Shown: piece by piece, positions 1 through 64,000 of the stretch | Layout: every line of letters begins with the position of its first letter | Numbering within the stretch: position 1 is the first letter of the stretch | Assembly (NCBI GenBank): GCA_949298805.1 | Contig: CASFXY010000007.1 | Coordinates: forward strand, 1-64,000 | Length of the DNA stretch: 64,000 bases | Origin: an uncultured bacterium | Lineage (GTDB): Bacteria > Cyanobacteriota > Vampirovibrionia > Gastranaerophilales > Gastranaerophilaceae | Direction: 5' to 3' | The notes under the pieces: generated by a model | Database searches by the model: none | The model's input: only the letters and a program-made list of their open reading frames with translations | Told to the model about the DNA's origin: nothing | Translations under genes and position numbers: made by a program

Positions 1-92
1 TGCTCATCACAGCCGTCACGGGCTTCACATCCTTGAAGTTTCGCTCGTCCTCAAGTTGCGCAGTCGCGCTAACTTTCGGACTTCGCTCATGC
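1..92. other. GC-rich left-edge segment, possible dispersed repeat
   Basis: By direct count the first 90 bases are about 54% GC (49 of 90), against roughly one third in the rest of the window. One frame on each strand is open through this stretch to the left edge, which is common in GC-rich palindromic-like repeats and does not show coding. The minus frame would begin near a TTG just after a leftward terminator. It may be a dispersed intergenic repeat or the start of a gene lying outside the window. I cannot decide which. Confidence 0.35.
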
Positions 93-124
93 AAAAAAAA
101 ATGTTTGTCGAACGACAAACATTT
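93..124 (-). terminator. Intrinsic terminator, leftward
   Basis: A perfect 12-bp stem (99-110 with 113-124) closes on a two-base AA spacer. On the minus strand it is followed by a run of T residues (93-100 on the plus strand are all A). yidC already has its own terminator at 302-322, so this one implies a second short leftward transcript from about 125-300. Confidence 0.7.
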
Positions 125-301
125 AAAACACGAGGATATTAAGAGAGAGTAATAAATGTATTTTTTTTAGCAAGACACATCAGCATAAAAGCGCTTCTGG
201 CTTGATTTTTCTTCCTTTTAATTAAATCCCTTACTCTTTAATAAAGTAATTAAGATTTCGAAAATTGCCTATAGCAAAAAAAATATTAAGAAATATTAAA
301 A

Positions 302-322
302 AGCCTGTCATAAAGACAGGCT
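302..322 (-). terminator. Intrinsic terminator of yidC
   Basis: An 8-bp stem AGCCTGTC/GACAGGCT with a five-base loop lies 20 bases downstream of the yidC stop. On the minus strand it is followed by a T-rich tract. Confidence 0.85.
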
Positions 323-340
323 GATAAAAAATATAAAAAG

Positions 341-1426
341 TTATTTAACTTCTTTTGGCTCTATTTTTTTAGCATTTTCTATATCAGCATTTGAAGAAGT
401 CTTTTTAACCTCATCCTCTTTATCGAGCTGCTTATTAATAATAACTGTTTGGACAATTTGAAAAACGTTGCTTGTCACAAGATATAAAAGCACACCCGCG
501 GGAATTGGAATAAAAATAAACGTTAAACCAATCATAAGAGGCATAACGGTACCCATAGACTTTTGAATTGCTTGCTGGGTCGGGTCTTGCTGCACGCCTT
601 TTTGTGTTGACATCATAACCTTTTGTGACACCCACATTGTAAGAGCAAAAAGTAAAACAAGGAATATAACATCATAGTGAACTTCACTTTGTACATCAGC
701 GACAGGGACATTTGCAGCAAGCACGTTATCAACAGGCAAAAAAGTAACCTTTTCGGTTTCTTTTGTTTGATTGTCAATAACATTTACTTCAACTTTTGTA
801 ATTTCCTTAAGTTCTGCAAAAGAAAGTTTCAAACTGTCAGGGTACATTTTAAGGTCAAAATTTTGCTTTGGTTTAATCTCGCCTTGCACTGTAATAGCTT
901 TGGTCGGGCGGTCAACCTTAACATTCTCAAGAACCCTCTCACCGATATAAACTGTAGCTGTTTTACCTGCCGTAAATGTATCATAAGGCCCCACAACAAA
1001 TTTACCGTCAAAAGACTGACCGGCAGTGCTTTTAATTGTGGCATCAAGTCGATTTATAAACAAAAACTTTGCATTTCCGGCTTGTTGTATAAATTGAGGG
1101 CTCATTAATGCCGTGTAAAGCAATATAAACACCGGCAATTGAAGCAAAAGAGGCAAACAACCTGCCATGGGATTAAACTTATTTTCTTTGTAAAATTCCA
1201 TCATTTTCTGCTGCATCATTTGAGGGTTACTTTTATAACGCTCTTGAATTGCTTTCATTTTTGGCTGCAGCAACTGCATATTACGCATAGAACGCTGCTG
1301 ACTAATGCTTGAAGGCCACATACAAGCTCTAACTATGATTGTCAAAAGTATGATTGCAAGTCCCCAATTACCTGCAAATTTAGCCAGTGTCTGTAATATT
1401 GAAAGGGTAAATCCTACAAAATCCAT
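341..1426 (-). CDS. yidC: YidC/Oxa1/Alb3 membrane protein insertase with a large insert
   Basis: This protein inserts and folds inner-membrane proteins, alone or with SecYEG. TM1 (about residues 20-38) carries the conserved Arg33. A charged cytoplasmic hairpin follows (45-85), then TM2 (88-107), TM3 (251-268) and the TM4/TM5 region (291-330), with a charged C-terminal tail. There is no E. coli-type N-terminal periplasmic P1 domain. Instead, about 120 residues (130-248) sit between TM2 and TM3, on the extracytoplasmic side, and look beta-rich. A good ribosome site (AGGAG, about 6 bases ahead) supports the start. The gene is divergent from mnmE, whereas many bacteria have yidC and mnmE in one rpmH-rnpA-yidC-mnmE string. 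The family call is certain; the insert's role is unknown. Confidence 0.95.
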   Translation of the reverse strand: MDFVGFTLSILQTLAKFAGNWGLAIILLTIIVRACMWPSSISQQRSMRNMQLLQPKMKAIQERYKSNPQMMQQKMMEFYKENKFNPMAGCLPLLLQLPVFILLYTALMSPQFIQQAGNAKFLFINRLDATIKSTAGQSFDGKFVVGPYDTFTAGKTATVYIGERVLENVKVDRPTKAITVQGEIKPKQNFDLKMYPDSLKLSFAELKEITKVEVNVIDNQTKETEKVTFLPVDNVLAANVPVADVQSEVHYDVIFLVLLFALTMWVSQKVMMSTQKGVQQDPTQQAIQKSMGTVMPLMIGLTFIFIPIPAGVLLYLVTSNVFQIVQTVIINKQLDKEDEVKKTSSNADIENAKKIEPKEVK

Positions 1427-1502
1427 ATTCTCTCCTATGTTGTCATGCCAAAATGGCGATTATCAATTTTAATTTTACCTTAAACATGATATTATTCACA
1501 TT

Positions 1503-2831
1503 ATGAAATATTCATTTGATACAATTTGTGCAATTGCTACACCTATTAGCACAGGAGGTATAGGCGTAATAAGGATTAGTGGCGAAAATGCAATTGAAAT
1601 TGCACAAAAAATATTTAGCAAAAAAATTACACCAAAAGTTATTAATCATGGTTGGATTATAAAAGACAATAAAAGGATTGATGAAGTAATAATCCTGCCG
1701 TTTGTTGCGCCCAAAAGTTACACAGGAGAAGATGTTGCAGAAATTCAAACACACGGCTCACCTGTTGTCATTAATAAAATTTTAAATCTGGTTCTTGAAA
1801 ACGGCGCAAGACTTGCGCAAAAAGGCGAGTTCACAAAAAGAGCCTTTTTAAATCACAAAATAGATCTTTCTCAGGCAGAGGCAGTTTTGGACTTGATTAA
1901 TGCAAAAACGGTAAAATCTGCCCAAGGCGCAGCAAACAACTTATCAGGTGTTCTTAAAACAAAAATAGAAGAAATAAAAACCGAAATTACGGACATTTTA
2001 GGAAAAATTACCGCTTCGCTTGATTTTCCGGAAGATGTAGCAGAGATTAGTTATGATGAAATAATACAAAAAATTAAAAAATCGATAAAAAATATTGAGG
2101 AAATATTACAAAATGCCAGAATGCATAATATTTTAAGACAAGGAATAAAAGTTGCTGTAGCAGGACGCCCAAATGTCGGTAAATCATCTCTTTTTAACGC
2201 GCTATTAAACCTTGACAGGGCAATTGTAACTGATATTGAAGGCACAACACGTGACACAATAACAGAAACTGTTGATATAAACGGAATAAGCGCAACATTA
2301 ATAGATACTGCAGGCATCAGAGAAAAAAGTGCCGATAGAGTGGAAAAAATAGGAATAGAACAATCACGCCTTGCAATTGAAAATGCCGATATTGTTCTTT
2401 GCCTGTACGACGGGCAAATGGGACTAAATGAAAATGACTTGGAAATTTTCAACCTTGCTAAAAACAAAAAGCGACTAATTGTGCGCACAAAATGTGATTT
2501 ATGCAAAAACTCCAAAAATGATAACGAAATTTCAATAAGTTCCGTAACAAAAGAAGGCATACATCAGCTTAAAGATACACTATACAAGGAAGTGGCGGGT
2601 TTAAATCCAACCGAAAATGAATTTTTAACAAATCAAAGGCACCAAAATTGCCTTAAGTTATGTTTAAATGCATTGAAAAATGCTCTTAATGGCGCGCAAC
2701 AAAATGAATTACAAGATTTAATCAGTATTGACTTAAAATCTGCTCTCATAAATCTGGGCGAAATCAGCGGAGAAATCATCACAGACGACATTTTGGACAG
2801 TATTTTTGAAAATTTTTGCATAGGAAAATAA
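1503..2831 (+). CDS. mnmE: tRNA modification GTPase MnmE
   Basis: MnmE works with MnmG to install the carboxymethylaminomethyl-type group on U34 of tRNAs, using a folate one-carbon unit and GTP. The N-terminal folate-binding domain spans about residues 1-120. The G domain is embedded in a helical domain: P-loop GRPNVGKSS (221-229), GTTRDT (247-252), DTAG (268-271), and TKCD (329-332) in place of the usual NKxD. The protein ends in the family's C-terminal motif CIGK, whose Cys is catalytically important. I see no Shine-Dalgarno sequence. A TATTAT box ends 7 bases before the ATG, so the mRNA may be leaderless. Its 442 residues are close to family length. Confidence 0.97.
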   Translation: MKYSFDTICAIATPISTGGIGVIRISGENAIEIAQKIFSKKITPKVINHGWIIKDNKRIDEVIILPFVAPKSYTGEDVAEIQTHGSPVVINKILNLVLENGARLAQKGEFTKRAFLNHKIDLSQAEAVLDLINAKTVKSAQGAANNLSGVLKTKIEEIKTEITDILGKITASLDFPEDVAEISYDEIIQKIKKSIKNIEEILQNARMHNILRQGIKVAVAGRPNVGKSSLFNALLNLDRAIVTDIEGTTRDTITETVDINGISATLIDTAGIREKSADRVEKIGIEQSRLAIENADIVLCLYDGQMGLNENDLEIFNLAKNKKRLIVRTKCDLCKNSKNDNEISISSVTKEGIHQLKDTLYKEVAGLNPTENEFLTNQRHQNCLKLCLNALKNALNGAQQNELQDLISIDLKSALINLGEISGEIITDDILDSIFENFCIGK

Positions 2832-2832
2832 T

Positions 2833-3579
2833 TTACAAATCGAATGATTTCATAAATTTTTTTATTTTATTACCTATATTTTTTACAAGTTCCTTACCTT
2901 CTTTTGTCTTTCGAACTTTATCTGCCCAATTATCCATATTAAAATAAGAAATATCTATAAATAAAGTATTTTCCATATCAAATTTGGCATCTTTTAAATA
3001 TTGCGAGTGATTTATTACAATAAAAGCAAATTTTTTATCGCCTCTTTTTTTCTTTAGCGCATCATATAAATTTTCAATATCTTCTTTTGTATATTTTGCA
3101 ACATAGCTTGTCGAATACACAGCAAGTAAAAATTTATTATCATTTATATAATCATAAAAATTTTCAATTCTTTTTTTATAAATTTCTATAAAAACATCTC
3201 TTTCCAGTCTGGCATCGTGGTTGTACAAGGCATTTATTGAAGGATTTACCCAGCAATTTTCCTTAGTATTAAATTCGATATCATCAAAATAATTTTCAAA
3301 ACCATTATTTATAAGGTTAATTTCCGCATTTATATCCGAATGATAAGCTAAATCAAAAACACTTGATTTTTCTCCGTAAATCTTTCTGGGCTTAATTTTT
3401 GCATAAGTTGTCACAACTCTGGGAAAGCATATAGAACCTAGCGATAAAACCCTGTACTTGCATTTTTTAAATCTGAAATAATCAATGATACTATAGTTTT
3501 GAATAAAATCTCTTATATATTTTCTTTTTGCCGTATTAAATATAAACGCAGAAACAATTATTGATAATAACTTCCTCAA
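2833..3579 (-). CDS. DUF1796-like putative papain-like cysteine peptidase
   Basis: This 248-residue protein resembles the DUF1796 family, which is predicted to be papain-like cysteine peptidases. It has the 'LSLGSIC' segment with its candidate nucleophile Cys (about residue 52), then a 'SSVFDLAYH' segment matching the family's PFDW-like region, and a 'NALYNHD' block. Such genes often sit near polysaccharide or cell-surface genes, but the substrate is unknown. The start is a TTG preceded by GGGGG on the minus strand; no early Met exists. The first residues are mildly hydrophobic. The gene converges on mnmE with a one-base gap. Function is inferred from motif resemblance only. Confidence 0.6.
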   Translation of the reverse strand: MRKLLSIIVSAFIFNTAKRKYIRDFIQNYSIIDYFRFKKCKYRVLSLGSICFPRVVTTYAKIKPRKIYGEKSSVFDLAYHSDINAEINLINNGFENYFDDIEFNTKENCWVNPSINALYNHDARLERDVFIEIYKKRIENFYDYINDNKFLLAVYSTSYVAKYTKEDIENLYDALKKKRGDKKFAFIVINHSQYLKDAKFDMENTLFIDISYFNMDNWADKVRKTKEGKELVKNIGNKIKKFMKSFDL

Positions 3580-3599
3580 GATGCCCCCAAATGTAAAGA

Positions 3600-3757
3600 A
3601 ATGTAAAATAATAAGATAAATATGTTACAAATAATTTTATCAGAGGAATAGTAAAATTGTAAAGATAATATGACAAAATAAGTTTCAAAAAGTTTTCTCT
3701 CTAATTCCTCTCTCTAATATGTGGTAAATTTACTGGCTCTTTGGGTCAGTTTTTTTT
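3600..3757 (+). ncRNA. Candidate small RNA with CU-rich tracts and terminator
   Basis: The 216-base gap between two genes contains no ORF but ends in a good rightward intrinsic terminator (3732-3757). The DUF1796-like gene to the left runs leftward and panD starts only at 3796, so no annotated gene uses this terminator. Just before it lies a tandem direct repeat of TCTCTCTAAT (3696-3705 and 3709-3718). Such CU-rich single-stranded tracts can pair with Shine-Dalgarno sequences. The 5' end is not determined. A panD leader attenuator is the alternative. Confidence 0.4.
3732..3757 (+). terminator. Intrinsic terminator upstream of panD
   Basis: Stem ACTGGCT/GGTCAGT-like (3732-3738 with 3744-3750, including two G-U pairs) with a five-base loop, followed by eight T residues (3750-3757). 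It lies 38 bases before the panD start, so it ends either an upstream small RNA or an attenuated panD leader. Confidence 0.75.
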
Positions 3758-3795
3758 ATGCTGGATTTTTATTTTTTTGATAAAATAAATACGCT

Positions 3796-4143
3796 ATGCT
3801 AATGGAATTTTTATACGCAAAAATACATAGGGCAACCGTAACCGATGCAAATTTAGAATACATCGGTTCAATTACAATAGATAAAGCCCTGCTTAAGGCA
3901 TCAAACATTAAAGTAAATCAAAAAGTAGAAATATTAGATATAAATAACGGCGAAAGATTTTCAACTTACGTTATAGAAGGAGAAGAAAATTCTGGCACAA
4001 TTTGCCTTAACGGCGCTGCTGCAAGAAAAGTTCAAAAGGGCGATAAAGTTATAATTGTTGCTTATGCAATTATGGATGAAAAAGAACAACAATCTTTTAT
4101 TCCAAAAATTGTGCACGTTAACGAGAACAACAAAATTATTTAA
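3796..4143 (+). CDS. panD: Aspartate 1-decarboxylase (pyruvoyl enzyme)
   Basis: PanD makes beta-alanine from aspartate for pantothenate and coenzyme A. The proenzyme self-cleaves between Gly24 and Ser25; here 'YIGSITID' places Gly24-Ser25 exactly at the standard numbering when the first ATG is used, which supports this start. The segment '[12 protein letters not shown]' is a strong family signature. At 115 residues it is slightly shorter than usual. No Shine-Dalgarno sequence is visible; a TAAAAT box lies 9 bases before the ATG. Its stop codon overlaps the stop of convergent ilvN. Confidence 0.96.
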
Positions 4144-4619
4144 CTTCTCGACATTGCAACCTTGCCGCTTCTCACAAAATCTTTATAACCGTAAGGTTTT
4201 ATTAATTCAATAAGTGCCTGTATTTGTTTTTCATCAGCAATAATTTGCAGAGTGTAATTCTTGTCGGTAATATCAATAACTTTTGCACCTGTAACTTCTG
4301 CAATTCTAAGAATTTTATCCGCATCTTCATCTTTTACCTGAATTTTAACCATGACAATTTCGCGCTCTATTGCATCATTTACGGATAAATCCGATACTTT
4401 AAGGACAGGAATAACCCTGTGTAATTGTTTACAAATTTGTTCTACAGCCTCATTTGTTGCAATAGTAGTAATTGTTATTTTTGAATAATTTCTGTCAATA
4501 GTAGGTGCAACCGTAAGACTTTCAATATTATAGCCCCTGCCTGAAAACAAATCTACAACTCTTGATAAAACACCTGATTCGTTAGTTACCAAAATAGATA
4601 ATGTATGTAATGTACTCAT
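4140..4619 (-). CDS. ilvN: Acetolactate synthase small (regulatory) subunit
   Basis: This is the regulatory subunit of acetolactate synthase, which confers valine feedback control on IlvB in branched-chain amino acid synthesis. An N-terminal ACT domain is clear ('[18 protein letters not shown]', then 'GYNIESL'), followed by the C-terminal ALS_ss domain. I place the start at 4619 (MSTLHTL) because AGGAG lies about 6 bases ahead and overlaps the ilvB stop. An in-frame ATG at 4634 exists inside ilvB but lacks a ribosome site. It is coupled directly behind ilvB. Confidence 0.95.
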
Positions 4620-4627
4620 TTTTACTC

Positions 4628-6343
4628 CTAGCAAACTTTTTGATCATTTGATAATAAAACTTTATTCAATGGTTGTCCTGCAAGCACCCATGGATATACC
4701 ATTTCAAAGTTTTCTACAACAAAATCAATAAATACCGAACAGCCTGACTCCATAGCTTCCTTTAAAGCAGGGATGATGTCTTCTTCTCTTTCAACCCTGA
4801 TGCCTTTAGCACCATAAGCCTCTGCAAGTTTTACAAAATCAGGTGCAGAAATTTTTGTCTGACTGTAATGTTTATTAAATAGTTTCTCTTGCCATTGGCG
4901 AACCATCCCCAGATAGCCGTTGTTTATAACGCAATTAATAACTTTTAAACCGTAATCCATGCACGTTGCAAGTTCTTGTATATTCATTTGAATTGAACCA
5001 TCTCCTGCAATATTTATCACGAGAGCATTTTTATCTGCAACAGCTGCACCTACTGCCGCCGGAAAGCCAAAACCCATTGTGCCAAGACCGCCGGAAGTTA
5101 TAAAGCGACGAGGCTCGTCGAATTTAAACATTTGTGCGCACCACATTTGATGTTGCCCAACCTCAGTGCAAACAATTGGTCTAAAGTTCTTTGTATATTC
5201 ATAAATTGTTTCAATTACCTTGACTGCACTAAGCTTGTTTGAATGGCATTCGGGAATTGCACGCTTCTGCTTCCATTCGTCAATTTGTTTCAACCACTTC
5301 TCTTTTGCGACATGATCAATCGTGAAAGGTTTTGAAGTAAGTTCTTCAATCATTGCACTAAGCACATTTTTAGCATCCCCAACTATTGGAATATCAACTT
5401 TTACATTTTTAGAAATTGAACAAGGATCGATATCAACATGAATTACTTGCGAATCGCGGGCAAATCGTTTTAAACAACCTGTAATTCTATCGTTAAAACG
5501 AGTACCCACGGCAAAAATTACATCAGCATGAACAACGGCAAAATTTGCCCAGTAATTACCATGCATGCCAAGCATGCCAAGGCTTTGCCCCGAGCTTTCA
5601 GGATAAGTGCCCTTACCCATTAAAGTATGTGCAACCGGCATTTCTAAAAGTTGTGCCAATTTTGTCAACTCATGATGTGCACCCGCCTGCAAAACACCGC
5701 CACCCGAAATAATTACCGGACGTTGTGCTTCTCGTAAAAGTTTCAAAGCTTTTGAAATTTGCAACGGATGACCTTTGTATGTAGGGTTATAGCCCACAAG
5801 TTTAACCTCTTTAGGATAATCAAAAGTAGTTTTTGCAGTTAAAATATCTTTTGGCATATCTATTACAACAGGACCCGGCTTACCTGTTGTTGCAATATAA
5901 AATGCTTCTTTTATTACTCTGGCTAAATCTTTAACATCCTTAACAAGATAATTATGCTTACAACAAGAACGTGTTATGCCGACAATATCAGCCTCTTGAA
6001 ATGCATCATTACCAATTTGATCAGTCGAAACCTGCCCTGTAAAAACAACTAAAGGATATCCGTCATAATAAGCATTGGCAATACCCGTTATAGTATTTGT
6101 AGCACCCGGACCTGATGTAACAAGCGCAACTCCGGGTCGTCCCGATACACGAGCATACCCTTCAGCCGCATGTATGGCTGCCTGCTCATGACGAACAAGA
6201 TAATGTTTAATTTTATCTTGATTGTATAATGCTTCATATATATTTAAAATGACACCCCCCGGGTATCCGAAAATTTCATCTACGCCCTGTGCTTCAAGTG
6301 ATTTAAGGAAAATTTCCGCACCCGTAAACATTTCTTTAGTCAT
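4628..6343 (-). CDS. ilvB: Acetolactate synthase large (catalytic) subunit
   Basis: A thiamine-diphosphate enzyme that condenses two pyruvates (or pyruvate and 2-ketobutyrate) in valine, leucine and isoleucine synthesis. The N-terminal domain shows the glycine-rich 'GYPGGVILNIYE' and the catalytic Glu region 'VRHEQAAIHAAEGYAR'. The central FAD/DHS-like domain follows, and the C-terminal domain carries the TPP/Mg motif 'GDGSIQMNIQEL' ending at 'VINNGYLGM'. At 571 residues it is full length. GGAG about 6 bases before the ATG fixes the start. It forms an operon with ilvN and is divergent from the SulP gene. Confidence 0.97.
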   Translation of the reverse strand: MTKEMFTGAEIFLKSLEAQGVDEIFGYPGGVILNIYEALYNQDKIKHYLVRHEQAAIHAAEGYARVSGRPGVALVTSGPGATNTITGIANAYYDGYPLVVFTGQVSTDQIGNDAFQEADIVGITRSCCKHNYLVKDVKDLARVIKEAFYIATTGKPGPVVIDMPKDILTAKTTFDYPKEVKLVGYNPTYKGHPLQISKALKLLREAQRPVIISGGGVLQAGAHHELTKLAQLLEMPVAHTLMGKGTYPESSGQSLGMLGMHGNYWANFAVVHADVIFAVGTRFNDRITGCLKRFARDSQVIHVDIDPCSISKNVKVDIPIVGDAKNVLSAMIEELTSKPFTIDHVAKEKWLKQIDEWKQKRAIPECHSNKLSAVKVIETIYEYTKNFRPIVCTEVGQHQMWCAQMFKFDEPRRFITSGGLGTMGFGFPAAVGAAVADKNALVINIAGDGSIQMNIQELATCMDYGLKVINCVINNGYLGMVRQWQEKLFNKHYSQTKISAPDFVKLAEAYGAKGIRVEREEDIIPALKEAMESGCSVFIDFVVENFEMVYPWVLAGQPLNKVLLSNDQKVC

Positions 6344-6366
6344 GCTTTATCTCCATTAGTTTTTGG

Positions 6367-6381
6367 TATAATTGCATTATA
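6367..6381. promoter_or_regulatory. Overlapping divergent -10 boxes for ilvB and SulP gene
   Basis: The 71-base gap between ilvB and the SulP gene has TATAAT (6367-6372, plus strand) and ATTATA (6376-6381, a minus-strand TATAAT) separated by TGC, a perfect 6+3+6 palindrome. Each lies 30-45 bases from its gene. The -35 regions are weak. Confidence 0.45.
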
Positions 6382-6414
6382 CTATGAAAAAATAAGACAG
6401 CGAAATTTTTTGTT

Positions 6415-8022
6415 ATGAAAAATATAAAGATATCCGGAGATGTAACAGGAGGTATACTTGGTGCTGTTATAGCACTACCTCAGGCACTTGCTTTTGGTGT
6501 TGCCATAGGAATAGGTGCAGCAAGCGGTTTATGGGGCGCTGTTATTTTGTGTTTAGCTGTTGGAATTTTTGGTTGCAACCAGCCCCTTTTGTCAGGACCC
6601 ACCGGTCCTGCTACCATAGTAACCGCATCTGCCTTAGCAACGCTTGGAGGCAAGCCTGAATCTCTTTTTGCAGTCATTTTTCTTGCCGGTATTTTTCAAA
6701 TAATAATATCTCGTACAAAATTAACGGATATTGTAAAATACATTCCCTACCCTGTTATTTCAGGCTTTATGAATGCAGTTGGGACAATACTTATAATATT
6801 ACAAATCAGCCCGTTTTTAGGAAATAAGTCACAAGCGACACCTTTAACGGCTTTAAATAATTTAATCTTCACACTGCAAAACATAAATGAAAATGCACTT
6901 GTTGTAGGAATTTTAGCAATTGCAATAATTATTTGGACTCCCAAAAGAATAACAAGTATAATACCATCGCAAATTTTGGCGTTAATAATTTCTACAATCG
7001 CAACGATTTTATATTGCATTGAACTTCCTACTGTTCAAGGTGTCGGTCCGCATTTGCCGCAAATAGTTGTCGCCGATTTTTCAAATGTAAAAATGCTTAT
7101 TATTCCCGCATTAATAATTGCAATAGTTTGTTCGTCCGAAAGCCTTTTGACAAATTTAGTTGTTGACTCACTAACAAAAACAAGCTGCAATAATAGCAAA
7201 ATGATTCTCGCACAAGGAATAGGTAATATATTTTGTTCGCTTTTCGGTTCAATATGCGGTTCCGGTGCCACTATGCGTTCTGCAGCAGCGATTAAAGCGG
7301 GAGGGAAAACAAGATTTTGTGCAATTTTTTGTGCAATTATTCTTCTTTTTGTTATTTTATTTGCCAGTGATTTCGCCAATAAAATACCCTTAAGTGCACT
7401 TGCAGCAGTGCTTTTTAAAGTCGGCTTTGATATTGTGGATACAAAACTTTTAAAAGTTGTAAAATATGCGCCAAAACAAGATTTATTTGTTATGTTAATT
7501 GTTTTTCTGCTGACAGTCTTCTACGATATCATAATAGCGGTAAGCACAGGCATTGTACTGAGTTCATTAATTTTTGCAAAACAGTTGGCAGACAAAACAA
7601 ATGTAAGGTTCAAAGATATTAAAGACAAATACACAATAGAACTGGAGAAAAAATTACAAGATGAAACCGGTTATAAAATAAGAGTTGTGCACATTTTGGG
7701 TGAGTTATTTTTTGGCAGTGCAACACAAATTATCTCTCATTTTGAAGAAATTTTAGGTACAAAACATCTTATCATCTGTTATGAATCTGAAAATACTTTT
7801 GATATAAGTGCAATTTTTGCGCTTGAGGATATAATTACAAGGTTAAAATCACAAAACATAAACCCTTATCTGGTTATAAAAAATTCGCAAATATTTGAAC
7901 AACTTAACAAGCTAAATATAGCCGAACAAATAGGTAAAGAAAATATTTTTTACAAAGAAGAAGATGCGATTGAACATGCAAAAAAACTTCTTAAAATTGA
8001 AGTTATTAAAAAGCACGACTGA
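6415..8022 (+). CDS. SulP family anion transporter with STAS domain
   Basis: A secondary anion transporter of the SLC26/SulP family. The N-terminal signature 'GAVIALPQALAFGVAIG' and about a dozen hydrophobic segments fill residues 10-400, including 'GCNQPLLSGPTGPATIV'. A C-terminal STAS domain spans roughly residues 415-530 ('VVHILGELFFGSATQI'). Family substrates include sulfate, bicarbonate and dicarboxylates, and the sequence alone does not choose between them. It is divergent from ilvB. A desulfoferrodoxin gene follows 67 bases later on the same strand. Confidence 0.9.
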   Translation: MKNIKISGDVTGGILGAVIALPQALAFGVAIGIGAASGLWGAVILCLAVGIFGCNQPLLSGPTGPATIVTASALATLGGKPESLFAVIFLAGIFQIIISRTKLTDIVKYIPYPVISGFMNAVGTILIILQISPFLGNKSQATPLTALNNLIFTLQNINENALVVGILAIAIIIWTPKRITSIIPSQILALIISTIATILYCIELPTVQGVGPHLPQIVVADFSNVKMLIIPALIIAIVCSSESLLTNLVVDSLTKTSCNNSKMILAQGIGNIFCSLFGSICGSGATMRSAAAIKAGGKTRFCAIFCAIILLFVILFASDFANKIPLSALAAVLFKVGFDIVDTKLLKVVKYAPKQDLFVMLIVFLLTVFYDIIIAVSTGIVLSSLIFAKQLADKTNVRFKDIKDKYTIELEKKLQDETGYKIRVVHILGELFFGSATQIISHFEEILGTKHLIICYESENTFDISAIFALEDIITRLKSQNINPYLVIKNSQIFEQLNKLNIAEQIGKENIFYKEEDAIEHAKKLLKIEVIKKHD

Positions 8023-8089
8023 TATATTCCACAGGGGGATAAATTTTTAAATATTTTTGTTTAACCTTTCAAAAAAGAAAGGAAACAAA

Positions 8090-8491
8090 ATGACAAATAA
8101 GCTTGACATATTCAAATGCAATGTTTGCGGAAACATTGTAGAGGTAGTATTATCCGGCGGTGGCGAACTTGTTTGCTGTAATCAACCTATGGAATTATTA
8201 AAACCAAAAAGTGCCGATTCAACGACCGAAAAACATGTACCCATACTGCAAGAAAACGGGGAAGAAAAAATTGTGCGCGTTGGCTCAATTCCGCACCCAA
8301 TGGAAGAAGAACATTACATACAATTTATAGAGGTAATCTCAAAAGACCACAAATGGGTCAAGAGAAAATATTTAAAACCACATGAAGAACCTGAAATGAA
8401 ATTCAGATGCAAATGCGAGCATAAATTTGATGCTTTTGAGCTATGCAATATCCATGGTCTATGGGAAAACAAATTCGAGGGGGAAATATAA
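8090..8491 (+). CDS. dfx: Desulfoferrodoxin (superoxide reductase)
   Basis: A two-domain superoxide reductase that reduces superoxide to hydrogen peroxide without releasing oxygen, typical of anaerobes. The N-terminal desulforedoxin centre has Cys10, Cys13, Cys29 and Cys30. The catalytic iron site is formed by His49, His69, His75, Cys119 and His122, with the conserved Glu47-Lys48 pair. I chose the start at 8090 because AAAGGA precedes it; an in-frame ATG at 8057 lacks a ribosome site. It is followed by ferritin after one base, so peroxide production and iron storage are probably co-transcribed. Confidence 0.96.
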   Translation: MTNKLDIFKCNVCGNIVEVVLSGGGELVCCNQPMELLKPKSADSTTEKHVPILQENGEEKIVRVGSIPHPMEEEHYIQFIEVISKDHKWVKRKYLKPHEEPEMKFRCKCEHKFDAFELCNIHGLWENKFEGEI

Positions 8492-8492
8492 T

Positions 8493-8975
8493 ATGGATAA
8501 CAAAATAAATGAACTTTTAAACAAGCAAATTAACTTTGAATTTTACAGTGCATACTTATACCTTGCAATGTCAACATATTTTAGCGAAATAAATATGGAC
8601 GGATTTGCAAAATTTATGAAAAATCAAGCAAAAGAAGAACTTGAGCATGCGCAAAAAATTTATGACTTTTTGCTTTTAAGAAATGAGAAAATCACATATC
8701 AAAGAATAGAAGCACCCGACACAGACTGGGTAAACACACAAGACGTATTGGAAGATGCGATAGAACATGAGAAAACGATTAGTGCAAAGATTAACGAATT
8801 ATATAAAAGCGCAAAAGAATATGATGATTTTGCTACAATGAATTTTCTAAACTGGTTTATAGAAGAACAATTGGAAGAAGAAGAAAAATTTCGTATTTTA
8901 AAAGAAAAAATAAAAGCTTTTGATGAGTGTAGCTGCACGCTTGAAGCAATGGACAGAGAACTGAATAAAGAATAA
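8493..8975 (+). CDS. ftnA: Ferritin (FtnA-type iron storage protein)
   Basis: A 160-residue non-haem ferritin that oxidises Fe(II) and stores Fe(III) in a 24-mer. Ferroxidase residues can be placed with a one-residue offset from E. coli FtnA: Glu16, Glu49, His52, Glu93 and Gln126. The start at 8493 has a strong GAGGGGG site. An in-frame ATG at 8427 lies inside dfx and is not credible. It forms an operon with dfx and ends at a hairpin terminator. The pairing suggests a shared oxidative/iron response. Confidence 0.96.
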   Translation: MDNKINELLNKQINFEFYSAYLYLAMSTYFSEINMDGFAKFMKNQAKEELEHAQKIYDFLLLRNEKITYQRIEAPDTDWVNTQDVLEDAIEHEKTISAKINELYKSAKEYDDFATMNFLNWFIEEQLEEEEKFRILKEKIKAFDECSCTLEAMDRELNKE

Positions 8976-8977
8976 CA

Positions 8978-9003
8978 AACGGGGCAATTGCCCCGTTTTA
9001 TAT
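8978..9003 (+). terminator. Bidirectional terminator between ftnA and nth
   Basis: AACGGGGCAATTGCCCCGTT-type palindrome (8978-8998), followed on the plus strand by TTTTATATATTTTTT. It can serve ftnA, and less well nth from the other side. Confidence 0.85.
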
Positions 9004-9651
9004 ATTTTTTTTACAAAATTTTTTTATAGAACATCTTTCACATAGAGGTTTTTGCGCCTTACATACATTTTGCCCGTGAGTTACAAGAAGCGTATTAAAA
9101 TCAATCCAATACTTTTTTGGTAATTTTTCTCGAAGTGCAAACTCAGTTTCATCAGGGCTTTTTGTTTTTACATATCCTAAGCGATTTGAAATTCTATGCA
9201 CATGAACATCTACGCAAATTGCAGGTTTATTAAAACCTTTAGTTAAAACCAAATTTGCTGTTTTTCTGCCTACACCTTTAAATTTCACTAATTCCTCTAT
9301 GGTATCAGGCACTTTTGAATTATACTTTTCAACAATTTCTCGGGATAAATCTATTATTTGACAAGCCTTGTTTTGATAAAAACCGACAGGATAAATTGCT
9401 TCGGAAAGTTTTTTAATATCAAGATTCATAATTTCCTTTGGAGTTCTACCAAGCTCAAGCATACGCATAGCGGCAGGATAGGTAGTCTTATCGTTCGTCC
9501 TAAGGCTTAAAATACAGCATATCAAGACAAGATAGGGATCATTGACATTTTCCATAAATTCAACAAATTCAGTTCTTTGAACCGCATTTGTCTTATTATC
9601 ATTTTTTAGATTTTTAACAATGTTATCAATATCCATTTTGGCAGCTTGCAT
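8998..9651 (-). CDS. nth: Endonuclease III (DNA glycosylase/AP lyase)
   Basis: Removes oxidised pyrimidines in base excision repair. The helix-hairpin-helix motif 'FKGVGRKTANLV' contains catalytic Lys130, and Asp148 lies in 'CVDVHVHR'. The [4Fe-4S] loop is complete: Cys197, Cys204, Cys207, Cys213 (C-x6-C-x2-C-x5-C). Two starts are possible, 9651 or 9636 (MDIDN); neither has a clear Shine-Dalgarno sequence. If 9651 is used, its codon overlaps the -35 box of divergent trxA. Confidence 0.95.
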   Translation of the reverse strand: MQAAKMDIDNIVKNLKNDNKTNAVQRTEFVEFMENVNDPYLVLICCILSLRTNDKTTYPAAMRMLELGRTPKEIMNLDIKKLSEAIYPVGFYQNKACQIIDLSREIVEKYNSKVPDTIEELVKFKGVGRKTANLVLTKGFNKPAICVDVHVHRISNRLGYVKTKSPDETEFALREKLPKKYWIDFNTLLVTHGQNVCKAQKPLCERCSIKKFCKKNI

Positions 9652-9674
9652 ATAATAATAATTATGATTATAAT
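9646..9674 (+). promoter_or_regulatory. Sigma70-type promoter of trxA
   Basis: TTGCAT (9646-9651), exactly 17 bases, then TATAAT (9669-9674), 24 bases ahead of the trxA ATG. The same ATTATAAT also contains a minus-strand TATAAT (9667-9672) suited to nth, so the two promoters overlap. Confidence 0.7.
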
Positions 9675-9698
9675 ACGTAAAAAAGGAGAATACAAACT

Positions 9699-10022
9699 AT
9701 GAGTAACGCAAAAGACATAACCGATGCAACTTTTGAAACTGAGGTTTTAAAAAGCGAAAGTCTTACGTTGGTAGATTTTTGGGCACCATGGTGCGGTCCT
9801 TGCAGGAAAATGGGTCCGCTTTTAGATGAAATTGCCTCTGAATTTGAAGGAAAATTAAAAGTTGTTAAAATTAATACAGATGAAAACCTAAAAACAGCAA
9901 AAGAATATCAAATAAGCGGCCTGCCAAGCTTGTTGTTATTTAAAAACGGCGAAGCAAAAGAAATTATGGTCGGTTTAATGCCAAAATCAGCAATTATTTC
10001 TAACATTGAAAAACTTTTATAA
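9699..10022 (+). CDS. trxA: Thioredoxin
   Basis: A 107-residue single-domain thioredoxin, the general protein disulfide reductant. The active site WCGPC is at residues 31-35 and the cis-proline is Pro76 ('GLPSLLLF'). The ribosome site AAGGAG lies upstream and a strong promoter precedes it. The neighbourhood of dfx, ftnA and nth suggests an oxidative-damage context, but trxA has its own promoter and terminator. Confidence 0.97.
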   Translation: MSNAKDITDATFETEVLKSESLTLVDFWAPWCGPCRKMGPLLDEIASEFEGKLKVVKINTDENLKTAKEYQISGLPSLLLFKNGEAKEIMVGLMPKSAIISNIEKLL

Positions 10023-10026
10023 AACT

Positions 10027-10054
10027 AACGCCTCTAAAAAGAGGCGTTTTTTAT
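10027..10054 (+). terminator. Intrinsic terminator of trxA
   Basis: Stem AACGCCTC/GAGGCGTT (10027-10034 with 10041-10048), six-base loop, followed by TTTTTT. Confidence 0.85.
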
Positions 10055-12282
10055 TATTTTAAAAATGTTGTTTTATAATTTGGGATTTCAAATTCTCTTT
10101 TATCAGCATCAAGTCTTGCAAAATTCTCATATATTTCCAGAGATTTTTCTTTTGATTTGTTGACATAATCTTGACTCAAATACTTCTTATAAGTTTCATT
10201 TAAATCACCGCTATAGTTACCCAAAACTTTTGCAAAATCAGAAAGTTCCGCTCTGTTTGCACCTCCCGCATAAGCCTTGGTTTTTGCATCTGTTCCGGAT
10301 GGACGTATTTCGACAAATTTGTCTTGAAAATCAAGATACGTGCCATCGCCGACAAATTTTACATCCGTTAATTTTGAAAAATCCAGATTTTCAAACGTAG
10401 AATACAATATTTCTTTTATATTTTCAAGCGAGATTTTATTTTCCGCCTTAGCTATCGCAAGTGCAAGGTAAAAAATATCATTTTTGGTTCGCATATTTTC
10501 ACCTTTAAGCTTAGCTTCTTTTAATTTTTCAATATTCGGCTCTGATTCGTTATAATATGCAATATCTTCTCTTACATCAAATCTTGCAACGATATTATTC
10601 TTGATGTATACATTATTTAAATTTTCCCACAAAGAAGTTTTAAGACCGGCAACAAGTGCTGAAGTCACAATGATTGCCTCTGTTGCACTTTTTTCTCTCA
10701 TTGCAAGGGCACATCTGCCCCCCAAGGATTTAATAAGTTCTTCAGAACCTATAATCATTCCTCCGGACTCCTCGCCGCCAAAAATCATTCTTGGCGAATT
10801 ACCAAGTAAAATTGTTTTGCCAAAAATATCGGTAATTTTGATATCTTGCACACCTTTTTCAATTTGATATTCAATTTTTTTTGTTGCATTTGCAATTTCC
10901 TTAAAGCCGACAGGAGTATTAATTACTTCAATACCGTTATTTTTTGCCCATTCATCCCAAGTTTTTGAACTTGCAGTTGTTTTCACGATAAAACGTTTAT
11001 GTTTATCAAAAATATTATTATCTTTAAGTAAATGAACCCAAAAATCCATTATCATCAAAAAAGCTTGGTTTGCACTAAAAACACATAAAATGCGTTCATC
11101 GTCAAGTTTTACCGTATCTACTCCGACAGCTTTTACACAATCTTGCTTTTTAATATCTTCCAATTGAACAACGCTCAGCCTGTCATGGTCAGGGTCAGTT
11201 ATAAGGCAAACAGTACCGATAGGGTATTTTTTTAATTTTTCATCATATTTCAATGACTCGATAACAGGAAAATATTCCTTGCCGTTTTTATCTTTTGCGC
11301 TAACAGTAATATCAAGCGACCAATCATAAAATTTTCCGTCTTTTATATCCTTGCCGATAGAATGAAAAAAAGGGTCTTCTTGAATATTTAACCATTCAAA
11401 ATTATTTTCAAGCCCTAGTTTAGCCAAAATTTTGCTCAACGTGTTGTAAGCAGCGCCGCCGACGGCATCTATAACTATTTTTTTATCAAATTTTTTAATA
11501 AGTTCTATATTCTTTTGGTTTGCAACCCCGTTTTTTAAATACTCGACATATAAATCAATTCCATTGTTAAGCTTATCCATTGTTTTTTCGTCAATTAAAT
11601 CATTTTGTGACGATTCAAATTCAATACTATATTGCCCTTTTTGTTCTACTGTATCCAAAACCTGTTCAATTTTATTAACAAACTCCATACTCTCGTCCGG
11701 CAGAAATTGAGAGCCTTGATTATTCAAATCCTTTGTTGCATTTTTAACACTGATACCATGGGAACTTGTAATATATTCTGCGCCGACCAAATCCAGCTTA
11801 AATGCTAAAAATGATGCAAGCCATATAGGTATTGTTTGGCGATTAACCGGCGTTAAGGTTCTAATGCCGAGGGCACTTTGAATACGAGCAATAATGTCAA
11901 GATATGTTTTTGAATTGTAACGAACTTCGCAGCCAACAAGCTTAACAAGTTCATCATTCGGGTATTTTTCTTTCAAAACAAGAGCTTTTGCAAGCGTTGC
12001 AAGGGTTATGCCTATTGTATTAATGGGAAATCTTGTATCATGAGGGTATACAATATTTTGTGGACCCCTAATGCCTGCGGTTGAGACCATAGCCTCTTTT
12101 TTATACGCTTCAAACCATTTTTTAAGTTCCAGCTTGTCCACAATTTCTTTTGTAAGAGTAAAAGTAAATTTATTTTTATCACAATAATCAAAAATTTTAT
12201 CTTGTTTAATATTTTGGGGGGTGTTATTTTCAACACCTTCTAACAACATTTTTTCAAGTTGTGATATATTTTCTTTGCTCAT
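10054..12282 (-). CDS. Phosphohexomutase (phosphoglucomutase/phosphomannomutase family), extended
   Basis: Interconverts hexose 1- and 6-phosphates for glycogen or cell-envelope sugar synthesis. All four family landmarks are visible: 'STAGIRG' (67-73), the phosphoserine loop 'TSSHGISVKN' (172-181; usual TASHNP), a metal-binding loop DPDHDR (363-368; usual DGDGDR), the sugar loop GGEESGG (502-508) and the phosphate-binding RPSGT (660-664). At 742 residues it is clearly longer than the usual 450-580, with extra sequence mainly between the Ser and metal loops. GGAG before the ATG supports the start. Substrate preference cannot be read. Confidence 0.9.
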   Translation of the reverse strand: MSKENISQLEKMLLEGVENNTPQNIKQDKIFDYCDKNKFTFTLTKEIVDKLELKKWFEAYKKEAMVSTAGIRGPQNIVYPHDTRFPINTIGITLATLAKALVLKEKYPNDELVKLVGCEVRYNSKTYLDIIARIQSALGIRTLTPVNRQTIPIWLASFLAFKLDLVGAEYITSSHGISVKNATKDLNNQGSQFLPDESMEFVNKIEQVLDTVEQKGQYSIEFESSQNDLIDEKTMDKLNNGIDLYVEYLKNGVANQKNIELIKKFDKKIVIDAVGGAAYNTLSKILAKLGLENNFEWLNIQEDPFFHSIGKDIKDGKFYDWSLDITVSAKDKNGKEYFPVIESLKYDEKLKKYPIGTVCLITDPDHDRLSVVQLEDIKKQDCVKAVGVDTVKLDDERILCVFSANQAFLMIMDFWVHLLKDNNIFDKHKRFIVKTTASSKTWDEWAKNNGIEVINTPVGFKEIANATKKIEYQIEKGVQDIKITDIFGKTILLGNSPRMIFGGEESGGMIIGSEELIKSLGGRCALAMREKSATEAIIVTSALVAGLKTSLWENLNNVYIKNNIVARFDVREDIAYYNESEPNIEKLKEAKLKGENMRTKNDIFYLALAIAKAENKISLENIKEILYSTFENLDFSKLTDVKFVGDGTYLDFQDKFVEIRPSGTDAKTKAYAGGANRAELSDFAKVLGNYSGDLNETYKKYLSQDYVNKSKEKSLEIYENFARLDADKREFEIPNYKTTFLK

Positions 12283-12337
12283 AAAAACTCCTTTAAAAAA
12301 AATATTTTGTTAAAACCATTTTAACATAAAATTATTT

Positions 12338-14620
12338 TTATGCCTTTTGAGCCTTTTTCTTTTCCTGATCTTGAACCTTTTGAGAAATTGTCTTTTTACC
12401 CGTTATTTTAGACATAAATCTGAAATATTTACCCCAAAAATCATCTCTTTGAAGATTTTGCCTGTCATGTTCTTCTATTTGCGCCCTTGTCATCTTGCGC
12501 GTAGGAACACCGATTGATTTACGTATCAGATTTTCGTTTGTAAATTCAGTTGCAGCGGCAACCGCACCTGCACCAAGTAAACTGCCGTGGTATGCTGCCT
12601 CAAATACTGAATTAAACAAATTCATAAGCAAGGCATTGAAGAAGAAATTTGAAACCTTGTGCATAACCCTTTCTTTTGCAACAGTATTTGCACCTTCCAC
12701 ATCCTTACCTTCGGATGTTATTAATACTTCATTTCTATAGTCATTAACAAAGAAATAACTTGCTATCAAGGTAACAAAAGGTCTTGAAATTGCTGCAAGA
12801 GAAGAATTTTTATATGTTGATTTTCCTGTCTTATTTTCGGCAGCCAGCAATACTTTTCTTTTAATAAAATTATTAAATTCATCAATATTCATATCTCCCG
12901 CTTTAAGCTTGCTTTCTGCTTTATGGTAAACTTTGTAAAGCCCCATTATATCTTGAGAAGTAACTTTTGAAAGGTCTTTTGAGGCCTCTTTTTCAAAAGC
13001 GGTACGAAGGATTTTTACCGGAAATCTGACAACACCCCACAAAAAACCGAACGGATAAGTAATAGCTTTAATAAGCGGGGCTATAATTTTTCTGTCAATT
13101 TTTCCAAGTTTTATCATCTCAACTTGTTTGCCATCAATATTTTGGACTGCACGCGTATACTTTTCAGACTCAAGAGCTTTTGTAAATTCTTGGGCGCAAT
13201 CCTTCAGTCCATAGCCATCGGAAATATTCTTGAACATTTTATCAACTTCTTTTGAAGGAACCCAAAAATCTTTTTTGGTAAGCAAATCGTATGCATCATC
13301 CATACCTGACCTTATATTTTTCAAAAAAGAGTTAAATTTTTCACTTCTGCACCTTGCAAAACAAACCGTTAAACCGGCAACGAGAAACACGCCGATTGCC
13401 CTTAGAACATTTTGAAGATTTAAAGGAGAATAATCCTGACCATTTTTATCTTTTTGTTTTCCCTTAAATTGTGTAACCGTATCAGACTTTTTTGTATCTG
13501 ATACGGTTGAAAACCTGCTAAAAACTTCCGGCAAATCAGTATTTATATTTTGATTGCTGCTATGTTTTTGTTTTTTTATTTCTTTTTCATGCTTATGATA
13601 GGCAAAATCCTTTGCTTCTTCAGGGCTTAAGGGATGTAGGGGCATGCCATTGAGCAATCTTGACAACACTTCTGAAATAAGAGTTGTGCCTGTAATTGTA
13701 AACAGTGCTATATATTTATTTGCATTTGCATACTTAGATAATGCGCCCAAAGTTAAAAATGTCATCCCTGCGCTCATTAATATTCTTGAGCCTTCCTGCT
13801 TAAGTCGTTTATTTTGTGATTTTTTTGCAAGTTCGTCATTATCATTTTGCATTCTTGAAATATTATAAAAATCAATCCCTGCCATAACAGAGCTTACAGC
13901 CCCTGTGCACAGTCTGTTAAATGTTCTTTCGTCTGCAGTTTTATAGTTACCTTTTATACTGCTTGCAGCATGCACTAAATTCTCTACTATTGTTTTTTGA
14001 GAATCCGATACAATTGCACTGTCTGCCGACATGCCAACTTCTGATATTTTTCTTCCAAGAGTATTTTTTATTTTTTGCGCAGTTTTTTCATCCTTTGCTA
14101 AATCTGAAAATGCCCCCTGCATAATACAAAAAATTTCTTCTGCTTTTAATAAATTAGCTCTGTTTGCCAACACTTTATTGTTTTTCAGTACACGAGAAGC
14201 AAAATCCGAAATGGCGGGAATTTTCTTTATATTCGAAAGCCCTTCCAATGACCAACAGGCAATATCCAGCCATAAATCCTTAAACGGATAAAGTGCACTT
14301 TTTATAAATTTCGGCAAGATACCGTCTTCCACAAAAGTTACTCCGCCGTTTTTATCAAAAATTATTCTCTTATTAAAATCAAAGACTTTAGAGCTCAAAA
14401 CCCTGAGCTCATCTTCCATTTTTGTAAACTCATCGCCAAACAGCCTGTTTAGATGGTCTTTTCTTATATCGTAATCACAAAAATGAGCAGAACTCTTTGT
14501 AAGTTTTTTACCAACATCTGCGAGTGCAGAGCCAAAACCCGTAAAAGCAACTTGCTTATCAAAAGGGTAATAATTTTTAACACCTCTATTATTATTTATA
14601 TTATTTATTTTTAAATTCAT
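12338..14620 (-). CDS. Large lineage-specific membrane protein, FTG motif type
   Basis: I do not recognise a named family. The 760-residue protein has an Asn-rich N-terminus followed by VAFTGFG (24-30), then a long soluble helical region. Hydrophobic segments lie at about 280-298, 302-320 and 405-423, with further ones near 520, 620 and 670-700. A second short motif, TQFKGKQ, is at 383-389 next to a polar linker. The C-terminus is highly charged. The gene at 49332-51344 shares the near-N-terminal FTG at the same distance and a related internal VSFTGGG segment, so the two look like members of one lineage-specific group. It follows nothing in an operon and is divergent from the histidine kinase gene. 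Confidence 0.8.
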   Translation of the reverse strand: MNLKINNINNNRGVKNYYPFDKQVAFTGFGSALADVGKKLTKSSAHFCDYDIRKDHLNRLFGDEFTKMEDELRVLSSKVFDFNKRIIFDKNGGVTFVEDGILPKFIKSALYPFKDLWLDIACWSLEGLSNIKKIPAISDFASRVLKNNKVLANRANLLKAEEIFCIMQGAFSDLAKDEKTAQKIKNTLGRKISEVGMSADSAIVSDSQKTIVENLVHAASSIKGNYKTADERTFNRLCTGAVSSVMAGIDFYNISRMQNDNDELAKKSQNKRLKQEGSRILMSAGMTFLTLGALSKYANANKYIALFTITGTTLISEVLSRLLNGMPLHPLSPEEAKDFAYHKHEKEIKKQKHSSNQNINTDLPEVFSRFSTVSDTKKSDTVTQFKGKQKDKNGQDYSPLNLQNVLRAIGVFLVAGLTVCFARCRSEKFNSFLKNIRSGMDDAYDLLTKKDFWVPSKEVDKMFKNISDGYGLKDCAQEFTKALESEKYTRAVQNIDGKQVEMIKLGKIDRKIIAPLIKAITYPFGFLWGVVRFPVKILRTAFEKEASKDLSKVTSQDIMGLYKVYHKAESKLKAGDMNIDEFNNFIKRKVLLAAENKTGKSTYKNSSLAAISRPFVTLIASYFFVNDYRNEVLITSEGKDVEGANTVAKERVMHKVSNFFFNALLMNLFNSVFEAAYHGSLLGAGAVAAATEFTNENLIRKSIGVPTRKMTRAQIEEHDRQNLQRDDFWGKYFRFMSKITGKKTISQKVQDQEKKKAQKA

Positions 14621-14789
14621 TTTTACTCTTGTGTCTGCTGCATCTAACGTGTATAAATATATTTTATAATATCAAACTCGTACACTGAAAATATAAAACA
14701 CATAAAAAAAAGCGTTTGCCTTTTTTTAAAGAAATTTATATTTTTGTAAAAAATTTGTCCGAAGCGAATAAATAATTTATCCTGTAAGT

Positions 14790-16343
14790 ATGGAAGTTTG
14801 TGGGAAAATAGTACTTGTAGATGACGAAATTATGGTAACAAAGACCCTTTCGACCCTATTAAAACTCGAAGGGCTCAAGGACACAATTGCCTTTAATGAT
14901 CCGTTGGAAGCATTGGAATTTTTAAAAGACAACACTTGCGAACTTATAATTTCGGATTTTATTATGCCAAAAATGGAAGGGATTGAATTTTTGGCATGCG
15001 CAAAAAAACTACCCTCTCAAGAAGATACAACTCAAATTCTTTTAACGGGATACGCAGATAAAGAAAACGCAATAAAAGCAATAAACGAAGTAGGAATTTT
15101 CAAGTATATTGAAAAACCATGGAATAACGATGATTTAATTTTAAATATTAAAAATGCAATTGAGCGCACAAATTTAAAAAGAGCTTTAAAAGAAAAAATA
15201 ATCCAGCTGAAGAAAGCTAACGACGAGCTTGAAGAATACTCCAAAAACCTTGAAACATTAGTACAAAAAAGGTCAAAAGAGCTTTATGAAAGCAGAGAAA
15301 AGCTCAATGCAATTTTTACAAATTGTGCCGATGGCATAGTTACTTTTAAAAAAGACTGCTTAATCAATACCCTAAATCAAGCAGCTTGCGAACTATTCGG
15401 CACAAATGAAAAAGATTTGCTAAATAAAAATTTTTTCGAACTTATTATAAATGAAAAAAATCAAAAGCTTGAAAACCCTTTCCGTGCGCAAAAACCAATA
15501 TTCCTAAGAGATTTTAGTCTTATAAATTACACAAGTAACACAAAAACACCAATAGAAATAAGCCTTGCAAAAATTGAAAATGACAAAGATACTTTTGTCG
15601 TGGCAGTCATCAGAAATGTATCTTACCAAAAGGAAAATGAAAGACTGCGCGATGATTTTATAGCAACTTTAACCCATGATTTAAGAACTCCGCTTCTTGC
15701 TGCAATAAGCGGACTTGATTTTATTCTCAACGGCACACTTGGAGAAATAAGCGAGAAACAACGAGAGCTTATTTTTGCAATGAAAAAAAGTAATGAAGAT
15801 ATGCTCGGATTAACCAATGCACTGCTTGAAGTGTACAGATACGAAGCAGGTAAGATATTTTTATGCAAAACAAGATTTTGCATAAATAATCTTATAAAAG
15901 AATGTGCAAAAGAATTGGAAATGCTTTTTAAACAGAATAATACCGAAATCGCATTTGATTTTGACAGTGAAGAACTTTACATAAATGCGGATAAAAACGA
16001 AATACGCAGGGTAATTTTAAATCTACTTGGCAATGCGGTAAAACATGGCGGGGAAAATACAAAAGTTATTATAAAAAGCACAAAAACAGGAAAGGATGCT
16101 CAGATAAGTGTCAAGGATAATGGCATAGGCTTGAGCGAAGATGATAGAAAAAAACTTTTTAAAAGATTTTCTCAAGGTACAAGCAAGAAAAGGTCTTGCT
16201 CGACAGGTCTGGGGCTATATTTATCAAGAAGAATTGTAGAAGCGCACAACGGCACAATTTGGGTTGATAGTGAAATTAATAAAGGGTCAAATTTTATATT
16301 CAATTTGAAAAATGCCGCACTTGAAGATAAGGTTTTATTATGA
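14790..16343 (+). CDS. Hybrid REC-PAS-histidine kinase
   Basis: A cytoplasmic sensor kinase with its receiver at the N-terminus. Receiver domain: residues 5-125, acidic pair Asp11-Asp12, phospho-acceptor Asp56, Lys109-Pro110. A coiled coil follows (about 128-172), then a PAS domain (about 173-280). The kinase core has H-box 'THDLRTPLL' with His296, N-box 'NLLGNAVKHG' with Asn415, DNGIG (443-447) and GLGL (473-476). No membrane segment is present, so the signal is intracellular or comes through another protein. The stop overlaps the next start (ATGA), so it is translationally coupled to the NarL-type regulator. Confidence 0.95.
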   Translation: MEVCGKIVLVDDEIMVTKTLSTLLKLEGLKDTIAFNDPLEALEFLKDNTCELIISDFIMPKMEGIEFLACAKKLPSQEDTTQILLTGYADKENAIKAINEVGIFKYIEKPWNNDDLILNIKNAIERTNLKRALKEKIIQLKKANDELEEYSKNLETLVQKRSKELYESREKLNAIFTNCADGIVTFKKDCLINTLNQAACELFGTNEKDLLNKNFFELIINEKNQKLENPFRAQKPIFLRDFSLINYTSNTKTPIEISLAKIENDKDTFVVAVIRNVSYQKENERLRDDFIATLTHDLRTPLLAAISGLDFILNGTLGEISEKQRELIFAMKKSNEDMLGLTNALLEVYRYEAGKIFLCKTRFCINNLIKECAKELEMLFKQNNTEIAFDFDSEELYINADKNEIRRVILNLLGNAVKHGGENTKVIIKSTKTGKDAQISVKDNGIGLSEDDRKKLFKRFSQGTSKKRSCSTGLGLYLSRRIVEAHNGTIWVDSEINKGSNFIFNLKNAALEDKVLL

Positions 16344-17017
16344 GTAAAGATAGGATAAAAATTTTAATTGTTGAAGACCATTTAGTAGCAAGAATGGGAA
16401 TTGCAATAGTAATAGAAAATACACCCCAATTTGAACTTTTAGGACAAGCTCAGGATGGACAAGAAGGTGTCAGTCTTGCATTAAAGTTAAATCCCGATGT
16501 TATTTTAATGGATATAGGCTTACCAAAAATTGACGGCATTGAAGCAACAAAAAGAATTAAAGAATCCGGACTTGCATCTTCGGTTCTTATGTTTACATCA
16601 AGGGACAGCAATGAGGATGTTTTTGCAGCATTAAAAGCCGGTGCCGACGGATATATTATGAAAGGTTCAAACGAACAAACTCTTATTAATGCAATAGAAG
16701 CCGTAAGTCAAAAGGCGGGTTGGCTTGACCCTCAAATAGCAAGAATAGTCTTGTCGGGTATTAACGAACAAAAAGAAGTTCAAAGTAAAACAGATAAAAC
16801 AAATGTTACCAATAATAAATATGGCCTCACCAAAAAAGAGCTTGAAGTTCTTTCTCTTATAGTAGAAGGACTTTCCAATCAGGAAATTGCTCAAAAACTT
16901 GTAGTAACACTTTCGACAACAAAAGCACATGTACACAGTATTTTGCAAAAACTTTATCTTTCAGACAGAACAAAAGCTGCAGTAACGGCACTAAAAGAGG
17001 GTCTTGTACAAAGATGA
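16340..17017 (+). CDS. NarL/FixJ-type response regulator
   Basis: A DNA-binding response regulator of 225 residues: receiver with Glu12-Asp13 and phospho-acceptor Asp58, and a C-terminal LuxR-type helix-turn-helix (about 158-222, 'GLSNQEIAQKLVVTLSTTKA'). It is the likely partner of the upstream kinase, since the genes overlap by four bases. It overlaps the following exported-protein gene by four bases as well. Target genes are unknown. Confidence 0.95.
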   Translation: MSKDRIKILIVEDHLVARMGIAIVIENTPQFELLGQAQDGQEGVSLALKLNPDVILMDIGLPKIDGIEATKRIKESGLASSVLMFTSRDSNEDVFAALKAGADGYIMKGSNEQTLINAIEAVSQKAGWLDPQIARIVLSGINEQKEVQSKTDKTNVTNNKYGLTKKELEVLSLIVEGLSNQEIAQKLVVTLSTTKAHVHSILQKLYLSDRTKAAVTALKEGLVQR

Positions 17018-17967
17018 AAAGATGCATCCAAATATTATTAATTATCTTTTTAATCTGTTGCACACAAAGTACATACGCCTTTAAATTACACAATCCGTTT
17101 TCAAAAAAAGCAAAACAGGAAACGGAAAAAATGGTTCAAACAAAAGAGGAATGGGAAGAAAAAGCAAAAAATGTAAACATAGAAGACAGAAAAATATCCC
17201 CATATCAAAGACCGCAGCAAAAAGACTTTAAACCAAAAACACCGCCGTCGACAAAATTTATAAAGTATAATGTTGCACCGGGAGGCAGAGAAGTAAATTT
17301 TTCGGACATAAAAAATAAACTTGAACTAAGGAGTCAAGGGGTTTTTGACAGACAACTTAAATATATGGCCTATGGAAAATATTACTACTCTCCTGTCTAT
17401 AATCAAATATCAAGCGACATATATGTGCAAAAATTAAAAAGCGGTTTGACAAGAATGAATAAAGCGCTTGGCGCAAATGTATTAAACACAAAAAGCACCC
17501 TTGCTATATCAAGCGGCGAGAAAGAATTTAAAAATAATCTTTTTTCAACACTTACAATAGTTGATTTTTCAACAGATTCAAAAAAACTTTTAGTAAAAGA
17601 AAAAATAGGCTCAAGCGTAGAAGGCATATTCAGAAACTATGTTTGGATTTATTTTATGCAGGGTGATGAAATCGAATGGTTTGCAATAAGATTTACTAAT
17701 TTAAACGAAGCAATTAAAAGATATCATGCAAAAACAGGCTTGGCGCTTGACAACTACAGATGGGATATAAAACCTCTGGGATTTAGCAAAGACAACCCCG
17801 AAGTTGTTGTCTCGGAAGCTTTTGCTTGGGATAAAAATAAAAAACAAATTTTTCTTGGCTTATGGGCAATAGATTGCACGGATGCCTCTGTCAGCCTTGT
17901 ATCCAAAAATCCAACCCCTGTGGAAATTTCTGCAAACGGAGTAATAGTAAAAGAATTTTTACCATAG
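17014..17967 (+). CDS. Exported protein of unknown function, in a two-component operon
   Basis: I do not recognise this 317-residue protein. It begins with a clear signal peptide (basic MKR, hydrophobic core, predicted cut after 'TQSTYA'). A charged linker rich in Lys, Pro and Gln follows (25-95). The rest is a soluble, probably beta-rich domain with many aromatic residues (for example 'RNYVWIYFMQGDEIEWFAIRF' region near 210-230). The four-base overlap with the response regulator means all three genes are co-translated, suggesting it is a cell-envelope sensor, partner or output of that pathway. Function is not known. Confidence 0.85.
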   Translation: MKRCIQILLIIFLICCTQSTYAFKLHNPFSKKAKQETEKMVQTKEEWEEKAKNVNIEDRKISPYQRPQQKDFKPKTPPSTKFIKYNVAPGGREVNFSDIKNKLELRSQGVFDRQLKYMAYGKYYYSPVYNQISSDIYVQKLKSGLTRMNKALGANVLNTKSTLAISSGEKEFKNNLFSTLTIVDFSTDSKKLLVKEKIGSSVEGIFRNYVWIYFMQGDEIEWFAIRFTNLNEAIKRYHAKTGLALDNYRWDIKPLGFSKDNPEVVVSEAFAWDKNKKQIFLGLWAIDCTDASVSLVSKNPTPVEISANGVIVKEFLP

Positions 17968-17973
17968 ACACTA

Positions 17974-18000
17974 TTGAAAAACTAAAAAATATGCTATAAT
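17974..18000 (+). promoter_or_regulatory. Extended -10 promoter of the SprA-like gene
   Basis: TTGAAA (17974-17979), 15-base spacer, then TGCTATAAT, an extended -10 with the TATAAT at 17995-18000. It lies 28 bases before the ATG at 18028. Confidence 0.65.
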
Positions 18001-18027
18001 TATAGTAGTTGGAAGGGCAACGGCAAG

Positions 18028-18426
18028 ATGATTGATGTTAGGAACTATCCTTTTTTGGGTCAAAGAAACCAAAAACAGGAATTGGAACAACTTAAAAAAG
18101 AAAATTATAGCAGAATATATTCTCATGAAGCTGCGCACAAAAACGCTGCCGGTTCTCTGGGAGGTCCGATAGTAATTGAATATAACCCTCAAGGCATACC
18201 TGTAAGCGGGCATGTAAGCATAAAAATTCCAACCTTAAATAAAGCAAATCCTGATGAAACCATTTCGCAAGCAAAACAAGTGCGCAGAGCTGCTCTTGCG
18301 CCGGGCTCAGACTTGTCGGATGCAGATTTAAAAGTCGCAAGACAAGCACAGAGCATATTGAGCGAAGCTCAAGCTTTTAAAAAAGACAGAGCAGTACAAG
18401 GCGAAACTCTTGATATAACAGCCTAA
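18028..18426 (+). CDS. SprA-related putative metalloprotease, compact
   Basis: A 132-residue protein resembling the SprA-related family (predicted metalloproteases). It has the HExxH-type zinc motif HEAAH in 'YSHEAAHKNAAG', then 'GGPIVIEYNPQG', 'SGHVSIKI', and the family's conserved block 'QVRRAALAPGSDLSDADLKV'. No signal peptide is visible. It is shorter than typical members and consists almost only of the conserved core. Proteolytic activity is predicted from the family, not shown. It has its own promoter behind the two-component operon. Confidence 0.7.
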   Translation: MIDVRNYPFLGQRNQKQELEQLKKENYSRIYSHEAAHKNAAGSLGGPIVIEYNPQGIPVSGHVSIKIPTLNKANPDETISQAKQVRRAALAPGSDLSDADLKVARQAQSILSEAQAFKKDRAVQGETLDITA

Positions 18427-18433
18427 ACTCATT

Positions 18434-19069
18434 TTAAAAAACCGGCGGTGTTTGTATATAATTTGCTTTTAATTTAGCATGGGAAAAATCTTTTTCGATA
18501 TTATCAGAAGATTTTAATTTATTTATACCTAACTCATACATCACTTTTGCAAGATTATAATTTTGCATTTCGTAATTTATAAACTCACACCCCTGTACAT
18601 CTGAAAAATCTCTATACGTATTCAAATCGCAAACTATAGCACGATTTTTAATATTTTTTAAAACATTATCTCTGGTAATAAGCTCAATATTTTCATTATC
18701 GTAAAAATAATACATAAGCCTTCTTGCATCCAAAAGCACAACCGCATTATTTATACCACATGCCTCCTTTAAGATTTCACAAGAATTCAAGCCGACAACA
18801 GGCAAATTAAGCTCAATTGCCATTACTTTTGCGACACTAAGACATGCTCTAATACCCGTAAAACTTCCCGGTCCGCAATTTGTGACAATAGCATCAAGCA
18901 TGTTCAGATTCATGTTTAAATCAGTGCACATTTTTTTTATCCTAGGTATCAAATATGCGCTATGATAGTTATTTTCATCGCTTTCAATTTCATCATAAAG
19001 AAATTTATCTTCATAAAAAATTGCAATATAAGTTTTGTTCAAAGACGTATCGAAACACAAAATATTCAT
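18434..19069 (-). CDS. tsaB: tRNA t6A biosynthesis protein TsaB
   Basis: TsaB is the structural partner of TsaD in making N6-threonylcarbamoyl-adenosine at A37 of ANN-decoding tRNAs. It has the ASKHA-fold start 'ILCFDTSLNKTYIAIF' and the family block 'GPGSFTGIRACLSVAKVMA'. At 211 residues it is near normal length. Its start overlaps the tsaE stop by four bases (ATGA). tsaD is not in the window. Confidence 0.95.
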   Translation of the reverse strand: MNILCFDTSLNKTYIAIFYEDKFLYDEIESDENNYHSAYLIPRIKKMCTDLNMNLNMLDAIVTNCGPGSFTGIRACLSVAKVMAIELNLPVVGLNSCEILKEACGINNAVVLLDARRLMYYFYDNENIELITRDNVLKNIKNRAIVCDLNTYRDFSDVQGCEFINYEMQNYNLAKVMYELGINKLKSSDNIEKDFSHAKLKANYIQTPPVF

Positions 19070-19566
19070 TTATTTGCCTCAAAATCCTTAATTATATTAT
19101 TTGCAAAAACAACATTTTGCTCACCCATAGGCTCAAACTCAAAAATTCTCGTGTCACCTTCATCAGAGTATTCAAGAACATCAGGATACAATATTTTTAT
19201 ATTTAGTCTGTCATGACTTAATGCACCTCGGGAAAAATCCGCCCACTCTACAAAGGTCAAAATTCCCCGTTTTGAATAGTCCGCAAGCTCTTGTTCAATT
19301 GTCTTTATTCCTTCATTTTCAAGGCGATACAAGTCAAAATGATAAATTGGAATTTTATAACCTTTATACTCATTCAAAATAACAAAGCTCGGACTTGTAA
19401 CTTTTTCCTTTACCCCAAAATCCTCCAAGACATATCTCACAAATGCTGTTTTACCGGCACCTATATCGCCAAAAAGAGAAACAAAACAGCCATCATTAGG
19501 CAAATTTTTTGCAAAAGCCTTTGCAAGTTTTTTTGTATCGGTTAAATTTTTACACTCAATTTTCAT
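19066..19566 (-). CDS. tsaE: tRNA t6A biosynthesis ATPase TsaE
   Basis: The ATPase that drives TsaB-TsaD turnover in t6A synthesis. The Walker A motif 'GDIGAGKTAFVR' is clear, followed by 'VTSPSFVILNEYKG' and 'HFDLYRLE', all family signatures. Length 166 is normal. It is first in a two-gene operon with tsaB and divergent from the 58-residue gene at 19670. Confidence 0.96.
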   Translation of the reverse strand: MKIECKNLTDTKKLAKAFAKNLPNDGCFVSLFGDIGAGKTAFVRYVLEDFGVKEKVTSPSFVILNEYKGYKIPIYHFDLYRLENEGIKTIEQELADYSKRGILTFVEWADFSRGALSHDRLNIKILYPDVLEYSDEGDTRIFEFEPMGEQNVVFANNIIKDFEANK

Positions 19567-19669
19567 AAATAAATTTTAACATAAATATACAATTGCTAAA
19601 GTTAAGACTAATACATGCCGAACTAATAAATACAAGGATATTAGTGTATATGGCAGAAAGGTTAGCTTA

Positions 19670-19846
19670 ATGAACGAATACTTAAATCATGAAGAATACA
19701 ATCCGGACATGTGTGAATTTAATCCAAGAAGCGCAGAACTTGAAGCAGAATTAAGAAAACTCGCTCAAAGCGTTGAAAATCCTAAAATGTCATTTTTTCA
19801 AAGTTTAATGAAAAGAATCATACTCCTATCCTCCGCACAAAACTAG
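19670..19846 (+). CDS. Small protein, 58 residues, unknown
   Basis: An ORF too short for most gene callers: ATG at 19670, stop TAG at 19844-19846, preceded by GAAAGG about 9 bases ahead. The product is acidic in its first half (NEYLNHEEY..., 'SAELEAELRKLAQ' predicted helix) and ends in a short basic, hydrophobic segment ('FFQSLMKRIILLSS'), which suggests a membrane-associated amphipathic tail. A strong terminator follows immediately. No family recognised. Confidence 0.6.
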   Translation: MNEYLNHEEYNPDMCEFNPRSAELEAELRKLAQSVENPKMSFFQSLMKRIILLSSAQN

Positions 19847-19850
19847 TAAA

Positions 19851-19877
19851 AATCCCCGAGAACTCGGGGATTTTTCT
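19851..19877 (+). terminator. Terminator after the 58-residue gene
   Basis: Stem AATCCCCGAG/CTCGGGGATT (19851-19860 with 19863-19872) followed by TTTTTC on the plus strand. It sits between convergent genes and can act in both directions. Confidence 0.85.
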
Positions 19878-20515
19878 TAAAATATTTTTTTTGCACCCTG
19901 CTCATGGAACTGCCCGCCTGCACAAACAAGTTCAATCACTTTAAGCAAAAACTCCCTTGGCGCATCAATAGGGCTTATTAAAAATTCTTGATTATCTTTG
20001 TGTCTTATTGTCATTATTGAATTTTGCGTTTTCTCTGCAGGAACATAAAGAGAGGCAATTTCATTATCAAGAAGTGCTCTCATTTGAGAATCATAATCAT
20101 CGGCACCTTTCATTATAATATTATAATTACCGTTCAGCGCAAATATTCTTCCGCAAAACAAAGGCGCTCTGCCTTCTTGCGGCAATGCCTTTGGCGAAAT
20201 ATTAAAACGAGAAGTAAAAGTGATTTTGTGCCATAAAATATTTACATAAGCAAGCGTTTGCGTATTATCTACTTCGCAATACACATTCTGAGTAGGAATA
20301 TTTCTAATTTTAAAAGATTGTTTTAAATATTCAACTACAGATTGCATTGTATCAATCATTTTTATAAAAGTTTCTTGAGTAAACTGGCTTGACTGCTGAA
20401 AATCAAGAAATTGTTTATACATGTAAACCGCGACAAGTCCGGCTCTTTCCTGCACAACGGAAGACTTCCTTACCTGTATATCAAGATTATCCAAACTATC
20501 AAAATTATTTTGCAA
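19877..20515 (-). CDS. Conserved hypothetical protein, 212 residues
   Basis: I do not recognise this soluble protein. It has no signal peptide or membrane segment. The N-terminal third is helical with many Gln; the middle has a beta-type stretch around 'LAYVNILWHKITFTSRF', and a late segment is 'QEFLISPIDAPREFLLKVIEL'. The start is a TTG without a ribosome site; the next Met is at residue 32, so the N-terminus is uncertain. It stands alone between a terminator and divergent xerC. Confidence 0.65.
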   Translation of the reverse strand: MQNNFDSLDNLDIQVRKSSVVQERAGLVAVYMYKQFLDFQQSSQFTQETFIKMIDTMQSVVEYLKQSFKIRNIPTQNVYCEVDNTQTLAYVNILWHKITFTSRFNISPKALPQEGRAPLFCGRIFALNGNYNIIMKGADDYDSQMRALLDNEIASLYVPAEKTQNSIMTIRHKDNQEFLISPIDAPREFLLKVIELVCAGGQFHEQGAKKIF

Positions 20516-20676
20516 TTTTATAATACCTTTTTAACTCAAAGGATATTTAAATGATATAACAAAAACGGGGATTATTATATACAAGAATAATATTATTCTT
20601 TACATTTTTGAATACGGAGTTTATATTATTTTTTTAAAATACGTGTATAATTAAAAAATACAGGCTTGGAGTTTTT

Positions 20677-21579
20677 ATGGGAGTTAATAATAATTCCAAA
20701 AAATACTTGGAAGAATTCAAAATTTATTTAAAAAGTGAGAAAAATTTTTCCTCACACACTATACGAGCTTACACAGGGGATGTGTACACATTTTTAATAT
20801 GGGCAGATAATTTAGATGTTAACGAAATAAACACAAAAAAATTCAGCGAATATTTATATTTCATTCAAAAAATTAACTACACAAAAACGACAATTGCCAG
20901 AAAAATAGCCTCTATAAGAGCTTTTTATAAATTTCTGTACCAAGAAGAAATTATTGAAACTAATCCCTCAGATGCCATTTGTGCACCTAAACGTCCAAAA
21001 TCCTTGCCTGATTTTATGAGTGAAGAAGAAGTTGAAAATATTTTAAGAAATATCAAAATAGAAACTCCTGCAGGTTATAGAAACAGAGTAATTTTTGAAC
21101 TTCTTTGGGTTTCAGGTATGCGAATTGGCGAACTTTCAGGTCTTAATTATGAAAATCTCAACCTCGAACAAAACGAAATAAAAGTTTTAGGAAAAGGTTC
21201 AAAAGAAAGAATTGTGCTCATTCCCAATAAAACAAAGGAAAACCTCGAAAATTATATTAATAATGTTTCCGATTTAATTTGCAAAACAAAAAAAACACCT
21301 TCCTCTCCTTTGTTTATTAATTACAACGGCTTTAGACTGCAAAATCAAAGTATAAGAAAAGCCTTAAATGAAGTGGTTCAAAAAATCGAATTACCAAAAA
21401 AAATCACTCCTCATGTTTTTAGGCACAGTTTTGCAACCAGATTGCTTGAAAACGGTGCGGATTTAAGAATTGTACAAGAGCTTTTAGGACATGCAAGTAT
21501 ATCAAATACTCAAATATATACGCACATTTCAAGTGTAAGGCTAAAAGCTGTCTATGACTCGGCGCATCCTCGCGCATAA
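20677..21579 (+). CDS. xerC: Tyrosine recombinase XerC/XerD
   Basis: A site-specific tyrosine recombinase, most likely for chromosome dimer resolution. The N-terminal SAM-like core-binding domain covers 7-95. All catalytic residues are present: Arg149, Lys173, His246, Arg249, His272 and nucleophile Tyr281 ('QIYTHIS'). At 300 residues, with no attachment sites or phage genes nearby, it fits a housekeeping Xer protein more than a mobile-element integrase. GGAG precedes the ATG. C versus D cannot be decided from one copy. Confidence 0.9.
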   Translation: MGVNNNSKKYLEEFKIYLKSEKNFSSHTIRAYTGDVYTFLIWADNLDVNEINTKKFSEYLYFIQKINYTKTTIARKIASIRAFYKFLYQEEIIETNPSDAICAPKRPKSLPDFMSEEEVENILRNIKIETPAGYRNRVIFELLWVSGMRIGELSGLNYENLNLEQNEIKVLGKGSKERIVLIPNKTKENLENYINNVSDLICKTKKTPSSPLFINYNGFRLQNQSIRKALNEVVQKIELPKKITPHVFRHSFATRLLENGADLRIVQELLGHASISNTQIYTHISSVRLKAVYDSAHPRA

Positions 21580-21636
21580 CTTTATTACTCTTGTGGGTAA
21601 TAAAAACCGATTAGAAATTGTAATATCATTTGCGTA

Positions 21637-22704
21637 ATGAAAAAATTATTTATTGTTACAATTTTATCGGCTTTCTTGGTATTTCTCAGCGGTTGTAATG
21701 CCAAAAACGAACAAACAATAAGACCCGTTGAGTATATAATAGTGCAGAGCGGCACAGACATTACAAATAAAACATTTTTTGGCTACTTAAAATCAAGCTC
21801 GCTAACAGATTTAAGCTTTCAAATAGAAGGAACTCTGAAAAAAATCCTTGTAAATGAAGGACAAAACGTCAAAAAAGGGCAAATAATAGCCGAACTTGAT
21901 GCACCCTTGTACAATATTCAGGTACAAGAGGCAAAATATGCGCTTTCCGATGCGATAATCCAATATCAAAATGCAAAAAATTATTATGAAAGAATAAAAA
22001 AACTTCATGCAGCAGGCGGGATTTCGGATAACGATTTAGATAATGCCAAAACAAAAATGGAATCATCAAATGCGCAAATACAAATTGCACGGGAAAAATT
22101 AAATTATATGAGTCATCGCTCGGGATATGAAAGAATTTACGCACCTACTGACGGCATAATATTATCCAAAGCGGTATCAGAGCAACAATATTTAAGTCCC
22201 GGCACAACAGTTGTACAATTTCAGGGAAATTCGGATGTTGAAGCATTTATTTTTATTTCCCAAAACTACATAAATAAAATATGGCGCGGACAAAAAGCAA
22301 AAGTAAAAGTCGATGCTATAAAAAATATGGTTTTTAATGCCTATGTAAAAGAAATGAGCGAAACAAGTCTTGAAAGACTCTCATACAGAGTAAAATTAAA
22401 AATAGTAAATCAAAGCCCAATGTTAAAAGATGGTATGAGTGCGAGTGCTGTTTTTGAAATTGAACCTGAAGACAAAACACAAATTTTCATACCGATTAAT
22501 TCAATTATAAAAGAGGGGGGCAATGATATCGTTTACACAATAGTAAACAGGCAAAACGGCATTGGTGAAATTAAAAAAAATATAATCACAACAGGCGATT
22601 TGAATAACGATAAAATTAATATAAAAAGCGGAATAAATAACGGAGATTATGTTGTAACAAGAGGGATAAACGAAGTTCAGGAAGGGCAAAAGGTAAAATA
22701 TTAA
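21637..22704 (+). CDS. RND efflux adaptor (membrane fusion lipoprotein)
   Basis: The periplasmic adaptor of a tripartite efflux system. The N-terminus is a lipoprotein signal with lipobox LSGC (Cys20). A barrel-sandwich/biotinyl-like segment follows ('VNEGQNVKKGQIIAELD', about 72-88), then a helical hairpin (95-160) and beta-barrel domains. The stop overlaps the pump gene start (TAATG). The outer-membrane TolC-like partner is not in the window. Substrates are unknown. Confidence 0.92.
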   Translation: MKKLFIVTILSAFLVFLSGCNAKNEQTIRPVEYIIVQSGTDITNKTFFGYLKSSSLTDLSFQIEGTLKKILVNEGQNVKKGQIIAELDAPLYNIQVQEAKYALSDAIIQYQNAKNYYERIKKLHAAGGISDNDLDNAKTKMESSNAQIQIAREKLNYMSHRSGYERIYAPTDGIILSKAVSEQQYLSPGTTVVQFQGNSDVEAFIFISQNYINKIWRGQKAKVKVDAIKNMVFNAYVKEMSETSLERLSYRVKLKIVNQSPMLKDGMSASAVFEIEPEDKTQIFIPINSIIKEGGNDIVYTIVNRQNGIGEIKKNIITTGDLNNDKINIKSGINNGDYVVTRGINEVQEGQKVKY

Positions 22705-25700
22705 TGCGCCTTACAAAATTTTTTCTGAATAACAAATACTTGCTTGTAACACTTGTTGCAATTTTTATAATCGGCGGCATATCGTACTATATAAACACCC
22801 CAAGGAATGAAGACCCCGGATTTAAAATAAGAACAGCAACGGTAACAACCAATTACAAAGGTGCAAATGCAAAACAAGTTGACAAATATGTAACCGATAA
22901 AATTGAAGTAGCAATTGAACAAATGAGCGAAGTGGAAGAAATAAAAAGCCGCTCATACGAAGGGAAAAGTATTGTATATGTAAATGTATACGAAACATAC
23001 AAAGATTTACAACCAATTTGGGACAAATTAAGAAGAAAAATAAATAATGCGCTATCAACACTCCCAAAAGGTGTAACACCTGTTATAAACGATGAATTCT
23101 CAGATGTGTTCGGAATAATTATCGCTGTTGTCGGGCAAGATTTTGAATACATCGAACTAAAGAGTTATACAGATACAATAAAAGATGAGTTAATTAAATT
23201 AAAAGATACTGCTAAGGCGGAAATAATTGGTGCTCAGCAGGAAGTTGTATATCTTTATTATGATAACTCCAAACTCGCACGCTACAATTTAAGCCCGGAT
23301 GAACTTCAAAAAATACTCAGCGGTGCAAATATAATAGCGCCCAGCGGAGAAATACTGGTGGGGGACAGATACATTTTAATTCAGACGCAAGACAACTATA
23401 AAGATATTGAAAACATTAAAAATACTGTCATTTCTTTACCCAAAAAAGGTGACGCTCTAAAGTTGGGTGATATTTTAACAATAGAAAAAACTTACTTAAA
23501 CCCTCCTTTGGTAATAACTGAATTTAACGGCAAAAAAGCAATTATAATAGCTTTATCGATGAAAGATAACGGAAACATCTTAAAATTCGGAAATGAAGTT
23601 AAAAAGAAAATAAAAGAATTAAAAAATTACGTACCCATTGGCATAAATATTGAAATAGCAGCCTTTCAGCCTGATTATGTAAAATACTTGACAGACAAAT
23701 TTACAAACAGCCTGTTTCAAAGTGTACTTATAGTAATAAGTTTAATACTTTTAATACTTGGCATTAAAGCCGGACTTATTGTAGGGCTGATAATTCCTGT
23801 TACAATTCTTGGAACATTTTTTATTATGGGAAATTTAAAAATAGGGCTTGATAAAATCTCGTTAAGTGCATTAATCATATCGCTTGGCATACTTGTTGAT
23901 AATTCTATTGTAATATCGGAAGGAATTTTAAAAAAAATAAAACAAAAAACTAAAAATTTAGAAAAATCGGTAATTCTTGTTTGCGAAAAATTTCAAACCC
24001 CACTTTTGATTTCAACCCTTACTACTTCTTGTGCATTTTTACCTATATACCTTGCAAATTCAACCGTAAGCGAATATACATCAAGCCTTTTTAAAGTAGT
24101 TGCAATTACCCTATTGATTTCTTGGTTTTTGTCGATAACATTTTTACCGTATTTAATGGAAAAATTTTACAGAAAGGGCGTAAACAGTTCGTTTAAAGAA
24201 ATAAATGTATCAAAATATTTATCACATTACTTGAAATACGCTGTCAATAATCCAAAAAAGACGGTCGTTATTGCTTGCATATTTGTTGCAATATCATTTT
24301 CACTTTTTTCATTTGTTCCGAAAATATTTTTTCCTGATTCTGATAGAGCAATGTTTGAAGTGGAATTTAATCTGCCCGAAGGAACAGATATAAAAGTAAC
24401 ACAAAAAACAATCCAAAAAGCACAAGATTATCTTAAAACATTAAACAACGTAAAAAATTTTTCAAGCTATATAGGGACGTCCGCACCAAGATATGTACTA
24501 AGTGCAAGCCCTGAGCCTATAAAAAGCAATTACGGTATGATTCTTGTTAACACAAAAAATTATAAAAAAGTTGGCGAAGATGTAAAAAAAGTACAAAAAT
24601 ATTGTTCCGAAACATTTGCCGATGCGAATGTTATTGCAAGAAAAGTTCCCTTGGGTCCGCCCTATGATGCACCGGTCGAAATAAGGATATCAGGTTCCGA
24701 TGAAAATAAGCTTTTTGAAATCGTTCGAAACATACAACAAGAACTAAGAAAAATTGACGGCATAATTCTTGTAAAAGATGACTGGGGTGCAAAAACTCCA
24801 AAAATAAAAATAAATGTTGACGAACAAAGTGCCTCAAGGCATGGCATTACAAACGAAAGTGTTGCAAAATCACTGCAAACAGGTCTTAGTGGCTACGAAG
24901 TTTCCAGTTACTGGCGAGATACCACCTCAATTCCAATCATCTATCGTCTTAATGCGCAGTCCAGAAACAATATAGATAAAATAGACTCTATGAGCATATA
25001 CTCATCTCTTTATGGTAATTCAATGCCCTTATCCGAAATTGCCGAATTATCACTTGTATTTGAATATCCAAAAATATTTAGGCGCAACAGACTTTTAACA
25101 ATAACCGTCCAAGGTTACATAGACAATGAAAAAACAACGGCGCAAAAGGTGATAAGCGAAATAACACCTTATCTCAACAATATTAACTATCCGCTTGGCT
25201 ACGGATGGGAAGCGGGCGGAAGTGTTGAAAATTCAAAAAAAGGTAATAAATCTATAGCACAAAAGTTGCCGATAGCATTTGGTATTATTCTTATACTTTT
25301 AATAGGCTTTTTTAACTCCTTTAAAATACCCGTAATAATCATTATAAGTGCATTTATGGCATTAAGTGGCGCAAATATAGGACTTTTAATTACCCACAGC
25401 GAATTTGGTTTTATGACTTTTTTGGCATACATTTGCCTTGTAGGAATTGCAACAAATAATGCTGTTGTATTGCTTAATACAATTGAATTTGAAAGAAAAA
25501 CAAACAAAAGCACGAATTTAACTTTAAAAATTCAAAAAGCAACCAGAAGCCGAATTACTCCTATTATTCTGACCGCAATTACAACAATTGGAGGGATGTT
25601 GCCTCTTTGGATAGGGCGCGATCCAATGTTTTCATCTCTTGCGGTTGCAATTATTTTTGGCTTGTTAAGTTCCGTTTTGATAACACTTTTTGTAGCACCA

Positions 25701-25766
25701 TCTTTATATCTTATCTTATGCGGTAAAGAAGCTCAAAAAGAAGATTTAAATCATCAAACTCAATAG
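22704..25766 (+). CDS. RND efflux pump permease (AcrB/HAE1-like)
   Basis: A 1020-residue inner-membrane proton-driven exporter. It shows the expected two-fold layout: TM1 (9-27), a large periplasmic domain, TM2-6 (about 330-475), TM7 near 520, a second periplasmic domain, and TM8-12 (about 855-1010). TM4 carries 'LGILVDNSIVISEGIL' with one Asp of the proton relay (Asp-Asn rather than Asp-Asp). It is coupled to the adaptor. Its last 56 bases overlap the convergent bioF gene. Confidence 0.95.
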   Translation: MRLTKFFLNNKYLLVTLVAIFIIGGISYYINTPRNEDPGFKIRTATVTTNYKGANAKQVDKYVTDKIEVAIEQMSEVEEIKSRSYEGKSIVYVNVYETYKDLQPIWDKLRRKINNALSTLPKGVTPVINDEFSDVFGIIIAVVGQDFEYIELKSYTDTIKDELIKLKDTAKAEIIGAQQEVVYLYYDNSKLARYNLSPDELQKILSGANIIAPSGEILVGDRYILIQTQDNYKDIENIKNTVISLPKKGDALKLGDILTIEKTYLNPPLVITEFNGKKAIIIALSMKDNGNILKFGNEVKKKIKELKNYVPIGINIEIAAFQPDYVKYLTDKFTNSLFQSVLIVISLILLILGIKAGLIVGLIIPVTILGTFFIMGNLKIGLDKISLSALIISLGILVDNSIVISEGILKKIKQKTKNLEKSVILVCEKFQTPLLISTLTTSCAFLPIYLANSTVSEYTSSLFKVVAITLLISWFLSITFLPYLMEKFYRKGVNSSFKEINVSKYLSHYLKYAVNNPKKTVVIACIFVAISFSLFSFVPKIFFPDSDRAMFEVEFNLPEGTDIKVTQKTIQKAQDYLKTLNNVKNFSSYIGTSAPRYVLSASPEPIKSNYGMILVNTKNYKKVGEDVKKVQKYCSETFADANVIARKVPLGPPYDAPVEIRISGSDENKLFEIVRNIQQELRKIDGIILVKDDWGAKTPKIKINVDEQSASRHGITNESVAKSLQTGLSGYEVSSYWRDTTSIPIIYRLNAQSRNNIDKIDSMSIYSSLYGNSMPLSEIAELSLVFEYPKIFRRNRLLTITVQGYIDNEKTTAQKVISEITPYLNNINYPLGYGWEAGGSVENSKKGNKSIAQKLPIAFGIILILLIGFFNSFKIPVIIIISAFMALSGANIGLLITHSEFGFMTFLAYICLVGIATNNAVVLLNTIEFERKTNKSTNLTLKIQKATRSRITPIILTAITTIGGMLPLWIGRDPMFSSLAVAIIFGLLSSVLITLFVAPSLYLILCGKEAQKEDLNHQTQ

Positions 25767-26859
25767 CTGAACTAAGTGAAATTCTAAGACGTGCAGAATT
25801 TTTTGCTACAGTCGGATATCTTATTGGTAAGCAATAAAAACCATTGTCATATAAAAAATTTGAAGCCCGTATGGCTTTTTGATTCTCTCCCATTACAACG
25901 GGAATAATATAGCTTGAACCTAAAATATTAAGTCCCGAAAGTTCTTTATGGACATAATCTTTTAAAATTAAAAGTTTTTTTGATAAAAAATCTGTCGAAA
26001 AAATATATTCTTTTAAAACAAAATAGGCAAACTCGGCACTAATTTGAGGAAAAACTGTAGAAAATATAAAAGGTCTGGCGAAATTAGTTAAATAATCAAT
26101 TAAAATCTTATCTCCTACACAAAAAGCGCCGTATGAACCAATCGCCTTGCCAAAAGTACCCATTATCAAATCAACCCTGTCAGTCAATTTTTCTTGCGCG
26201 CAAAAACCTAATCCGGCGCCATAAACACCAAAAGAATGTGCCTCATCTATGATTAAAATTGCATTATACTTTTCCTTCAGCTCAACAAGTTTTTTTATAT
26301 CGCAAAAATCACCATCCATTGAAAAAAGTGCTTCAGAAGATATAATTACGTTATTATATTTTTCTCTATATCTTATTAATTTTGCTTCCAAATCTTCATA
26401 ATTGACATGCTTAAAAGGTATTAAATCTGAACCGCCAAGACGAATGCCGTCGATTATACTTGCATGATTTAATTTATCGCAAAAGACAGCATCACCTTTT
26501 TTTGCAAGTGAACTGTATATTCCTACATTTGCGTGATATCCGCTATTAAAAAGCAGTGCGGATTGCTTTAAAAATTTTTCGCACAATAATTTTTCAAGTT
26601 TAACATAAGAATTTGTATTTGCACACAAAAGTCGCGCGGAAGGAACACTTAATGATAAATCATAAGTCTTTAAAAACTCTTTTCTTGCCTCGATATTTGT
26701 ACTAATTCCCAGATAATCATTAGATGAAAGATTGAGCAATTTTTTATTATCTTGTAAAACATATTTTGAAGAAATTTCAAGAGGTTTTAAATTTCTAAAA
26801 TTAAGCGCCCGTTTTTGTTCTTCAAGACAATTTTGATAGTATTCATAAGACTTTTTCAT
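25711..26859 (-). CDS. bioF: 8-amino-7-oxononanoate synthase (BioF-like)
   Basis: A PLP-dependent alpha-oxoamine synthase that condenses an acyl-CoA with an amino acid; BioF uses pimeloyl-CoA (or -ACP) and L-alanine in biotin synthesis. Signatures: 'NLSSNDYLGIS', 'HASIIDGIRL', 'DEAHSFGVYG' and the PLP-lysine region 'MGTFGKAIGSYGAF'. At 382 residues it is full length. It overlaps the upstream amino-acid symporter by 17 bases, so they are co-translated. No other biotin genes are here, so related 2-amino-3-ketobutyrate ligase activity remains possible. Confidence 0.85.
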   Translation of the reverse strand: MKKSYEYYQNCLEEQKRALNFRNLKPLEISSKYVLQDNKKLLNLSSNDYLGISTNIEARKEFLKTYDLSLSVPSARLLCANTNSYVKLEKLLCEKFLKQSALLFNSGYHANVGIYSSLAKKGDAVFCDKLNHASIIDGIRLGGSDLIPFKHVNYEDLEAKLIRYREKYNNVIISSEALFSMDGDFCDIKKLVELKEKYNAILIIDEAHSFGVYGAGLGFCAQEKLTDRVDLIMGTFGKAIGSYGAFCVGDKILIDYLTNFARPFIFSTVFPQISAEFAYFVLKEYIFSTDFLSKKLLILKDYVHKELSGLNILGSSYIIPVVMGENQKAIRASNFLYDNGFYCLPIRYPTVAKNSARLRISLSSAIEFDDLNLLFELLYRIR

Positions 26860-28387
26860 TTTTAAACCAAGGCTTATTTAATTTATTAATTATGTTATAT
26901 TTTTTGCAATACTCAATTAAATCTTGTTTAATTTCAGGCAAAAGAATAAATATAGCAATAAGGTTTGGCGCAGCCATAGCAAGCATTGTAGAGTCGGTAA
27001 AATCTATAACACTTTGCAAATTCATTGATGAACCGATAATTATAAATATACAAAACATTATTTGGTAAGCTTTTGTTCTTTTAAAACCTTCACCAAACAT
27101 ATAACTCCAAGCCTTTTGACCGTAATATGCCCAACTTATAATAGTTGAAATTGCAAAAAGAATAATTACTACGGCAAGCACATAGGGGAAAAAAGAAAAA
27201 GTCCCCTCAAATGCTGCAGATGTTAGCTGTACCCCTGTTATTCCTTCCTGATAGTTTAAATATTCACCTGTAATAATTATTACAAAAGCCGTAATCGAGC
27301 AAATCACAACAGTATCCAAAAAAGGTTCCATCAAAGAAACAAAACCCTGCGATACAGGCTCATTTGTCTTTACCGCAGCGTATGCAATTGGCGCAGAACC
27401 CGAACCTGCTTCATTGGATTGAACGGAACGGCGAAAACCGATAATTATTGTACCTATAATTCCGCCAACCACAGAGTGCGGGACAAAAGCTTCTTTAAAA
27501 ATAGTTAAAATTGCTTGTGGTATTTGTTGAAAATTCATAAGTATAATTGCGATTGCAGCAAGTAAATAAATTCCGCACATTACCGGAACAACCTTGGATG
27601 TAACATTTGCTATTGATTTAATGCCCCCAACAATTATTAAACCTACTATCAGAGCAACAATTAAACCAAAAACCCAACTGTGTGTAGCAAAAAAGCTGGC
27701 TTCACCTCCTGTTATATTTATGACCTGTTGTGTTGCCTGATTAATTTGCAACATATTACCCCCGCCAAGAGCACCGGGCACGCACATGAGCGCGAAAATC
27801 AAAGCCAATGGCTGCCCGAGCCACCTCAGACCTTTTCTTGTAAGCCCATGGGCAATATAAAACATAGGTCCGCCCGAAACAGAACCGTCAGCATTAAATC
27901 TTCTGTATTTAACAGCAAGGGTACACTCTAAAAATTTTGATGCCATGCCGCAAATTGCGCCAAACACCATCCAAAACATTGCGCCAGGACCGCCTATTGA
28001 AATGGCAATTGCAACTCCGGCAATATTTCCCAGCCCTACTGTTCCTGAAAGTGCGGTAGCAAAAGCACCCATAGAACTTACTTCTCCGTCGCGGTCGTTA
28101 TCATGTTCCTTGTGATACTTGCCAAAAAGCTGTTTCAAAGAATGCTTGAAACCCCAAATGCCTATAAATCTAAGATAAAAAGTAAAGAATATACTTGATA
28201 ATATCAAAAACAATATTATCAAAGGCACACTTGTATCTGCAATTTTAACAGAAACAAAAATTATATTTGAAAATGCATCTGAAAAAGGGGCGAAATATTT
28301 ATCGATGCATTCGCTCACGCCCATGGCATAAGATTTTTGGGGAATAAAAAACATTGTTGTTAATAACAAAAATAATCGACTATACAT
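26843..28387 (-). CDS. Sodium:alanine/glycine symporter (AGCS family)
   Basis: A cation-coupled importer of alanine or glycine with about ten TM segments. The N-terminus looks like a signal anchor, then a TM near residue 55. Family blocks 'ATALSGTVGLGNIAGVA', 'GGPGAMFWMVFGAICGM' and 'RSVQSNEAGSGSAPIA' are clear. At 514 residues it is slightly long because of the N-terminal extension. It is coupled to bioF by overlap, which suggests supply of L-alanine to that enzyme. An imperfect hairpin lies just upstream. Confidence 0.93.
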   Translation of the reverse strand: MYSRLFLLLTTMFFIPQKSYAMGVSECIDKYFAPFSDAFSNIIFVSVKIADTSVPLIILFLILSSIFFTFYLRFIGIWGFKHSLKQLFGKYHKEHDNDRDGEVSSMGAFATALSGTVGLGNIAGVAIAISIGGPGAMFWMVFGAICGMASKFLECTLAVKYRRFNADGSVSGGPMFYIAHGLTRKGLRWLGQPLALIFALMCVPGALGGGNMLQINQATQQVINITGGEASFFATHSWVFGLIVALIVGLIIVGGIKSIANVTSKVVPVMCGIYLLAAIAIILMNFQQIPQAILTIFKEAFVPHSVVGGIIGTIIIGFRRSVQSNEAGSGSAPIAYAAVKTNEPVSQGFVSLMEPFLDTVVICSITAFVIIITGEYLNYQEGITGVQLTSAAFEGTFSFFPYVLAVVIILFAISTIISWAYYGQKAWSYMFGEGFKRTKAYQIMFCIFIIIGSSMNLQSVIDFTDSTMLAMAAPNLIAIFILLPEIKQDLIEYCKKYNIINKLNKPWFKNEKVL

Positions 28388-28431
28388 TCAAACTACTCTC
28401 TACCTTGTAAAAAGACCTTGTCTATAATTAC

Positions 28432-28471
28432 ACAAAATCAGTTTAATGACAAATCATCAAACCGATTTTGT
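28432..28471. promoter_or_regulatory. Imperfect 18-base inverted repeat upstream of the symporter gene
   Basis: ACAAAATC-GTTT-ATGA pairs with TCAT-AAAC-GATTTTGT around a four-base loop, interrupted only by two single mismatches. It sits between the LysM gene (stop 28493) and the symporter start (28387). It lacks a T-run on either side. An operator or AT-rich terminator is possible. Confidence 0.45.
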
Positions 28472-28492
28472 TACATAAATTTAAACCTTTAA

Positions 28493-29059
28493 TTATCTTT
28501 GATTATCAACAGGTATTAAAATAACTTGTCCTATCTGCAAAGAAGACGGGTCAGTAATATTATTGAGTTTTTGTATTGCATCGATTTTATTTACATCATA
28601 CTTGCCATAAAATCTGTACACAATTTTATCGAGTGTATCACCGCTTTTGATTTCATACTTTTCTTCGCTCTGTGTTTGAACAGAAGCTACAGTTTGTTGA
28701 TTATCAGCACCTATTACAGCAACATTGGCTTTTGGTGCTTGCTGAACAATAATTTCTTCGGTTTTTTGTGAACCTATAAAATTTGAAAATCCGGCTATAA
28801 GAGAAATCAAACCCATAAAAAGTGCACCGCAAATAAAACCAATTAGCAGGTAAACACCCGGGGCTTTTTGTTTTGTAATTCTTGTGTCGTTATTTGTTTT
28901 GCCTACACTTCTCCAAAGCACATCTAATTCCGGATTTTTAACCGTCGGCTTTGAATAACGCAAATACTCATTTCTATCCAAGTCAAATGTTCTTGAACTT
29001 TCTAGTGCAGTCATATTTTCTCTTGATAATCCTGCTCTGTGTAAGGTTGAACTTTTCAT
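28493..29059 (-). CDS. Single-pass membrane protein with C-terminal LysM domain
   Basis: Residues 1-68 are polar and probably cytoplasmic. One TM segment follows (about 70-94, 'VYLLIGFICGALFMGLISLI'), then a Gln-rich linker, then a LysM domain (133-184: 'YEIKSGDTLDKIVYRFYG', ending 'LQIGQVILIPV'). LysM domains bind peptidoglycan N-acetylglucosamine, so the protein probably links the inner membrane to the cell wall. AGAGG precedes the ATG. Specific role unknown. Confidence 0.88.
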   Translation of the reverse strand: MKSSTLHRAGLSRENMTALESSRTFDLDRNEYLRYSKPTVKNPELDVLWRSVGKTNNDTRITKQKAPGVYLLIGFICGALFMGLISLIAGFSNFIGSQKTEEIIVQQAPKANVAVIGADNQQTVASVQTQSEEKYEIKSGDTLDKIVYRFYGKYDVNKIDAIQKLNNITDPSSLQIGQVILIPVDNQR

Positions 29060-29154
29060 ATAACCTCTTATTCTTTTACACTAAGTATGTTATTGGAAAA
29101 GTAACCAAGAAGTCAAGATTGTAACAAATACAACATTAAGAAATGTTTACAATA

Positions 29155-29727
29155 TTATTCAAGAGTTTTAAGATATTTTTTTGCACCTTCAAACATTAAA
29201 TCAATGAGTTGTTTATTTTTTTCCAAATTTAAACCACCGTCTTTTAAAAACTCAAGCATTCTTCTTTGCCATAACTCATAAAGTTCATCATTATCAAGAT
29301 TTAGCGCATTTGCTATACCTTTAAGTTCACAAAAATCAATTTGTATCGGTTTTGCACCTCTTAAAATATCAACAAGATTAAGACGTTTTTTTCTTTCAAA
29401 CATTTTTAAAAATTCAACGGTAGAGAGATTATTATGAACTATGGCATCTTTTAAAAATTCAAGATTTTCATTATAAGGCGGAGGGTCTTGAGGTATTTGA
29501 TATTCAATAAATTCCTCCGGTCTTATATCCATAACTGTTGCAATTCTCTCAAGAGTTGTTCCTCTCGATGAAAACGGGATAGTTTCATCTATTAAATTGT
29601 ACACATAAGAAAGGGTGACTCCTATCATTTGAGCAAAATCTTTCTTGTGCAGATTATTTTTTTCCAAAAATTTTGCTACTTTTTGAGAACTTTTTTCATT
29701 TACTATAGGTTTATTTTTCATTGACAT
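29155..29727 (-). CDS. XRE-like regulator with two helix-turn-helix regions
   Basis: A 190-residue putative DNA-binding protein. The first HTH (about 18-70) reads 'KKDFAQMIGVTLSYVYNLID' with a recognition-helix pattern typical of XRE/Cro. A second similar region (about 98-155, 'NLSTVEFLKMFERKKRLNLV') looks like a degenerate repeat. There is no ligand domain. A long dyad (29763-29810) in the gap to divergent pth may be its operator. Target unknown. Confidence 0.8.
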   Translation of the reverse strand: MSMKNKPIVNEKSSQKVAKFLEKNNLHKKDFAQMIGVTLSYVYNLIDETIPFSSRGTTLERIATVMDIRPEEFIEYQIPQDPPPYNENLEFLKDAIVHNNLSTVEFLKMFERKKRLNLVDILRGAKPIQIDFCELKGIANALNLDNDELYELWQRRMLEFLKDGGLNLEKNKQLIDLMFEGAKKYLKTLE

Positions 29728-29762
29728 AATTCAACTCCGTCTAATATGATATTTTACAGATA

Positions 29763-29810
29763 ACCCTAAAACTCTTTTTTTTAATTAGCAAAAAGAGTAC
29801 ACAAAAGGGT
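29763..29810. promoter_or_regulatory. Nested inverted repeat between XRE gene and pth
   Basis: Inner arms ACTCTTTTT (29771-29779) and AAAAAGAGT (29790-29798) are perfect. Outer arms ACCCT (29763-29767) and AGGGT (29806-29810) extend the symmetry. The site lies between divergent genes where no terminator is needed, so an operator, perhaps for the adjacent regulator, is the better reading. Confidence 0.45.
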
Positions 29811-29831
29811 AAATATAAAGAAAGGTAAAAA

Positions 29832-30386
29832 ATGAAGGCTGTAATAGGCTTAGGTAATCCTGAGGTTAAATATCTTAAAACTCGTCATAATGCAGGTTTT
29901 ATGGTTGTAGACAAATTGCTTGAGAGAAATAATGTAACGCTGAGCGAAAAATTTCAATCTTTTTTTGGAAAAAAAGATGACATCCTCTATCTTTTACCAA
30001 AAACATACATGAATTTATCAGGCAGAGCAGTTGTTGAATTAATTAATTTCTACAAGCTGACAACAAGGGATTTTATTGTAATTTGTGATGATTTTACACT
30101 TGAACTTGGGACATTACGATTTCGAAAAAATGGCTCGGATGGCGGTCATAACGGGCTAAAATCTATCATAAATCTGCTTGGTTCATCTGATTTTGACAGA
30201 TTAAAAATAGGCATAGGTCCACTGATGGAAAATATGTCAGTCGAAAGCTTTGTTCTGGGAAATTTTAGTCAAAATGAAACAGAAAAACTCAACGAAATAA
30301 TATCAATTGCAGCAGATGCAATCGAAGAATATTTAAAAACGGATATTACAAACGTGCAAAATAAATACAATAAAAAACATTTCTGA
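29832..30386 (+). CDS. pth: Peptidyl-tRNA hydrolase
   Basis: Recycles peptidyl-tRNAs released from stalled ribosomes. Family landmarks: 'GLGNPEVKY' with Asn9, catalytic His19 in 'TRHNAGF', the 'LPKTYMNLSG' segment, Asp in 'VICDDFTLELG', and 'GGHNGLKSII'. Length 184 is normal. AAAGG lies close ahead of the ATG. Confidence 0.97.
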   Translation: MKAVIGLGNPEVKYLKTRHNAGFMVVDKLLERNNVTLSEKFQSFFGKKDDILYLLPKTYMNLSGRAVVELINFYKLTTRDFIVICDDFTLELGTLRFRKNGSDGGHNGLKSIINLLGSSDFDRLKIGIGPLMENMSVESFVLGNFSQNETEKLNEIISIAADAIEEYLKTDITNVQNKYNKKHF

Positions 30387-30388
30387 TT

Positions 30389-30416
30389 TTGTCTTTTTCC
30401 GATAAAAAAGTATAAT
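30389..30416 (+). promoter_or_regulatory. Promoter giving a probably leaderless mRNA
   Basis: TTGTCT (30389-30394), 16 bases, TATAAT (30411-30416), then six bases and the ATG at 30423. Initiation 7 bases after the -10 would fall on the start codon; no Shine-Dalgarno sequence is present. Confidence 0.5.
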
Positions 30417-30422
30417 CAATAT

Positions 30423-31157
30423 ATGAAAAAGATTATTTTAAATTTACTTACATTGTTAATTTTTACATTGTTCATCTGTCCATGTGCTTTTTGTGATGAT
30501 GAAAATATACTCATTAATCCTAACGGCACATACAATCGACCAAAAAAAGAAAACATAATAACCAAAATAACAAATCTATTCAAAAAAGAAAAAAAAGCTG
30601 CCACAGAAACACAAAACAAAGGTTACTACGGTACATTGCCGGATGTTACAGGTGATTTTGATTACAAAAGAGAAACAACTCAAACTCAACCCAAAAAACA
30701 ATATAGCGAAAAAGACCTTAAAGACGGGCTTTTACTTGATGCACCACTAAATGACCCTCTGTTTTTGGATGTAATTATAAAAAAAGATAAAACCTCAGAT
30801 TATGTTAATGATGTAATGAAAATAAAAGAAACATTGGAGAAACTAAGAGAATGCATAAATAATAACGCCTCAATTCAATTTTTTAATGCAAATGTCAATG
30901 TTTTAGACTTGCAAACCACAAACCTTGAAAAAAAATATCAATACACTGCCTATGCTCAAAGTAACAGCTATTATGCCATAAGACATGTTAACTACAGTGC
31001 AAAAATTTTGGGTAACTTAAAATTTGATGCAAATTTTTATTCTCGTTACATGCCTGTTGCAGACAGCGTTTATGCACCCAAAAACATTGAGGCGCAATCA
31101 TCTGCACTTTTAGATGAAATAGAAAAAACAATATTCGAGATTGGCAATGCCCAATAA
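30423..31157 (+). CDS. Exported protein of unknown function, 244 residues
   Basis: I do not recognise the family. It starts with a signal peptide (MKKIILN..., hydrophobic to about residue 24, cut near 'CAFC-DDE'). A Lys-rich linker follows (35-85), then a mostly helical domain (about 90-240) including 'LKDGLLLDAPLNDPLFLDVI' and 'ADSVYAPKNIEAQSSALLDE'. It precedes another exported protein and comEC on the same strand, so an envelope role, perhaps with DNA uptake or type IV pili, is possible but unproven. Probably translated from a leaderless mRNA. Confidence 0.8.
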   Translation: MKKIILNLLTLLIFTLFICPCAFCDDENILINPNGTYNRPKKENIITKITNLFKKEKKAATETQNKGYYGTLPDVTGDFDYKRETTQTQPKKQYSEKDLKDGLLLDAPLNDPLFLDVIIKKDKTSDYVNDVMKIKETLEKLRECINNNASIQFFNANVNVLDLQTTNLEKKYQYTAYAQSNSYYAIRHVNYSAKILGNLKFDANFYSRYMPVADSVYAPKNIEAQSSALLDEIEKTIFEIGNAQ

Positions 31158-31195
31158 GGCGATGAAAAAAATATTTTAAGAATTATTCTCGAATT

Positions 31196-32035
31196 ATGAA
31201 AAAAATAATTCTATGCCTTGTTATATTATTTTCAATACAAAGCGCTTACTGCGAAATTACAATTGATAATTTGCCGGAAATTAAATACAGAAATCCGGAT
31301 GGGACAGAATTTGTACCAAACAGTGCAGACTATCCCAGAATAAGCGAAATGGAAAAACTTGCTTTTAATAGAACCTTTGAAGATGAGCCTATTGAAATAA
31401 GATTAAACAGGCTTGAAAGCAAGCTTTACAAAAAAGATTATTCAAATGAATCTCTTGCGCAACGTGTCGAGGCTATTGAAAACACCCTTGATGAAAAAAG
31501 TATAAGCAAAAAAGAAAAAAATACACTTGCAACTCTTGAAAAGAAAATATTTAATAAGACATTTCAAAATGAAAACACGCAAAGCCGCATTCAAAGACTT
31601 GAAAAATCAATTTTAGGTGCAAATCAAAGCGGAAATTTAACATCAAGAATTGAAACTCTAAAGGTTGCAAGCACAAGCCTTGAAAACCAATCAAGACAAC
31701 TGGCTCAAATGCCTTATCAAAATTTTCAAAATGACCCGTATCAACCGCAAAACGACTTTAAAAACGCGATAAAAAATGCGTTTAATGCATTTTCCCAAGG
31801 CAGTATGACCGGATTTTCTCCAAGTGTCAATTCATTCCCGACTTATCAACCCTACAGTGCAAATAACATGTACAACGGCTCTTATATGCCATACCCAATC
31901 CAAGGACAAAATAACACATATTATAGAGATATATTCAAGGACAACAGTGGCGATGAGATGTATTACACCGACGGACAATATTACAAAGATTTAAAATCGA
32001 CACAAGGCGGCATGGGTGTTACAATAATTAATTAA
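31196..32035 (+). CDS. Exported protein with paired LEKK-type helical repeats
   Basis: A signal peptide (1-19) is followed by two about 50-residue repeats. Repeat 1 (50-99) and repeat 2 (111-158) each contain 'EK.xFN[RK]TF' then a stretch ending 'R[LI].RLE[SK]' and a shorter second half ('LAQRVEAIENTL', 'LTSRIETLKV'). This pattern is familiar from exported proteins of Melainabacteria and related Cyanobacteria, where function is unknown. The C-terminal third is rich in Gln, Asn, Tyr and Pro and probably disordered. No ribosome site is visible at the ATG. comEC follows after 42 bases. Confidence 0.8.
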   Translation: MKKIILCLVILFSIQSAYCEITIDNLPEIKYRNPDGTEFVPNSADYPRISEMEKLAFNRTFEDEPIEIRLNRLESKLYKKDYSNESLAQRVEAIENTLDEKSISKKEKNTLATLEKKIFNKTFQNENTQSRIQRLEKSILGANQSGNLTSRIETLKVASTSLENQSRQLAQMPYQNFQNDPYQPQNDFKNAIKNAFNAFSQGSMTGFSPSVNSFPTYQPYSANNMYNGSYMPYPIQGQNNTYYRDIFKDNSGDEMYYTDGQYYKDLKSTQGGMGVTIIN

Positions 32036-32077
32036 TTTGTTTAAAATTTTAATTATAATTAAAATGGTTTTAGGAAA

Positions 32078-34549
32078 ATGAATCTTAAAACCATTTTAAT
32101 TGTTTTAATTTCATTATTTTATGTTTTTGGTATTTTTGCACAGTTTTACGATTGTGCAACATTTTTTGCTGCAATGGGAACATTTTGCATAATTATTCTT
32201 GTATTTTTAAATATAATTAAACCAAAATATTCAATCTTTATATTTCTCGCATTTTGTTTAGGGTTTTACAATGCGGATTGCAAAGTTAAAGACTACGATT
32301 TGCTTTATGGTGAACGCTTAAATAATGTAGTCGCAAAAGGTATGGTATGCTCTATTTTGCAAACTTCAAAAGAAGGGAGTCGTGCAAAGTTTTATTTTGA
32401 TGTTGAAAATATTTTTTTCAAAGAACAAAACTACAAATTACAAAATACAAGAACGCTTGTTGTTATAAATGACTTTGAAAAAAAGTTTAATAAAATTCAA
32501 ATTGGTGACACTATAAGCATAATAGGTAACATAAGACCTCCAAAAAGTGCCACAAATCCTTCTCAATTTGATTATGCCAAGTATTTAAAATATAAAGATA
32601 CTTTTTCAATTTTATATTCCGAAGGTGAAAGTTTTAAAATAATCAAGAAAGCTGACAATTTCAATAACATAAAAGAATTTTATTTGTTTCTGCTACAAAA
32701 AACCGATACCCTAAGACAAGAAATTACGCAAAAGCATGCAAAATATATTAAAAGCCCGCAACTTGAAATTTTGGGTGGTATTGTCTTTGGAAATGAAGCA
32801 ATTAATCCGCCCGATGAAATAAAACAGAGTTTTATAAACTCGGGACTTTTGCATCTGCTTGCGGCAAGTGGTTTAAATGTTGCCCTAATATTTGGTATAT
32901 GGTGGTTTTTGGCACAAAACATTATAAAACTTCCTTATGTAATTTCAATATGGAGTGGGGCATTTTTTGTAATTCTATACACCTTTACAACAGGTTTTCC
33001 TCCGCCTGTTTTAAGGGCAGCAGTCATGCTTTTATTTATACTGTTGGGCAAATTAATTGATAGAGAATCAAAACCTGTGGCACTTATTTTCTTTGTCGGT
33101 TTTGTGATGCTTTTGTTTGAACCAAAAATGCTTTTTGACGTAGGTTTTCAGCTCTCATTTATTGTAACAATAGGGCTTATAGTCACGATTGAACCATTAT
33201 GTGAAAAATTAAATACAAAAAACAAAGAATATATTGCCAAAATTAAACATTACCCTAAATTTATCAAAGTAATTCTTATGAGCTTTTCTCCAAAGTTTCT
33301 TTTAGCCGTCTTACTGGTACCGCTCTGCGCACAATTATATGTCGCGCCTTTGCAAATGTATCATTTCAACACTTTTACACCTTGGAGTTTGTTTGCAAAC
33401 CTCTGTGTAACACCTTTTATAGGCATAGTAAGTTTTTTAGGATTTCTAAGTTCGGTTTTTGCAACAATACCTTTCCTTGGCGATAAAATTATAGCAATTT
33501 TTGACTTTGCAATTAACCCTTTTCTGGTCTTACTTGTAAAAATTTCACAATTCTTCTCAATGTTAAAATACTCTATTATCACAATGGCATCGCCAAGCGC
33601 ATACCAGATTATTTTATTTTGGATAATACTTATACTTTTTGTGCAAAATATAAAAGAAAATTTCAAAAATAAAAAAATTGTATTAATTTTCTGTGCATTT
33701 GTTGTAATTTTTCTTGCAACATTTATAAATATCCCATCAAAAGCGTTTGAAATGATAATTTTTGACGTAGGAAATGCGGACAGCGCCCTGCTTAAAACTC
33801 CTCAGGGAAAATATATTATGATAGACACTGCAATGGCACCGTTTAGGGGTGTATCAAATGCAAAGACAATAATGGAAGAATATTTCAAGGATAAAAATAT
33901 AAGAGAGCTTGAAATACTTATTATTACACACTTTGATGCAGACCACTGTGGTGGGGCTAAAGATATTTTAAATGATTTTAAAGTTAAAAAAGTTTATGTA
34001 CAAAATACAAGCCCGCACGAAACAAAAGGAATTGAAATTATAAAACTTTTAAAAGACAAGCAAATTAAATATGCAGCTGCCAAAAATAATGAAATTATAT
34101 ATGAAGAAAACGATTTTAAAATAAAAACATTCTGTGCAAATATAAAAGGCAAGACAGACAGAATTGATAATGAAAATTCTATAGTAACTCTTGTGCATAC
34201 AAATAATGCAAGCGCGCTTTTTATGGGAGATGCAGGAATTATGGGTTATAAAAAGTATAAAAACAATATTGGTAAAGTTGATATTTTCAAAATAGGACAC
34301 CATGGCGCTAAAGATGTTGTGAATAAAGAAATGCTAAACAAGTTAAATCCTCGCTACACAATAATTTCAACCGGATACAATATTTACGGACACCCCTCAC
34401 CCGATACACTTGAATTTTTAAAAGCAGGCAAATCAAAAATATACACCACAAAGGACTTTGGTGCAATTAAAATTTCAAATTGCCAAAACGGTATTTGTAA
34501 AATTGAAAATTATAAAAGTAAAATTAGAGATTTTGTGCCACTTGATTAA
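32078..34549 (+). CDS. comEC: ComEC/Rec2 DNA uptake channel
   Basis: The inner-membrane channel that carries single-stranded DNA into the cell during natural transformation. At 823 residues all three parts are present: an N-terminal DUF4131/OB-like region after two TM segments, the multi-TM competence domain with 'LLHLLAASGLNVALIFG' (usual SGLH, here Asn), and a C-terminal metallo-beta-lactamase-like domain with 'THFDADHCGG' metal ligands. AGGA just before the ATG supports the start. Its 3' end overlaps convergent yebC by 26 bases. Confidence 0.95.
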   Translation: MNLKTILIVLISLFYVFGIFAQFYDCATFFAAMGTFCIIILVFLNIIKPKYSIFIFLAFCLGFYNADCKVKDYDLLYGERLNNVVAKGMVCSILQTSKEGSRAKFYFDVENIFFKEQNYKLQNTRTLVVINDFEKKFNKIQIGDTISIIGNIRPPKSATNPSQFDYAKYLKYKDTFSILYSEGESFKIIKKADNFNNIKEFYLFLLQKTDTLRQEITQKHAKYIKSPQLEILGGIVFGNEAINPPDEIKQSFINSGLLHLLAASGLNVALIFGIWWFLAQNIIKLPYVISIWSGAFFVILYTFTTGFPPPVLRAAVMLLFILLGKLIDRESKPVALIFFVGFVMLLFEPKMLFDVGFQLSFIVTIGLIVTIEPLCEKLNTKNKEYIAKIKHYPKFIKVILMSFSPKFLLAVLLVPLCAQLYVAPLQMYHFNTFTPWSLFANLCVTPFIGIVSFLGFLSSVFATIPFLGDKIIAIFDFAINPFLVLLVKISQFFSMLKYSIITMASPSAYQIILFWIILILFVQNIKENFKNKKIVLIFCAFVVIFLATFINIPSKAFEMIIFDVGNADSALLKTPQGKYIMIDTAMAPFRGVSNAKTIMEEYFKDKNIRELEILIITHFDADHCGGAKDILNDFKVKKVYVQNTSPHETKGIEIIKLLKDKQIKYAAAKNNEIIYEENDFKIKTFCANIKGKTDRIDNENSIVTLVHTNNASALFMGDAGIMGYKKYKNNIGKVDIFKIGHHGAKDVVNKEMLNKLNPRYTIISTGYNIYGHPSPDTLEFLKAGKSKIYTTKDFGAIKISNCQNGICKIENYKSKIRDFVPLD

Positions 34550-35318
34550 TCAAATCTTCATCTGCCTCAAAATTAGAGTAAACATTTTGGACATCATCAT
34601 GTTCTTCTAATTTCTCAAGCAAAAGCATAACTTTTCTTACTATTGCAGAATCTGTTATCTCGCAAGAATTTGAAGGTACGCGCGTTAGCTCGGAACTCTT
34701 TAACTTATATCCCAATTTTTCCAATCCCTCTACAGTGCTTTGAAAACCTTCCACTGTAGTTGTAATTTTATACTCGCCGTCTTCTTGCGCAACATCTTTT
34801 GGGTCAAACTCCATGCAATCTTCAAAAAGCTCATCAAAAGTAAACATTTTAACTTCTTCTTTTGATTTTTTATCAGGTGTTTTTGGAGTTTCTATAATAA
34901 TTTCGCCAACGGGTTCGAAAATCCAACCAACACAACCTGTTTCACCCAAATTACCGCCAAATTTTGTAAAGTAGCTTCTGATATCACCTGCGGTTCTGTT
35001 TCTGTTATCTGTTGCAGCTTCAATAAATACCGCAACACCGCCCGCGCCGTAACCTTCATAAGTTATTTCTTCGTAATTTTCGTTACTGCTGCCGCCTGCG
35101 CCTTTTTCAATTGCACGCTTAATTGTATCATTTGGAAGTCCACCCGCCTTAGCTTTTTCAACAGCAGTTCTTAGCCTGAAATTTCCATTTATATCACCGC
35201 CACCAATTTTAGCAGCGATAATAATTTCTCTTGAAAATTTTGCAAAACTCACACCTTTAGCCGCATCTGTTTTTGCCTTTTTATGTTTAATATTTGCCCA
35301 CTTAGAATGTCCTGACAT
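34524..35318 (-). CDS. yebC: YebC/PmpR family regulator
   Basis: A TACO1/YebC-type protein. The family has been described as a transcription regulator and, more recently, as a helper of translation through difficult stretches. Family start 'SGHSKWANIKHKKAKTDAAK' and 'GYGAGGVAVFIEAATDNRNR' are unmistakable. At 264 residues it is about 15-20 longer than usual, owing to an insert near 148-170 rich in Lys and Pro. AAGGA precedes the ATG. Confidence 0.95.
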   Translation of the reverse strand: MSGHSKWANIKHKKAKTDAAKGVSFAKFSREIIIAAKIGGGDINGNFRLRTAVEKAKAGGLPNDTIKRAIEKGAGGSSNENYEEITYEGYGAGGVAVFIEAATDNRNRTAGDIRSYFTKFGGNLGETGCVGWIFEPVGEIIIETPKTPDKKSKEEVKMFTFDELFEDCMEFDPKDVAQEDGEYKITTTVEGFQSTVEGLEKLGYKLKSSELTRVPSNSCEITDSAIVRKVMLLLEKLEEHDDVQNVYSNFEADEDLINQVAQNL

Positions 35319-35360
35319 ACTATTTCCTTATTTATATTATTTGCTATATAATTAAAACAC

Positions 35361-35822
35361 ATGGGAAACGAACTTTCAAGAATAGATTACATAAGAGAAC
35401 TTATAAACGATTGCAGATATGACGATGCTTTCGAAGCTTTAGAAATTGCACAGGAAAAAGAACCTGACAACTGGGAACTATTCTATGAATATGCCCGATT
35501 GCAGTTTGAGCTTGGTGACTATTCAAGTGCTGTTGCAAATTATGAAGAACTTATAAAACATCATCAAAGTGCCATTATATATTATAATCTGGGTGAAGCT
35601 TACGAATGCAATGGGCAATTAGATAAAGCGATAGGTTCTTATTTAAAAGCAATTACGATAAATGAAAAATTTCCATTTGCATATAAAAAACTAGGCATGC
35701 TTTTTATGGCACAAAATGACACAGAAAGTGCAATTGAATATTTTGAAGATTATTTAAAACTTGATATAGCTCAAGATGAAAAAGAGAGTGTACAAAAAGT
35801 TTTAAAAAGGATTAAAAAATGA
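35361..35822 (+). CDS. TPR repeat protein, 153 residues
   Basis: Mostly three to four tetratricopeptide repeats ('WELFYEYARLQFELGDYSSA', 'AIIYYNLGEAYECNGQLDKA', 'PFAYKKLGMLFMAQNDTESA'). It probably acts as a protein-binding scaffold. It lacks a signal peptide. The stop overlaps the glutaredoxin start (ATGA), so the two are co-translated. A TATAAT box ends 8 bases before the ATG and no ribosome site is present. Confidence 0.88.
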   Translation: MGNELSRIDYIRELINDCRYDDAFEALEIAQEKEPDNWELFYEYARLQFELGDYSSAVANYEELIKHHQSAIIYYNLGEAYECNGQLDKAIGSYLKAITINEKFPFAYKKLGMLFMAQNDTESAIEYFEDYLKLDIAQDEKESVQKVLKRIKK

Positions 35823-36070
35823 ATATAGAGATTTATACCGTTGATTACTGCCCATTTTGCAAAAAGGCAATTGCTTTTTTGGACGAACACAAAGTTAATT
35901 ACAAGCGCATCAGAATAGATAACGATGAAGATGCTTGGAGAGAAAAACTTGGCAAAATGTATAACATAAATGGTGATGTTACGGTCCCTCAAATTATAAT
36001 TGACGGGAAAAGAATTGGTGGCTACACTGATTTAATGGCAGCCTACGAAAATGGTGAAATAAAATTTTAA
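35819..36070 (+). CDS. grxC: Glutaredoxin (GrxC-like)
   Basis: An 83-residue dithiol glutaredoxin that reduces disulfides with glutathione or a similar thiol. Active site CPFC at residues 11-14, the cis-Pro region 'VTVPQIIIDG' and the C-terminal 'IGGYTDL' are all present. It is coupled by a four-base overlap to the TPR gene. Confidence 0.93.
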   Translation: MNIEIYTVDYCPFCKKAIAFLDEHKVNYKRIRIDNDEDAWREKLGKMYNINGDVTVPQIIIDGKRIGGYTDLMAAYENGEIKF

Positions 36071-36120
36071 TTTGTAAATCTTTGTAACAAAAACTAAAGA
36101 ACATAAGTTTTTTACCGATA

Positions 36121-36160
36121 TTTTAAGCATAGGATAAGGATGTTTATTTTATGCTTAAAA
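36121..36160 (+). promoter_or_regulatory. Inverted repeat spanning the start codon of the 51-residue gene
   Basis: TTTTAAGCAT (36121-36130) and ATGCTTAAAA (36151-36160) are perfect 10-bp complements around a 20-base loop holding AAGGA. The right arm starts with the ATG. In mRNA the hairpin would pair the start codon while exposing the ribosome site. Confidence 0.55.
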
Positions 36161-36306
36161 AAGTACAAAAACCGCTAAGCAATTCTTTAGAGTGTGTTGA
36201 ACTTATGTTAAAAGGTGCAAAAAAACGTCGCAGACTCGCTGCTGCCGCAATAAATTCCTTAAACTCGCAACTCGGCTTCACTCCAAATATTATGTTAATT
36301 AAATAA
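36151..36306 (+). CDS. Small basic protein, 51 residues
   Basis: ATG at 36151, stop TAA at 36304-36306, with AAGGA upstream. The product has a helical N-terminal half and a strongly basic patch 'KGAKKRRRLAAAAINS', which suggests nucleic acid or membrane binding. No family recognised. It ends exactly one base before the stop of the convergent DivIC-like gene. Its start codon lies in a perfect inverted repeat. An ORF on the opposite strand here looks like a shadow. Confidence 0.5.
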   Translation: MLKKVQKPLSNSLECVELMLKGAKKRRRLAAAAINSLNSQLGFTPNIMLIK

Positions 36307-36771
36307 TTAATTCGGAAATGGGTTGTTTTCATTCATATTAAATTTACTGGCCACATTTTGCTCAAAATAGAAAACTATTTTTTCCTTAAGAGTTTTTGGC
36401 TTGCGTTTAATTTGCTCGGGTTCGTTAATTATAACCAAAACTTCGTTTTTTGCAGCCATTTTTAAATTGTTTCTCGCAATTGATTCAACTTTTTCCATGG
36501 AATTGAAATTCTCAACTTCTTTTTTCAGAGTCTTATTCCTTTTCTGTGCAGCAGACAATAGTTCACGAGATTTCACAATTTTTCCATGGTAAATAACAAT
36601 TTTTGAAATATTCAACAATGCACTGTAACTGATTTGAAAAACGCACAACATCAGTACTATTGTTAAAAAAGAATGATAAAATCTCACTCTTGTTGTTTTT
36701 TTCTTCTGGTTATTTCTGACTTTTTGCTTTAAGTTATCCTTACTTAAAGTTTTTACATTTTCCATCTGCAT
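36307..36771 (-). CDS. Septum formation initiator, DivIC/FtsB-like
   Basis: A bitopic cell-division protein that links the divisome through FtsL/FtsQ partners. The order is typical: basic cytoplasmic N-terminus (1-30), one TM (about 33-54), a coiled coil (about 62-95) and the conserved C-terminal block 'VESIARNNLKMAAKNEVLVI'. At 154 residues the cytoplasmic and C-terminal tails are a little long. FtsL is less likely because of that last block. Confidence 0.75.
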   Translation of the reverse strand: MQMENVKTLSKDNLKQKVRNNQKKKTTRVRFYHSFLTIVLMLCVFQISYSALLNISKIVIYHGKIVKSRELLSAAQKRNKTLKKEVENFNSMEKVESIARNNLKMAAKNEVLVIINEPEQIKRKPKTLKEKIVFYFEQNVASKFNMNENNPFPN

Positions 36772-36813
36772 AGAGTGATTTTAACGCGGTTAGAAAAATT
36801 TTTCCATATTATG

Positions 36814-37752
36814 TTACAAAAAAGAAAAATTACACACGTAATCCCCTACAGCAAGACCTAAATCATTATATATTTTATTTGGCGCAGGATTATTTTTTAT
36901 CCAGCCAAGTTCAAAAAGCGCGTTTAGGGCAACTATTCTTCTTTGCAAATTATTATTTTGCGACATTTTCACGATTAAAATCATGTCTTGTTCTACGTTA
37001 TAAACCAGCAAAAAACCCCCTGCGCCAACTTTTGCAATTAATTTTCCTTTTGCAAGTTCGCATATTTCGCTGTCAAGTCTGTCATAACCACCGATAATAT
37101 AGGGATTATTGAGCATAGCATTTGAAATCAAAGGATATTTTTTAAAAAGATTAAAAAACATTTGTGCAATTTCATTTATTTTCAAGGCAAAAACCGGAGT
37201 GCCACAACCATCTGAAGAAATTTGTATATCAGTTGCGCCGCTTAAATCCAAATGTCTTTTATAAATTAATTTTTGCAAAGGATGTGAAACAGAAGTATAG
37301 TCAGATAAATTCCAATTATTAACTTTTGATATTGCCAGCATAAGAGCATGTTTTGCACTGCAATTATGATAAATAGGCTTTTTTACACCGTCAAAATCTC
37401 TGGTATCAAGAGGGGTTGCAGAAGGACACAATAAGTAATTCTCATTCAAACCGAATTTATCCAAAATAGAACGGATTAACTCAACATGTACTTTTGTTCC
37501 GCTATGAGAAGCACATGTTATCGCAATTTCTTTTTGCGAAAGTTTATACTTATTAACAATGTCAAAATCATCCATAATACTTGCTTGGACAGGTTTTGAC
37601 AAAGAGCGCAAATAAAACTGTGCAGAGTTATCATCTCCGATTTTTTTTAACAATTTAAAATTTTCATAAAGAAAAATAAAACCGAAATACTCCTCATCAA
37701 TAATATCGCCTCTTTTTGAATGCAGGAGTTTTGAAGGAAATATACTAATCAT
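36814..37752 (-). CDS. L-asparaginase II (Rhizobium AnsA-type)
   Basis: Matches the asparaginase_II family, which hydrolyses asparagine to aspartate and ammonia and is unrelated to the E. coli-type enzymes. Signature blocks: 'YLRSLSKPVQA', 'CASHSGTKVHVELI', 'NCSAKHALMLA' and 'SSDGCGTPVFAL'. At 312 residues it is slightly short. It starts one base behind the stop of the GspE_N-like gene, so the two probably share an mRNA. Confidence 0.9.
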   Translation of the reverse strand: MISIFPSKLLHSKRGDIIDEEYFGFIFLYENFKLLKKIGDDNSAQFYLRSLSKPVQASIMDDFDIVNKYKLSQKEIAITCASHSGTKVHVELIRSILDKFGLNENYLLCPSATPLDTRDFDGVKKPIYHNCSAKHALMLAISKVNNWNLSDYTSVSHPLQKLIYKRHLDLSGATDIQISSDGCGTPVFALKINEIAQMFFNLFKKYPLISNAMLNNPYIIGGYDRLDSEICELAKGKLIAKVGAGGFLLVYNVEQDMILIVKMSQNNNLQRRIVALNALFELGWIKNNPAPNKIYNDLGLAVGDYVCNFSFL

Positions 37753-37753
37753 A

Positions 37754-38506
37754 TTATTCTTTAATATTTAAAAGCTTTCTCAATCTTGCTTTTAAAATAC
37801 GATTTTCATGTTCAAGTCTTTTTAGTTCTTTTTGCATATTTTGGTAAACTTGCGAAACTGTAGCTTGATTATCCATTTTTAATGAAGCAAGACCAAGTCC
37901 CATAATAAAGCGTTTTTTAGACTCCTCTTTAAACAAGAGAATGATTTTAACATCTTTTTCGGTAATATAACCAAGTTCAATCATAACATCAGCTATACGC
38001 ATGTTATTTCCCGACTCGACCTTGCGCTTTTGTTCGCGAATAGCGTTTTCAAGCTGAATTACATCTATTTTGCCGAGCCTTTTTAACAACTCACCTGTTC
38101 TTATTTTATTTGCAAGAAATTGTATTATTACATAATTACTTTCACAAGCAGGTATTTCAATATACTCTTTCTCCGCTGCACGCACAAATATTGCAGCAGT
38201 TTCAGACAATGTCCAAAAATTTCTTAAAGTTATTTCAAATATATCAAAGTTATCTTTGCAATTTTCAAGAAAAATATAAAACTGTTCACTAAAATTATTT
38301 GCTCTTTCTTCAAGTTCACGTTTACCCTTGAAGGTTATTTTAGGAGTTACAAATTGAAGCGGTTCTTTTGGACTTAAAAGTTCCAAAAAATCATCAAGTT
38401 CTTCAGATAATTTTTGTTCCGTTTTAAGATAAACAACCTGCCTTACCCACAGAGGTAAAGCATAAATATTATTTAAAAAAAGTTCAGAATTCTTTTGAAG
38501 CTCCAC
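37754..38506 (-). CDS. GspE/PilB N-domain-like protein with C-terminal coiled coil
   Basis: A 250-residue soluble protein. Residues about 137-195 ('RTGELLKRLGKIDVIQLENA', 'IADVMIELGYITEKDV') resemble the N-terminal domain of GspE/PilB secretion ATPases, which in some proteins binds cyclic-di-GMP. There is no ATPase domain. Residues 215-247 form a charged coiled coil. The N-terminal half is unrecognised. The start is GTG. It is followed by asparaginase with a one-base gap and is divergent from the flagellar cluster. A regulatory or scaffolding role in motility is speculation. Confidence 0.65.
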   Translation of the reverse strand: MELQKNSELFLNNIYALPLWVRQVVYLKTEQKLSEELDDFLELLSPKEPLQFVTPKITFKGKRELEERANNFSEQFYIFLENCKDNFDIFEITLRNFWTLSETAAIFVRAAEKEYIEIPACESNYVIIQFLANKIRTGELLKRLGKIDVIQLENAIREQKRKVESGNNMRIADVMIELGYITEKDVKIILLFKEESKKRFIMGLGLASLKMDNQATVSQVYQNMQKELKRLEHENRILKARLRKLLNIKE

Positions 38507-38631
38507 AAATATATCTCACTATTTACCGTATTACAATTATAGTTTACAATAAAAATAAATAAAATGCACCATTTAATTTATTGAAAAAACATGAGATAAT
38601 ATAAAATATATCTTAAAAACAAAGGTACAAA

Positions 38632-39054
38632 ATGGGACTGGACGGAATATCTGTTAATCAATTGAGGATTACTCCCGAAAATACATCAAAAGAAAATGCC
38701 ATCAATGCAGACCTGCAAGCCAAAAGGAATATTGGCGACAGAAGTGTTAATTCGTTGGACAAAAAAAGCGCAATTGATACGGATGACAAAGAAAACACAT
38801 CTTTTTTCGGAGGCGAAAGTTCATCTGCAGAAGAAGAAAATCAAGAAGAAGAAACTGAAACAACCGAATTTGAAAAAATAGACCTTACAAACAGGGACTT
38901 ATACGAAATAAGACAAGATGAAGACACAAACTCTCTTGTGATATATAATAAGCAAGAAGGAATAATAGTACAACAAATATCACCTGGCGAACTTTCAACA
39001 CTTGTAGATAATCTTAAAAATCCCGGCGGGGTACTTGTAAGCAAAAGGATATAA
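38632..39054 (+). CDS. FlaG-like flagellar protein
   Basis: A 140-residue protein whose C-terminal part (88-128: 'YEIRQDEDTNSLVIYNKQEG', then 'VQQISPGELSTLV') resembles FlaG, a small protein often beside fliD and fliS that influences filament length. The first 85 residues are polar, with an acidic run near 65-80. AAAGG precedes the ATG. fliS follows six bases later. Confidence 0.7.
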   Translation: MGLDGISVNQLRITPENTSKENAINADLQAKRNIGDRSVNSLDKKSAIDTDDKENTSFFGGESSSAEEENQEEETETTEFEKIDLTNRDLYEIRQDEDTNSLVIYNKQEGIIVQQISPGELSTLVDNLKNPGGVLVSKRI

Positions 39055-39060
39055 ACATAT

Positions 39061-39525
39061 ATGAATCAATATGTTAAACAATACCAAAAAACAACAGTGG
39101 AAACTGCATCTAATGAGAAAATATTAATAATGCTTTATGATGGTGCAATTCAATTTCTAAACAAAGCCAAAATTGCACTTGCGGAAAAAAACTGGGAACA
39201 ATCGCATAACAATCTTATGGGTGCACAAAGAATTATTGATGAATTTATAAATACTATTGATAAAGAACCAAACCCTGAATTAGCACAAAACCTTATAAGC
39301 CTTTATGAGTACTTTATTGCAAGATTGGTGCAAGCTAATATGAAACATGAAATCGCACCTATCGATGAAGTTTTAAAATTTTTAAAAGAATTAAAATCAA
39401 CTTGGGAAGAAGCTATTTCCATAGCTCAAAAAGAAAGAGCTCAAATTTGTGCCAAAGTTAACACAACCGAAGATGAATACGAAAACTATGACGATGACGA
39501 AGATGACGATGACGATGACGAATAA
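39061..39525 (+). CDS. fliS: Flagellar export chaperone FliS
   Basis: FliS binds flagellin C-termini and delivers them to the export apparatus. Family start 'YVKQYQKTTVETASNEKILI' and 'MLYDGAIQFLNKAKIAL' are clear, and the four-helix region covers 1-125. Unusually, the C-terminus ends in an acidic tail, DDDEDDDDDDE preceded by other acids. The DNA for that tail is a GATGAC repeat that also encodes the start of the next gene. Confidence 0.93.
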   Translation: MNQYVKQYQKTTVETASNEKILIMLYDGAIQFLNKAKIALAEKNWEQSHNNLMGAQRIIDEFINTIDKEPNPELAQNLISLYEYFIARLVQANMKHEIAPIDEVLKFLKELKSTWEEAISIAQKERAQICAKVNTTEDEYENYDDDEDDDDDDE

Positions 39526-39886
39526 AAATTTTAACCACCTTATGCTTTTATATGAAAAAGCTTACAAAATGTGCGTAAACGTTAAAGATATTATTGAAAA
39601 CGGAAAAATTGAAGAACTTGACGATGTTTTAAGAAATAAAGGGGAACTCTTAAAAAACATTGTAAGGTTTGAAAAAACAGTGAAAACAAACGAGGAAGAA
39701 GAACGCAAAAGGCTCGAATTCAGAAAAAAAATTGAAGAATTTGAAAAAACAAATATAGAACTACTGAAACAAAGGCGAGAAAATCTCAAACAAGAACTCC
39801 AAAAAGTTTCAAAAGGTAAAAAAATAACAAAAGCGTACATGGCGCAAATACCTGAAACATACTCATCAATAGATATTAAAGAATAA
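39515..39886 (+). CDS. FliT-like flagellar chaperone (by position)
   Basis: A 123-residue, almost fully helical, highly charged protein (start MTNKNFNHL). It has no strong signature, but its place directly after fliS and its helical, Lys/Glu-rich make-up match FliT, the FliD export chaperone. I chose the ATG at 39515; several more upstream ATGs exist in frame only because the fliS GATGAC repeat reads as Met-Thr repeats here. The overlap with fliS is 11 bases and no ribosome site is visible. The stop overlaps the next ATG (TAATG). Confidence 0.6.
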   Translation: MTNKNFNHLMLLYEKAYKMCVNVKDIIENGKIEELDDVLRNKGELLKNIVRFEKTVKTNEEEERKRLEFRKKIEEFEKTNIELLKQRRENLKQELQKVSKGKKITKAYMAQIPETYSSIDIKE

Positions 39887-40785
39887 TGACCAACCAAACA
39901 CAAATAAAAGAAAAGAAATTCTCTGCCGCCCTTTCGATATTTTCAAATTTGATTTTGATACTAATAAAAGTTGCGGCAGGGTTACTTTCAGGCAGTATAA
40001 GCGTATTATCTGAAGCACTACACTCTTTTGCCGACCTAAGTGCCTCTTGTCTTGCGTATTTTTCTGTTTCAAAATCATCAAAACCGGCAGATGAAGATCA
40101 TCCATTTGGGCATGGAAAATATGAGGATTTGGCAGGTTTTATAGAGGCAATTTTAATCATTATTACGGCACTTTACATACTATTTGTTGCTTGCGAAAAA
40201 ATAATTGTAAAAGGTGGAAATTATGAAATACACACAACAATAGGCATTTCAATAATGCTCTTATCTGTTATTGTCAACTGGGCTGTTAGCACTTATCTTC
40301 ATAAAGTCGCAATAAAAACAGATTCAATTGCACTAAAAACCGATGCGGAACATCTCAGGGCTGATATATATTCATCACTTGGTATCATTGCCGGTCTTTT
40401 TGCGGTAAAAATTACAGGACTCAGTATTTTAGACCCGATTATTGCAATTTTTGTTGCAACAATAATTTTTAGAACCGGAGTTAAACTTACCAAACAAAGC
40501 TCAAATAACCTTCTTGACGGCTCATTGCCAAAAGAAGATAAGAGCATAATTGACCAAGTTATAAAAAATTTTGAAGCATACGGAGTTGTCGGCACAAAAC
40601 AAATAAGAACATCAAAGTCAGGCTCTAAAAGGCTTATACAAATGACCATACATTTACCTTCAGGAATGACTCTTATAGAAGCTCATAACATTTGTGACAA
40701 AATAGAAACAAATATAAGAGAAAAGCTAAAAAACTGTGATATAATAATACATGCAGAACCTTATTGCATCTGTTCTAAAAAGTAA
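39886..40785 (+). CDS. Cation diffusion facilitator (CDF) metal exporter
   Basis: A 299-residue metal/proton antiporter with about six TM segments and a C-terminal cytoplasmic domain. Motifs: 'SVLSEALHSFADLSAS' (TM2, HxxxD), 'DEDHPFGHGKYEDLAGF', and 'EHLRADIYSSLG' (TM5, HxxxD). Metal choice (Zn, Fe, Mn, Co) cannot be read. It is coupled to the fliT-like gene by TAATG and lies directly before fliD, an unusual place for a metal transporter. Confidence 0.92.
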   Translation: MTNQTQIKEKKFSAALSIFSNLILILIKVAAGLLSGSISVLSEALHSFADLSASCLAYFSVSKSSKPADEDHPFGHGKYEDLAGFIEAILIIITALYILFVACEKIIVKGGNYEIHTTIGISIMLLSVIVNWAVSTYLHKVAIKTDSIALKTDAEHLRADIYSSLGIIAGLFAVKITGLSILDPIIAIFVATIIFRTGVKLTKQSSNNLLDGSLPKEDKSIIDQVIKNFEAYGVVGTKQIRTSKSGSKRLIQMTIHLPSGMTLIEAHNICDKIETNIREKLKNCDIIIHAEPYCICSKK

Positions 40786-40792
40786 CAAAAGG

Positions 40793-40822
40793 TTACATTT
40801 ACAATTTTTATACGATTATAAT
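40793..40822 (+). promoter_or_regulatory. Possible promoter of fliD
   Basis: TTACAT (40793-40798), 18-base spacer, TATAAT (40817-40822), about 70 bases before the fliD ATG. No clear sigma-28 motif (TAAA...GCCGATAA) is seen. Confidence 0.4.
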
Positions 40823-40894
40823 TTTGCCATCGTGGAATATACTAAAATATATAAAAGGATTTATTAAAAGTTTTTATTGATAAGGAATCAAAAT

Positions 40895-42643
40895 ATGAGT
40901 ATACAATTTAGCGGGTTAGGATCCGGTCTTGATTTTGCATCTTGGATTGAACAACTTGTTGCAGCAAAGAAAACAAGTACAATCACTCCGCTTGAAACAA
41001 AAAAAACCGAATTACAAAACCAAAGCAGTGCTCTAAGCACTATAAAAACATCATTTTCAAGCTTACAAAGCGCACTTAAAAATTTTACAAGCGTTATAAC
41101 AGGTACTGATAACGACATTTGGGGTAACACAAACATTACTTCAAGTGCCGAAAAATACGTAAGCGCAACAAGCACAAGCGGTCTTGCAACAGGAGATATA
41201 AAAATTTCCGTTGAACAATTAGCTACAAATACTGTTGCGCAAAGCACGCTTAACCCGGGCAAAACAATTTCTGAAGATACCTTATACTCTCAAGTGGGTA
41301 ATAATCAATCAAAAGGCGGGACTTTTTCTTTCTATGTTGACAATAAAAGATATGAAATTGACATAGACAGAACAAAAGATACAATGGGCGATATTATCAA
41401 CAAAATAAATGATGTTTCAGAAGGCAAAGTAGAAGCAAAAATTGATGCTGACGGAAAATTTGAAATTTCTTCAACAGGCGGTGAAAAAATTTCCGTAGGA
41501 AGTTTTTCAGATACTTCCAATTTTACGAGTATAATGAAATTAACTGATTCGACGGGTACAAGCGTTAAAAGCGCCTATGTGCAAACATCCTTTCTGACAA
41601 ACAAAGCTATGTCCAGCGAAGAAAGCGGACTGTCGCAAACCGTTACATCCGGTACAATTAAAGTTAACGGTGTTGAGTTTGAAATAAACGAAAACACATC
41701 GCTTCAAGATTTAATCAATAAAATAAATACAACGGAAGATGCAAAGGTAAGCGCAAAATACGATACACTTACCAATAAACTTGTATTCACATCAAAAGAA
41801 ACCGGAGAATTCAACATAAGCCTTGAGGCTGAAGGTACAAATTTCTTTGATGTTTTCGGCTTAACCAAAGATGGTGCATTGGCAGACGGCTCGCAAACTT
41901 TGGGACAAAATGCCATTTTAACGGTAAACGGCAACAAAATAGTTTCCTCGTCTAATACTGTCACAAGCGAATCTACAGGTATAAACGGTTTGACAATAAA
42001 TGCCCTTAAAGTAACTGACGGTAGTGGCGAAGATGAAGTAAAAGAAGTTACCCTAAGTGCAAAAAGTGATTTGACTGAAGTAAAAAGCGCACTTAAAGAA
42101 TTTGTAGATGCTTACAATAAAATAACAAATCAAATTGACGAAGCTACCGCTCAAGACGGTTACCTCAAAATGGACATTAACATGAGGAGTATTCAAAACG
42201 AATTAAGAAATATTGTTGGCTCAATAGTAAGTGATAACGGTACTTTTGGAATGTTAGCTCAAATAGGTATATCAACAGGCGATGCGGGCCTTGATGTTTC
42301 AAACAGTGCAACTACTCTTGTTTTTGACGAAGAAGCATTTGATAAAGCTTGGGCTAAAGATTCTAATTCGGTTAAAAATCTCGTATCAGGCGGTTATAGC
42401 GGCGATAAAACCGGAATTTTTGATCAAATGTTGTCCAAAGTAGAAAATGTTCTTGATCCTACAAATGGTATGTTTGCCGTAAAAAGCGAATCGGTTTCAA
42501 GACTTATTTCTACACAAGAAGACAGAATTACAAGAGCTTACGAAAGTTTGGATTCTTACGAAGCACAACTTACAAAACAATTTCAGTATATGGATGAGAT
42601 GATTTCAAAATTGCAACAACAATATTCTTCATTTATAAGTTAA
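40895..42643 (+). CDS. fliD: Flagellar hook-associated protein 2 (filament cap) FliD
   Basis: Forms the cap at the filament tip that guides flagellin assembly. N-terminal 'SIQFSGLGSGLDFASWIEQL' and C-terminal coiled coil ending 'QFQYMDEMISKLQQQYSSF' are classic. Variable Ser/Thr-rich domains lie between. The start at 40895 has AAGGA at good spacing; an in-frame ATG at 40877 does not. Length is 582 residues. It ends at a strong terminator. Presence of fliD, fliS and flaG indicates a flagellated cell, although flagellin is not in the window. Confidence 0.95.
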   Translation: MSIQFSGLGSGLDFASWIEQLVAAKKTSTITPLETKKTELQNQSSALSTIKTSFSSLQSALKNFTSVITGTDNDIWGNTNITSSAEKYVSATSTSGLATGDIKISVEQLATNTVAQSTLNPGKTISEDTLYSQVGNNQSKGGTFSFYVDNKRYEIDIDRTKDTMGDIINKINDVSEGKVEAKIDADGKFEISSTGGEKISVGSFSDTSNFTSIMKLTDSTGTSVKSAYVQTSFLTNKAMSSEESGLSQTVTSGTIKVNGVEFEINENTSLQDLINKINTTEDAKVSAKYDTLTNKLVFTSKETGEFNISLEAEGTNFFDVFGLTKDGALADGSQTLGQNAILTVNGNKIVSSSNTVTSESTGINGLTINALKVTDGSGEDEVKEVTLSAKSDLTEVKSALKEFVDAYNKITNQIDEATAQDGYLKMDINMRSIQNELRNIVGSIVSDNGTFGMLAQIGISTGDAGLDVSNSATTLVFDEEAFDKAWAKDSNSVKNLVSGGYSGDKTGIFDQMLSKVENVLDPTNGMFAVKSESVSRLISTQEDRITRAYESLDSYEAQLTKQFQYMDEMISKLQQQYSSFIS

Positions 42644-42666
42644 CAACCTCATCCCATAAAAGCACT

Positions 42667-42694
42667 AAAGGCACTCTCTTTAAGAGTGCCTTTT
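42667..42694 (+). terminator. Bidirectional terminator between fliD and rlmN
   Basis: Perfect 11-bp stem AAAGGCACTCT/AGAGTGCCTTT (42667-42677 with 42683-42693), five-base loop, with T/A runs on both sides. Confidence 0.85.
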
Positions 42695-42697
42695 GAA

Positions 42698-43714
42698 TTA
42701 TGTCTTTCCTGCCAGCTGACCGCAAGCAGCATCAATATCAGCACCGCGTTCCAATCTTATTGTAACTTTTTTACCTTGAGATTCAAGCAAATATTTAAAA
42801 ATCATAACATCTTTTTTATTCGGCTTTTTATACTTATCGTTGCCTATTGGGTTGTATGGAATAAGATTTATATTGCACTTTAAATCTTTTATATACTCGC
42901 AAAGTTTCTGCGCCATTTCTTTTGTATCTGTAAGCGAACCTATCAAAACATATTCAAGAGTAACCCTCTTGCCGGTTTTATCACAATAATAAATAAGTAC
43001 TTTCTTGAGCTCATCTAAATTATACTTGCATTCAACCGGCATAATTTGCTTTCTTACGTTGCTATCGGCACAATGCAAAGATATTGCCAGTGTCGGAACA
43101 AATTCAAGCTCACATAAACTGCGTATTTTTGGAACAATACCACAAGTGGAAAGCGTCACCCTTCTTATTCCGATATTTAAATGTTTATTAATACGCTCTA
43201 TTGCTTCGCAAACATTTTCATAGTTGTTTAAAGGTTCGCCTTGCCCCATAAAAACAACATTTGTAATTTTTAAGCCTGTGTCTTGTTGAATAATAAGAAT
43301 CTGACTTAAAATTTCATAAGCCTCCAAATTTCTAATAAAGCCTCTTTTAGCAGTTGCACAAAAATCACAACCCATATAACAGCCTACTTGCGAACTTACG
43401 CATGCGCTCAAATTAGCACGATTATCAAAACGCATAAGAACCGTCTCGGCACAATTACCATCATGAAACTCAATTAAATATTTAATTGTGCCGTCTTTTG
43501 AAACCTGCTTTTTTTTAATCTTACTGTCTAAAATTACACAACTGTTTTTTAACTTATCTCTGAAATTTTTATTTATATCACTCATAGCATCAAAATCACT
43601 CACTGATTTTGAATATATCCAAGAAAAAAGCTGTTTGGCACGAAACTTTTTTTCACCAAGTGACTCAACAAAATCTTCAAGCTCATCAAAAGAATATTTT
43701 ACGAGAGTATTCAT
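42698..43714 (-). CDS. rlmN: Dual-specificity RNA methyltransferase RlmN
   Basis: A radical-SAM enzyme that methylates C2 of A2503 in 23S rRNA and, in some species, A37 of tRNAs. The CxxxCxxC cluster motif is in 'CYMGCDFCATAKRGF'. 'GQGEPLNNYENV' and 'LAISLHCADSNVRKQIMPV' are family signatures. Length 338 is typical. It is divergent from the HD-GYP gene. Confidence 0.96.
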   Translation of the reverse strand: MNTLVKYSFDELEDFVESLGEKKFRAKQLFSWIYSKSVSDFDAMSDINKNFRDKLKNSCVILDSKIKKKQVSKDGTIKYLIEFHDGNCAETVLMRFDNRANLSACVSSQVGCYMGCDFCATAKRGFIRNLEAYEILSQILIIQQDTGLKITNVVFMGQGEPLNNYENVCEAIERINKHLNIGIRRVTLSTCGIVPKIRSLCELEFVPTLAISLHCADSNVRKQIMPVECKYNLDELKKVLIYYCDKTGKRVTLEYVLIGSLTDTKEMAQKLCEYIKDLKCNINLIPYNPIGNDKYKKPNKKDVMIFKYLLESQGKKVTIRLERGADIDAACGQLAGKT

Positions 43715-43770
43715 AACAAAATTTTACCATAATCATTCAAATAACGTGTGTATTTTAAATAAAAGAAGGT

Positions 43771-43776
43771 TATAAT
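43771..43776 (+). promoter_or_regulatory. -10 box implying leaderless HD-GYP mRNA
   Basis: TATAAT followed by six bases and the ATG at 43783; transcription would begin at the start codon. The -35 region is poor and no usable Shine-Dalgarno sequence is present. Confidence 0.4.
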
Positions 43777-43782
43777 TTAGTA

Positions 43783-44772
43783 ATGATAATTGTGTCCAGT
43801 GAAGAAATCATTTCACAAAAAGTTCTCCCTTATGATTTATATGATGAAAAAGGGACGAAAATACTTGAGGCCGGTGAAATTTTAACTCCCGGTAAAATTC
43901 TTCTGGTCAGAAATCATGAAGTTTTATACAGAAAAGAAGACAAAAAAGCCGAAGAAAAAGAACAAAAACAAAAAAGTATAAAAAAATATGCTTATGAAAA
44001 TTACGCCGTTAATCAGGAAGACATTAAAAAATATGGCCCCCTAAATAAAAAATCAAAAATTGACTTTCAAGCACAGGTTGAATTGAAATCAAATTACATA
44101 AATGCAATGAGTGTGTTTAATCAAAGTGATGTAATTCGCGCAAAATCAATGATACTTGAAATCAGAGATAAAATTATTAAGGATTCTCAACTGATAAGAA
44201 AAAATGTGCGTTTTTTCTCCGAGCTTAAGCTTTTGGGAGAACATAAAAATATACATCCGCTTAACACTGCCATTTTAAGTGTATTTTTGGCAAATAAACT
44301 GGAATATAATGAAGCACAAATAATGGAGATTGCTCTAGGCGCGCTTTTGCATGATATAGGAAAAATTCAACTCACAGGAGAGGTCAGTGATATCACAAAA
44401 ATGACAAAAGATGAAGAAATGGCATATAAAAAACATCCTCTCACAGGGCACAGGCTTATAAAAACAGAGCTTAAATTAAGCGAAAATATCGCAAGAGTTG
44501 CTCTGCAGCATCACGAAAGAATGGACGGAACAGGCTGGCCTTATGGCATTTCATCCACAATGATAAGCGAATACGCTCAAATCATAGCAGTATGCAACCA
44601 TTTTGACAATATGACATCATCTGCCACAAATTTGGAAATATCAAATTTTAGAGAAGCATTAAGAGCACTACTTAAAGCAGGAAGCAGAGCTTTTTCCCCA
44701 AAACCATTATATGGTTTTGTGCACATGCTAAGCTATGGCGACACAACATCATTTGAGGAGTTAAAATTTTGA
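43783..44772 (+). CDS. HD-GYP type cyclic-di-GMP phosphodiesterase-like protein
   Basis: A 329-residue protein with an N-terminal region of unknown type (1-95), a helical part, and an HD-GYP domain from about 150. His190-Asp191 is in 'ALLHDIGKI'; 'HHERMDGTGWPYG' holds the GYP loop, but Tyr is replaced by Trp (GWP, 251-253). The metal residues look intact. HD-GYP proteins degrade cyclic-di-GMP. The stop overlaps the TTG start of trmFO. Confidence 0.85.
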   Translation: MIIVSSEEIISQKVLPYDLYDEKGTKILEAGEILTPGKILLVRNHEVLYRKEDKKAEEKEQKQKSIKKYAYENYAVNQEDIKKYGPLNKKSKIDFQAQVELKSNYINAMSVFNQSDVIRAKSMILEIRDKIIKDSQLIRKNVRFFSELKLLGEHKNIHPLNTAILSVFLANKLEYNEAQIMEIALGALLHDIGKIQLTGEVSDITKMTKDEEMAYKKHPLTGHRLIKTELKLSENIARVALQHHERMDGTGWPYGISSTMISEYAQIIAVCNHFDNMTSSATNLEISNFREALRALLKAGSRAFSPKPLYGFVHMLSYGDTTSFEELKF

Positions 44773-46097
44773 AGGTTATTGTTGCGGGCGGCGGTTTAGC
44801 AGGCTCGGAGGCGGCATTATATCTTGCAAATAACGGCATAGAGGTTGAACTTTATGAAATGCGTCCAAAAAAAACAACAGGCGCGCATAGTGGGGATGAT
44901 TTTGCAGAATTTGTTTGTTCAAATAGTTTGGGCGCAACCGGCACAACAAGTGCATCAGGCTTATTAAAAGAAGAAGCCCTTTTACTAGGCTCTATCTTAA
45001 TGCAAGAAGCATTTAAAAACCGCGTTCCGTCCGGAAATTCTTTATCGATAGACAGAAAAGGATTTAGCTCAAGAATAACCGAACTTATAAATAACCACCC
45101 TAATATCACGGTAATAAGAGAAGAAATAACATCACTTCCTGATACTCCCGCCATAATTGCGACAGGACCGCTTACATCCGATGCACTTTGTAATGAAATT
45201 AAAAAAATGACAGGAGAAGAAAATTTTCATTTTTTTGATGCAATTGCCCCGATTGTAAAAAAAAATTCAATAGATTTTGATAAAGCTTTTTATGCAAGTC
45301 GTTGGAACAAAGGTAATGCCGATTTTATAAATTGTCCGATGCAAAAAGAAGAATATGAAAATTTTTACAAAATTTTGACAACTGCAGAAAAAATACCTCT
45401 AAAAAGTTTCGAAGCAAAATATTTTGAAGGCTGCATGCCTATCGAAGTTCTTGCCTCAAGAGGTAAAGACACACTAAGATTTGGACCAATGAAACCTGTC
45501 GGACTTTTTGACAATAGAACAAAAAAAGAAGAACATAAAAACTATCAATTTTATGCTGTCGTACAACTAAGACAAGATGATAAAGAAGCAGATTTATATA
45601 ATCTTGTAGGATTTCAAACAAACTTAAAATGGGGCGAACAAAAAAGATTATTAAATTCTATCCCCGGTTTAGAAAACGCACAAATAGTACGTTATGGAGT
45701 CATGCATGCAAATACATTTATAAATAGCCCAAAAATTCTAAATAAAACCTTGCAAACAAAAAAAATGCCTAATTTATTTTTTGCAGGGCAAATAACAGGA
45801 GTCGAAGGATATAATGAAAGTATAACAACAGGGCTTTTTGCAGGGATAAATATGCTAAAGCAACTAAAGGGCGAAAAACTTATTGAACTGAGTCCAAAAT
45901 GTATGTTGGGGGCTCTTTTAGAATACATTACCTACAAAGAACATAAATCTTTTCAGCCTATTAATGCGAACTGGGGTATAATTAAAAAGATAGAATTTGA
46001 TAAAAAAATCAAAAAGAACAAAGAGGAAAAAAGTGCGATACTGTCAAATATAGCACTTGAATACATAAAGGAGATAAAAGATGGATATTTCTGCTAA
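44769..46097 (+). CDS. trmFO: Folate-dependent tRNA m5U54 methyltransferase TrmFO
   Basis: Methylates U54 in the T-loop of tRNA using methylenetetrahydrofolate and FAD. The Rossmann motif 'VIVAGGGLAGSEAALYLA' opens the protein, and 'LYEMRPKKTTGAHSGDDFAE' and 'GQITGVEGYNES' are family signatures. The start is TTG at 44769, supported by GAGGAG about 8 bases ahead and by direct match of the first residues to the family. Its 3' end overlaps pepA by 17 bases. Confidence 0.96.
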   Translation: MKVIVAGGGLAGSEAALYLANNGIEVELYEMRPKKTTGAHSGDDFAEFVCSNSLGATGTTSASGLLKEEALLLGSILMQEAFKNRVPSGNSLSIDRKGFSSRITELINNHPNITVIREEITSLPDTPAIIATGPLTSDALCNEIKKMTGEENFHFFDAIAPIVKKNSIDFDKAFYASRWNKGNADFINCPMQKEEYENFYKILTTAEKIPLKSFEAKYFEGCMPIEVLASRGKDTLRFGPMKPVGLFDNRTKKEEHKNYQFYAVVQLRQDDKEADLYNLVGFQTNLKWGEQKRLLNSIPGLENAQIVRYGVMHANTFINSPKILNKTLQTKKMPNLFFAGQITGVEGYNESITTGLFAGINMLKQLKGEKLIELSPKCMLGALLEYITYKEHKSFQPINANWGIIKKIEFDKKIKKNKEEKSAILSNIALEYIKEIKDGYFC

Positions 46098-47577
46098 ACA
46101 TCAGGACATGACAACAGTGCTTACCAATGTTATTGTCCTTGGTATTTTTGAAGACGATAAAATACTAAACCCTGTCCAAACAAAGACAGATAAAGCATTA
46201 AAAGGGATAATAAGCAACGGACTAATCAAAACAGAGGGATTTAAGGGCAAATATTCAGACACGGTTATTGTTCCCACACAACTTAAAATTCCTGCAGATA
46301 AAATTATGCTTGTAGGGCTTGGAAAGAAAAAAGAATTTGATTGTTCAAAACTAAGAGAGCTAAGCGCAAAAATCATAAAACAACTTGATAAAACATTAAA
46401 TATAAAAAATGTTTCAATAGAACCCTTGGGACTAAAATGCGGCAATTTCAATATACAAGAATGCGCAAATGCAATAACCGAAGGCATATTAATTTCAACA
46501 TACGACTATGACAAATACAAAACAAAGAAAAATCAACAGCAAATTAAAAAAGTAAGAATTGTACTTGAAGATGCAAAAGAAGAAAAAGCGGCAAAAACAG
46601 GAGTTAACAACGGAAAAATACTATGCTCGGCAATGGACTTTACAAAAGATTTAATTAACGAACCTGCACAAAATGCAACACCTGAAGCCATTGCACAAAT
46701 TGCAAAAAATTTAAGCTTAGACCTTGGATTGACTTTTGACGTATACAGTAAAAAACAACTTGCGCAAATGAACTTTAATGCATTTCTTGCAGTAGGACAA
46801 GGAAGCGAACAAGAGCCAAAATTTATACATCTGACATACAAACCTACTAAAAAAGCTAAGAAAAAAATTATACTCATAGGCAAAGGCATAACTTTTGATT
46901 CCGGTGGTCTTGATATTAAACCGGCAAATTCTATGCTTACAATGAAAACCGATATGTCAGGCTGTGCAACGGTTTTAGGGGTCATTCAAGCAATAGCGGC
47001 ACTTAAACCCGATATTGAAGTACATGCCCTAAGTGCACTTTGCGAAAATATGCCAAGTGGCAAATCATATAAACAAGGTGATGTCCTGACAGCCAAAAAC
47101 GGAAAAACGATTGAAGTAGATAATACTGATGCTGAAGGAAGGTTGACATTGGCTGATGTTTTAACTTATGCAGATGAATTGAATGCCGATGAAGTTATTG
47201 ACATTGCAACGCTAACAGGTGCCTGCATTGTTGCTCTTGGTCAGAATATTACTGGTATTATGGGTAATAATCAGGAAATGATTAAAAAAATAATTAACAT
47301 TGGCAAAAAATCGGGTGAAAATCTTTGGGAATTGCCAATATTTGACGACATGCAAGAAATGCTTAAAAGCGACATAGCTGATATGAGAAATACAGGCTCA
47401 AGATACGCAGGCGCAAGTGTTGCAGGAAGATTTCTGCAAAACTTTACAAAAAGTAAAAATTGGGCTCACATCGATATAGCGGGAACAGCCTTTATTGATA
47501 AGCCATACAAAGAACTAAACAAAGGTGCAACCGGAGTAATGGTAAGAACACTTACAAATTACATTATGTCTTTATAA
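46081..47577 (+). CDS. pepA: Leucyl aminopeptidase (M17)
   Basis: A cytosolic two-metal aminopeptidase, usually hexameric; some family members also bind DNA in Xer recombination. Signature NTDAEGRLTLADVL and 'GKGITFDSGGLDIKP' are present, with 'MKTDMSGCA' completing the metal site. Length 498 is normal. AAGGAG before the ATG supports the start within trmFO. It ends at a strong terminator. Confidence 0.96.
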   Translation: MDISAKHQDMTTVLTNVIVLGIFEDDKILNPVQTKTDKALKGIISNGLIKTEGFKGKYSDTVIVPTQLKIPADKIMLVGLGKKKEFDCSKLRELSAKIIKQLDKTLNIKNVSIEPLGLKCGNFNIQECANAITEGILISTYDYDKYKTKKNQQQIKKVRIVLEDAKEEKAAKTGVNNGKILCSAMDFTKDLINEPAQNATPEAIAQIAKNLSLDLGLTFDVYSKKQLAQMNFNAFLAVGQGSEQEPKFIHLTYKPTKKAKKKIILIGKGITFDSGGLDIKPANSMLTMKTDMSGCATVLGVIQAIAALKPDIEVHALSALCENMPSGKSYKQGDVLTAKNGKTIEVDNTDAEGRLTLADVLTYADELNADEVIDIATLTGACIVALGQNITGIMGNNQEMIKKIINIGKKSGENLWELPIFDDMQEMLKSDIADMRNTGSRYAGASVAGRFLQNFTKSKNWAHIDIAGTAFIDKPYKELNKGATGVMVRTLTNYIMSL

Positions 47578-47582
47578 AATTT

Positions 47583-47606
47583 AAGCGGGGGTTCCCCCGC
47601 TTTTTT
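47583..47606 (+). terminator. Terminator of trmFO-pepA
   Basis: Stem AAGCGGGGG/CCCCCGCTT with a two-base spacer (47583-47602) followed by TTTTTT. Confidence 0.9.
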
Positions 47607-48438
47607 AATTTTGATTTTGCGTAACAACAAGCTGATTAAACGGGATTTCAATTCCGAGCTCGTCAAATTTTTCTTTAATCCTGAGGTTAAATATTCTTTT
47701 AACATCCCATTGATGGCGCGGCAGAGTCTTAAATCTTGCAAGAATGGTAATTGAGCTGTCATTAAACTTATCCAATCCCAAAACCTCAATTTCGCCAAGA
47801 ATTTTATCTCTGTACTCATCCTCACAGCGCAGTTCTTTCCCTATTTGTTTAACAACTTCCATAACATGTGCAATATTTTCTTTATACGCAACAGAAATTT
47901 CAACAAGAGAATATGAATATCCCCTGGTATAATTTGTTACCATATCAACCATGCCGTTTCTGATAAAATGAGCTGCGCCGTCTATGCTTCTTAGGATTAT
48001 TATCGAAAGAGTAATTTTTTCTACGGTACCTGTAACATTTTGAATTTCCACAACATCGCCCACTCGGATTTGTCCTTCAAATAAGATAGTAAGACCCGAG
48101 AGTAAATCTTCAACAAATCGTTTTGAACCAAAGCCGACAGCAACACCCAGAACTCCGGCAGCAGTGATAATAGGACGAACATCTACCCCAAGATGATTTA
48201 AAATATTAATAGCAACAAATATAAAAATTATGAAATTTATTGCATGAATTGAAATTATACATAATGTATCAAAATTTTTAGCGCTTTCTATATCTTTTGC
48301 GCGTTTTTTTATCCTTTCAAAAAGATGTGTCATGAAAGTTTTTACAAACTTGAGCGCAAAAATAAAAAATACCAAAGTAAAAAGAATATTTAGTATTGTA
48401 GACCATTTTAACCCTTTTAAAAACTCTAATATATCCAA
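47605..48438 (-). CDS. mscS: Small-conductance mechanosensitive channel (MscS family)
   Basis: Releases solutes on hypo-osmotic shock. Three TM segments: about 15-35, 57-80 and the pore helix near 90-115 ('AAGVLGVAVGFGSKRFVEDL'), then the beta domain 'GDVVEIQNVTGTVEKITL' and the mixed C-terminal domain. The start is TTG at 48438 with AAGGAG 6 bases ahead. Length 277 is close to E. coli MscS. Confidence 0.92.
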   Translation of the reverse strand: MDILEFLKGLKWSTILNILFTLVFFIFALKFVKTFMTHLFERIKKRAKDIESAKNFDTLCIISIHAINFIIFIFVAINILNHLGVDVRPIITAAGVLGVAVGFGSKRFVEDLLSGLTILFEGQIRVGDVVEIQNVTGTVEKITLSIIILRSIDGAAHFIRNGMVDMVTNYTRGYSYSLVEISVAYKENIAHVMEVVKQIGKELRCEDEYRDKILGEIEVLGLDKFNDSSITILARFKTLPRHQWDVKRIFNLRIKEKFDELGIEIPFNQLVVTQNQN

Positions 48439-48564
48439 ATTTATCTCCTTATTAATTTATTAAATTATATCAAAAATAAATCTTTAGATACCCTTAAAAT
48501 TCAACCAAAAGGTTAATCTATTTTTTTGCAAATAAACATAAACTAATAATAAGGGATAGGAATT

Positions 48565-49329
48565 ATGGGTATTAAAGTAACCTGCAGTGAAGAAAAATTC
48601 GAAAAATTCTTGCAAAGTGCCGACAATAGAGAATGTGAGCATTTTAAACTTGCAAGAAAATTTATGAATCAAAAAAACTATCGTCAGGCAATAAAAGAAT
48701 ATTTAATGTCTATGATTTTTACAAAACCAGATACAGCATTATACAAAGAGATTTCAAAAGCATACAAGCAAATTAAATGTTATGATAAAGCTATAAATCA
48801 CCTTGTAAAAGCAAAAACTCTAAGTCGTTTTGATTCTGAAATATACTATGAATTAGGGTTAAATCATTTGCTAAATGCCAATTCGCAAGAGGCAAGAAAA
48901 AACTTTATACGCACAATAAAACTTAATCCTTCAAATATTAATGCGCAAATTCAATTGGCAATATCCCATGAGCTCTTGGGCGAAGAAGATATGGCATTAA
49001 GCATTTATCAAAAAATAATCGAAGAAAACCCGCGATATATTCCGGCATATAATCATAAAGCAGGATTATATATTACGCTTGAAATGTATAATGAAGCTTC
49101 GTATTTATTTTATCAAATATTAAATATAAATCCTGCATATTATAGGGCAAACTTGGGCCTTGGAATTTGTTTTGATAAAATGAATAAATTTTCTCGCGCT
49201 ATAAGATATTATAAAAAATATATTGCAAGAAAACCCCATTCGGATACTACCAAGTCACTTGTTGGAAGAATTTGCGAAATTTATGCTTTAAAGAGAAATA
49301 AAAAAGTTGATTTAAAAATTATAAAGTAA
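48565..49329 (+). CDS. TPR repeat protein, 254 residues
   Basis: About six tetratricopeptide repeats fill residues 20-235 (for example 'ALYKEISKAYKQIKCYDKAI' and 'YRANLGLGICFDKMNKFSRA'). A short unrelated N-terminus has one Cys. No signal peptide. AGGA precedes the ATG. Partner unknown. Confidence 0.85.
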   Translation: MGIKVTCSEEKFEKFLQSADNRECEHFKLARKFMNQKNYRQAIKEYLMSMIFTKPDTALYKEISKAYKQIKCYDKAINHLVKAKTLSRFDSEIYYELGLNHLLNANSQEARKNFIRTIKLNPSNINAQIQLAISHELLGEEDMALSIYQKIIEENPRYIPAYNHKAGLYITLEMYNEASYLFYQILNINPAYYRANLGLGICFDKMNKFSRAIRYYKKYIARKPHSDTTKSLVGRICEIYALKRNKKVDLKIIK

Positions 49330-49331
49330 TT

Positions 49332-51344
49332 TTACTTTTTATTTCCCAAAAAATACTGATAAGTTTCACGTTCGAACGGTTGCAAGCTGTTTAAAATACT
49401 ATATGCCGGAATTGGCATATCGGGGTCGTTGTATTTTGGCTGCAAAGTATTGTTATCTTTTAAATATTTTCTTTTGATAATAAAATCGTTAATCTTGGGC
49501 AAGCCAAAACCTAAGAAGCCCGTAACTATTGCCAAAGAAACAGTTTGGAAAATTGCATTTGTTTTATTTGCAAATTTTAAAAGCGGATTTTTGCTTGCAT
49601 CATTCAAAACACCAAGCAACTCATTAACATCACTTGCGGCAGGCGGATTTTTCTTTAGATGCTCTACTAACTGTGCAAATTTAACATCTTTATTGTCAAT
49701 AATCTCGCCAAAGACTTTTTTTGCCGCATTATAAAATATTGAACCGTCGCCTTTATTGCTGCCCGCATCAATATGCAAAAGCTTATAAATATTACCTTTG
49801 TTTGTTTCTGTATCGTTCAAAAATCTCATTAATTGGTCTAAATCTGCAAAATTCGACATTTGCGCATTAGTTTCAGCTTTAGAGAGAACCTTGACACCAC
49901 CTTCGGGATTAAAAATCTTTATAAATTTCTTAAAAAGACTGTCATCTTTTTTTAGAATATCACTTGTCAATACAATACCGCTTTTCTTTGATGCATTAAG
50001 CCCCATAGCAGCACCCATGCCTTCCATTGCAAACAATATTGTTAAAATGGTTGTAATATCACGACGGAGTATATTTGAAGTTTCATCCCATTGAACGGGA
50101 CCACCGTTTTTCTTTGAACTTGCTATATCCCTTTTTGTAGACTGAATTAATCTGGGTACTAATGTAAAGCAAGTAATAAGAGTATAGAATATCGGTCTTG
50201 CGACATTTACCCAATTACTTTCCAGAGATTGGGCATTTTTAGAGAGCCAGCTTTTTTGTCCCGGTCCTACTTTTTCACCAATGTCACTCATAAGTTTAGA
50301 AATACCGCCACCTGTAAAACTTACTTCTTTTGATTTCCCGCTTCTTAACTCATTTGCCTTTTGTCTTACAGGGTCAGTTTCGGGATTTGTTTTATTAACG
50401 GTATAAATTTTAGGAATAAACCACATAGCAAGTGCGGTAAATACACCCATCATAATGTTTGTGGCAAACCTTGAACCCATCCTTTTTTTTGTAAAGTTTT
50501 TAATAAAACTTGCAAAGTTGTCAGATGTCTTAGTAAATGATTCAAACAAATCATCCGAATATTTTACCATTCTGCCAATAAGGTCGTCGATTTTTACTTC
50601 AAACTTTGATGCGTTTTTTGCATCGACAATATATTTCTCATCAGTAATTGAAGCTTTTAGAAAATCAAGATAACCGCTTGTATTAGCCTTTTTATCCGAC
50701 ACAAACTGCTTTACTATACCTGCTAAAAGTTCTTCTTGAGAATCCGGCATTGGAACATTTTTAATATTATTTAAAAAACCTTTTTTCTTGGCGGATTCCA
50801 TTTTTAGAATTTGTGAAACATATTGTTCTATATCAATACCTTTTTTTGCAATATCTTCAACATTCTCTATACCGTCAAAATTAGAAAACACTTTTTTAAG
50901 AACACCTGTATAAAAACTTTTCTTAAAAGCTTCCTTGCTTGATGTTTCAATATTTGACTTTTCTATAATTTCTGAAAAATCCTTTATTGTTTGGACAGGA
51001 ACAGCATTAGATTTTCCGCCAAATTTAGTTGAACCATACAAAACTAAACCCGGAACAACAAACATGCTGGGGCCTGTTAAAAATTCACGCAAACCGTTTT
51101 CTAAAACTGCACCCCAGTTATTTTTTCCTGTTAAATCTTTACCGACATCTTTTGCTGCCCAAGTCCTCGGTATATTTGTACCTAGCATATCCTGAACGGT
51201 AAAGCTTGCAGCAAGTCCGCCTCTATCAACAGCTTCCCAAAACTTTATAAGCCCGTCGCTTACACCGGTAAAATTTGTATTATTATGATTGTTGTTACTG
51301 TTTTGGCCATTTTGTGCCGCGAATTTAATTCCGTTAACTTTCAA
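49332..51344 (-). CDS. Large lineage-specific membrane protein, FTG motif type
   Basis: I do not recognise a named family. The 670-residue protein has an Asn/Gln-rich N-terminus, then NFTG (24-27) and a second VSFTGGGISKLM (341-352). Hydrophobic segments are near 91-108, 294-313, 384-402, 430-450 and 596-616, separated by charged, helical regions. The VSFTGGG segment resembles VAFTGFG of the 760-residue protein at 12338-14620, which supports a shared origin or shared signal. The start is TTG at 51344, supported by GAGG six bases ahead. A good promoter lies about 136 bases upstream. Confidence 0.8.
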   Translation of the reverse strand: MKVNGIKFAAQNGQNSNNNHNNTNFTGVSDGLIKFWEAVDRGGLAASFTVQDMLGTNIPRTWAAKDVGKDLTGKNNWGAVLENGLREFLTGPSMFVVPGLVLYGSTKFGGKSNAVPVQTIKDFSEIIEKSNIETSSKEAFKKSFYTGVLKKVFSNFDGIENVEDIAKKGIDIEQYVSQILKMESAKKKGFLNNIKNVPMPDSQEELLAGIVKQFVSDKKANTSGYLDFLKASITDEKYIVDAKNASKFEVKIDDLIGRMVKYSDDLFESFTKTSDNFASFIKNFTKKRMGSRFATNIMMGVFTALAMWFIPKIYTVNKTNPETDPVRQKANELRSGKSKEVSFTGGGISKLMSDIGEKVGPGQKSWLSKNAQSLESNWVNVARPIFYTLITCFTLVPRLIQSTKRDIASSKKNGGPVQWDETSNILRRDITTILTILFAMEGMGAAMGLNASKKSGIVLTSDILKKDDSLFKKFIKIFNPEGGVKVLSKAETNAQMSNFADLDQLMRFLNDTETNKGNIYKLLHIDAGSNKGDGSIFYNAAKKVFGEIIDNKDVKFAQLVEHLKKNPPAASDVNELLGVLNDASKNPLLKFANKTNAIFQTVSLAIVTGFLGFGLPKINDFIIKRKYLKDNNTLQPKYNDPDMPIPAYSILNSLQPFERETYQYFLGNKK

Positions 51345-51486
51345 TTTAACCTCATCTTGCTACACATTCAGATGCTTTTGAAAAAAAGAAACATAAATAA
51401 AATTGCTATTTTTGTTTTTTATGTGTAGATATTTTTACAAAAGCTTTTTGTGATGGTGTTGACTCTTAAAAACTAGAGCGGGTGTA

Positions 51487-51515
51487 ATTGTAACACTTAC
51501 TTGCCTAATATGCAA
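51487..51515 (-). promoter_or_regulatory. Promoter of the 670-residue FTG-type gene
   Basis: On the minus strand TTGCAT (51515-51510), exactly 17 bases, then TACAAT (51492-51487). The transcript would begin near 51480. Confidence 0.65.
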
Positions 51516-51543
51516 GAAATGTTAACTTATGTTAAAAAAACAA

Positions 51544-51567
51544 AATAACTGCCCGCTCGGGCGGTTC
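51544..51567 (-). terminator. Terminator of the relA/spoT-ribF operon
   Basis: GC-rich hairpin built on GCCCG/CGGGC in 51548-51567, followed on the minus strand by TTATTTTGTTTTTTT. It lies about 140 bases after the ribF stop. Confidence 0.7.
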
Positions 51568-51632
51568 ACAGATTTCTATTAAAGAATATTTTATGTATAT
51601 AACAAAATATTTTAGTCAAAAAAGGGATGAAT

Positions 51633-51716
51633 ATGAGTATTACAAAACTATGTGGGATGTACATTTTTTATTGTTACGTTTTATTTTTCATACTTACAAA
51701 TATAATATTAAGATAA
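51633..51716 (+). CDS. Possible 27-residue membrane peptide
   Basis: ATG at 51633 with AAAGGGA close ahead, stop TAA at 51714-51716. The product is almost one hydrophobic helix (after MSITKLCG: 'MYIFYCYVLFFILTNIILR'). AT-rich DNA easily yields such peptides, so this is weak. Its end overlaps the 3' end of ribF on the other strand. Confidence 0.22.
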   Translation: MSITKLCGMYIFYCYVLFFILTNIILR

Positions 51717-52619
51717 CCTTGAGAGTTTTTTTGCAGTTTCGACATCTTCTTCTATTTGCTTAATTAGCGCTTCTTGGCTTGGAAATTTTATTTCCTCTCT
51801 TATTTTCATTACAAATAAAACTCTGATTATTTTACCATATATTTGAGAATCAAAATTTAAGATATGTGCCTCTACAACTTCTTCCTCGTTCTCATCAAAA
51901 GTCGGTCTTTTGCCCCAATTAATAATTGCAGGATAAGTTTTATCGACAATTGCATATCCGAAATAAACCCCATGAGGTAAATTTACAATGTTATTTGGCC
52001 AAAAAATATTTGCTGTAGGAAAGCCTAATTTTCTAGCTATTGCATCACCTTTAACAACATTATTTTTGAGAGAAAACGAGTGACCCAAAAGCAAATTAGC
52101 ATTTCTTATATGCCCGTTTGTAATCATTTCTCTAATATTGGAACTGCTTATCAAACAAGTTTGAATTTTTTGCGGGGGTAATTCTATATATTTGTATTTA
52201 AAATGAGAAGAATACTTAGATAATAACTTTGTATCACCTTCTTTGCCCCTGCCAAACCTATGATTAAAACCTGTAACAATACAGCATGGCTGAAAATTTT
52301 TAACAAGCACGTCTTGTAAATATTTAAGTGCTTCATATTGCATATATTGCTCAAAATCAAGTACGTAAGCATAATCAACACCAAGCGCTTCAATGCGTTC
52401 CAGTCTTTCTTCATTAGATGAGATATTATGGATTTTTTCTTTATTAAAGTAATTTGACGGATTTGTTTCAAATGTAATAACAGCAGATTTTTTTGAATTT
52501 TCTCTTGCAAAATCAACTGCACACGAAATTAATTTTTGATGCGCAAGATGTACTCCGTCAAAATACCCTAAGGCAATAGATAAATCCGGATTGTGATTTA
52601 TTGTTTTAAAGATTTTCAT
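51708..52619 (-). CDS. ribF: Bifunctional riboflavin kinase/FAD synthetase
   Basis: Makes FMN then FAD. N-terminal nucleotidyltransferase: 'LGYFDGVHLAHQKLI' and 'VLVKNFQPCCIVTGFNHRFG'. C-terminal kinase: 'GDAIARKLGFPTANI' and 'LPHGVYFGYA'. Length 303 is standard. It overlaps the upstream relA/spoT gene by 14 bases, so FAD supply and stringent response are co-transcribed here. Confidence 0.95.
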   Translation of the reverse strand: MKIFKTINHNPDLSIALGYFDGVHLAHQKLISCAVDFARENSKKSAVITFETNPSNYFNKEKIHNISSNEERLERIEALGVDYAYVLDFEQYMQYEALKYLQDVLVKNFQPCCIVTGFNHRFGRGKEGDTKLLSKYSSHFKYKYIELPPQKIQTCLISSSNIREMITNGHIRNANLLLGHSFSLKNNVVKGDAIARKLGFPTANIFWPNNIVNLPHGVYFGYAIVDKTYPAIINWGKRPTFDENEEEVVEAHILNFDSQIYGKIIRVLFVMKIREEIKFPSQEALIKQIEEDVETAKKLSRLS

Positions 52620-54846
52620 GTTTTTTATCCTGATGATAAGTTTTATGCTTATGTTGGTGTTTTTTTGGCTTAGGTCCGAAGTTTTGGTCTTTTTGCTGCA
52701 ATCTTCTTACCGAATATACATCAGGGATTGATTGAATACTTGTTATAACCTTCTTTAAGGTTTCTATATTATCCAACTCAATACCCAAATCTATTATGCC
52801 AAATTTTTTGTTTTTTGAATAGCTGTTAGCATAAGAAATGTTCGTATCCGCAATTTTTAAAAGCACATCTTTCAACAAACCGACCCTGTCTTGAGTTTCT
52901 ATTCTTATATGAGCAATATAAGTTCCCTTAGAAACTTTATCCGCCCATTTAATATCCATCATTCGTTCAGGTTCTACATCATAAAGACATTTACAATCAA
53001 GTCTGTGCACGCTTACACCTTTAGAGCGAGTAATCACACCTACAATGGGTTCACCAGGTATTGGAGTACAACACTTTGCCAAACTCCAGAGCATATCTTC
53101 AAGTCCGACAATATCATATTTTTTTGTATCTTTTTTGCGTTTTTGGCTGTCTTGTTGTGATTTTTCGGGAATATTTTTTATATCTTGTATTTCGGGAGTC
53201 GGTTTTTTCAGTTTATTGGCAACTTTGTGCAAAGTTGTTTCACCATAACCGATTGCAGCAAATAAATCATCCTGACTTTTATAATTCATTTCACGCGCAG
53301 CACGCTCTATTTCTCCCGATTTTAACAGTTCGTCAAATACAGGTTTTGTAATATAAATTTCAAGATTAGCTCTGCCAATTTCAATATTTTCTTCCCTATT
53401 ATATTTTTTAAACCAGAGACGTATTTTTGAAACTGCGCTTTTCGTTACAACAAAATTAAGCCAATCAATTTTGGGCATAAATTGCTTTGATGTTAAAATC
53501 TCTACAATATCGCCGTTTTTAAGCTTAGTGTCCAATTGTGCAATTCTGCCGTTAATTAATGCACCAACAGTTCTGTGCCCTACTTCAGTATGGATACGAT
53601 ATGCAAAATCAACCGGAGTGGAATTTGCGGGCAAATCAATTACATCACCTGCAGGCGTAAAAGCAAAGACCTGATCAGAAAATAAATCTAATTTTACGCT
53701 TTCTACAAAATCTTTTGCATCAGATGAATCTTTATCAATCTCCATCATTTTGCGCATCCAGGAAAACTGTAAATCATACTTATTATCTGACTTCACTGAC
53801 CCTGATTCTTTGTATCTCCAATGTGCCGCAACACCATACTCGGCAACCTCATGCATTTCTTTTGTTCTGATTTGAATTTCAACAGGTTTATTTTTAGAAC
53901 CTATTACCGATGTATGCAAAGAGCGATACAAGTTACCTTTTGGCATTGCTATGTAATCTTTAAATCTGCCAGGAATAGGTTTAAAACGAGAGTGAATTAA
54001 GCCCAAAACCTCATAGCAGGTTTTTTCATCATCAACAATAACTCTAATCGCACTTACATCATAGAGTTGATCAAATGTAACATTCAATCTTTCCATTTTT
54101 TTGTAAATACTGTAATAATGCTTTGCTCTGCCGTTAATTTTTGCCTTAATCCCGTTTTCTTTAAGAGATGCTTTAATATCTTCAATTAAAGCGGATATTG
54201 TTGCATCGCGCTCATTTTTTGTTTGCGCTACAAGCTTCGCTATTTCATAGTATTTTTCCGGATTAATATATCTTAATGACAAATCTTCAAGTTCTGCTTT
54301 AATTTTACCAATACCCAAACGATTGGCAAGCGGCGCAAAAATATCCAATGTTTCTTGTGCAATTCTTTTTTGTTTATTTGCAGCCATATAACCCAAAGTT
54401 CGCATATTGTGAAGCCTGTCGGCAAGCTTAAGAAAAATTATCCTCACGTCTTGCGCCATTGCAATAAACATACGTCTAAAGTTCTCGGCTTGGCGTTCTT
54501 CCTTGGATTTAAACTGATATTTTCCCAGCTTTGTAACACCCTGAACAAGCTTTAAAACATCGGCGCCAAAACTTTGCTCTATTTCTTCAGGTTGCGTAAT
54601 TGTATCTTCCAAAATATCATGTAAAAATGCAGCAATAATACTATCCTTATCAGCCTTTAGCTCGGTCAATATTTTTGCAACTTCAACAGGGTGGACAATG
54701 TAGGGTTCTTCAGAAATTCTGTATTGTCCTTCGTGCAATTTTCGAGCAAATTCAAAAGCACGCTCAATATCTGCAATTTCGTCACTTGAGCGATTTTGCT
54801 TCCTTAAAAGCTCTTTTAACTCTTCAAAAATAACAAGGTAGGACAT
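52606..54846 (-). CDS. relA: Bifunctional (p)ppGpp synthetase/hydrolase (Rel/SpoT)
   Basis: Controls the stringent response. The hydrolase HD domain is intact ('YIVHPVEVAKIL', 'AAFLHDILEDT', 'LKLADRLHNMRT'). The synthetase domain follows ('AIRVIVDD', 'RFKDYIAMPKGNLYRSLHTS'); the usual NGYQSLHT reads NLYRSLHT, keeping Asn and Tyr. A TGS domain ('AFTPAGDVIDLPANSTPVDF') and a C-terminal ACT domain complete 746 residues. This layout fits the single Rel of species lacking separate RelA and SpoT. No clear ribosome site is seen. Confidence 0.95.
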   Translation of the reverse strand: MSYLVIFEELKELLRKQNRSSDEIADIERAFEFARKLHEGQYRISEEPYIVHPVEVAKILTELKADKDSIIAAFLHDILEDTITQPEEIEQSFGADVLKLVQGVTKLGKYQFKSKEERQAENFRRMFIAMAQDVRIIFLKLADRLHNMRTLGYMAANKQKRIAQETLDIFAPLANRLGIGKIKAELEDLSLRYINPEKYYEIAKLVAQTKNERDATISALIEDIKASLKENGIKAKINGRAKHYYSIYKKMERLNVTFDQLYDVSAIRVIVDDEKTCYEVLGLIHSRFKPIPGRFKDYIAMPKGNLYRSLHTSVIGSKNKPVEIQIRTKEMHEVAEYGVAAHWRYKESGSVKSDNKYDLQFSWMRKMMEIDKDSSDAKDFVESVKLDLFSDQVFAFTPAGDVIDLPANSTPVDFAYRIHTEVGHRTVGALINGRIAQLDTKLKNGDIVEILTSKQFMPKIDWLNFVVTKSAVSKIRLWFKKYNREENIEIGRANLEIYITKPVFDELLKSGEIERAAREMNYKSQDDLFAAIGYGETTLHKVANKLKKPTPEIQDIKNIPEKSQQDSQKRKKDTKKYDIVGLEDMLWSLAKCCTPIPGEPIVGVITRSKGVSVHRLDCKCLYDVEPERMMDIKWADKVSKGTYIAHIRIETQDRVGLLKDVLLKIADTNISYANSYSKNKKFGIIDLGIELDNIETLKKVITSIQSIPDVYSVRRLQQKDQNFGPKPKKHQHKHKTYHQDKKHENL

Positions 54847-54907
54847 AAAAAATTTCTGGTATATAATTATAATAGGAATTTTACAACTTTGTATATTATT
54901 TTTCTAT

Positions 54908-55219
54908 ATGTTAAATGATGTAAATAAAAATATAATACCAAAATCATTGGAAGAATTTTTAAATCTAATAAAAAATTCAAGCTGCGCGTTTAAACTTCAA
55001 ATAAAAGTAAGCGCCAATTCAAAGAAAAATTCGATTGAATTTCATGATAATTACATTAAGCTTAAAATATCAAAACCTGCAGTAGACGGGCAAGCAAATA
55101 AAGAGATAATAAAATATTTAAGCGATATTTTAAATCTGCCTAAAAATAATATTCAAATTCTAAACGGAGAAAAATCATCTCTTAAAATGTTACTTTTTAC
55201 CCCAAAAACTTTACAATAG
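54908..55219 (+). CDS. DUF167 (YggU-like) protein
   Basis: A 103-residue member of the DUF167 family, common but without a proven role. Family blocks 'LQIKVSANSKKNSIEF', 'LKISKPAVDGQANKEIIKYL' and 'ILNGEKSSLKMLLF' are present. An extra 25 residues at the N-terminus are not part of the domain. A TATTAT box ends 8 bases before the ATG and there is no ribosome site. Divergent from relA. Confidence 0.88.
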   Translation: MLNDVNKNIIPKSLEEFLNLIKNSSCAFKLQIKVSANSKKNSIEFHDNYIKLKISKPAVDGQANKEIIKYLSDILNLPKNNIQILNGEKSSLKMLLFTPKTLQ

Positions 55220-55335
55220 TAACATATACACTTCTTTTTTAAAAAATTTTATGTTATAATTCTTAACAAAAAAGGCAATTATTAATCTGTGTATGATTTA
55301 TAAGAAACAAGTGAAGAATTTTTCGGAAGGTTGAC

Positions 55336-57192
55336 GTGAATTATTATAAAAATCCCCATAATACAGGTCAAACGGGCGAAGACAATAAATCAGAAGATAC
55401 AAAAATAAATATATTATTTTCCAACCCCATTAATACACAAAAAAATGCACCTCAAAGTAACAGAACAAGTGCAAACAGGCTGTATGGCGGCTATTCGTCC
55501 AATTTGAACACCAAAAATTTAAATATAAATTACAAACAAACACTTAAAATTATAAATGAAGCTTTTGCGCAAAAATCGGACTTGGGGCAACTGTTTTATA
55601 TACTGCATAATATTCTGTGTACTAATATGCAGGTAAACTTTAGCGCAATAGGTCTACTGAATGCACAATCAAATTGTATTAACGTAAAATTAATAGATAA
55701 AATAGGCTCAATTTATAATACAAAAATAATGCTCAATGACGAGACAAACCCTTTGATTAAATGTTATTTAACAAAAACAATTCAAGGGTGTCAGGATAAT
55801 AAATTTTTAAAGGCAAACTACTTAAATAATTCTCCATGTATTATTATGCCATTAATTTCTTTTGGCGAATGTTTGGGAGTGTTTATAGTAGGCGACAATC
55901 ATCTCAATACCTGTACGGAATTATACCAATTTTTATCCAGTTATATGGCAATTTTTATACAAAACAGAAATCTTGCAGAACTTGTAGATAAAAATACAGA
56001 CATTGATTCTTTAACAGGGCTTGCAAATCACAAATGTTTTCAAGAGGAACTTATAAGACAAATTGAAAGTTGCAACAAGGCAAATTCACCTCTTTCGGTT
56101 TGTATTTTTGATATTTTAAACATCTCGCAAATAAACAGAGAATTTGGACATGCAAAAGGCGACGAAATAATAAAATCCGTTGCCAAGAAAATTAAACAAA
56201 ATATCAGGAATACTGACTTTGCAGGTCGCTATGGCGGGGATGAAGTAGGCATTATAATGCCGAATACATCAACAGATGAAGCTAAATATATAGCTGAATA
56301 CTTATCTTATGCGCTTTCATGCGTGCTTATTGACGATGTTGGACCGGTTAAATTAAGCTGTGGCATTGCAACGTACCCGCAAACATCAAAAAACCATGAA
56401 AAACTTGTCTTGCTTGCCGAACAAGCAATGTATATTTCAAAAAGCAAATGCTATGAAAGCGGAAGCTGCGTAATAGTAACATCTGAAGATTACAACTTCT
56501 GGGATGATGAAGCGTTGAAATGCTTTGCTGAAGTTTTAACAAAAAAACACGCGCAAATCGGTGTCGATTTTGAAGAAGAATTAATTCATAAATTTCATAA
56601 TGAGCAAATTTTATCCAGCAAACACATGCTGGATGTAGTAACTTCCCTTGCAGGAACAATTGATGCCAAAGACCCATACACAAAAGGTCACTCCAGTCTT
56701 GTTTCCAGATACTCCGAAGCTCTGGCAAGAGCAATTCAACTGCCGGAAGCAGAAGTTGAAAGAATAAAACTGGGTGCGCTTTTGCATGACATAGGAAAAA
56801 TAGGTATTCCTGAAAATGTACTCAGAAAACCTGCAATGCTTGACGACGATGAATGGGAAATTATGAAACAACACCCTGTAATAGGTGCGGAAAAAGTACT
56901 TGCGCCAAATGAATCCCTGCGAGACCTTATTCCTATGGTAAAATACCACCATGAACATTGGGACGGTACCGGTTATCCCTGCGGTTTAAAAGGTGAAGAA
57001 ATACCACTTAACGCAAGAATAGTGTCAATTGCGGATGCTTACCATGCATTGGTATCCGACAGACCATACAGAAAAGGTTTAAGTGTTGAAAAGGCTTGTG
57101 AAATTTTAAAACTTGGGGCAGGCGTTCAATGGGATAAAGAGCTTGTAAGACAGTTTATTATAATTGCACCAAGCCTTTCCACAACTGTTTAA
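55336..57192 (+). CDS. GAF-like, GGDEF and HD-GYP cyclic-di-GMP protein
   Basis: A soluble 618-residue signalling protein able in principle to make and break cyclic-di-GMP. A polar N-terminus (1-60) is followed by a GAF-like sensor (about 68-212), a GGDEF domain (about 222-385) and an HD-GYP domain (about 430-612). The GGDEF site reads GGDEV (300-304) with an inhibitory I-site RNTD (291-294) five residues before it; the guanine-binding Asn and GD are kept, but the usual DxD reads DIL. The HD-GYP site looks complete: His484-Asp485, 'HHEHWDGTGYPCGL'. The start is GTG with GGAAGG ahead. Confidence 0.92.
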   Translation: MNYYKNPHNTGQTGEDNKSEDTKINILFSNPINTQKNAPQSNRTSANRLYGGYSSNLNTKNLNINYKQTLKIINEAFAQKSDLGQLFYILHNILCTNMQVNFSAIGLLNAQSNCINVKLIDKIGSIYNTKIMLNDETNPLIKCYLTKTIQGCQDNKFLKANYLNNSPCIIMPLISFGECLGVFIVGDNHLNTCTELYQFLSSYMAIFIQNRNLAELVDKNTDIDSLTGLANHKCFQEELIRQIESCNKANSPLSVCIFDILNISQINREFGHAKGDEIIKSVAKKIKQNIRNTDFAGRYGGDEVGIIMPNTSTDEAKYIAEYLSYALSCVLIDDVGPVKLSCGIATYPQTSKNHEKLVLLAEQAMYISKSKCYESGSCVIVTSEDYNFWDDEALKCFAEVLTKKHAQIGVDFEEELIHKFHNEQILSSKHMLDVVTSLAGTIDAKDPYTKGHSSLVSRYSEALARAIQLPEAEVERIKLGALLHDIGKIGIPENVLRKPAMLDDDEWEIMKQHPVIGAEKVLAPNESLRDLIPMVKYHHEHWDGTGYPCGLKGEEIPLNARIVSIADAYHALVSDRPYRKGLSVEKACEILKLGAGVQWDKELVRQFIIIAPSLSTTV

Positions 57193-58727
57193 AGCAAAAT
57201 TTTTGCAACATAAGTTCGCCCTTGATACTTTATAAAATGGATTTTTTTGGCTTTTGATAAAATCCATTCATTTAAAAATGGGGTAAGTTCTAAATTACGA
57301 TAATCATAAGAATGGCAAAAAATATAGGTTTTTCCTTTTTCAAGCGCATTTAATTTTTCAAAATATTCCTCTTTTGAATATTTTTCAGGGGAAATAATTA
57401 CGTATTTTAAAGTTTGAAATTTTAAAACTCTTGAATAATACTCATATTCTCCAACTGAAGCCTTATTCAGCACAATAACATCGCCATTTTTATAATTATT
57501 TACAATTAAATTTAGCGCACCCCTTGCATCCTCACGAGAGTGAAAGAAAGATGTGACGTAGTCGACTCCGCCAAAAATAAGGCTTCTGATATAATTAAAG
57601 TTGTAATTAAAAAACCCAAAAATAAAAAATGAAACTATTAACAAAAAAAATGTAATTGATTTCTTCGAATTTTTAAAATTAAAATCCAAAGAAAAAGAAA
57701 TAAAAATTATTAAAATAGGGGCACTCCATAGGGCAAGACGTTCCTTGATAGGATAAATATTGAACAATGCAAAAACAATTGCAAATAACAAAGACAATAA
57801 AGCAATTTTAAAAACAGAATCGTAAGCCGAACGATTTTTATTGGTTATTGCACGGATTAAACCTGTAAAAATAAGTATTGCAATAAACAGAATTGCAACA
57901 TTTGGTGCAAAGAAATATTTTAAATTTTTTACAAAAAGCAGCAAGGTTGCAACATCAAATTTAACAAAGCCGTCATGCCAATAATTTGCAAGAAAATCGG
58001 CAGAATTGCCGCCTTGAGGAAATAAAAATAAAAAATAACTCAAAATACCAAAGGTAAAAAGCATTAATATTAAAAACAAAAATTGTTTATCAGGACGCAT
58101 TTTTAACCTTAAAAGCTCATAAAATAAGTATGCAGCCAGAATAAAAACATAAGTATAGCTGAATAAAAAAGGTATAAACAAGGCGAAAGAATAAAATATA
58201 GCTTTTTTATAAGTCATATTTGAAGCTGAAAATTTTGAAAAGAAAATTAAAGACAAAATTACAACAAGCACCTCAAGACTATATTGTTTAAATTCTTGCG
58301 AGTAGTATATGAGAGGCAAATTTAACCCAAAAAGAATATTGGCAAGAACAATGCTGATTTTTTTTGAAAAAATAAGCCTTGTCAAAAAATAAAAAGCGAA
58401 AACCGAGGCAAGTGAAAATAAAAAAGGCAAAAGCCTTAAGGCAAGCTCACTTTCACCAAAAACAAATGTAGAAATTTTGTTTATAAACATAAATAAGCAA
58501 GGCGCACTTTGGTTGTTATCAAGAGGCAAAAATATTTCAAAAAAGTTGCGATTAAGAACATTAAGTGCCAATAAGCACTCATCATGCCAAAGAGGTCGAT
58601 TTTGAAAATATAAAAAACATCTTATTGCACATGAAAAAAGTAAAACCGCATATAAAAAAACTTTATAAAAAATATTTTTAAATACTGTAATATTCAAGTT
58701 TTGCACCCATATCGAGCTTTCTTGCAT
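57189..58727 (-). CDS. Membrane glycosyltransferase (GT39/GT-C type)
   Basis: A polytopic glycosyltransferase using a lipid-linked sugar donor. The first loop has the typical acidic pair in 'NRPLWHDECLLALN', followed by 'NQSAPCLFMFINKI'. About ten TM segments follow and the C-terminus is a small soluble domain. At 512 residues it fits ArnT/PMT-like enzymes. The ATG at 58727 overlaps the upstream GT2 gene by 50 bases; a TTG ten codons later would reduce this. With the GT2 gene it probably makes and transfers a polyprenyl-phosphate sugar. Confidence 0.85.
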   Translation of the reverse strand: MQESSIWVQNLNITVFKNIFYKVFLYAVLLFSCAIRCFLYFQNRPLWHDECLLALNVLNRNFFEIFLPLDNNQSAPCLFMFINKISTFVFGESELALRLLPFLFSLASVFAFYFLTRLIFSKKISIVLANILFGLNLPLIYYSQEFKQYSLEVLVVILSLIFFSKFSASNMTYKKAIFYSFALFIPFLFSYTYVFILAAYLFYELLRLKMRPDKQFLFLILMLFTFGILSYFLFLFPQGGNSADFLANYWHDGFVKFDVATLLLFVKNLKYFFAPNVAILFIAILIFTGLIRAITNKNRSAYDSVFKIALLSLLFAIVFALFNIYPIKERLALWSAPILIIFISFSLDFNFKNSKKSITFFLLIVSFFIFGFFNYNFNYIRSLIFGGVDYVTSFFHSREDARGALNLIVNNYKNGDVIVLNKASVGEYEYYSRVLKFQTLKYVIISPEKYSKEEYFEKLNALEKGKTYIFCHSYDYRNLELTPFLNEWILSKAKKIHFIKYQGRTYVAKILL

Positions 58728-59466
58728 CTTTTTTAAATATCTGTGATTTATAAATACCTAAATTGGCAAGAAAATACTCCAGACTGACACCCAATACGCC
58801 AAAACCGTATTTAAGCGAACGCTTAAAATTTATTGAGCTGGCATCAGGAAAATATTTTGTAGGACAAGATATTTCACCGATTTTAAACCCGTAATAAAAA
58901 ACAAGAGAGAGCATTTGATTATCAAATATAAAATCATCGTCACACTCGCCCAATGGCAAATTTTTTAATACGTCAGAGCTAAATGCCCTAAAGCCGCTAT
59001 GATACTCTGAAAGATTTTTTCCGTTAAATAAATTCTGAAAAAAAGTAAGAAATCTGTTAGAAACATATTTATACAATGGCATGCCGCCTTTTAATGCCGA
59101 GCCTGTAAGTATACGGGAAGCAATTACTGCATCATATTCGCCAAAAGCAATCATTGATGCCATTGCAGGAATTAATTTTGGCGTATATTGATAATCAGGG
59201 TGTAGCATAACCACAATATCCGCATTTTCCTTAAGAGCGGCTATATAACATGATTTCTGATTAGCACCGTAACCAAGATTATTTTTATGAACAATTGTTG
59301 TAATGCCAAGTTTTTTTGCTATTTCTTTCGTATTGTCAATAGAATTATCATCAACAAGTATAACAGAGTCCACAATACCCTTATATATCTCCGAAAATGT
59401 TTTTTCAAGAGTCTTTTCGGCATTATAAGCCGGCATAATTACAACAACTTTTTTATCGTTAATCAT
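58678..59466 (-). CDS. Family 2 glycosyltransferase (DPM1-like)
   Basis: A 262-residue GT-A fold transferase without TM segments, similar to dolichyl/polyprenyl-phosphate sugar synthases. Nucleotide-binding blocks: 'IMPAYNAEKTLEKTF', 'LVDDNSIDNTKEIA', 'NLGYGANQKSCYIAAL' and the acidic 'MLHPDYQY'. It is first in a two-gene operon with the GT-C enzyme, a frequent pairing in which GT2 makes the lipid-linked sugar that GT-C uses. Confidence 0.9.
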   Translation of the reverse strand: MINDKKVVVIMPAYNAEKTLEKTFSEIYKGIVDSVILVDDNSIDNTKEIAKKLGITTIVHKNNLGYGANQKSCYIAALKENADIVVMLHPDYQYTPKLIPAMASMIAFGEYDAVIASRILTGSALKGGMPLYKYVSNRFLTFFQNLFNGKNLSEYHSGFRAFSSDVLKNLPLGECDDDFIFDNQMLSLVFYYGFKIGEISCPTKYFPDASSINFKRSLKYGFGVLGVSLEYFLANLGIYKSQIFKKDARKLDMGAKLEYYSI

Positions 59467-59495
59467 ATTTTTATTTTAGTTGTAAAGCAAATTAG

Positions 59496-59524
59496 TTGCA
59501 AATGATGTAATAAAAAAATATAAT
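59496..59524 (+). promoter_or_regulatory. Strong promoter giving a leaderless TPR mRNA
   Basis: TTGCAA (59496-59501), exactly 17 bases, TATAAT (59519-59524), then six bases and the ATG at 59531. Transcription should start at or next to the start codon. No Shine-Dalgarno sequence. Confidence 0.65.
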
Positions 59525-59530
59525 AACAGT

Positions 59531-61213
59531 ATGGATTTAGACAATGAAAACTCTATAGATTATATTAAGAAGTCTTTTGAACTCAAAAATTCTAAGCTTT
59601 ACAAAGAAGCAATAGAAATGCTTTATAAAGCGTTGGAGTGTGAAGAAGGCAGGCAAAATGCCGAAATTATTTCACAAATAGGAGACTTATACGCACTTTT
59701 AAAAAATTACGAGCGTGCTATTGAAGAATATGAAAAAGTGCTTGATATAGACAAAAATCATGCGCATTCTTTGGATAAAATGTCAAAAATATATTTTCTT
59801 GTTGAAAAATATGATAAGGCACTTGAAATTTCTGAAAGACTACTCAAAACAACTCACAATGAGGATTATTTCACAAGTCATTTGCAAATCTTATTCAAAT
59901 TAAAATATTTCGACAAAATGAAAAATCTTTACGACTCTTTTGATGAAAATCTTAAAAATAATGCGCAAATTTTGTACATAATGTCAAAAACAGGTCTTTT
60001 CCCTCAAAAAGAATTTTTAAAAAAAGCTGTTGAAAGAGATAATAATCTTTCTGCCGCCTGCTTTGAACTTGCACTAAAATATTACGAAGAAGAAGATTAC
60101 AACAATTCAAAACCTTTATTTAAACATGTTATTGAACTTGAAAAAAACTCTCTTGCATATTTTTACTTGGGACTTATAGAACACTATGAAGGACATTTTT
60201 TTGAGGCAATAGACAATTATCTCGAGTGTATAAAATTGGATAAAACAAATGATAAATGCTGTTTTGAATTGGCAAAGGCATATATTGACGTCAACTGGCT
60301 GGAAGAAGCTCAAATAGCAATTAAAAGTTCTATAGGCATTTTAAAATTAAAAGACGAATTTTCACCAAAATTAGATGAACACCATTTTTTACTGGCCTGG
60401 ATTTTATCCAAACAAGATGACAAAAAAGGCGCAATTTTGTATCTGGATTTAATAAATAAAGATTCAAAAATGTACCCTAACGCTCAAATATTAAAAAACA
60501 CTCTCAACCTAAATGCTGATAATTACATAAAAGCAAAAGAAATACTTGAGAATTACTACAAAAATAATCCTGATGATGCTAAAAATCCAATCCTAATTGA
60601 ATCTTTAGGGAAAATATATAAACAGTTAAAATTATACAAAGATGCCCAAAAACTATATGAAGCAGCATTGGAAACCTTCCCCGGTTCGGTTTTTTACTCT
60701 GTAGAACTGATTGATATCCTAATTGATGACAAAAATTATGACAAAGCACTGGAATATGCCAAAAAACTTGAGCATAGTGCGCCGAAATGTCCAAGTACAT
60801 ATAATTCTTTTGCCAGAATTTATTACAGGCTCAAAAATTACGATGCCGCTATTGAAAACCTTAAAATTTTAAACGAAATGGATATAAATAATGCCGAAGG
60901 TTTTTATTTCTTGGGTCTTATTCAAAATGACACATGTCAACCTGAAGCAGCGCTTGAAAATTTTAAAATAGCATTAACTCTTAACCCCATGCCTGCAAAA
61001 TATTACGCACAGACTGCGCGAGCCTATGAAACCATGGGTGATTTAGAAAATGCTATGCTATATATTAAAGAAGCAATTGAAATAGCACCCGAAGAAATAA
61101 ACTACAAAAGTCAGGCTAAAAATCTTGCACAAAAAATGAACGATAAAGAAAAGGCGGATTTTTACAATTCACAAATTATTCGTATGGAACAAGTATTGAA
61201 ACAAAGAGATTAG
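59531..61213 (+). CDS. Long TPR repeat protein, 560 residues
   Basis: Built almost entirely of tetratricopeptide repeats (roughly a dozen to fifteen), clearest at 'IISQIGDLYALLKNYERAIE', 'LAYFYLGLIEHYEGHFFEAI' and 'GFYFLGLIQNDTCQPEAALE'. No signal peptide or TM. Such proteins assemble complexes. It overlaps the convergent U32 gene by four bases. Partner unknown. Confidence 0.85.
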   Translation: MDLDNENSIDYIKKSFELKNSKLYKEAIEMLYKALECEEGRQNAEIISQIGDLYALLKNYERAIEEYEKVLDIDKNHAHSLDKMSKIYFLVEKYDKALEISERLLKTTHNEDYFTSHLQILFKLKYFDKMKNLYDSFDENLKNNAQILYIMSKTGLFPQKEFLKKAVERDNNLSAACFELALKYYEEEDYNNSKPLFKHVIELEKNSLAYFYLGLIEHYEGHFFEAIDNYLECIKLDKTNDKCCFELAKAYIDVNWLEEAQIAIKSSIGILKLKDEFSPKLDEHHFLLAWILSKQDDKKGAILYLDLINKDSKMYPNAQILKNTLNLNADNYIKAKEILENYYKNNPDDAKNPILIESLGKIYKQLKLYKDAQKLYEAALETFPGSVFYSVELIDILIDDKNYDKALEYAKKLEHSAPKCPSTYNSFARIYYRLKNYDAAIENLKILNEMDINNAEGFYFLGLIQNDTCQPEAALENFKIALTLNPMPAKYYAQTARAYETMGDLENAMLYIKEAIEIAPEEINYKSQAKNLAQKMNDKEKADFYNSQIIRMEQVLKQRD

Positions 61214-63003
61214 TATTCTTTTATAACCATTTCACAATTTTTGCAATCAAATTCAAGCTTCAATCTTTTCCCTTTTTCATCTGTCAAATATAGTTTTTTA
61301 TTTTTTATTCCTGATTTTAAACACATATTTAAAGTTCTTCTCAAGCAATGCTTTGTGCGCATCAATTCTGCATTTTTAATATTTTTTGTTTCGTAAGAAG
61401 GTTGGGCACATTGTACATTACACTGAGCATAAAACTCTTTTGCTTTTTGATTATGAACATTAAGCCTGTAATCATTATATTTAAGCGGAAATTTTGCAGG
61501 AATAATTCTTTTTGCTTTTCTTGCCAAACGCTCTTGTTCATAAAACTTTAAACGAAATTCCATAAGTTTATCAAGCAATTCGCGCCTTATAGCATTTATT
61601 TGTGAAACTTTCAAAAAAGGTATTTTTGAATTTACAAAAGTTATGTCCTGAACATAAAAATCACTATTGCCGGTTTTATTTAATTGGTCTTGAAAAACAG
61701 ACTTCATTTTTTCAACATTTTGCGCTTCTTCAAAACCATTTAACGGCACAAAATATTTAATGTTATCCTCATCTAAAACTTCAATCTTGCAATTATAAAC
61801 AAAAAATTTAACACCAATTCGCCTTTTTGTCTTTGAATTTGCAAGATTTTTGTTAAATTCAAAGTCAAAATTTCTGAAAATTTCCATACCAGATTTTATT
61901 TTAGGCATAGAATTCGGATATATTTGAGCAACATCATTCTTGTAGATAACTTTATTTACAAGAAATCCGCTCAAATCATCATTATAAAAGTAACTCATAC
62001 CGTCTTGAGGGTTTATTTTTACAGTAGCTCTAACTTTAATGAAATCTTTTTCTACTCCAATGACAATACCCGCTTTTTCGCCCTTTTGCTTGGGTGTTTC
62101 AAAATTATAAATGTTTTCCGTACCCGAACACAAAAAATATGTGGAGTACTCACGATTAAATGTTTTATTGATATCCGGTTTAAAATCATAAAAAACCTTG
62201 CCTGATGAAATTCTGTTATATTTTTCAAGCAAAATATTATAAAAAGCACTCACGTTTTTAACATAATTTTCGTCTTTTAAGCGTCCCTCTATTTTAAAAG
62301 AAATAACTCCCGCATTTACTAATTCATCCAGATATGGCGCAGCACAAAAATCCTTTAAAGATAGTAAATGTTTATTTTTTACATATACATTTCCGCAATC
62401 ATCAAAAAGCGTGTATCTCTTACGACAAGGTTGGGCGCACTCGCCCCTGTTTGCACTCCTGTTGCCAAATGCATAACTCAAATAACACTGCCCGCTATAA
62501 CTCACACAAAGTGCACCATGTATAAAGGTTTCAATTTCAATATCCGTATTTTTACAAATTTCTCTAATTTTTTCAAGCGACATCTCGCGCGCAAGAATGA
62601 CTCTGTCCAAACCCAGTTTTTCAAAAAACTTAACTTTTTCAATATCGCGAATATCACACTGTGTACTTGCACTAATTAAAAATGGCGGTAAATCCATTTT
62701 AAATATTGCAAAATCCTGAACAATTATTCCGTCAACTCCTATATCATATAATTTATGTAATAAATCTTGAACATCATCAAGTTCGTCATCTTTTAAAATA
62801 GTATTTAAAGTTACATAAACTCTTGCAAAAAATTTATGTGCATATTTAACAACATCTTCAATATCTTCTAGGGTATTTGCCGCATTTTTTCTTGCGCCAA
62901 AAGACGGGGCACCGATATAAACTGCATCCGCGCCAAAATTAATCGCAGATATTGCACAATTTTTGTCTTTAGCAGGTGATAAAAGTTCAATATCGCGCGC
63001 CAT
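61210..63003 (-). CDS. U32 family peptidase-like protein
   Basis: A 597-residue member of family U32. Members related to TrhP/RlhA work in RNA hydroxylation rather than proteolysis. The N-terminal TIM-barrel-like region opens 'IELLSPAKDKNCAISAINFG' and 'DAVYIGAPSFGARKNA'; the signature Cys region is in 'GQCYLSYAFGNRSANRGECA'. A C-terminal Cys-rich segment follows. I place the start at 63003; an in-frame ATG at 63024 lies in ybaK. It directly follows ybaK. Confidence 0.88.
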   Translation of the reverse strand: MARDIELLSPAKDKNCAISAINFGADAVYIGAPSFGARKNAANTLEDIEDVVKYAHKFFARVYVTLNTILKDDELDDVQDLLHKLYDIGVDGIIVQDFAIFKMDLPPFLISASTQCDIRDIEKVKFFEKLGLDRVILAREMSLEKIREICKNTDIEIETFIHGALCVSYSGQCYLSYAFGNRSANRGECAQPCRKRYTLFDDCGNVYVKNKHLLSLKDFCAAPYLDELVNAGVISFKIEGRLKDENYVKNVSAFYNILLEKYNRISSGKVFYDFKPDINKTFNREYSTYFLCSGTENIYNFETPKQKGEKAGIVIGVEKDFIKVRATVKINPQDGMSYFYNDDLSGFLVNKVIYKNDVAQIYPNSMPKIKSGMEIFRNFDFEFNKNLANSKTKRRIGVKFFVYNCKIEVLDEDNIKYFVPLNGFEEAQNVEKMKSVFQDQLNKTGNSDFYVQDITFVNSKIPFLKVSQINAIRRELLDKLMEFRLKFYEQERLARKAKRIIPAKFPLKYNDYRLNVHNQKAKEFYAQCNVQCAQPSYETKNIKNAELMRTKHCLRRTLNMCLKSGIKNKKLYLTDEKGKRLKLEFDCKNCEMVIKEY

Positions 63004-63005
63004 AT

Positions 63006-63476
63006 TTATTGCCAATCTTTGCAAACATCAACCCAGCAGCGTGCTTTTGAAAACTTCTCAAGCTGACTCATTGTAAGTTCAATTGCACTATTTGAACTTC
63101 CACAAGCAGGATATACCGTTTCAAATCTTTTTAATGAAACATCAAGATAAACTTCTACATCTTCTTTTATCCCAAAAGGGCATACACCGCCTGCTTTATG
63201 ACCTATATAATACTCAATATCATCAAAAGGTATCATTTTTGCTTTTGCGGCAAAAAAAGTTTTATATTTCTTATTGTCAATTCTTGCATCTCCCGCCGCA
63301 ACAATAAGAACAGGTTTGGATTCAACAAAGAAAGAAAGTGTCTTTGCTATTCTTTTGCCTTCACATCCCAATGCTTGAGCTGCAAGTTCAACAGTTGCGC
63401 TGGAAGTTGAAAATTCTAAAATTTTATCATCTGCATCAAATTCTTTTAAATATTCCCTAACTGCTTCAATAGACAT
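63006..63476 (-). CDS. ybaK: YbaK/EbsC family aminoacyl-tRNA deacylase
   Basis: Hydrolyses mischarged aminoacyl-tRNA (typically Cys-tRNA(Pro) or Ala-tRNA(Pro)). 'CEGKRIAKTLSFFVESKPVL', 'AGDARIDNKKYKTFF' and 'HKAGGVCPFGI' are family blocks, including the conserved Lys and GxxxP loop. Length 156 is normal. GGAGG precedes the ATG. It forms an operon with the U32 gene, another RNA-linked protein. Confidence 0.93.
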   Translation of the reverse strand: MSIEAVREYLKEFDADDKILEFSTSSATVELAAQALGCEGKRIAKTLSFFVESKPVLIVAAGDARIDNKKYKTFFAAKAKMIPFDDIEYYIGHKAGGVCPFGIKEDVEVYLDVSLKRFETVYPACGSSNSAIELTMSQLEKFSKARCWVDVCKDWQ

Positions 63477-63539
63477 TTTTCCTCCAAGATAACCGGATTA
63501 TACTACAAAATTAAAATTATTTATGTAAATATAAATACT

Positions 63540-64000
63540 ATGACGGATAAAAATACACCATTTGGACAAACGCAAAGGCTTTTCTTTGCAAAAATAACTT
63601 TTGATGATTTTGGCGAAATTTCAAAAATGCTTAATCAAAGTAATGTCAGAAAATTTTGGGGGAAAAAATTTACAAATAATGATATAAAAAAATGGATTGA
63701 AAACTGCATAAACTCATATACAAACAAGGGGGAAGGTTTTTATATTATTCGACATAGACAAACAGGAGATACAATAGGACAAATTTCTCTTTCACAAGAT
63801 ACAATAAACAGCAAAATATACTACGAAATAGGTTATATCTTAAATGAAAAATATACAGGGCAAGGATTTGCAACGGAAGCAGCAAAATATATGGTTAAAT
63901 ATGCTTTTAAAGTTTTGAATTTAGACACTGTTATTTTTGAAATACAACCAAAAAACACAAAATCCGTTAACGTTGCAAAAAGACTGGGGGCAAAAGAACA
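63540..64000 (+). CDS. GNAT acetyltransferase (RimJ/RimL type), truncated by window end
   Basis: The first 153 codons of an N-acetyltransferase of the RimJ/RimL group. It opens 'TPFGQTQRLFFAKITFDDFG' and has the acetyl-CoA loop in 'YTGQGFATEAAKYMV', then 'NTKSVNVAKRLGAKE' at the right edge. Substrate is unknown (ribosomal protein or small amine). The ATG at 63540 lacks a clear ribosome site. The 3' end lies outside the window. Confidence 0.88.
   Translation, partial: MTDKNTPFGQTQRLFFAKITFDDFGEISKMLNQSNVRKFWGKKFTNNDIKKWIENCINSYTNKGEGFYIIRHRQTGDTIGQISLSQDTINSKIYYEIGYILNEKYTGQGFATEAAKYMVKYAFKVLNLDTVIFEIQPKNTKSVNVAKRLGAKE

Follow-up and report, generated by a model that had tools for sequence, protein, structure and literature searches.

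A pair of candidate small RNA genes with a common CU-rich motif in Gastranaerophilales

Introduction

In a stretch of 64,000 nucleotides (the window) from the genome of a member of Candidatus Gastranaerophilales (Melainabacteria), an order of gut bacteria akin to cyanobacteria, a first-pass annotation pointed out the same CU-rich motif shortly before two intrinsic terminators, one on each strand, and proposed an RNA family with a shared seed. This raises the question of whether the two sites belong to genuine RNA genes, and if so, whether these form one family or two. Regulatory RNAs of this lineage seem little studied: among the matches listed, no titles or abstract openings named a small or regulatory RNA of Melainabacteria or Gastranaerophilales.

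Results and discussion

The motif precedes a terminator at two sites only

Both strings and their terminators were confirmed. Site B reads ACTCTCTCTTAATAT on the minus strand (150-136), site A reads TCTCTCTAATAT on the plus strand (3709-3720), and hairpins with T-runs follow at 124-99 (minus strand) and 3732-3750 (plus strand). Site A in fact holds the CU motif twice (TTCTCTCTAAT and TCCTCTCTCTAATAT), within a conserved core that begins at 3695, which slightly corrects its earlier location.

The count of the bare motif alone is not above chance. With at most one mismatch, CTCTCTNAATAT, a pattern whose spacing suits site B and not site A, matched twice in the window versus 1.22 matches expected, and at least two matches were found in 42 of 100 shuffles. 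In the organism's own genome, CTCTCTN{0,2}AATA gave 14 matches (13 distinct sites, as A was matched twice) versus 8 for the reversed pattern. Context and conservation, on the other hand, do exceed chance. A hairpin with a T-run within 80 nt downstream was detected at only 2 of the 13 sites, A and B, where the stop-free frames span 27 and 49 aa. At each of the remaining 11 sites no such hairpin follows, and the surrounding frame runs for 125-824 aa without a stop. A genome scan of the motif before terminators therefore returned the bare string mostly from long open frames, and the terminator-linked form from A and B only. The assembly contains a single copy each of A and B, and many homologues are present in the order. 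Since only A and B precede terminators, and each has many homologues, the earlier proposal that these are RNA genes is supported.

The flanks of the two sites had been described as different, and this was borne out: in related genomes, conservation is strong at both sites, with unlike flanks. A chance likeness between two ordinary terminators would agree with a motif count no higher than the shuffled expectation, but is extremely improbable given that both elements are conserved across genera and A across families as well. Conservation across genera also rules out that A and B are non-functional elements.

Elements A and B have near-invariant cores and covarying terminators

Element A would be a small RNA of ~100 nt (3657-3757, plus strand), its start estimated from the promoter, and is matched in the window by model R1 (3691-3757, 80.5 bits). 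Its 32-nt core, TTCTCTCTAATTCCTCTCTCTAATATGTGGTA (3695-3726, plus strand), contains two CU tracts and is near-invariant in 34 aligned homologues. The core is followed by the terminator hairpin and T-run (3732-3757, plus strand), whose stem covaries, with 94.8% of cells paired and 16 cells changed on both sides. The alignments took in 34 of 40 A loci, leaving out near-duplicates or loci on a split contig (L005, L009, L010, L011, L021, and L029). Of 286 sampled genomes of the order, 87 yielded a homologue, and the distribution of A is order-wide, across families. A minimal reading frame in the core, ATG-TGG-stop, was rejected, as the ATG is missing in L019, L036, and L040-L042, the frame is shortened to ATG-stop in L030-L032, and L037-L038 deviate from it.

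Element B would be a small RNA of ~140 nt (93-234, minus strand; start estimated), matched by model R2 at 157-94 with 76 bits. Its 23-nt core, CTCTCTCTTAATATCCTCGTGTT (127-149, minus strand), is present without change in 33 of 36 retrieved loci. The remaining 3, all from genome G032, have a core that is one T short and read CUCUCUCUAAUAU, the same as A. The stem of the terminator hairpin, which again precedes a T-run (93-124, minus strand), covaries as well (98.2% of cells paired, 28 changed on both sides). Two alignments were used for B, one of 29 of the 36 loci (without L048, L049, L051, L055, and L063-L065) and one of 25. The predicted unpairedness of the core was 0.55, versus 0.51 for the rest, so that it is not especially unpaired. 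Homologues of B were found in 257 of the 286 genomes, apparently confined to the family of the window.

Together, at least one of the two elements was found in 276 of the 286 genomes, which suggests a basic function. In the window, the second-best match of the covariance model of A is B, and the second-best match of the B model is A. The first-pass annotation was right in seeing RNA genes with a common motif, and its single family is replaced here by two families that share this motif. Their resemblance could be convergent.

Genomic context and promoters

Both elements are intergenic. In the genus of the window, panD lies ~40 nt downstream of A, and B comes after yidC, an arrangement that would also fit cis-acting elements: A could be an attenuator in the panD leader, and B could form the yidC 3' end. 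Outside this genus, however, the neighbours of both elements are mostly different (for B, 23 named loci were examined, of which 22 yielded a row). In addition, yidC has its own terminator (322-302, minus strand) and A its own promoter. Accordingly, we rejected the cis-acting explanation as quite improbable.

The promoter of A is of the SigB/SigF type, with GTTACA (3624-3629) and AGGAAT (3644-3649) separated by 14 nt (3624-3649, plus strand). An initial loose score for the promoter failed to separate real from shuffled sequence, as 76 of 77 upstream regions reached it versus 59 on average in shuffles, and a strict pattern, GTTWHD-N13/14-DGGWA, was used instead. It was present in 72 of 77 distinct A upstream regions, versus a mean of 0.77 and a maximum of 4 in 500 shuffles, with the pattern drawn up after viewing the alignment and the 77 elements being related rather than independent. 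These 72 upstream regions correspond to the GTTTAA-N13/14-GGGWAT type of consensus given for SigB promoters (PMC9847131). A SigF-like sigma factor of 272 aa is also encoded in the genome; its best match in NCBIfam is SigBFG, with 195 bits, less than the curated cut-off of 234.35. Homologues of this protein scored higher in relatives with A than in those without (26 versus 17 genomes, p=4.6e-6, with related genomes treated as independent), a comparison made without the 14 genomes with A from the genus of the window and without G012, which is 75% complete and in which A was not found. Two genomes are counterexamples, G052 and G032, which have a good sigma homologue and in which A was not found. 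Overall, the sequence pattern strongly indicates that a SigB/SigF-type promoter drives transcription of A.

No such pattern was present in the upstream alignment of B. Rather, 25 aligned upstream regions share a conserved block (228-270, minus strand) made up of AGGCAATTTT (270-261), ACTTTAT (247-241), and GTAAGGG (234-228), which may represent a promoter and/or the 5' end. A direct-repeat box was found upstream of 0 of 29 B elements with a pattern of poorly chosen spacing, and the GGCAATT-like box seen in 29 of 29 was built in by the filter.

Proposed function and target searches

The anatomy, conservation, and intergenic context of A and B, along with the covariation of their terminators, were observed directly. 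The A promoter, the terminators, the intergenic positions, and the changing neighbours are those of a stand-alone unit, as for a trans-acting small RNA. We infer from this that both are transcribed as small RNAs, which probably pair with the messages of other genes and thereby regulate them. Most likely, judging by analogy, they are trans-acting RNAs with a common pyrimidine seed for ribosome-binding regions. The motif CUCUCUCU(U)AAUAU would be this seed, pairing with ribosome-binding regions rich in purines on several mRNAs, the translation of which would thereby be lowered. A stress-type sigma factor would control A, and B, with an overlapping seed, would be regulated differently; given its order-wide presence, A would be the older gene, and B may have arisen, or been recruited, when the family of the window originated.

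We thus read A and B as two independent small RNA genes, each made up of a separate promoter, a 5' part that varies, a near-invariant CU-rich core that contains a seed for ribosome-binding sites, and an intrinsic terminator, with a probability of roughly 0.6. This reading is based on the near-invariant cores within changing flanks, the distribution, the mostly different neighbours in other genera, the terminator covariation, and the restriction of terminator-linked motifs to 2 of 13 sites, along with the A promoter in 72 of 77 upstream regions, the SigF-like factor and its higher-scoring homologues in relatives with A, the mutual second-best model matches, and the precedent of Yfr1 and Yfr10 discussed below. 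For pairing at ribosome-binding sites, it draws on the start-region contrast of the A core.

Searches for targets were negative or weak. When as many as 3 mismatches were allowed, the reverse complements of the cores, searched in 12 genomes per core, matched the elements themselves and, elsewhere, 2 sites for A and 1 site for B, compared with 2 and 2 for reversed-pattern controls. Core-complementary k-mers showed no consistent excess near gene starts: counts for the A seed versus the reversed control were 14 versus 8 for 9-mers, 21 versus 27 for 8-mers, and 0 versus 5 for 10-mers, and those for B were equal to or below the control. Strong duplexes at starts (<= -14 kcal/mol) numbered 58 for A versus 70 for shuffled cores, and 59 versus 52 for B, inside the shuffled range. 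A weak preference for start regions was seen for the A core, which distinguished these from coding sequence more clearly than did shuffled cores (a contrast of -1.73 versus -0.65 +/- 0.34 kcal/mol); for B the contrast was only ~1.5 sd beyond shuffled cores. Among the 12 best A duplexes listed, 8 have nearly one common upstream sequence and were therefore counted as one case; two of the proteins concerned (L098 and L104), judged by their translations, resemble a membrane pyrophosphatase.

The missing target enrichment would be in line with a different role, in which a conserved RNA-binding protein would be captured by the CU tracts, of which A has two and B one, by analogy with CsrB-type RNAs, which sequester CsrA. 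Such a protein sponge could also account for the very long near-invariant cores and the repeated CU tracts in A. Each RNA has just one or two tracts, however, and the conserved part reaches past them (AAUAUGUGGUA in A, AAUAUCCUCGUGUU in B), and we consider this role rather unlikely, if the most serious competitor to pairing with messages.

Comparison with known RNA families

No Rfam 15 family matched the window at its gathering score, and none reached threshold around A and B with E-values up to 10. The best sub-threshold matches were snoR22 in the A region (20.7 bits; gathering score 50) and MicF at B (22.8 bits; gathering score 79). Among known regulators, Cuckoo-type small RNAs of alphaproteobacteria carry a pyrimidine-rich motif, CCUCCUCCC, which sits in hairpin loops and could mask ribosome-binding sites. 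They are similar to A and B in having a pyrimidine-rich motif, but the sequence of that motif, its position in hairpin loops, and the phylum are different. SigB-dependent small RNAs of Firmicutes, as far as their description goes, resemble A in SigB-type promoter control, which for A is deduced from its upstream pattern, but have no sequence relation to A or B at the Rfam threshold.

The closest parallel is found in the cyanobacterial sister lineage. Yfr1 carries an ultraconserved pyrimidine-rich motif, ACUCCUCACAC, before a Rho-independent terminator, and Yfr1 and Yfr10 are described as two RNA families with one common motif and overlapping but distinct targets (PMC2190773, PMC6778093). Identity of A with Yfr1 was rejected, as the covariance model RF01116 found no match in 58 relatives, including the organism's own genome, while a control in Synechococcus elongatus was positive. 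Moreover, ACUCCUCACAC is in neither aligned core, and the core sequences and lengths of A and B are unlike those of Yfr1 and Yfr10. Only the terminator stem is predicted in the aligned parts of A and B, with no conserved 5' hairpin, whereas the Yfr1 motif is expected to be unpaired between two stem-loops. Tentatively, the Gastranaerophilales may possess a two-gene system, consisting of an order-wide A driven by a stress sigma factor and a near-universal B at the family level, which would address many ribosome-binding sites with one seed as an independent counterpart of Yfr1 and Yfr10. What the two systems have in common, going by the published descriptions, is a pair of small RNA families with one pyrimidine-rich motif ahead of a terminator, and this parallel would make it possible to examine whether the non-photosynthetic sister lineage came to a shared-seed RNA pair independently.

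The shared motif and its terminators

The first-pass annotation had proposed that a CU-rich motif shared by two terminator-bearing sites marks an RNA family with a common seed. Both CU-rich strings are present, each with a hairpin and a T-run downstream. One belongs to a putative small RNA, element A (about 3657-3757, plus strand; core 3695-3726, terminator 3732-3757), the other to a second, element B (about 234-93, minus strand; core 149-127, terminator 124-93). The bare motif is not rare within the window (2 matches, 1.22 expected). Across the genome itself, the pattern CTCTCTN{0,2}AATA gave 14 matches at 13 distinct sites, and the reversed pattern 8. Eleven of these 13 sites lie inside stop-free frames of 125-824 aa, and a hairpin with T-run occurs downstream of the two reported ones only. 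This genome-wide check, proposed in the annotation, sets the two sites apart; as the assembly is 94.8% complete, an additional copy could be absent from it.

The terminator stems of both elements covary, with 94.8% of cells paired and 16 changed on both sides for A, and 98.2% and 28 for B. None of 500 shuffles matched either stem in these values or in covariation score. The further pair types were unremarkable (reached by 50 of 500 shuffles for A and 303 for B), as was the two-sided pair number of B (61 of 500). When the aligned parts were folded, the terminator stem was the sole prediction for both. With RNA starts estimated from promoters, the core of A was mostly unpaired in predicted folds (0.72 versus 0.52 for the rest, n=71), and that of B was unremarkable (0.55 versus 0.51, n=31).

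Conservation and distribution

BLAST with window positions 3580-3795 gave matches in 46 of 58 genomes, including the genome itself. Counted from match ranges, 39 of the 58 cover the A core, in families f1, f2, f3, f4, f6 and f7; in the other 7 matched genomes, the alignment touches parts outside it. The core, TTCTCTCTAATTCCTCTCTCTAATATGTGGTA, is almost letter-perfect across homologues amid changing surroundings. The genes adjoining A are common to the whole genus of the window; beyond it, most loci have other neighbors, and no group with the same neighbors exceeds 5 loci. Several families outside that of the window have an extra conserved CU-rich block, (G)AGCAATCTTCCTTCAATCC or close to it, upstream of the core (L023, L024, L027, L028, L030, L031, L034 and L036-L039).

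For B, window positions 88-295 (minus strand) matched 36 of 58 genomes. Of 36 fetched loci, 33 carry the core CTCTCTCTTAATATCCTCGTGTT unchanged; the remaining three, all from genome G032, lack a single T, giving CUCUCUCUAAUAU, the same as in A. Its conserved upstream block, AGGCAATTTT ... ACTTTATATAA ... GTAAGGG, is unlike that of A. Neighbors of B differ among genera, with one upstream gene family common to seven loci.

Covariance models of A (R1) and B (R2) were searched against 286 genomes of the order, of which, to judge from the order of the printed rows, 264 belong to the window's family and 22 do not. These large searches used stricter filters, which weak copies could escape. R1 found A in 87 genomes, by listing 69 inside the family and 18 outside; scores are lower in genera with diverged cores, for example g45 and g46. 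R2 found B in 257, all listed matches being within the family; it was not found in 7 genomes of the family nor, by listing, in the 22 outside. A or B was present in 276 of 286 genomes: B in 257, A alone in G121, and A in the 18 outside the family. In a phylum-wide sample of 292 genomes, an unstated number of them from outside the order, R1 gave 25 matches, all in the same order.

Some genomes carry several copies. B has 7 matches in G259 and 4 each in G205, G032, G176 and G281, and stands in tandem in G280, about 270 bp apart (L158:474-540 and 742-808, plus strand). Weak A-like copies, of about 40 bits, occur three times in genome G161 (L144:242-305 and L145:288-351, minus strand; L146:306-359, plus strand), with an identical 110 nt upstream and without a good terminator, as if an A-like core were carried by a repeated element. 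Directly past the terminator of B, window positions 1-92 are higher in GC, and in several loci of the window's genus B is followed by similar words of the GCGAGCGCAGCTCGAAAGCTA type; these words and the GC-richer stretch are possibly a repeat.

An exact scan of named genomes for the A core returned 61 DNA stretches, the majority labelled Candidatus Gastranaerophilales; other labels are Galligastranaerophilus, Adamsella, Melainabacteria, "Cyanobacteria bacterium" and simply uncultured bacteria, with a single stretch under Clostridia. The last, L098, is a contig labelled uncultured Clostridia, probably from a mislabelled or contaminated bin. The genes around A and B are mnmE, panD, yidC and that for the acetolactate synthase small subunit.

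Relation of the two elements

Each model finds the other element as its second-best match in the window: R1 detects B at 18 bits (E 0.042), and R2 detects A at 23.5 bits (E 0.007). At L114, a B-type upstream block (ACTTTATATAATTGTAAGG) stands ahead of an A core, as if promoters had been exchanged. The resemblance could be convergence, the two cores having become alike independently. A simple history would comprise an old, order-wide A, a family-level B with a related seed, and later loss of A in many genera.

Promoter and sigma factor

Upstream of A lies GTTATA, GTTTAA or similar, usually followed after 13-14 nt by GGGAAT or similar. A strict form of this pattern was found in 72 of 77 distinct A upstreams (500 shuffles: mean 0.77, maximum 4). 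In sequence, it resembles a SigB promoter, given in PMC9847131 as GTTTAA-N15(+/-2)-GGGTAT, with cases including GTTTAT-N14-GGGAAT and -AGGAAT. The form in PMC2758279 is RGGXTTRA-N14-GGGTAT; that paper places Synechocystis SigF near SigB, though the mapped core promoter of this SigF itself is TAGGC/GGTAA.

A SigBFG model gave nine matches in the genome, the best at 195 bits, under the curated cut-off; this protein of 272 aa has SigBFG as its top NCBIfam match. Its homologue gets higher scores in the 26 relatives that carry A than in the 17 that do not (p=4.6e-6, kinship ignored). With related genomes counted as independent, the difference was also seen inside the family (8 versus 12, p=0.005) and once seven cases, absent or fragmentary, had been set aside (25 versus 11, p=7.9e-5). 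Exceptions are G052 and G032, where A was not found alongside a good homologue, and G018 (75% complete), which bears A without a homologue.

Putative mechanism

The CU-rich core would act as a seed on purine-rich ribosome-binding sites; hexamers enriched before starts here are AGGAGA, AAAGGA, TAGGAG, AAGGAG and GGAGAA. In a gene set of 428 roughly called starts, taken from 62 sequences that were chiefly stretches of at most 8 kb around A, predicted pairing distinguished start regions from coding sequence more strongly for the A core (-1.73 kcal/mol) than for 40 shuffled cores (-0.65 +/- 0.34), and less clearly for B (-1.59 versus -1.03 +/- 0.37). Strong duplexes at the starts numbered 58 for A, below the shuffled-core average of 70, and 59 versus 52 for B, inside the shuffled range. 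K-mers complementary to the cores showed no consistent enrichment near starts, and a search for long core-complementary targets found none for either element. The duplex, k-mer and long-target results count against such a seed; base pairing would therefore be the likeliest mechanism by analogy only.

Comparison with known RNA families

Searches of Rfam found no entry for A or B, and the Yfr1 model had no match in the 58 genomes, while its positive control was detected. We conclude that A and B each constitute a new family of RNA genes, of a kind already known. Their best functional parallel is the cyanobacterial pair Yfr1 and Yfr10, two RNA families that have one conserved motif in common and whose target sets overlap without being identical (PMC6778093, PMC2190773).
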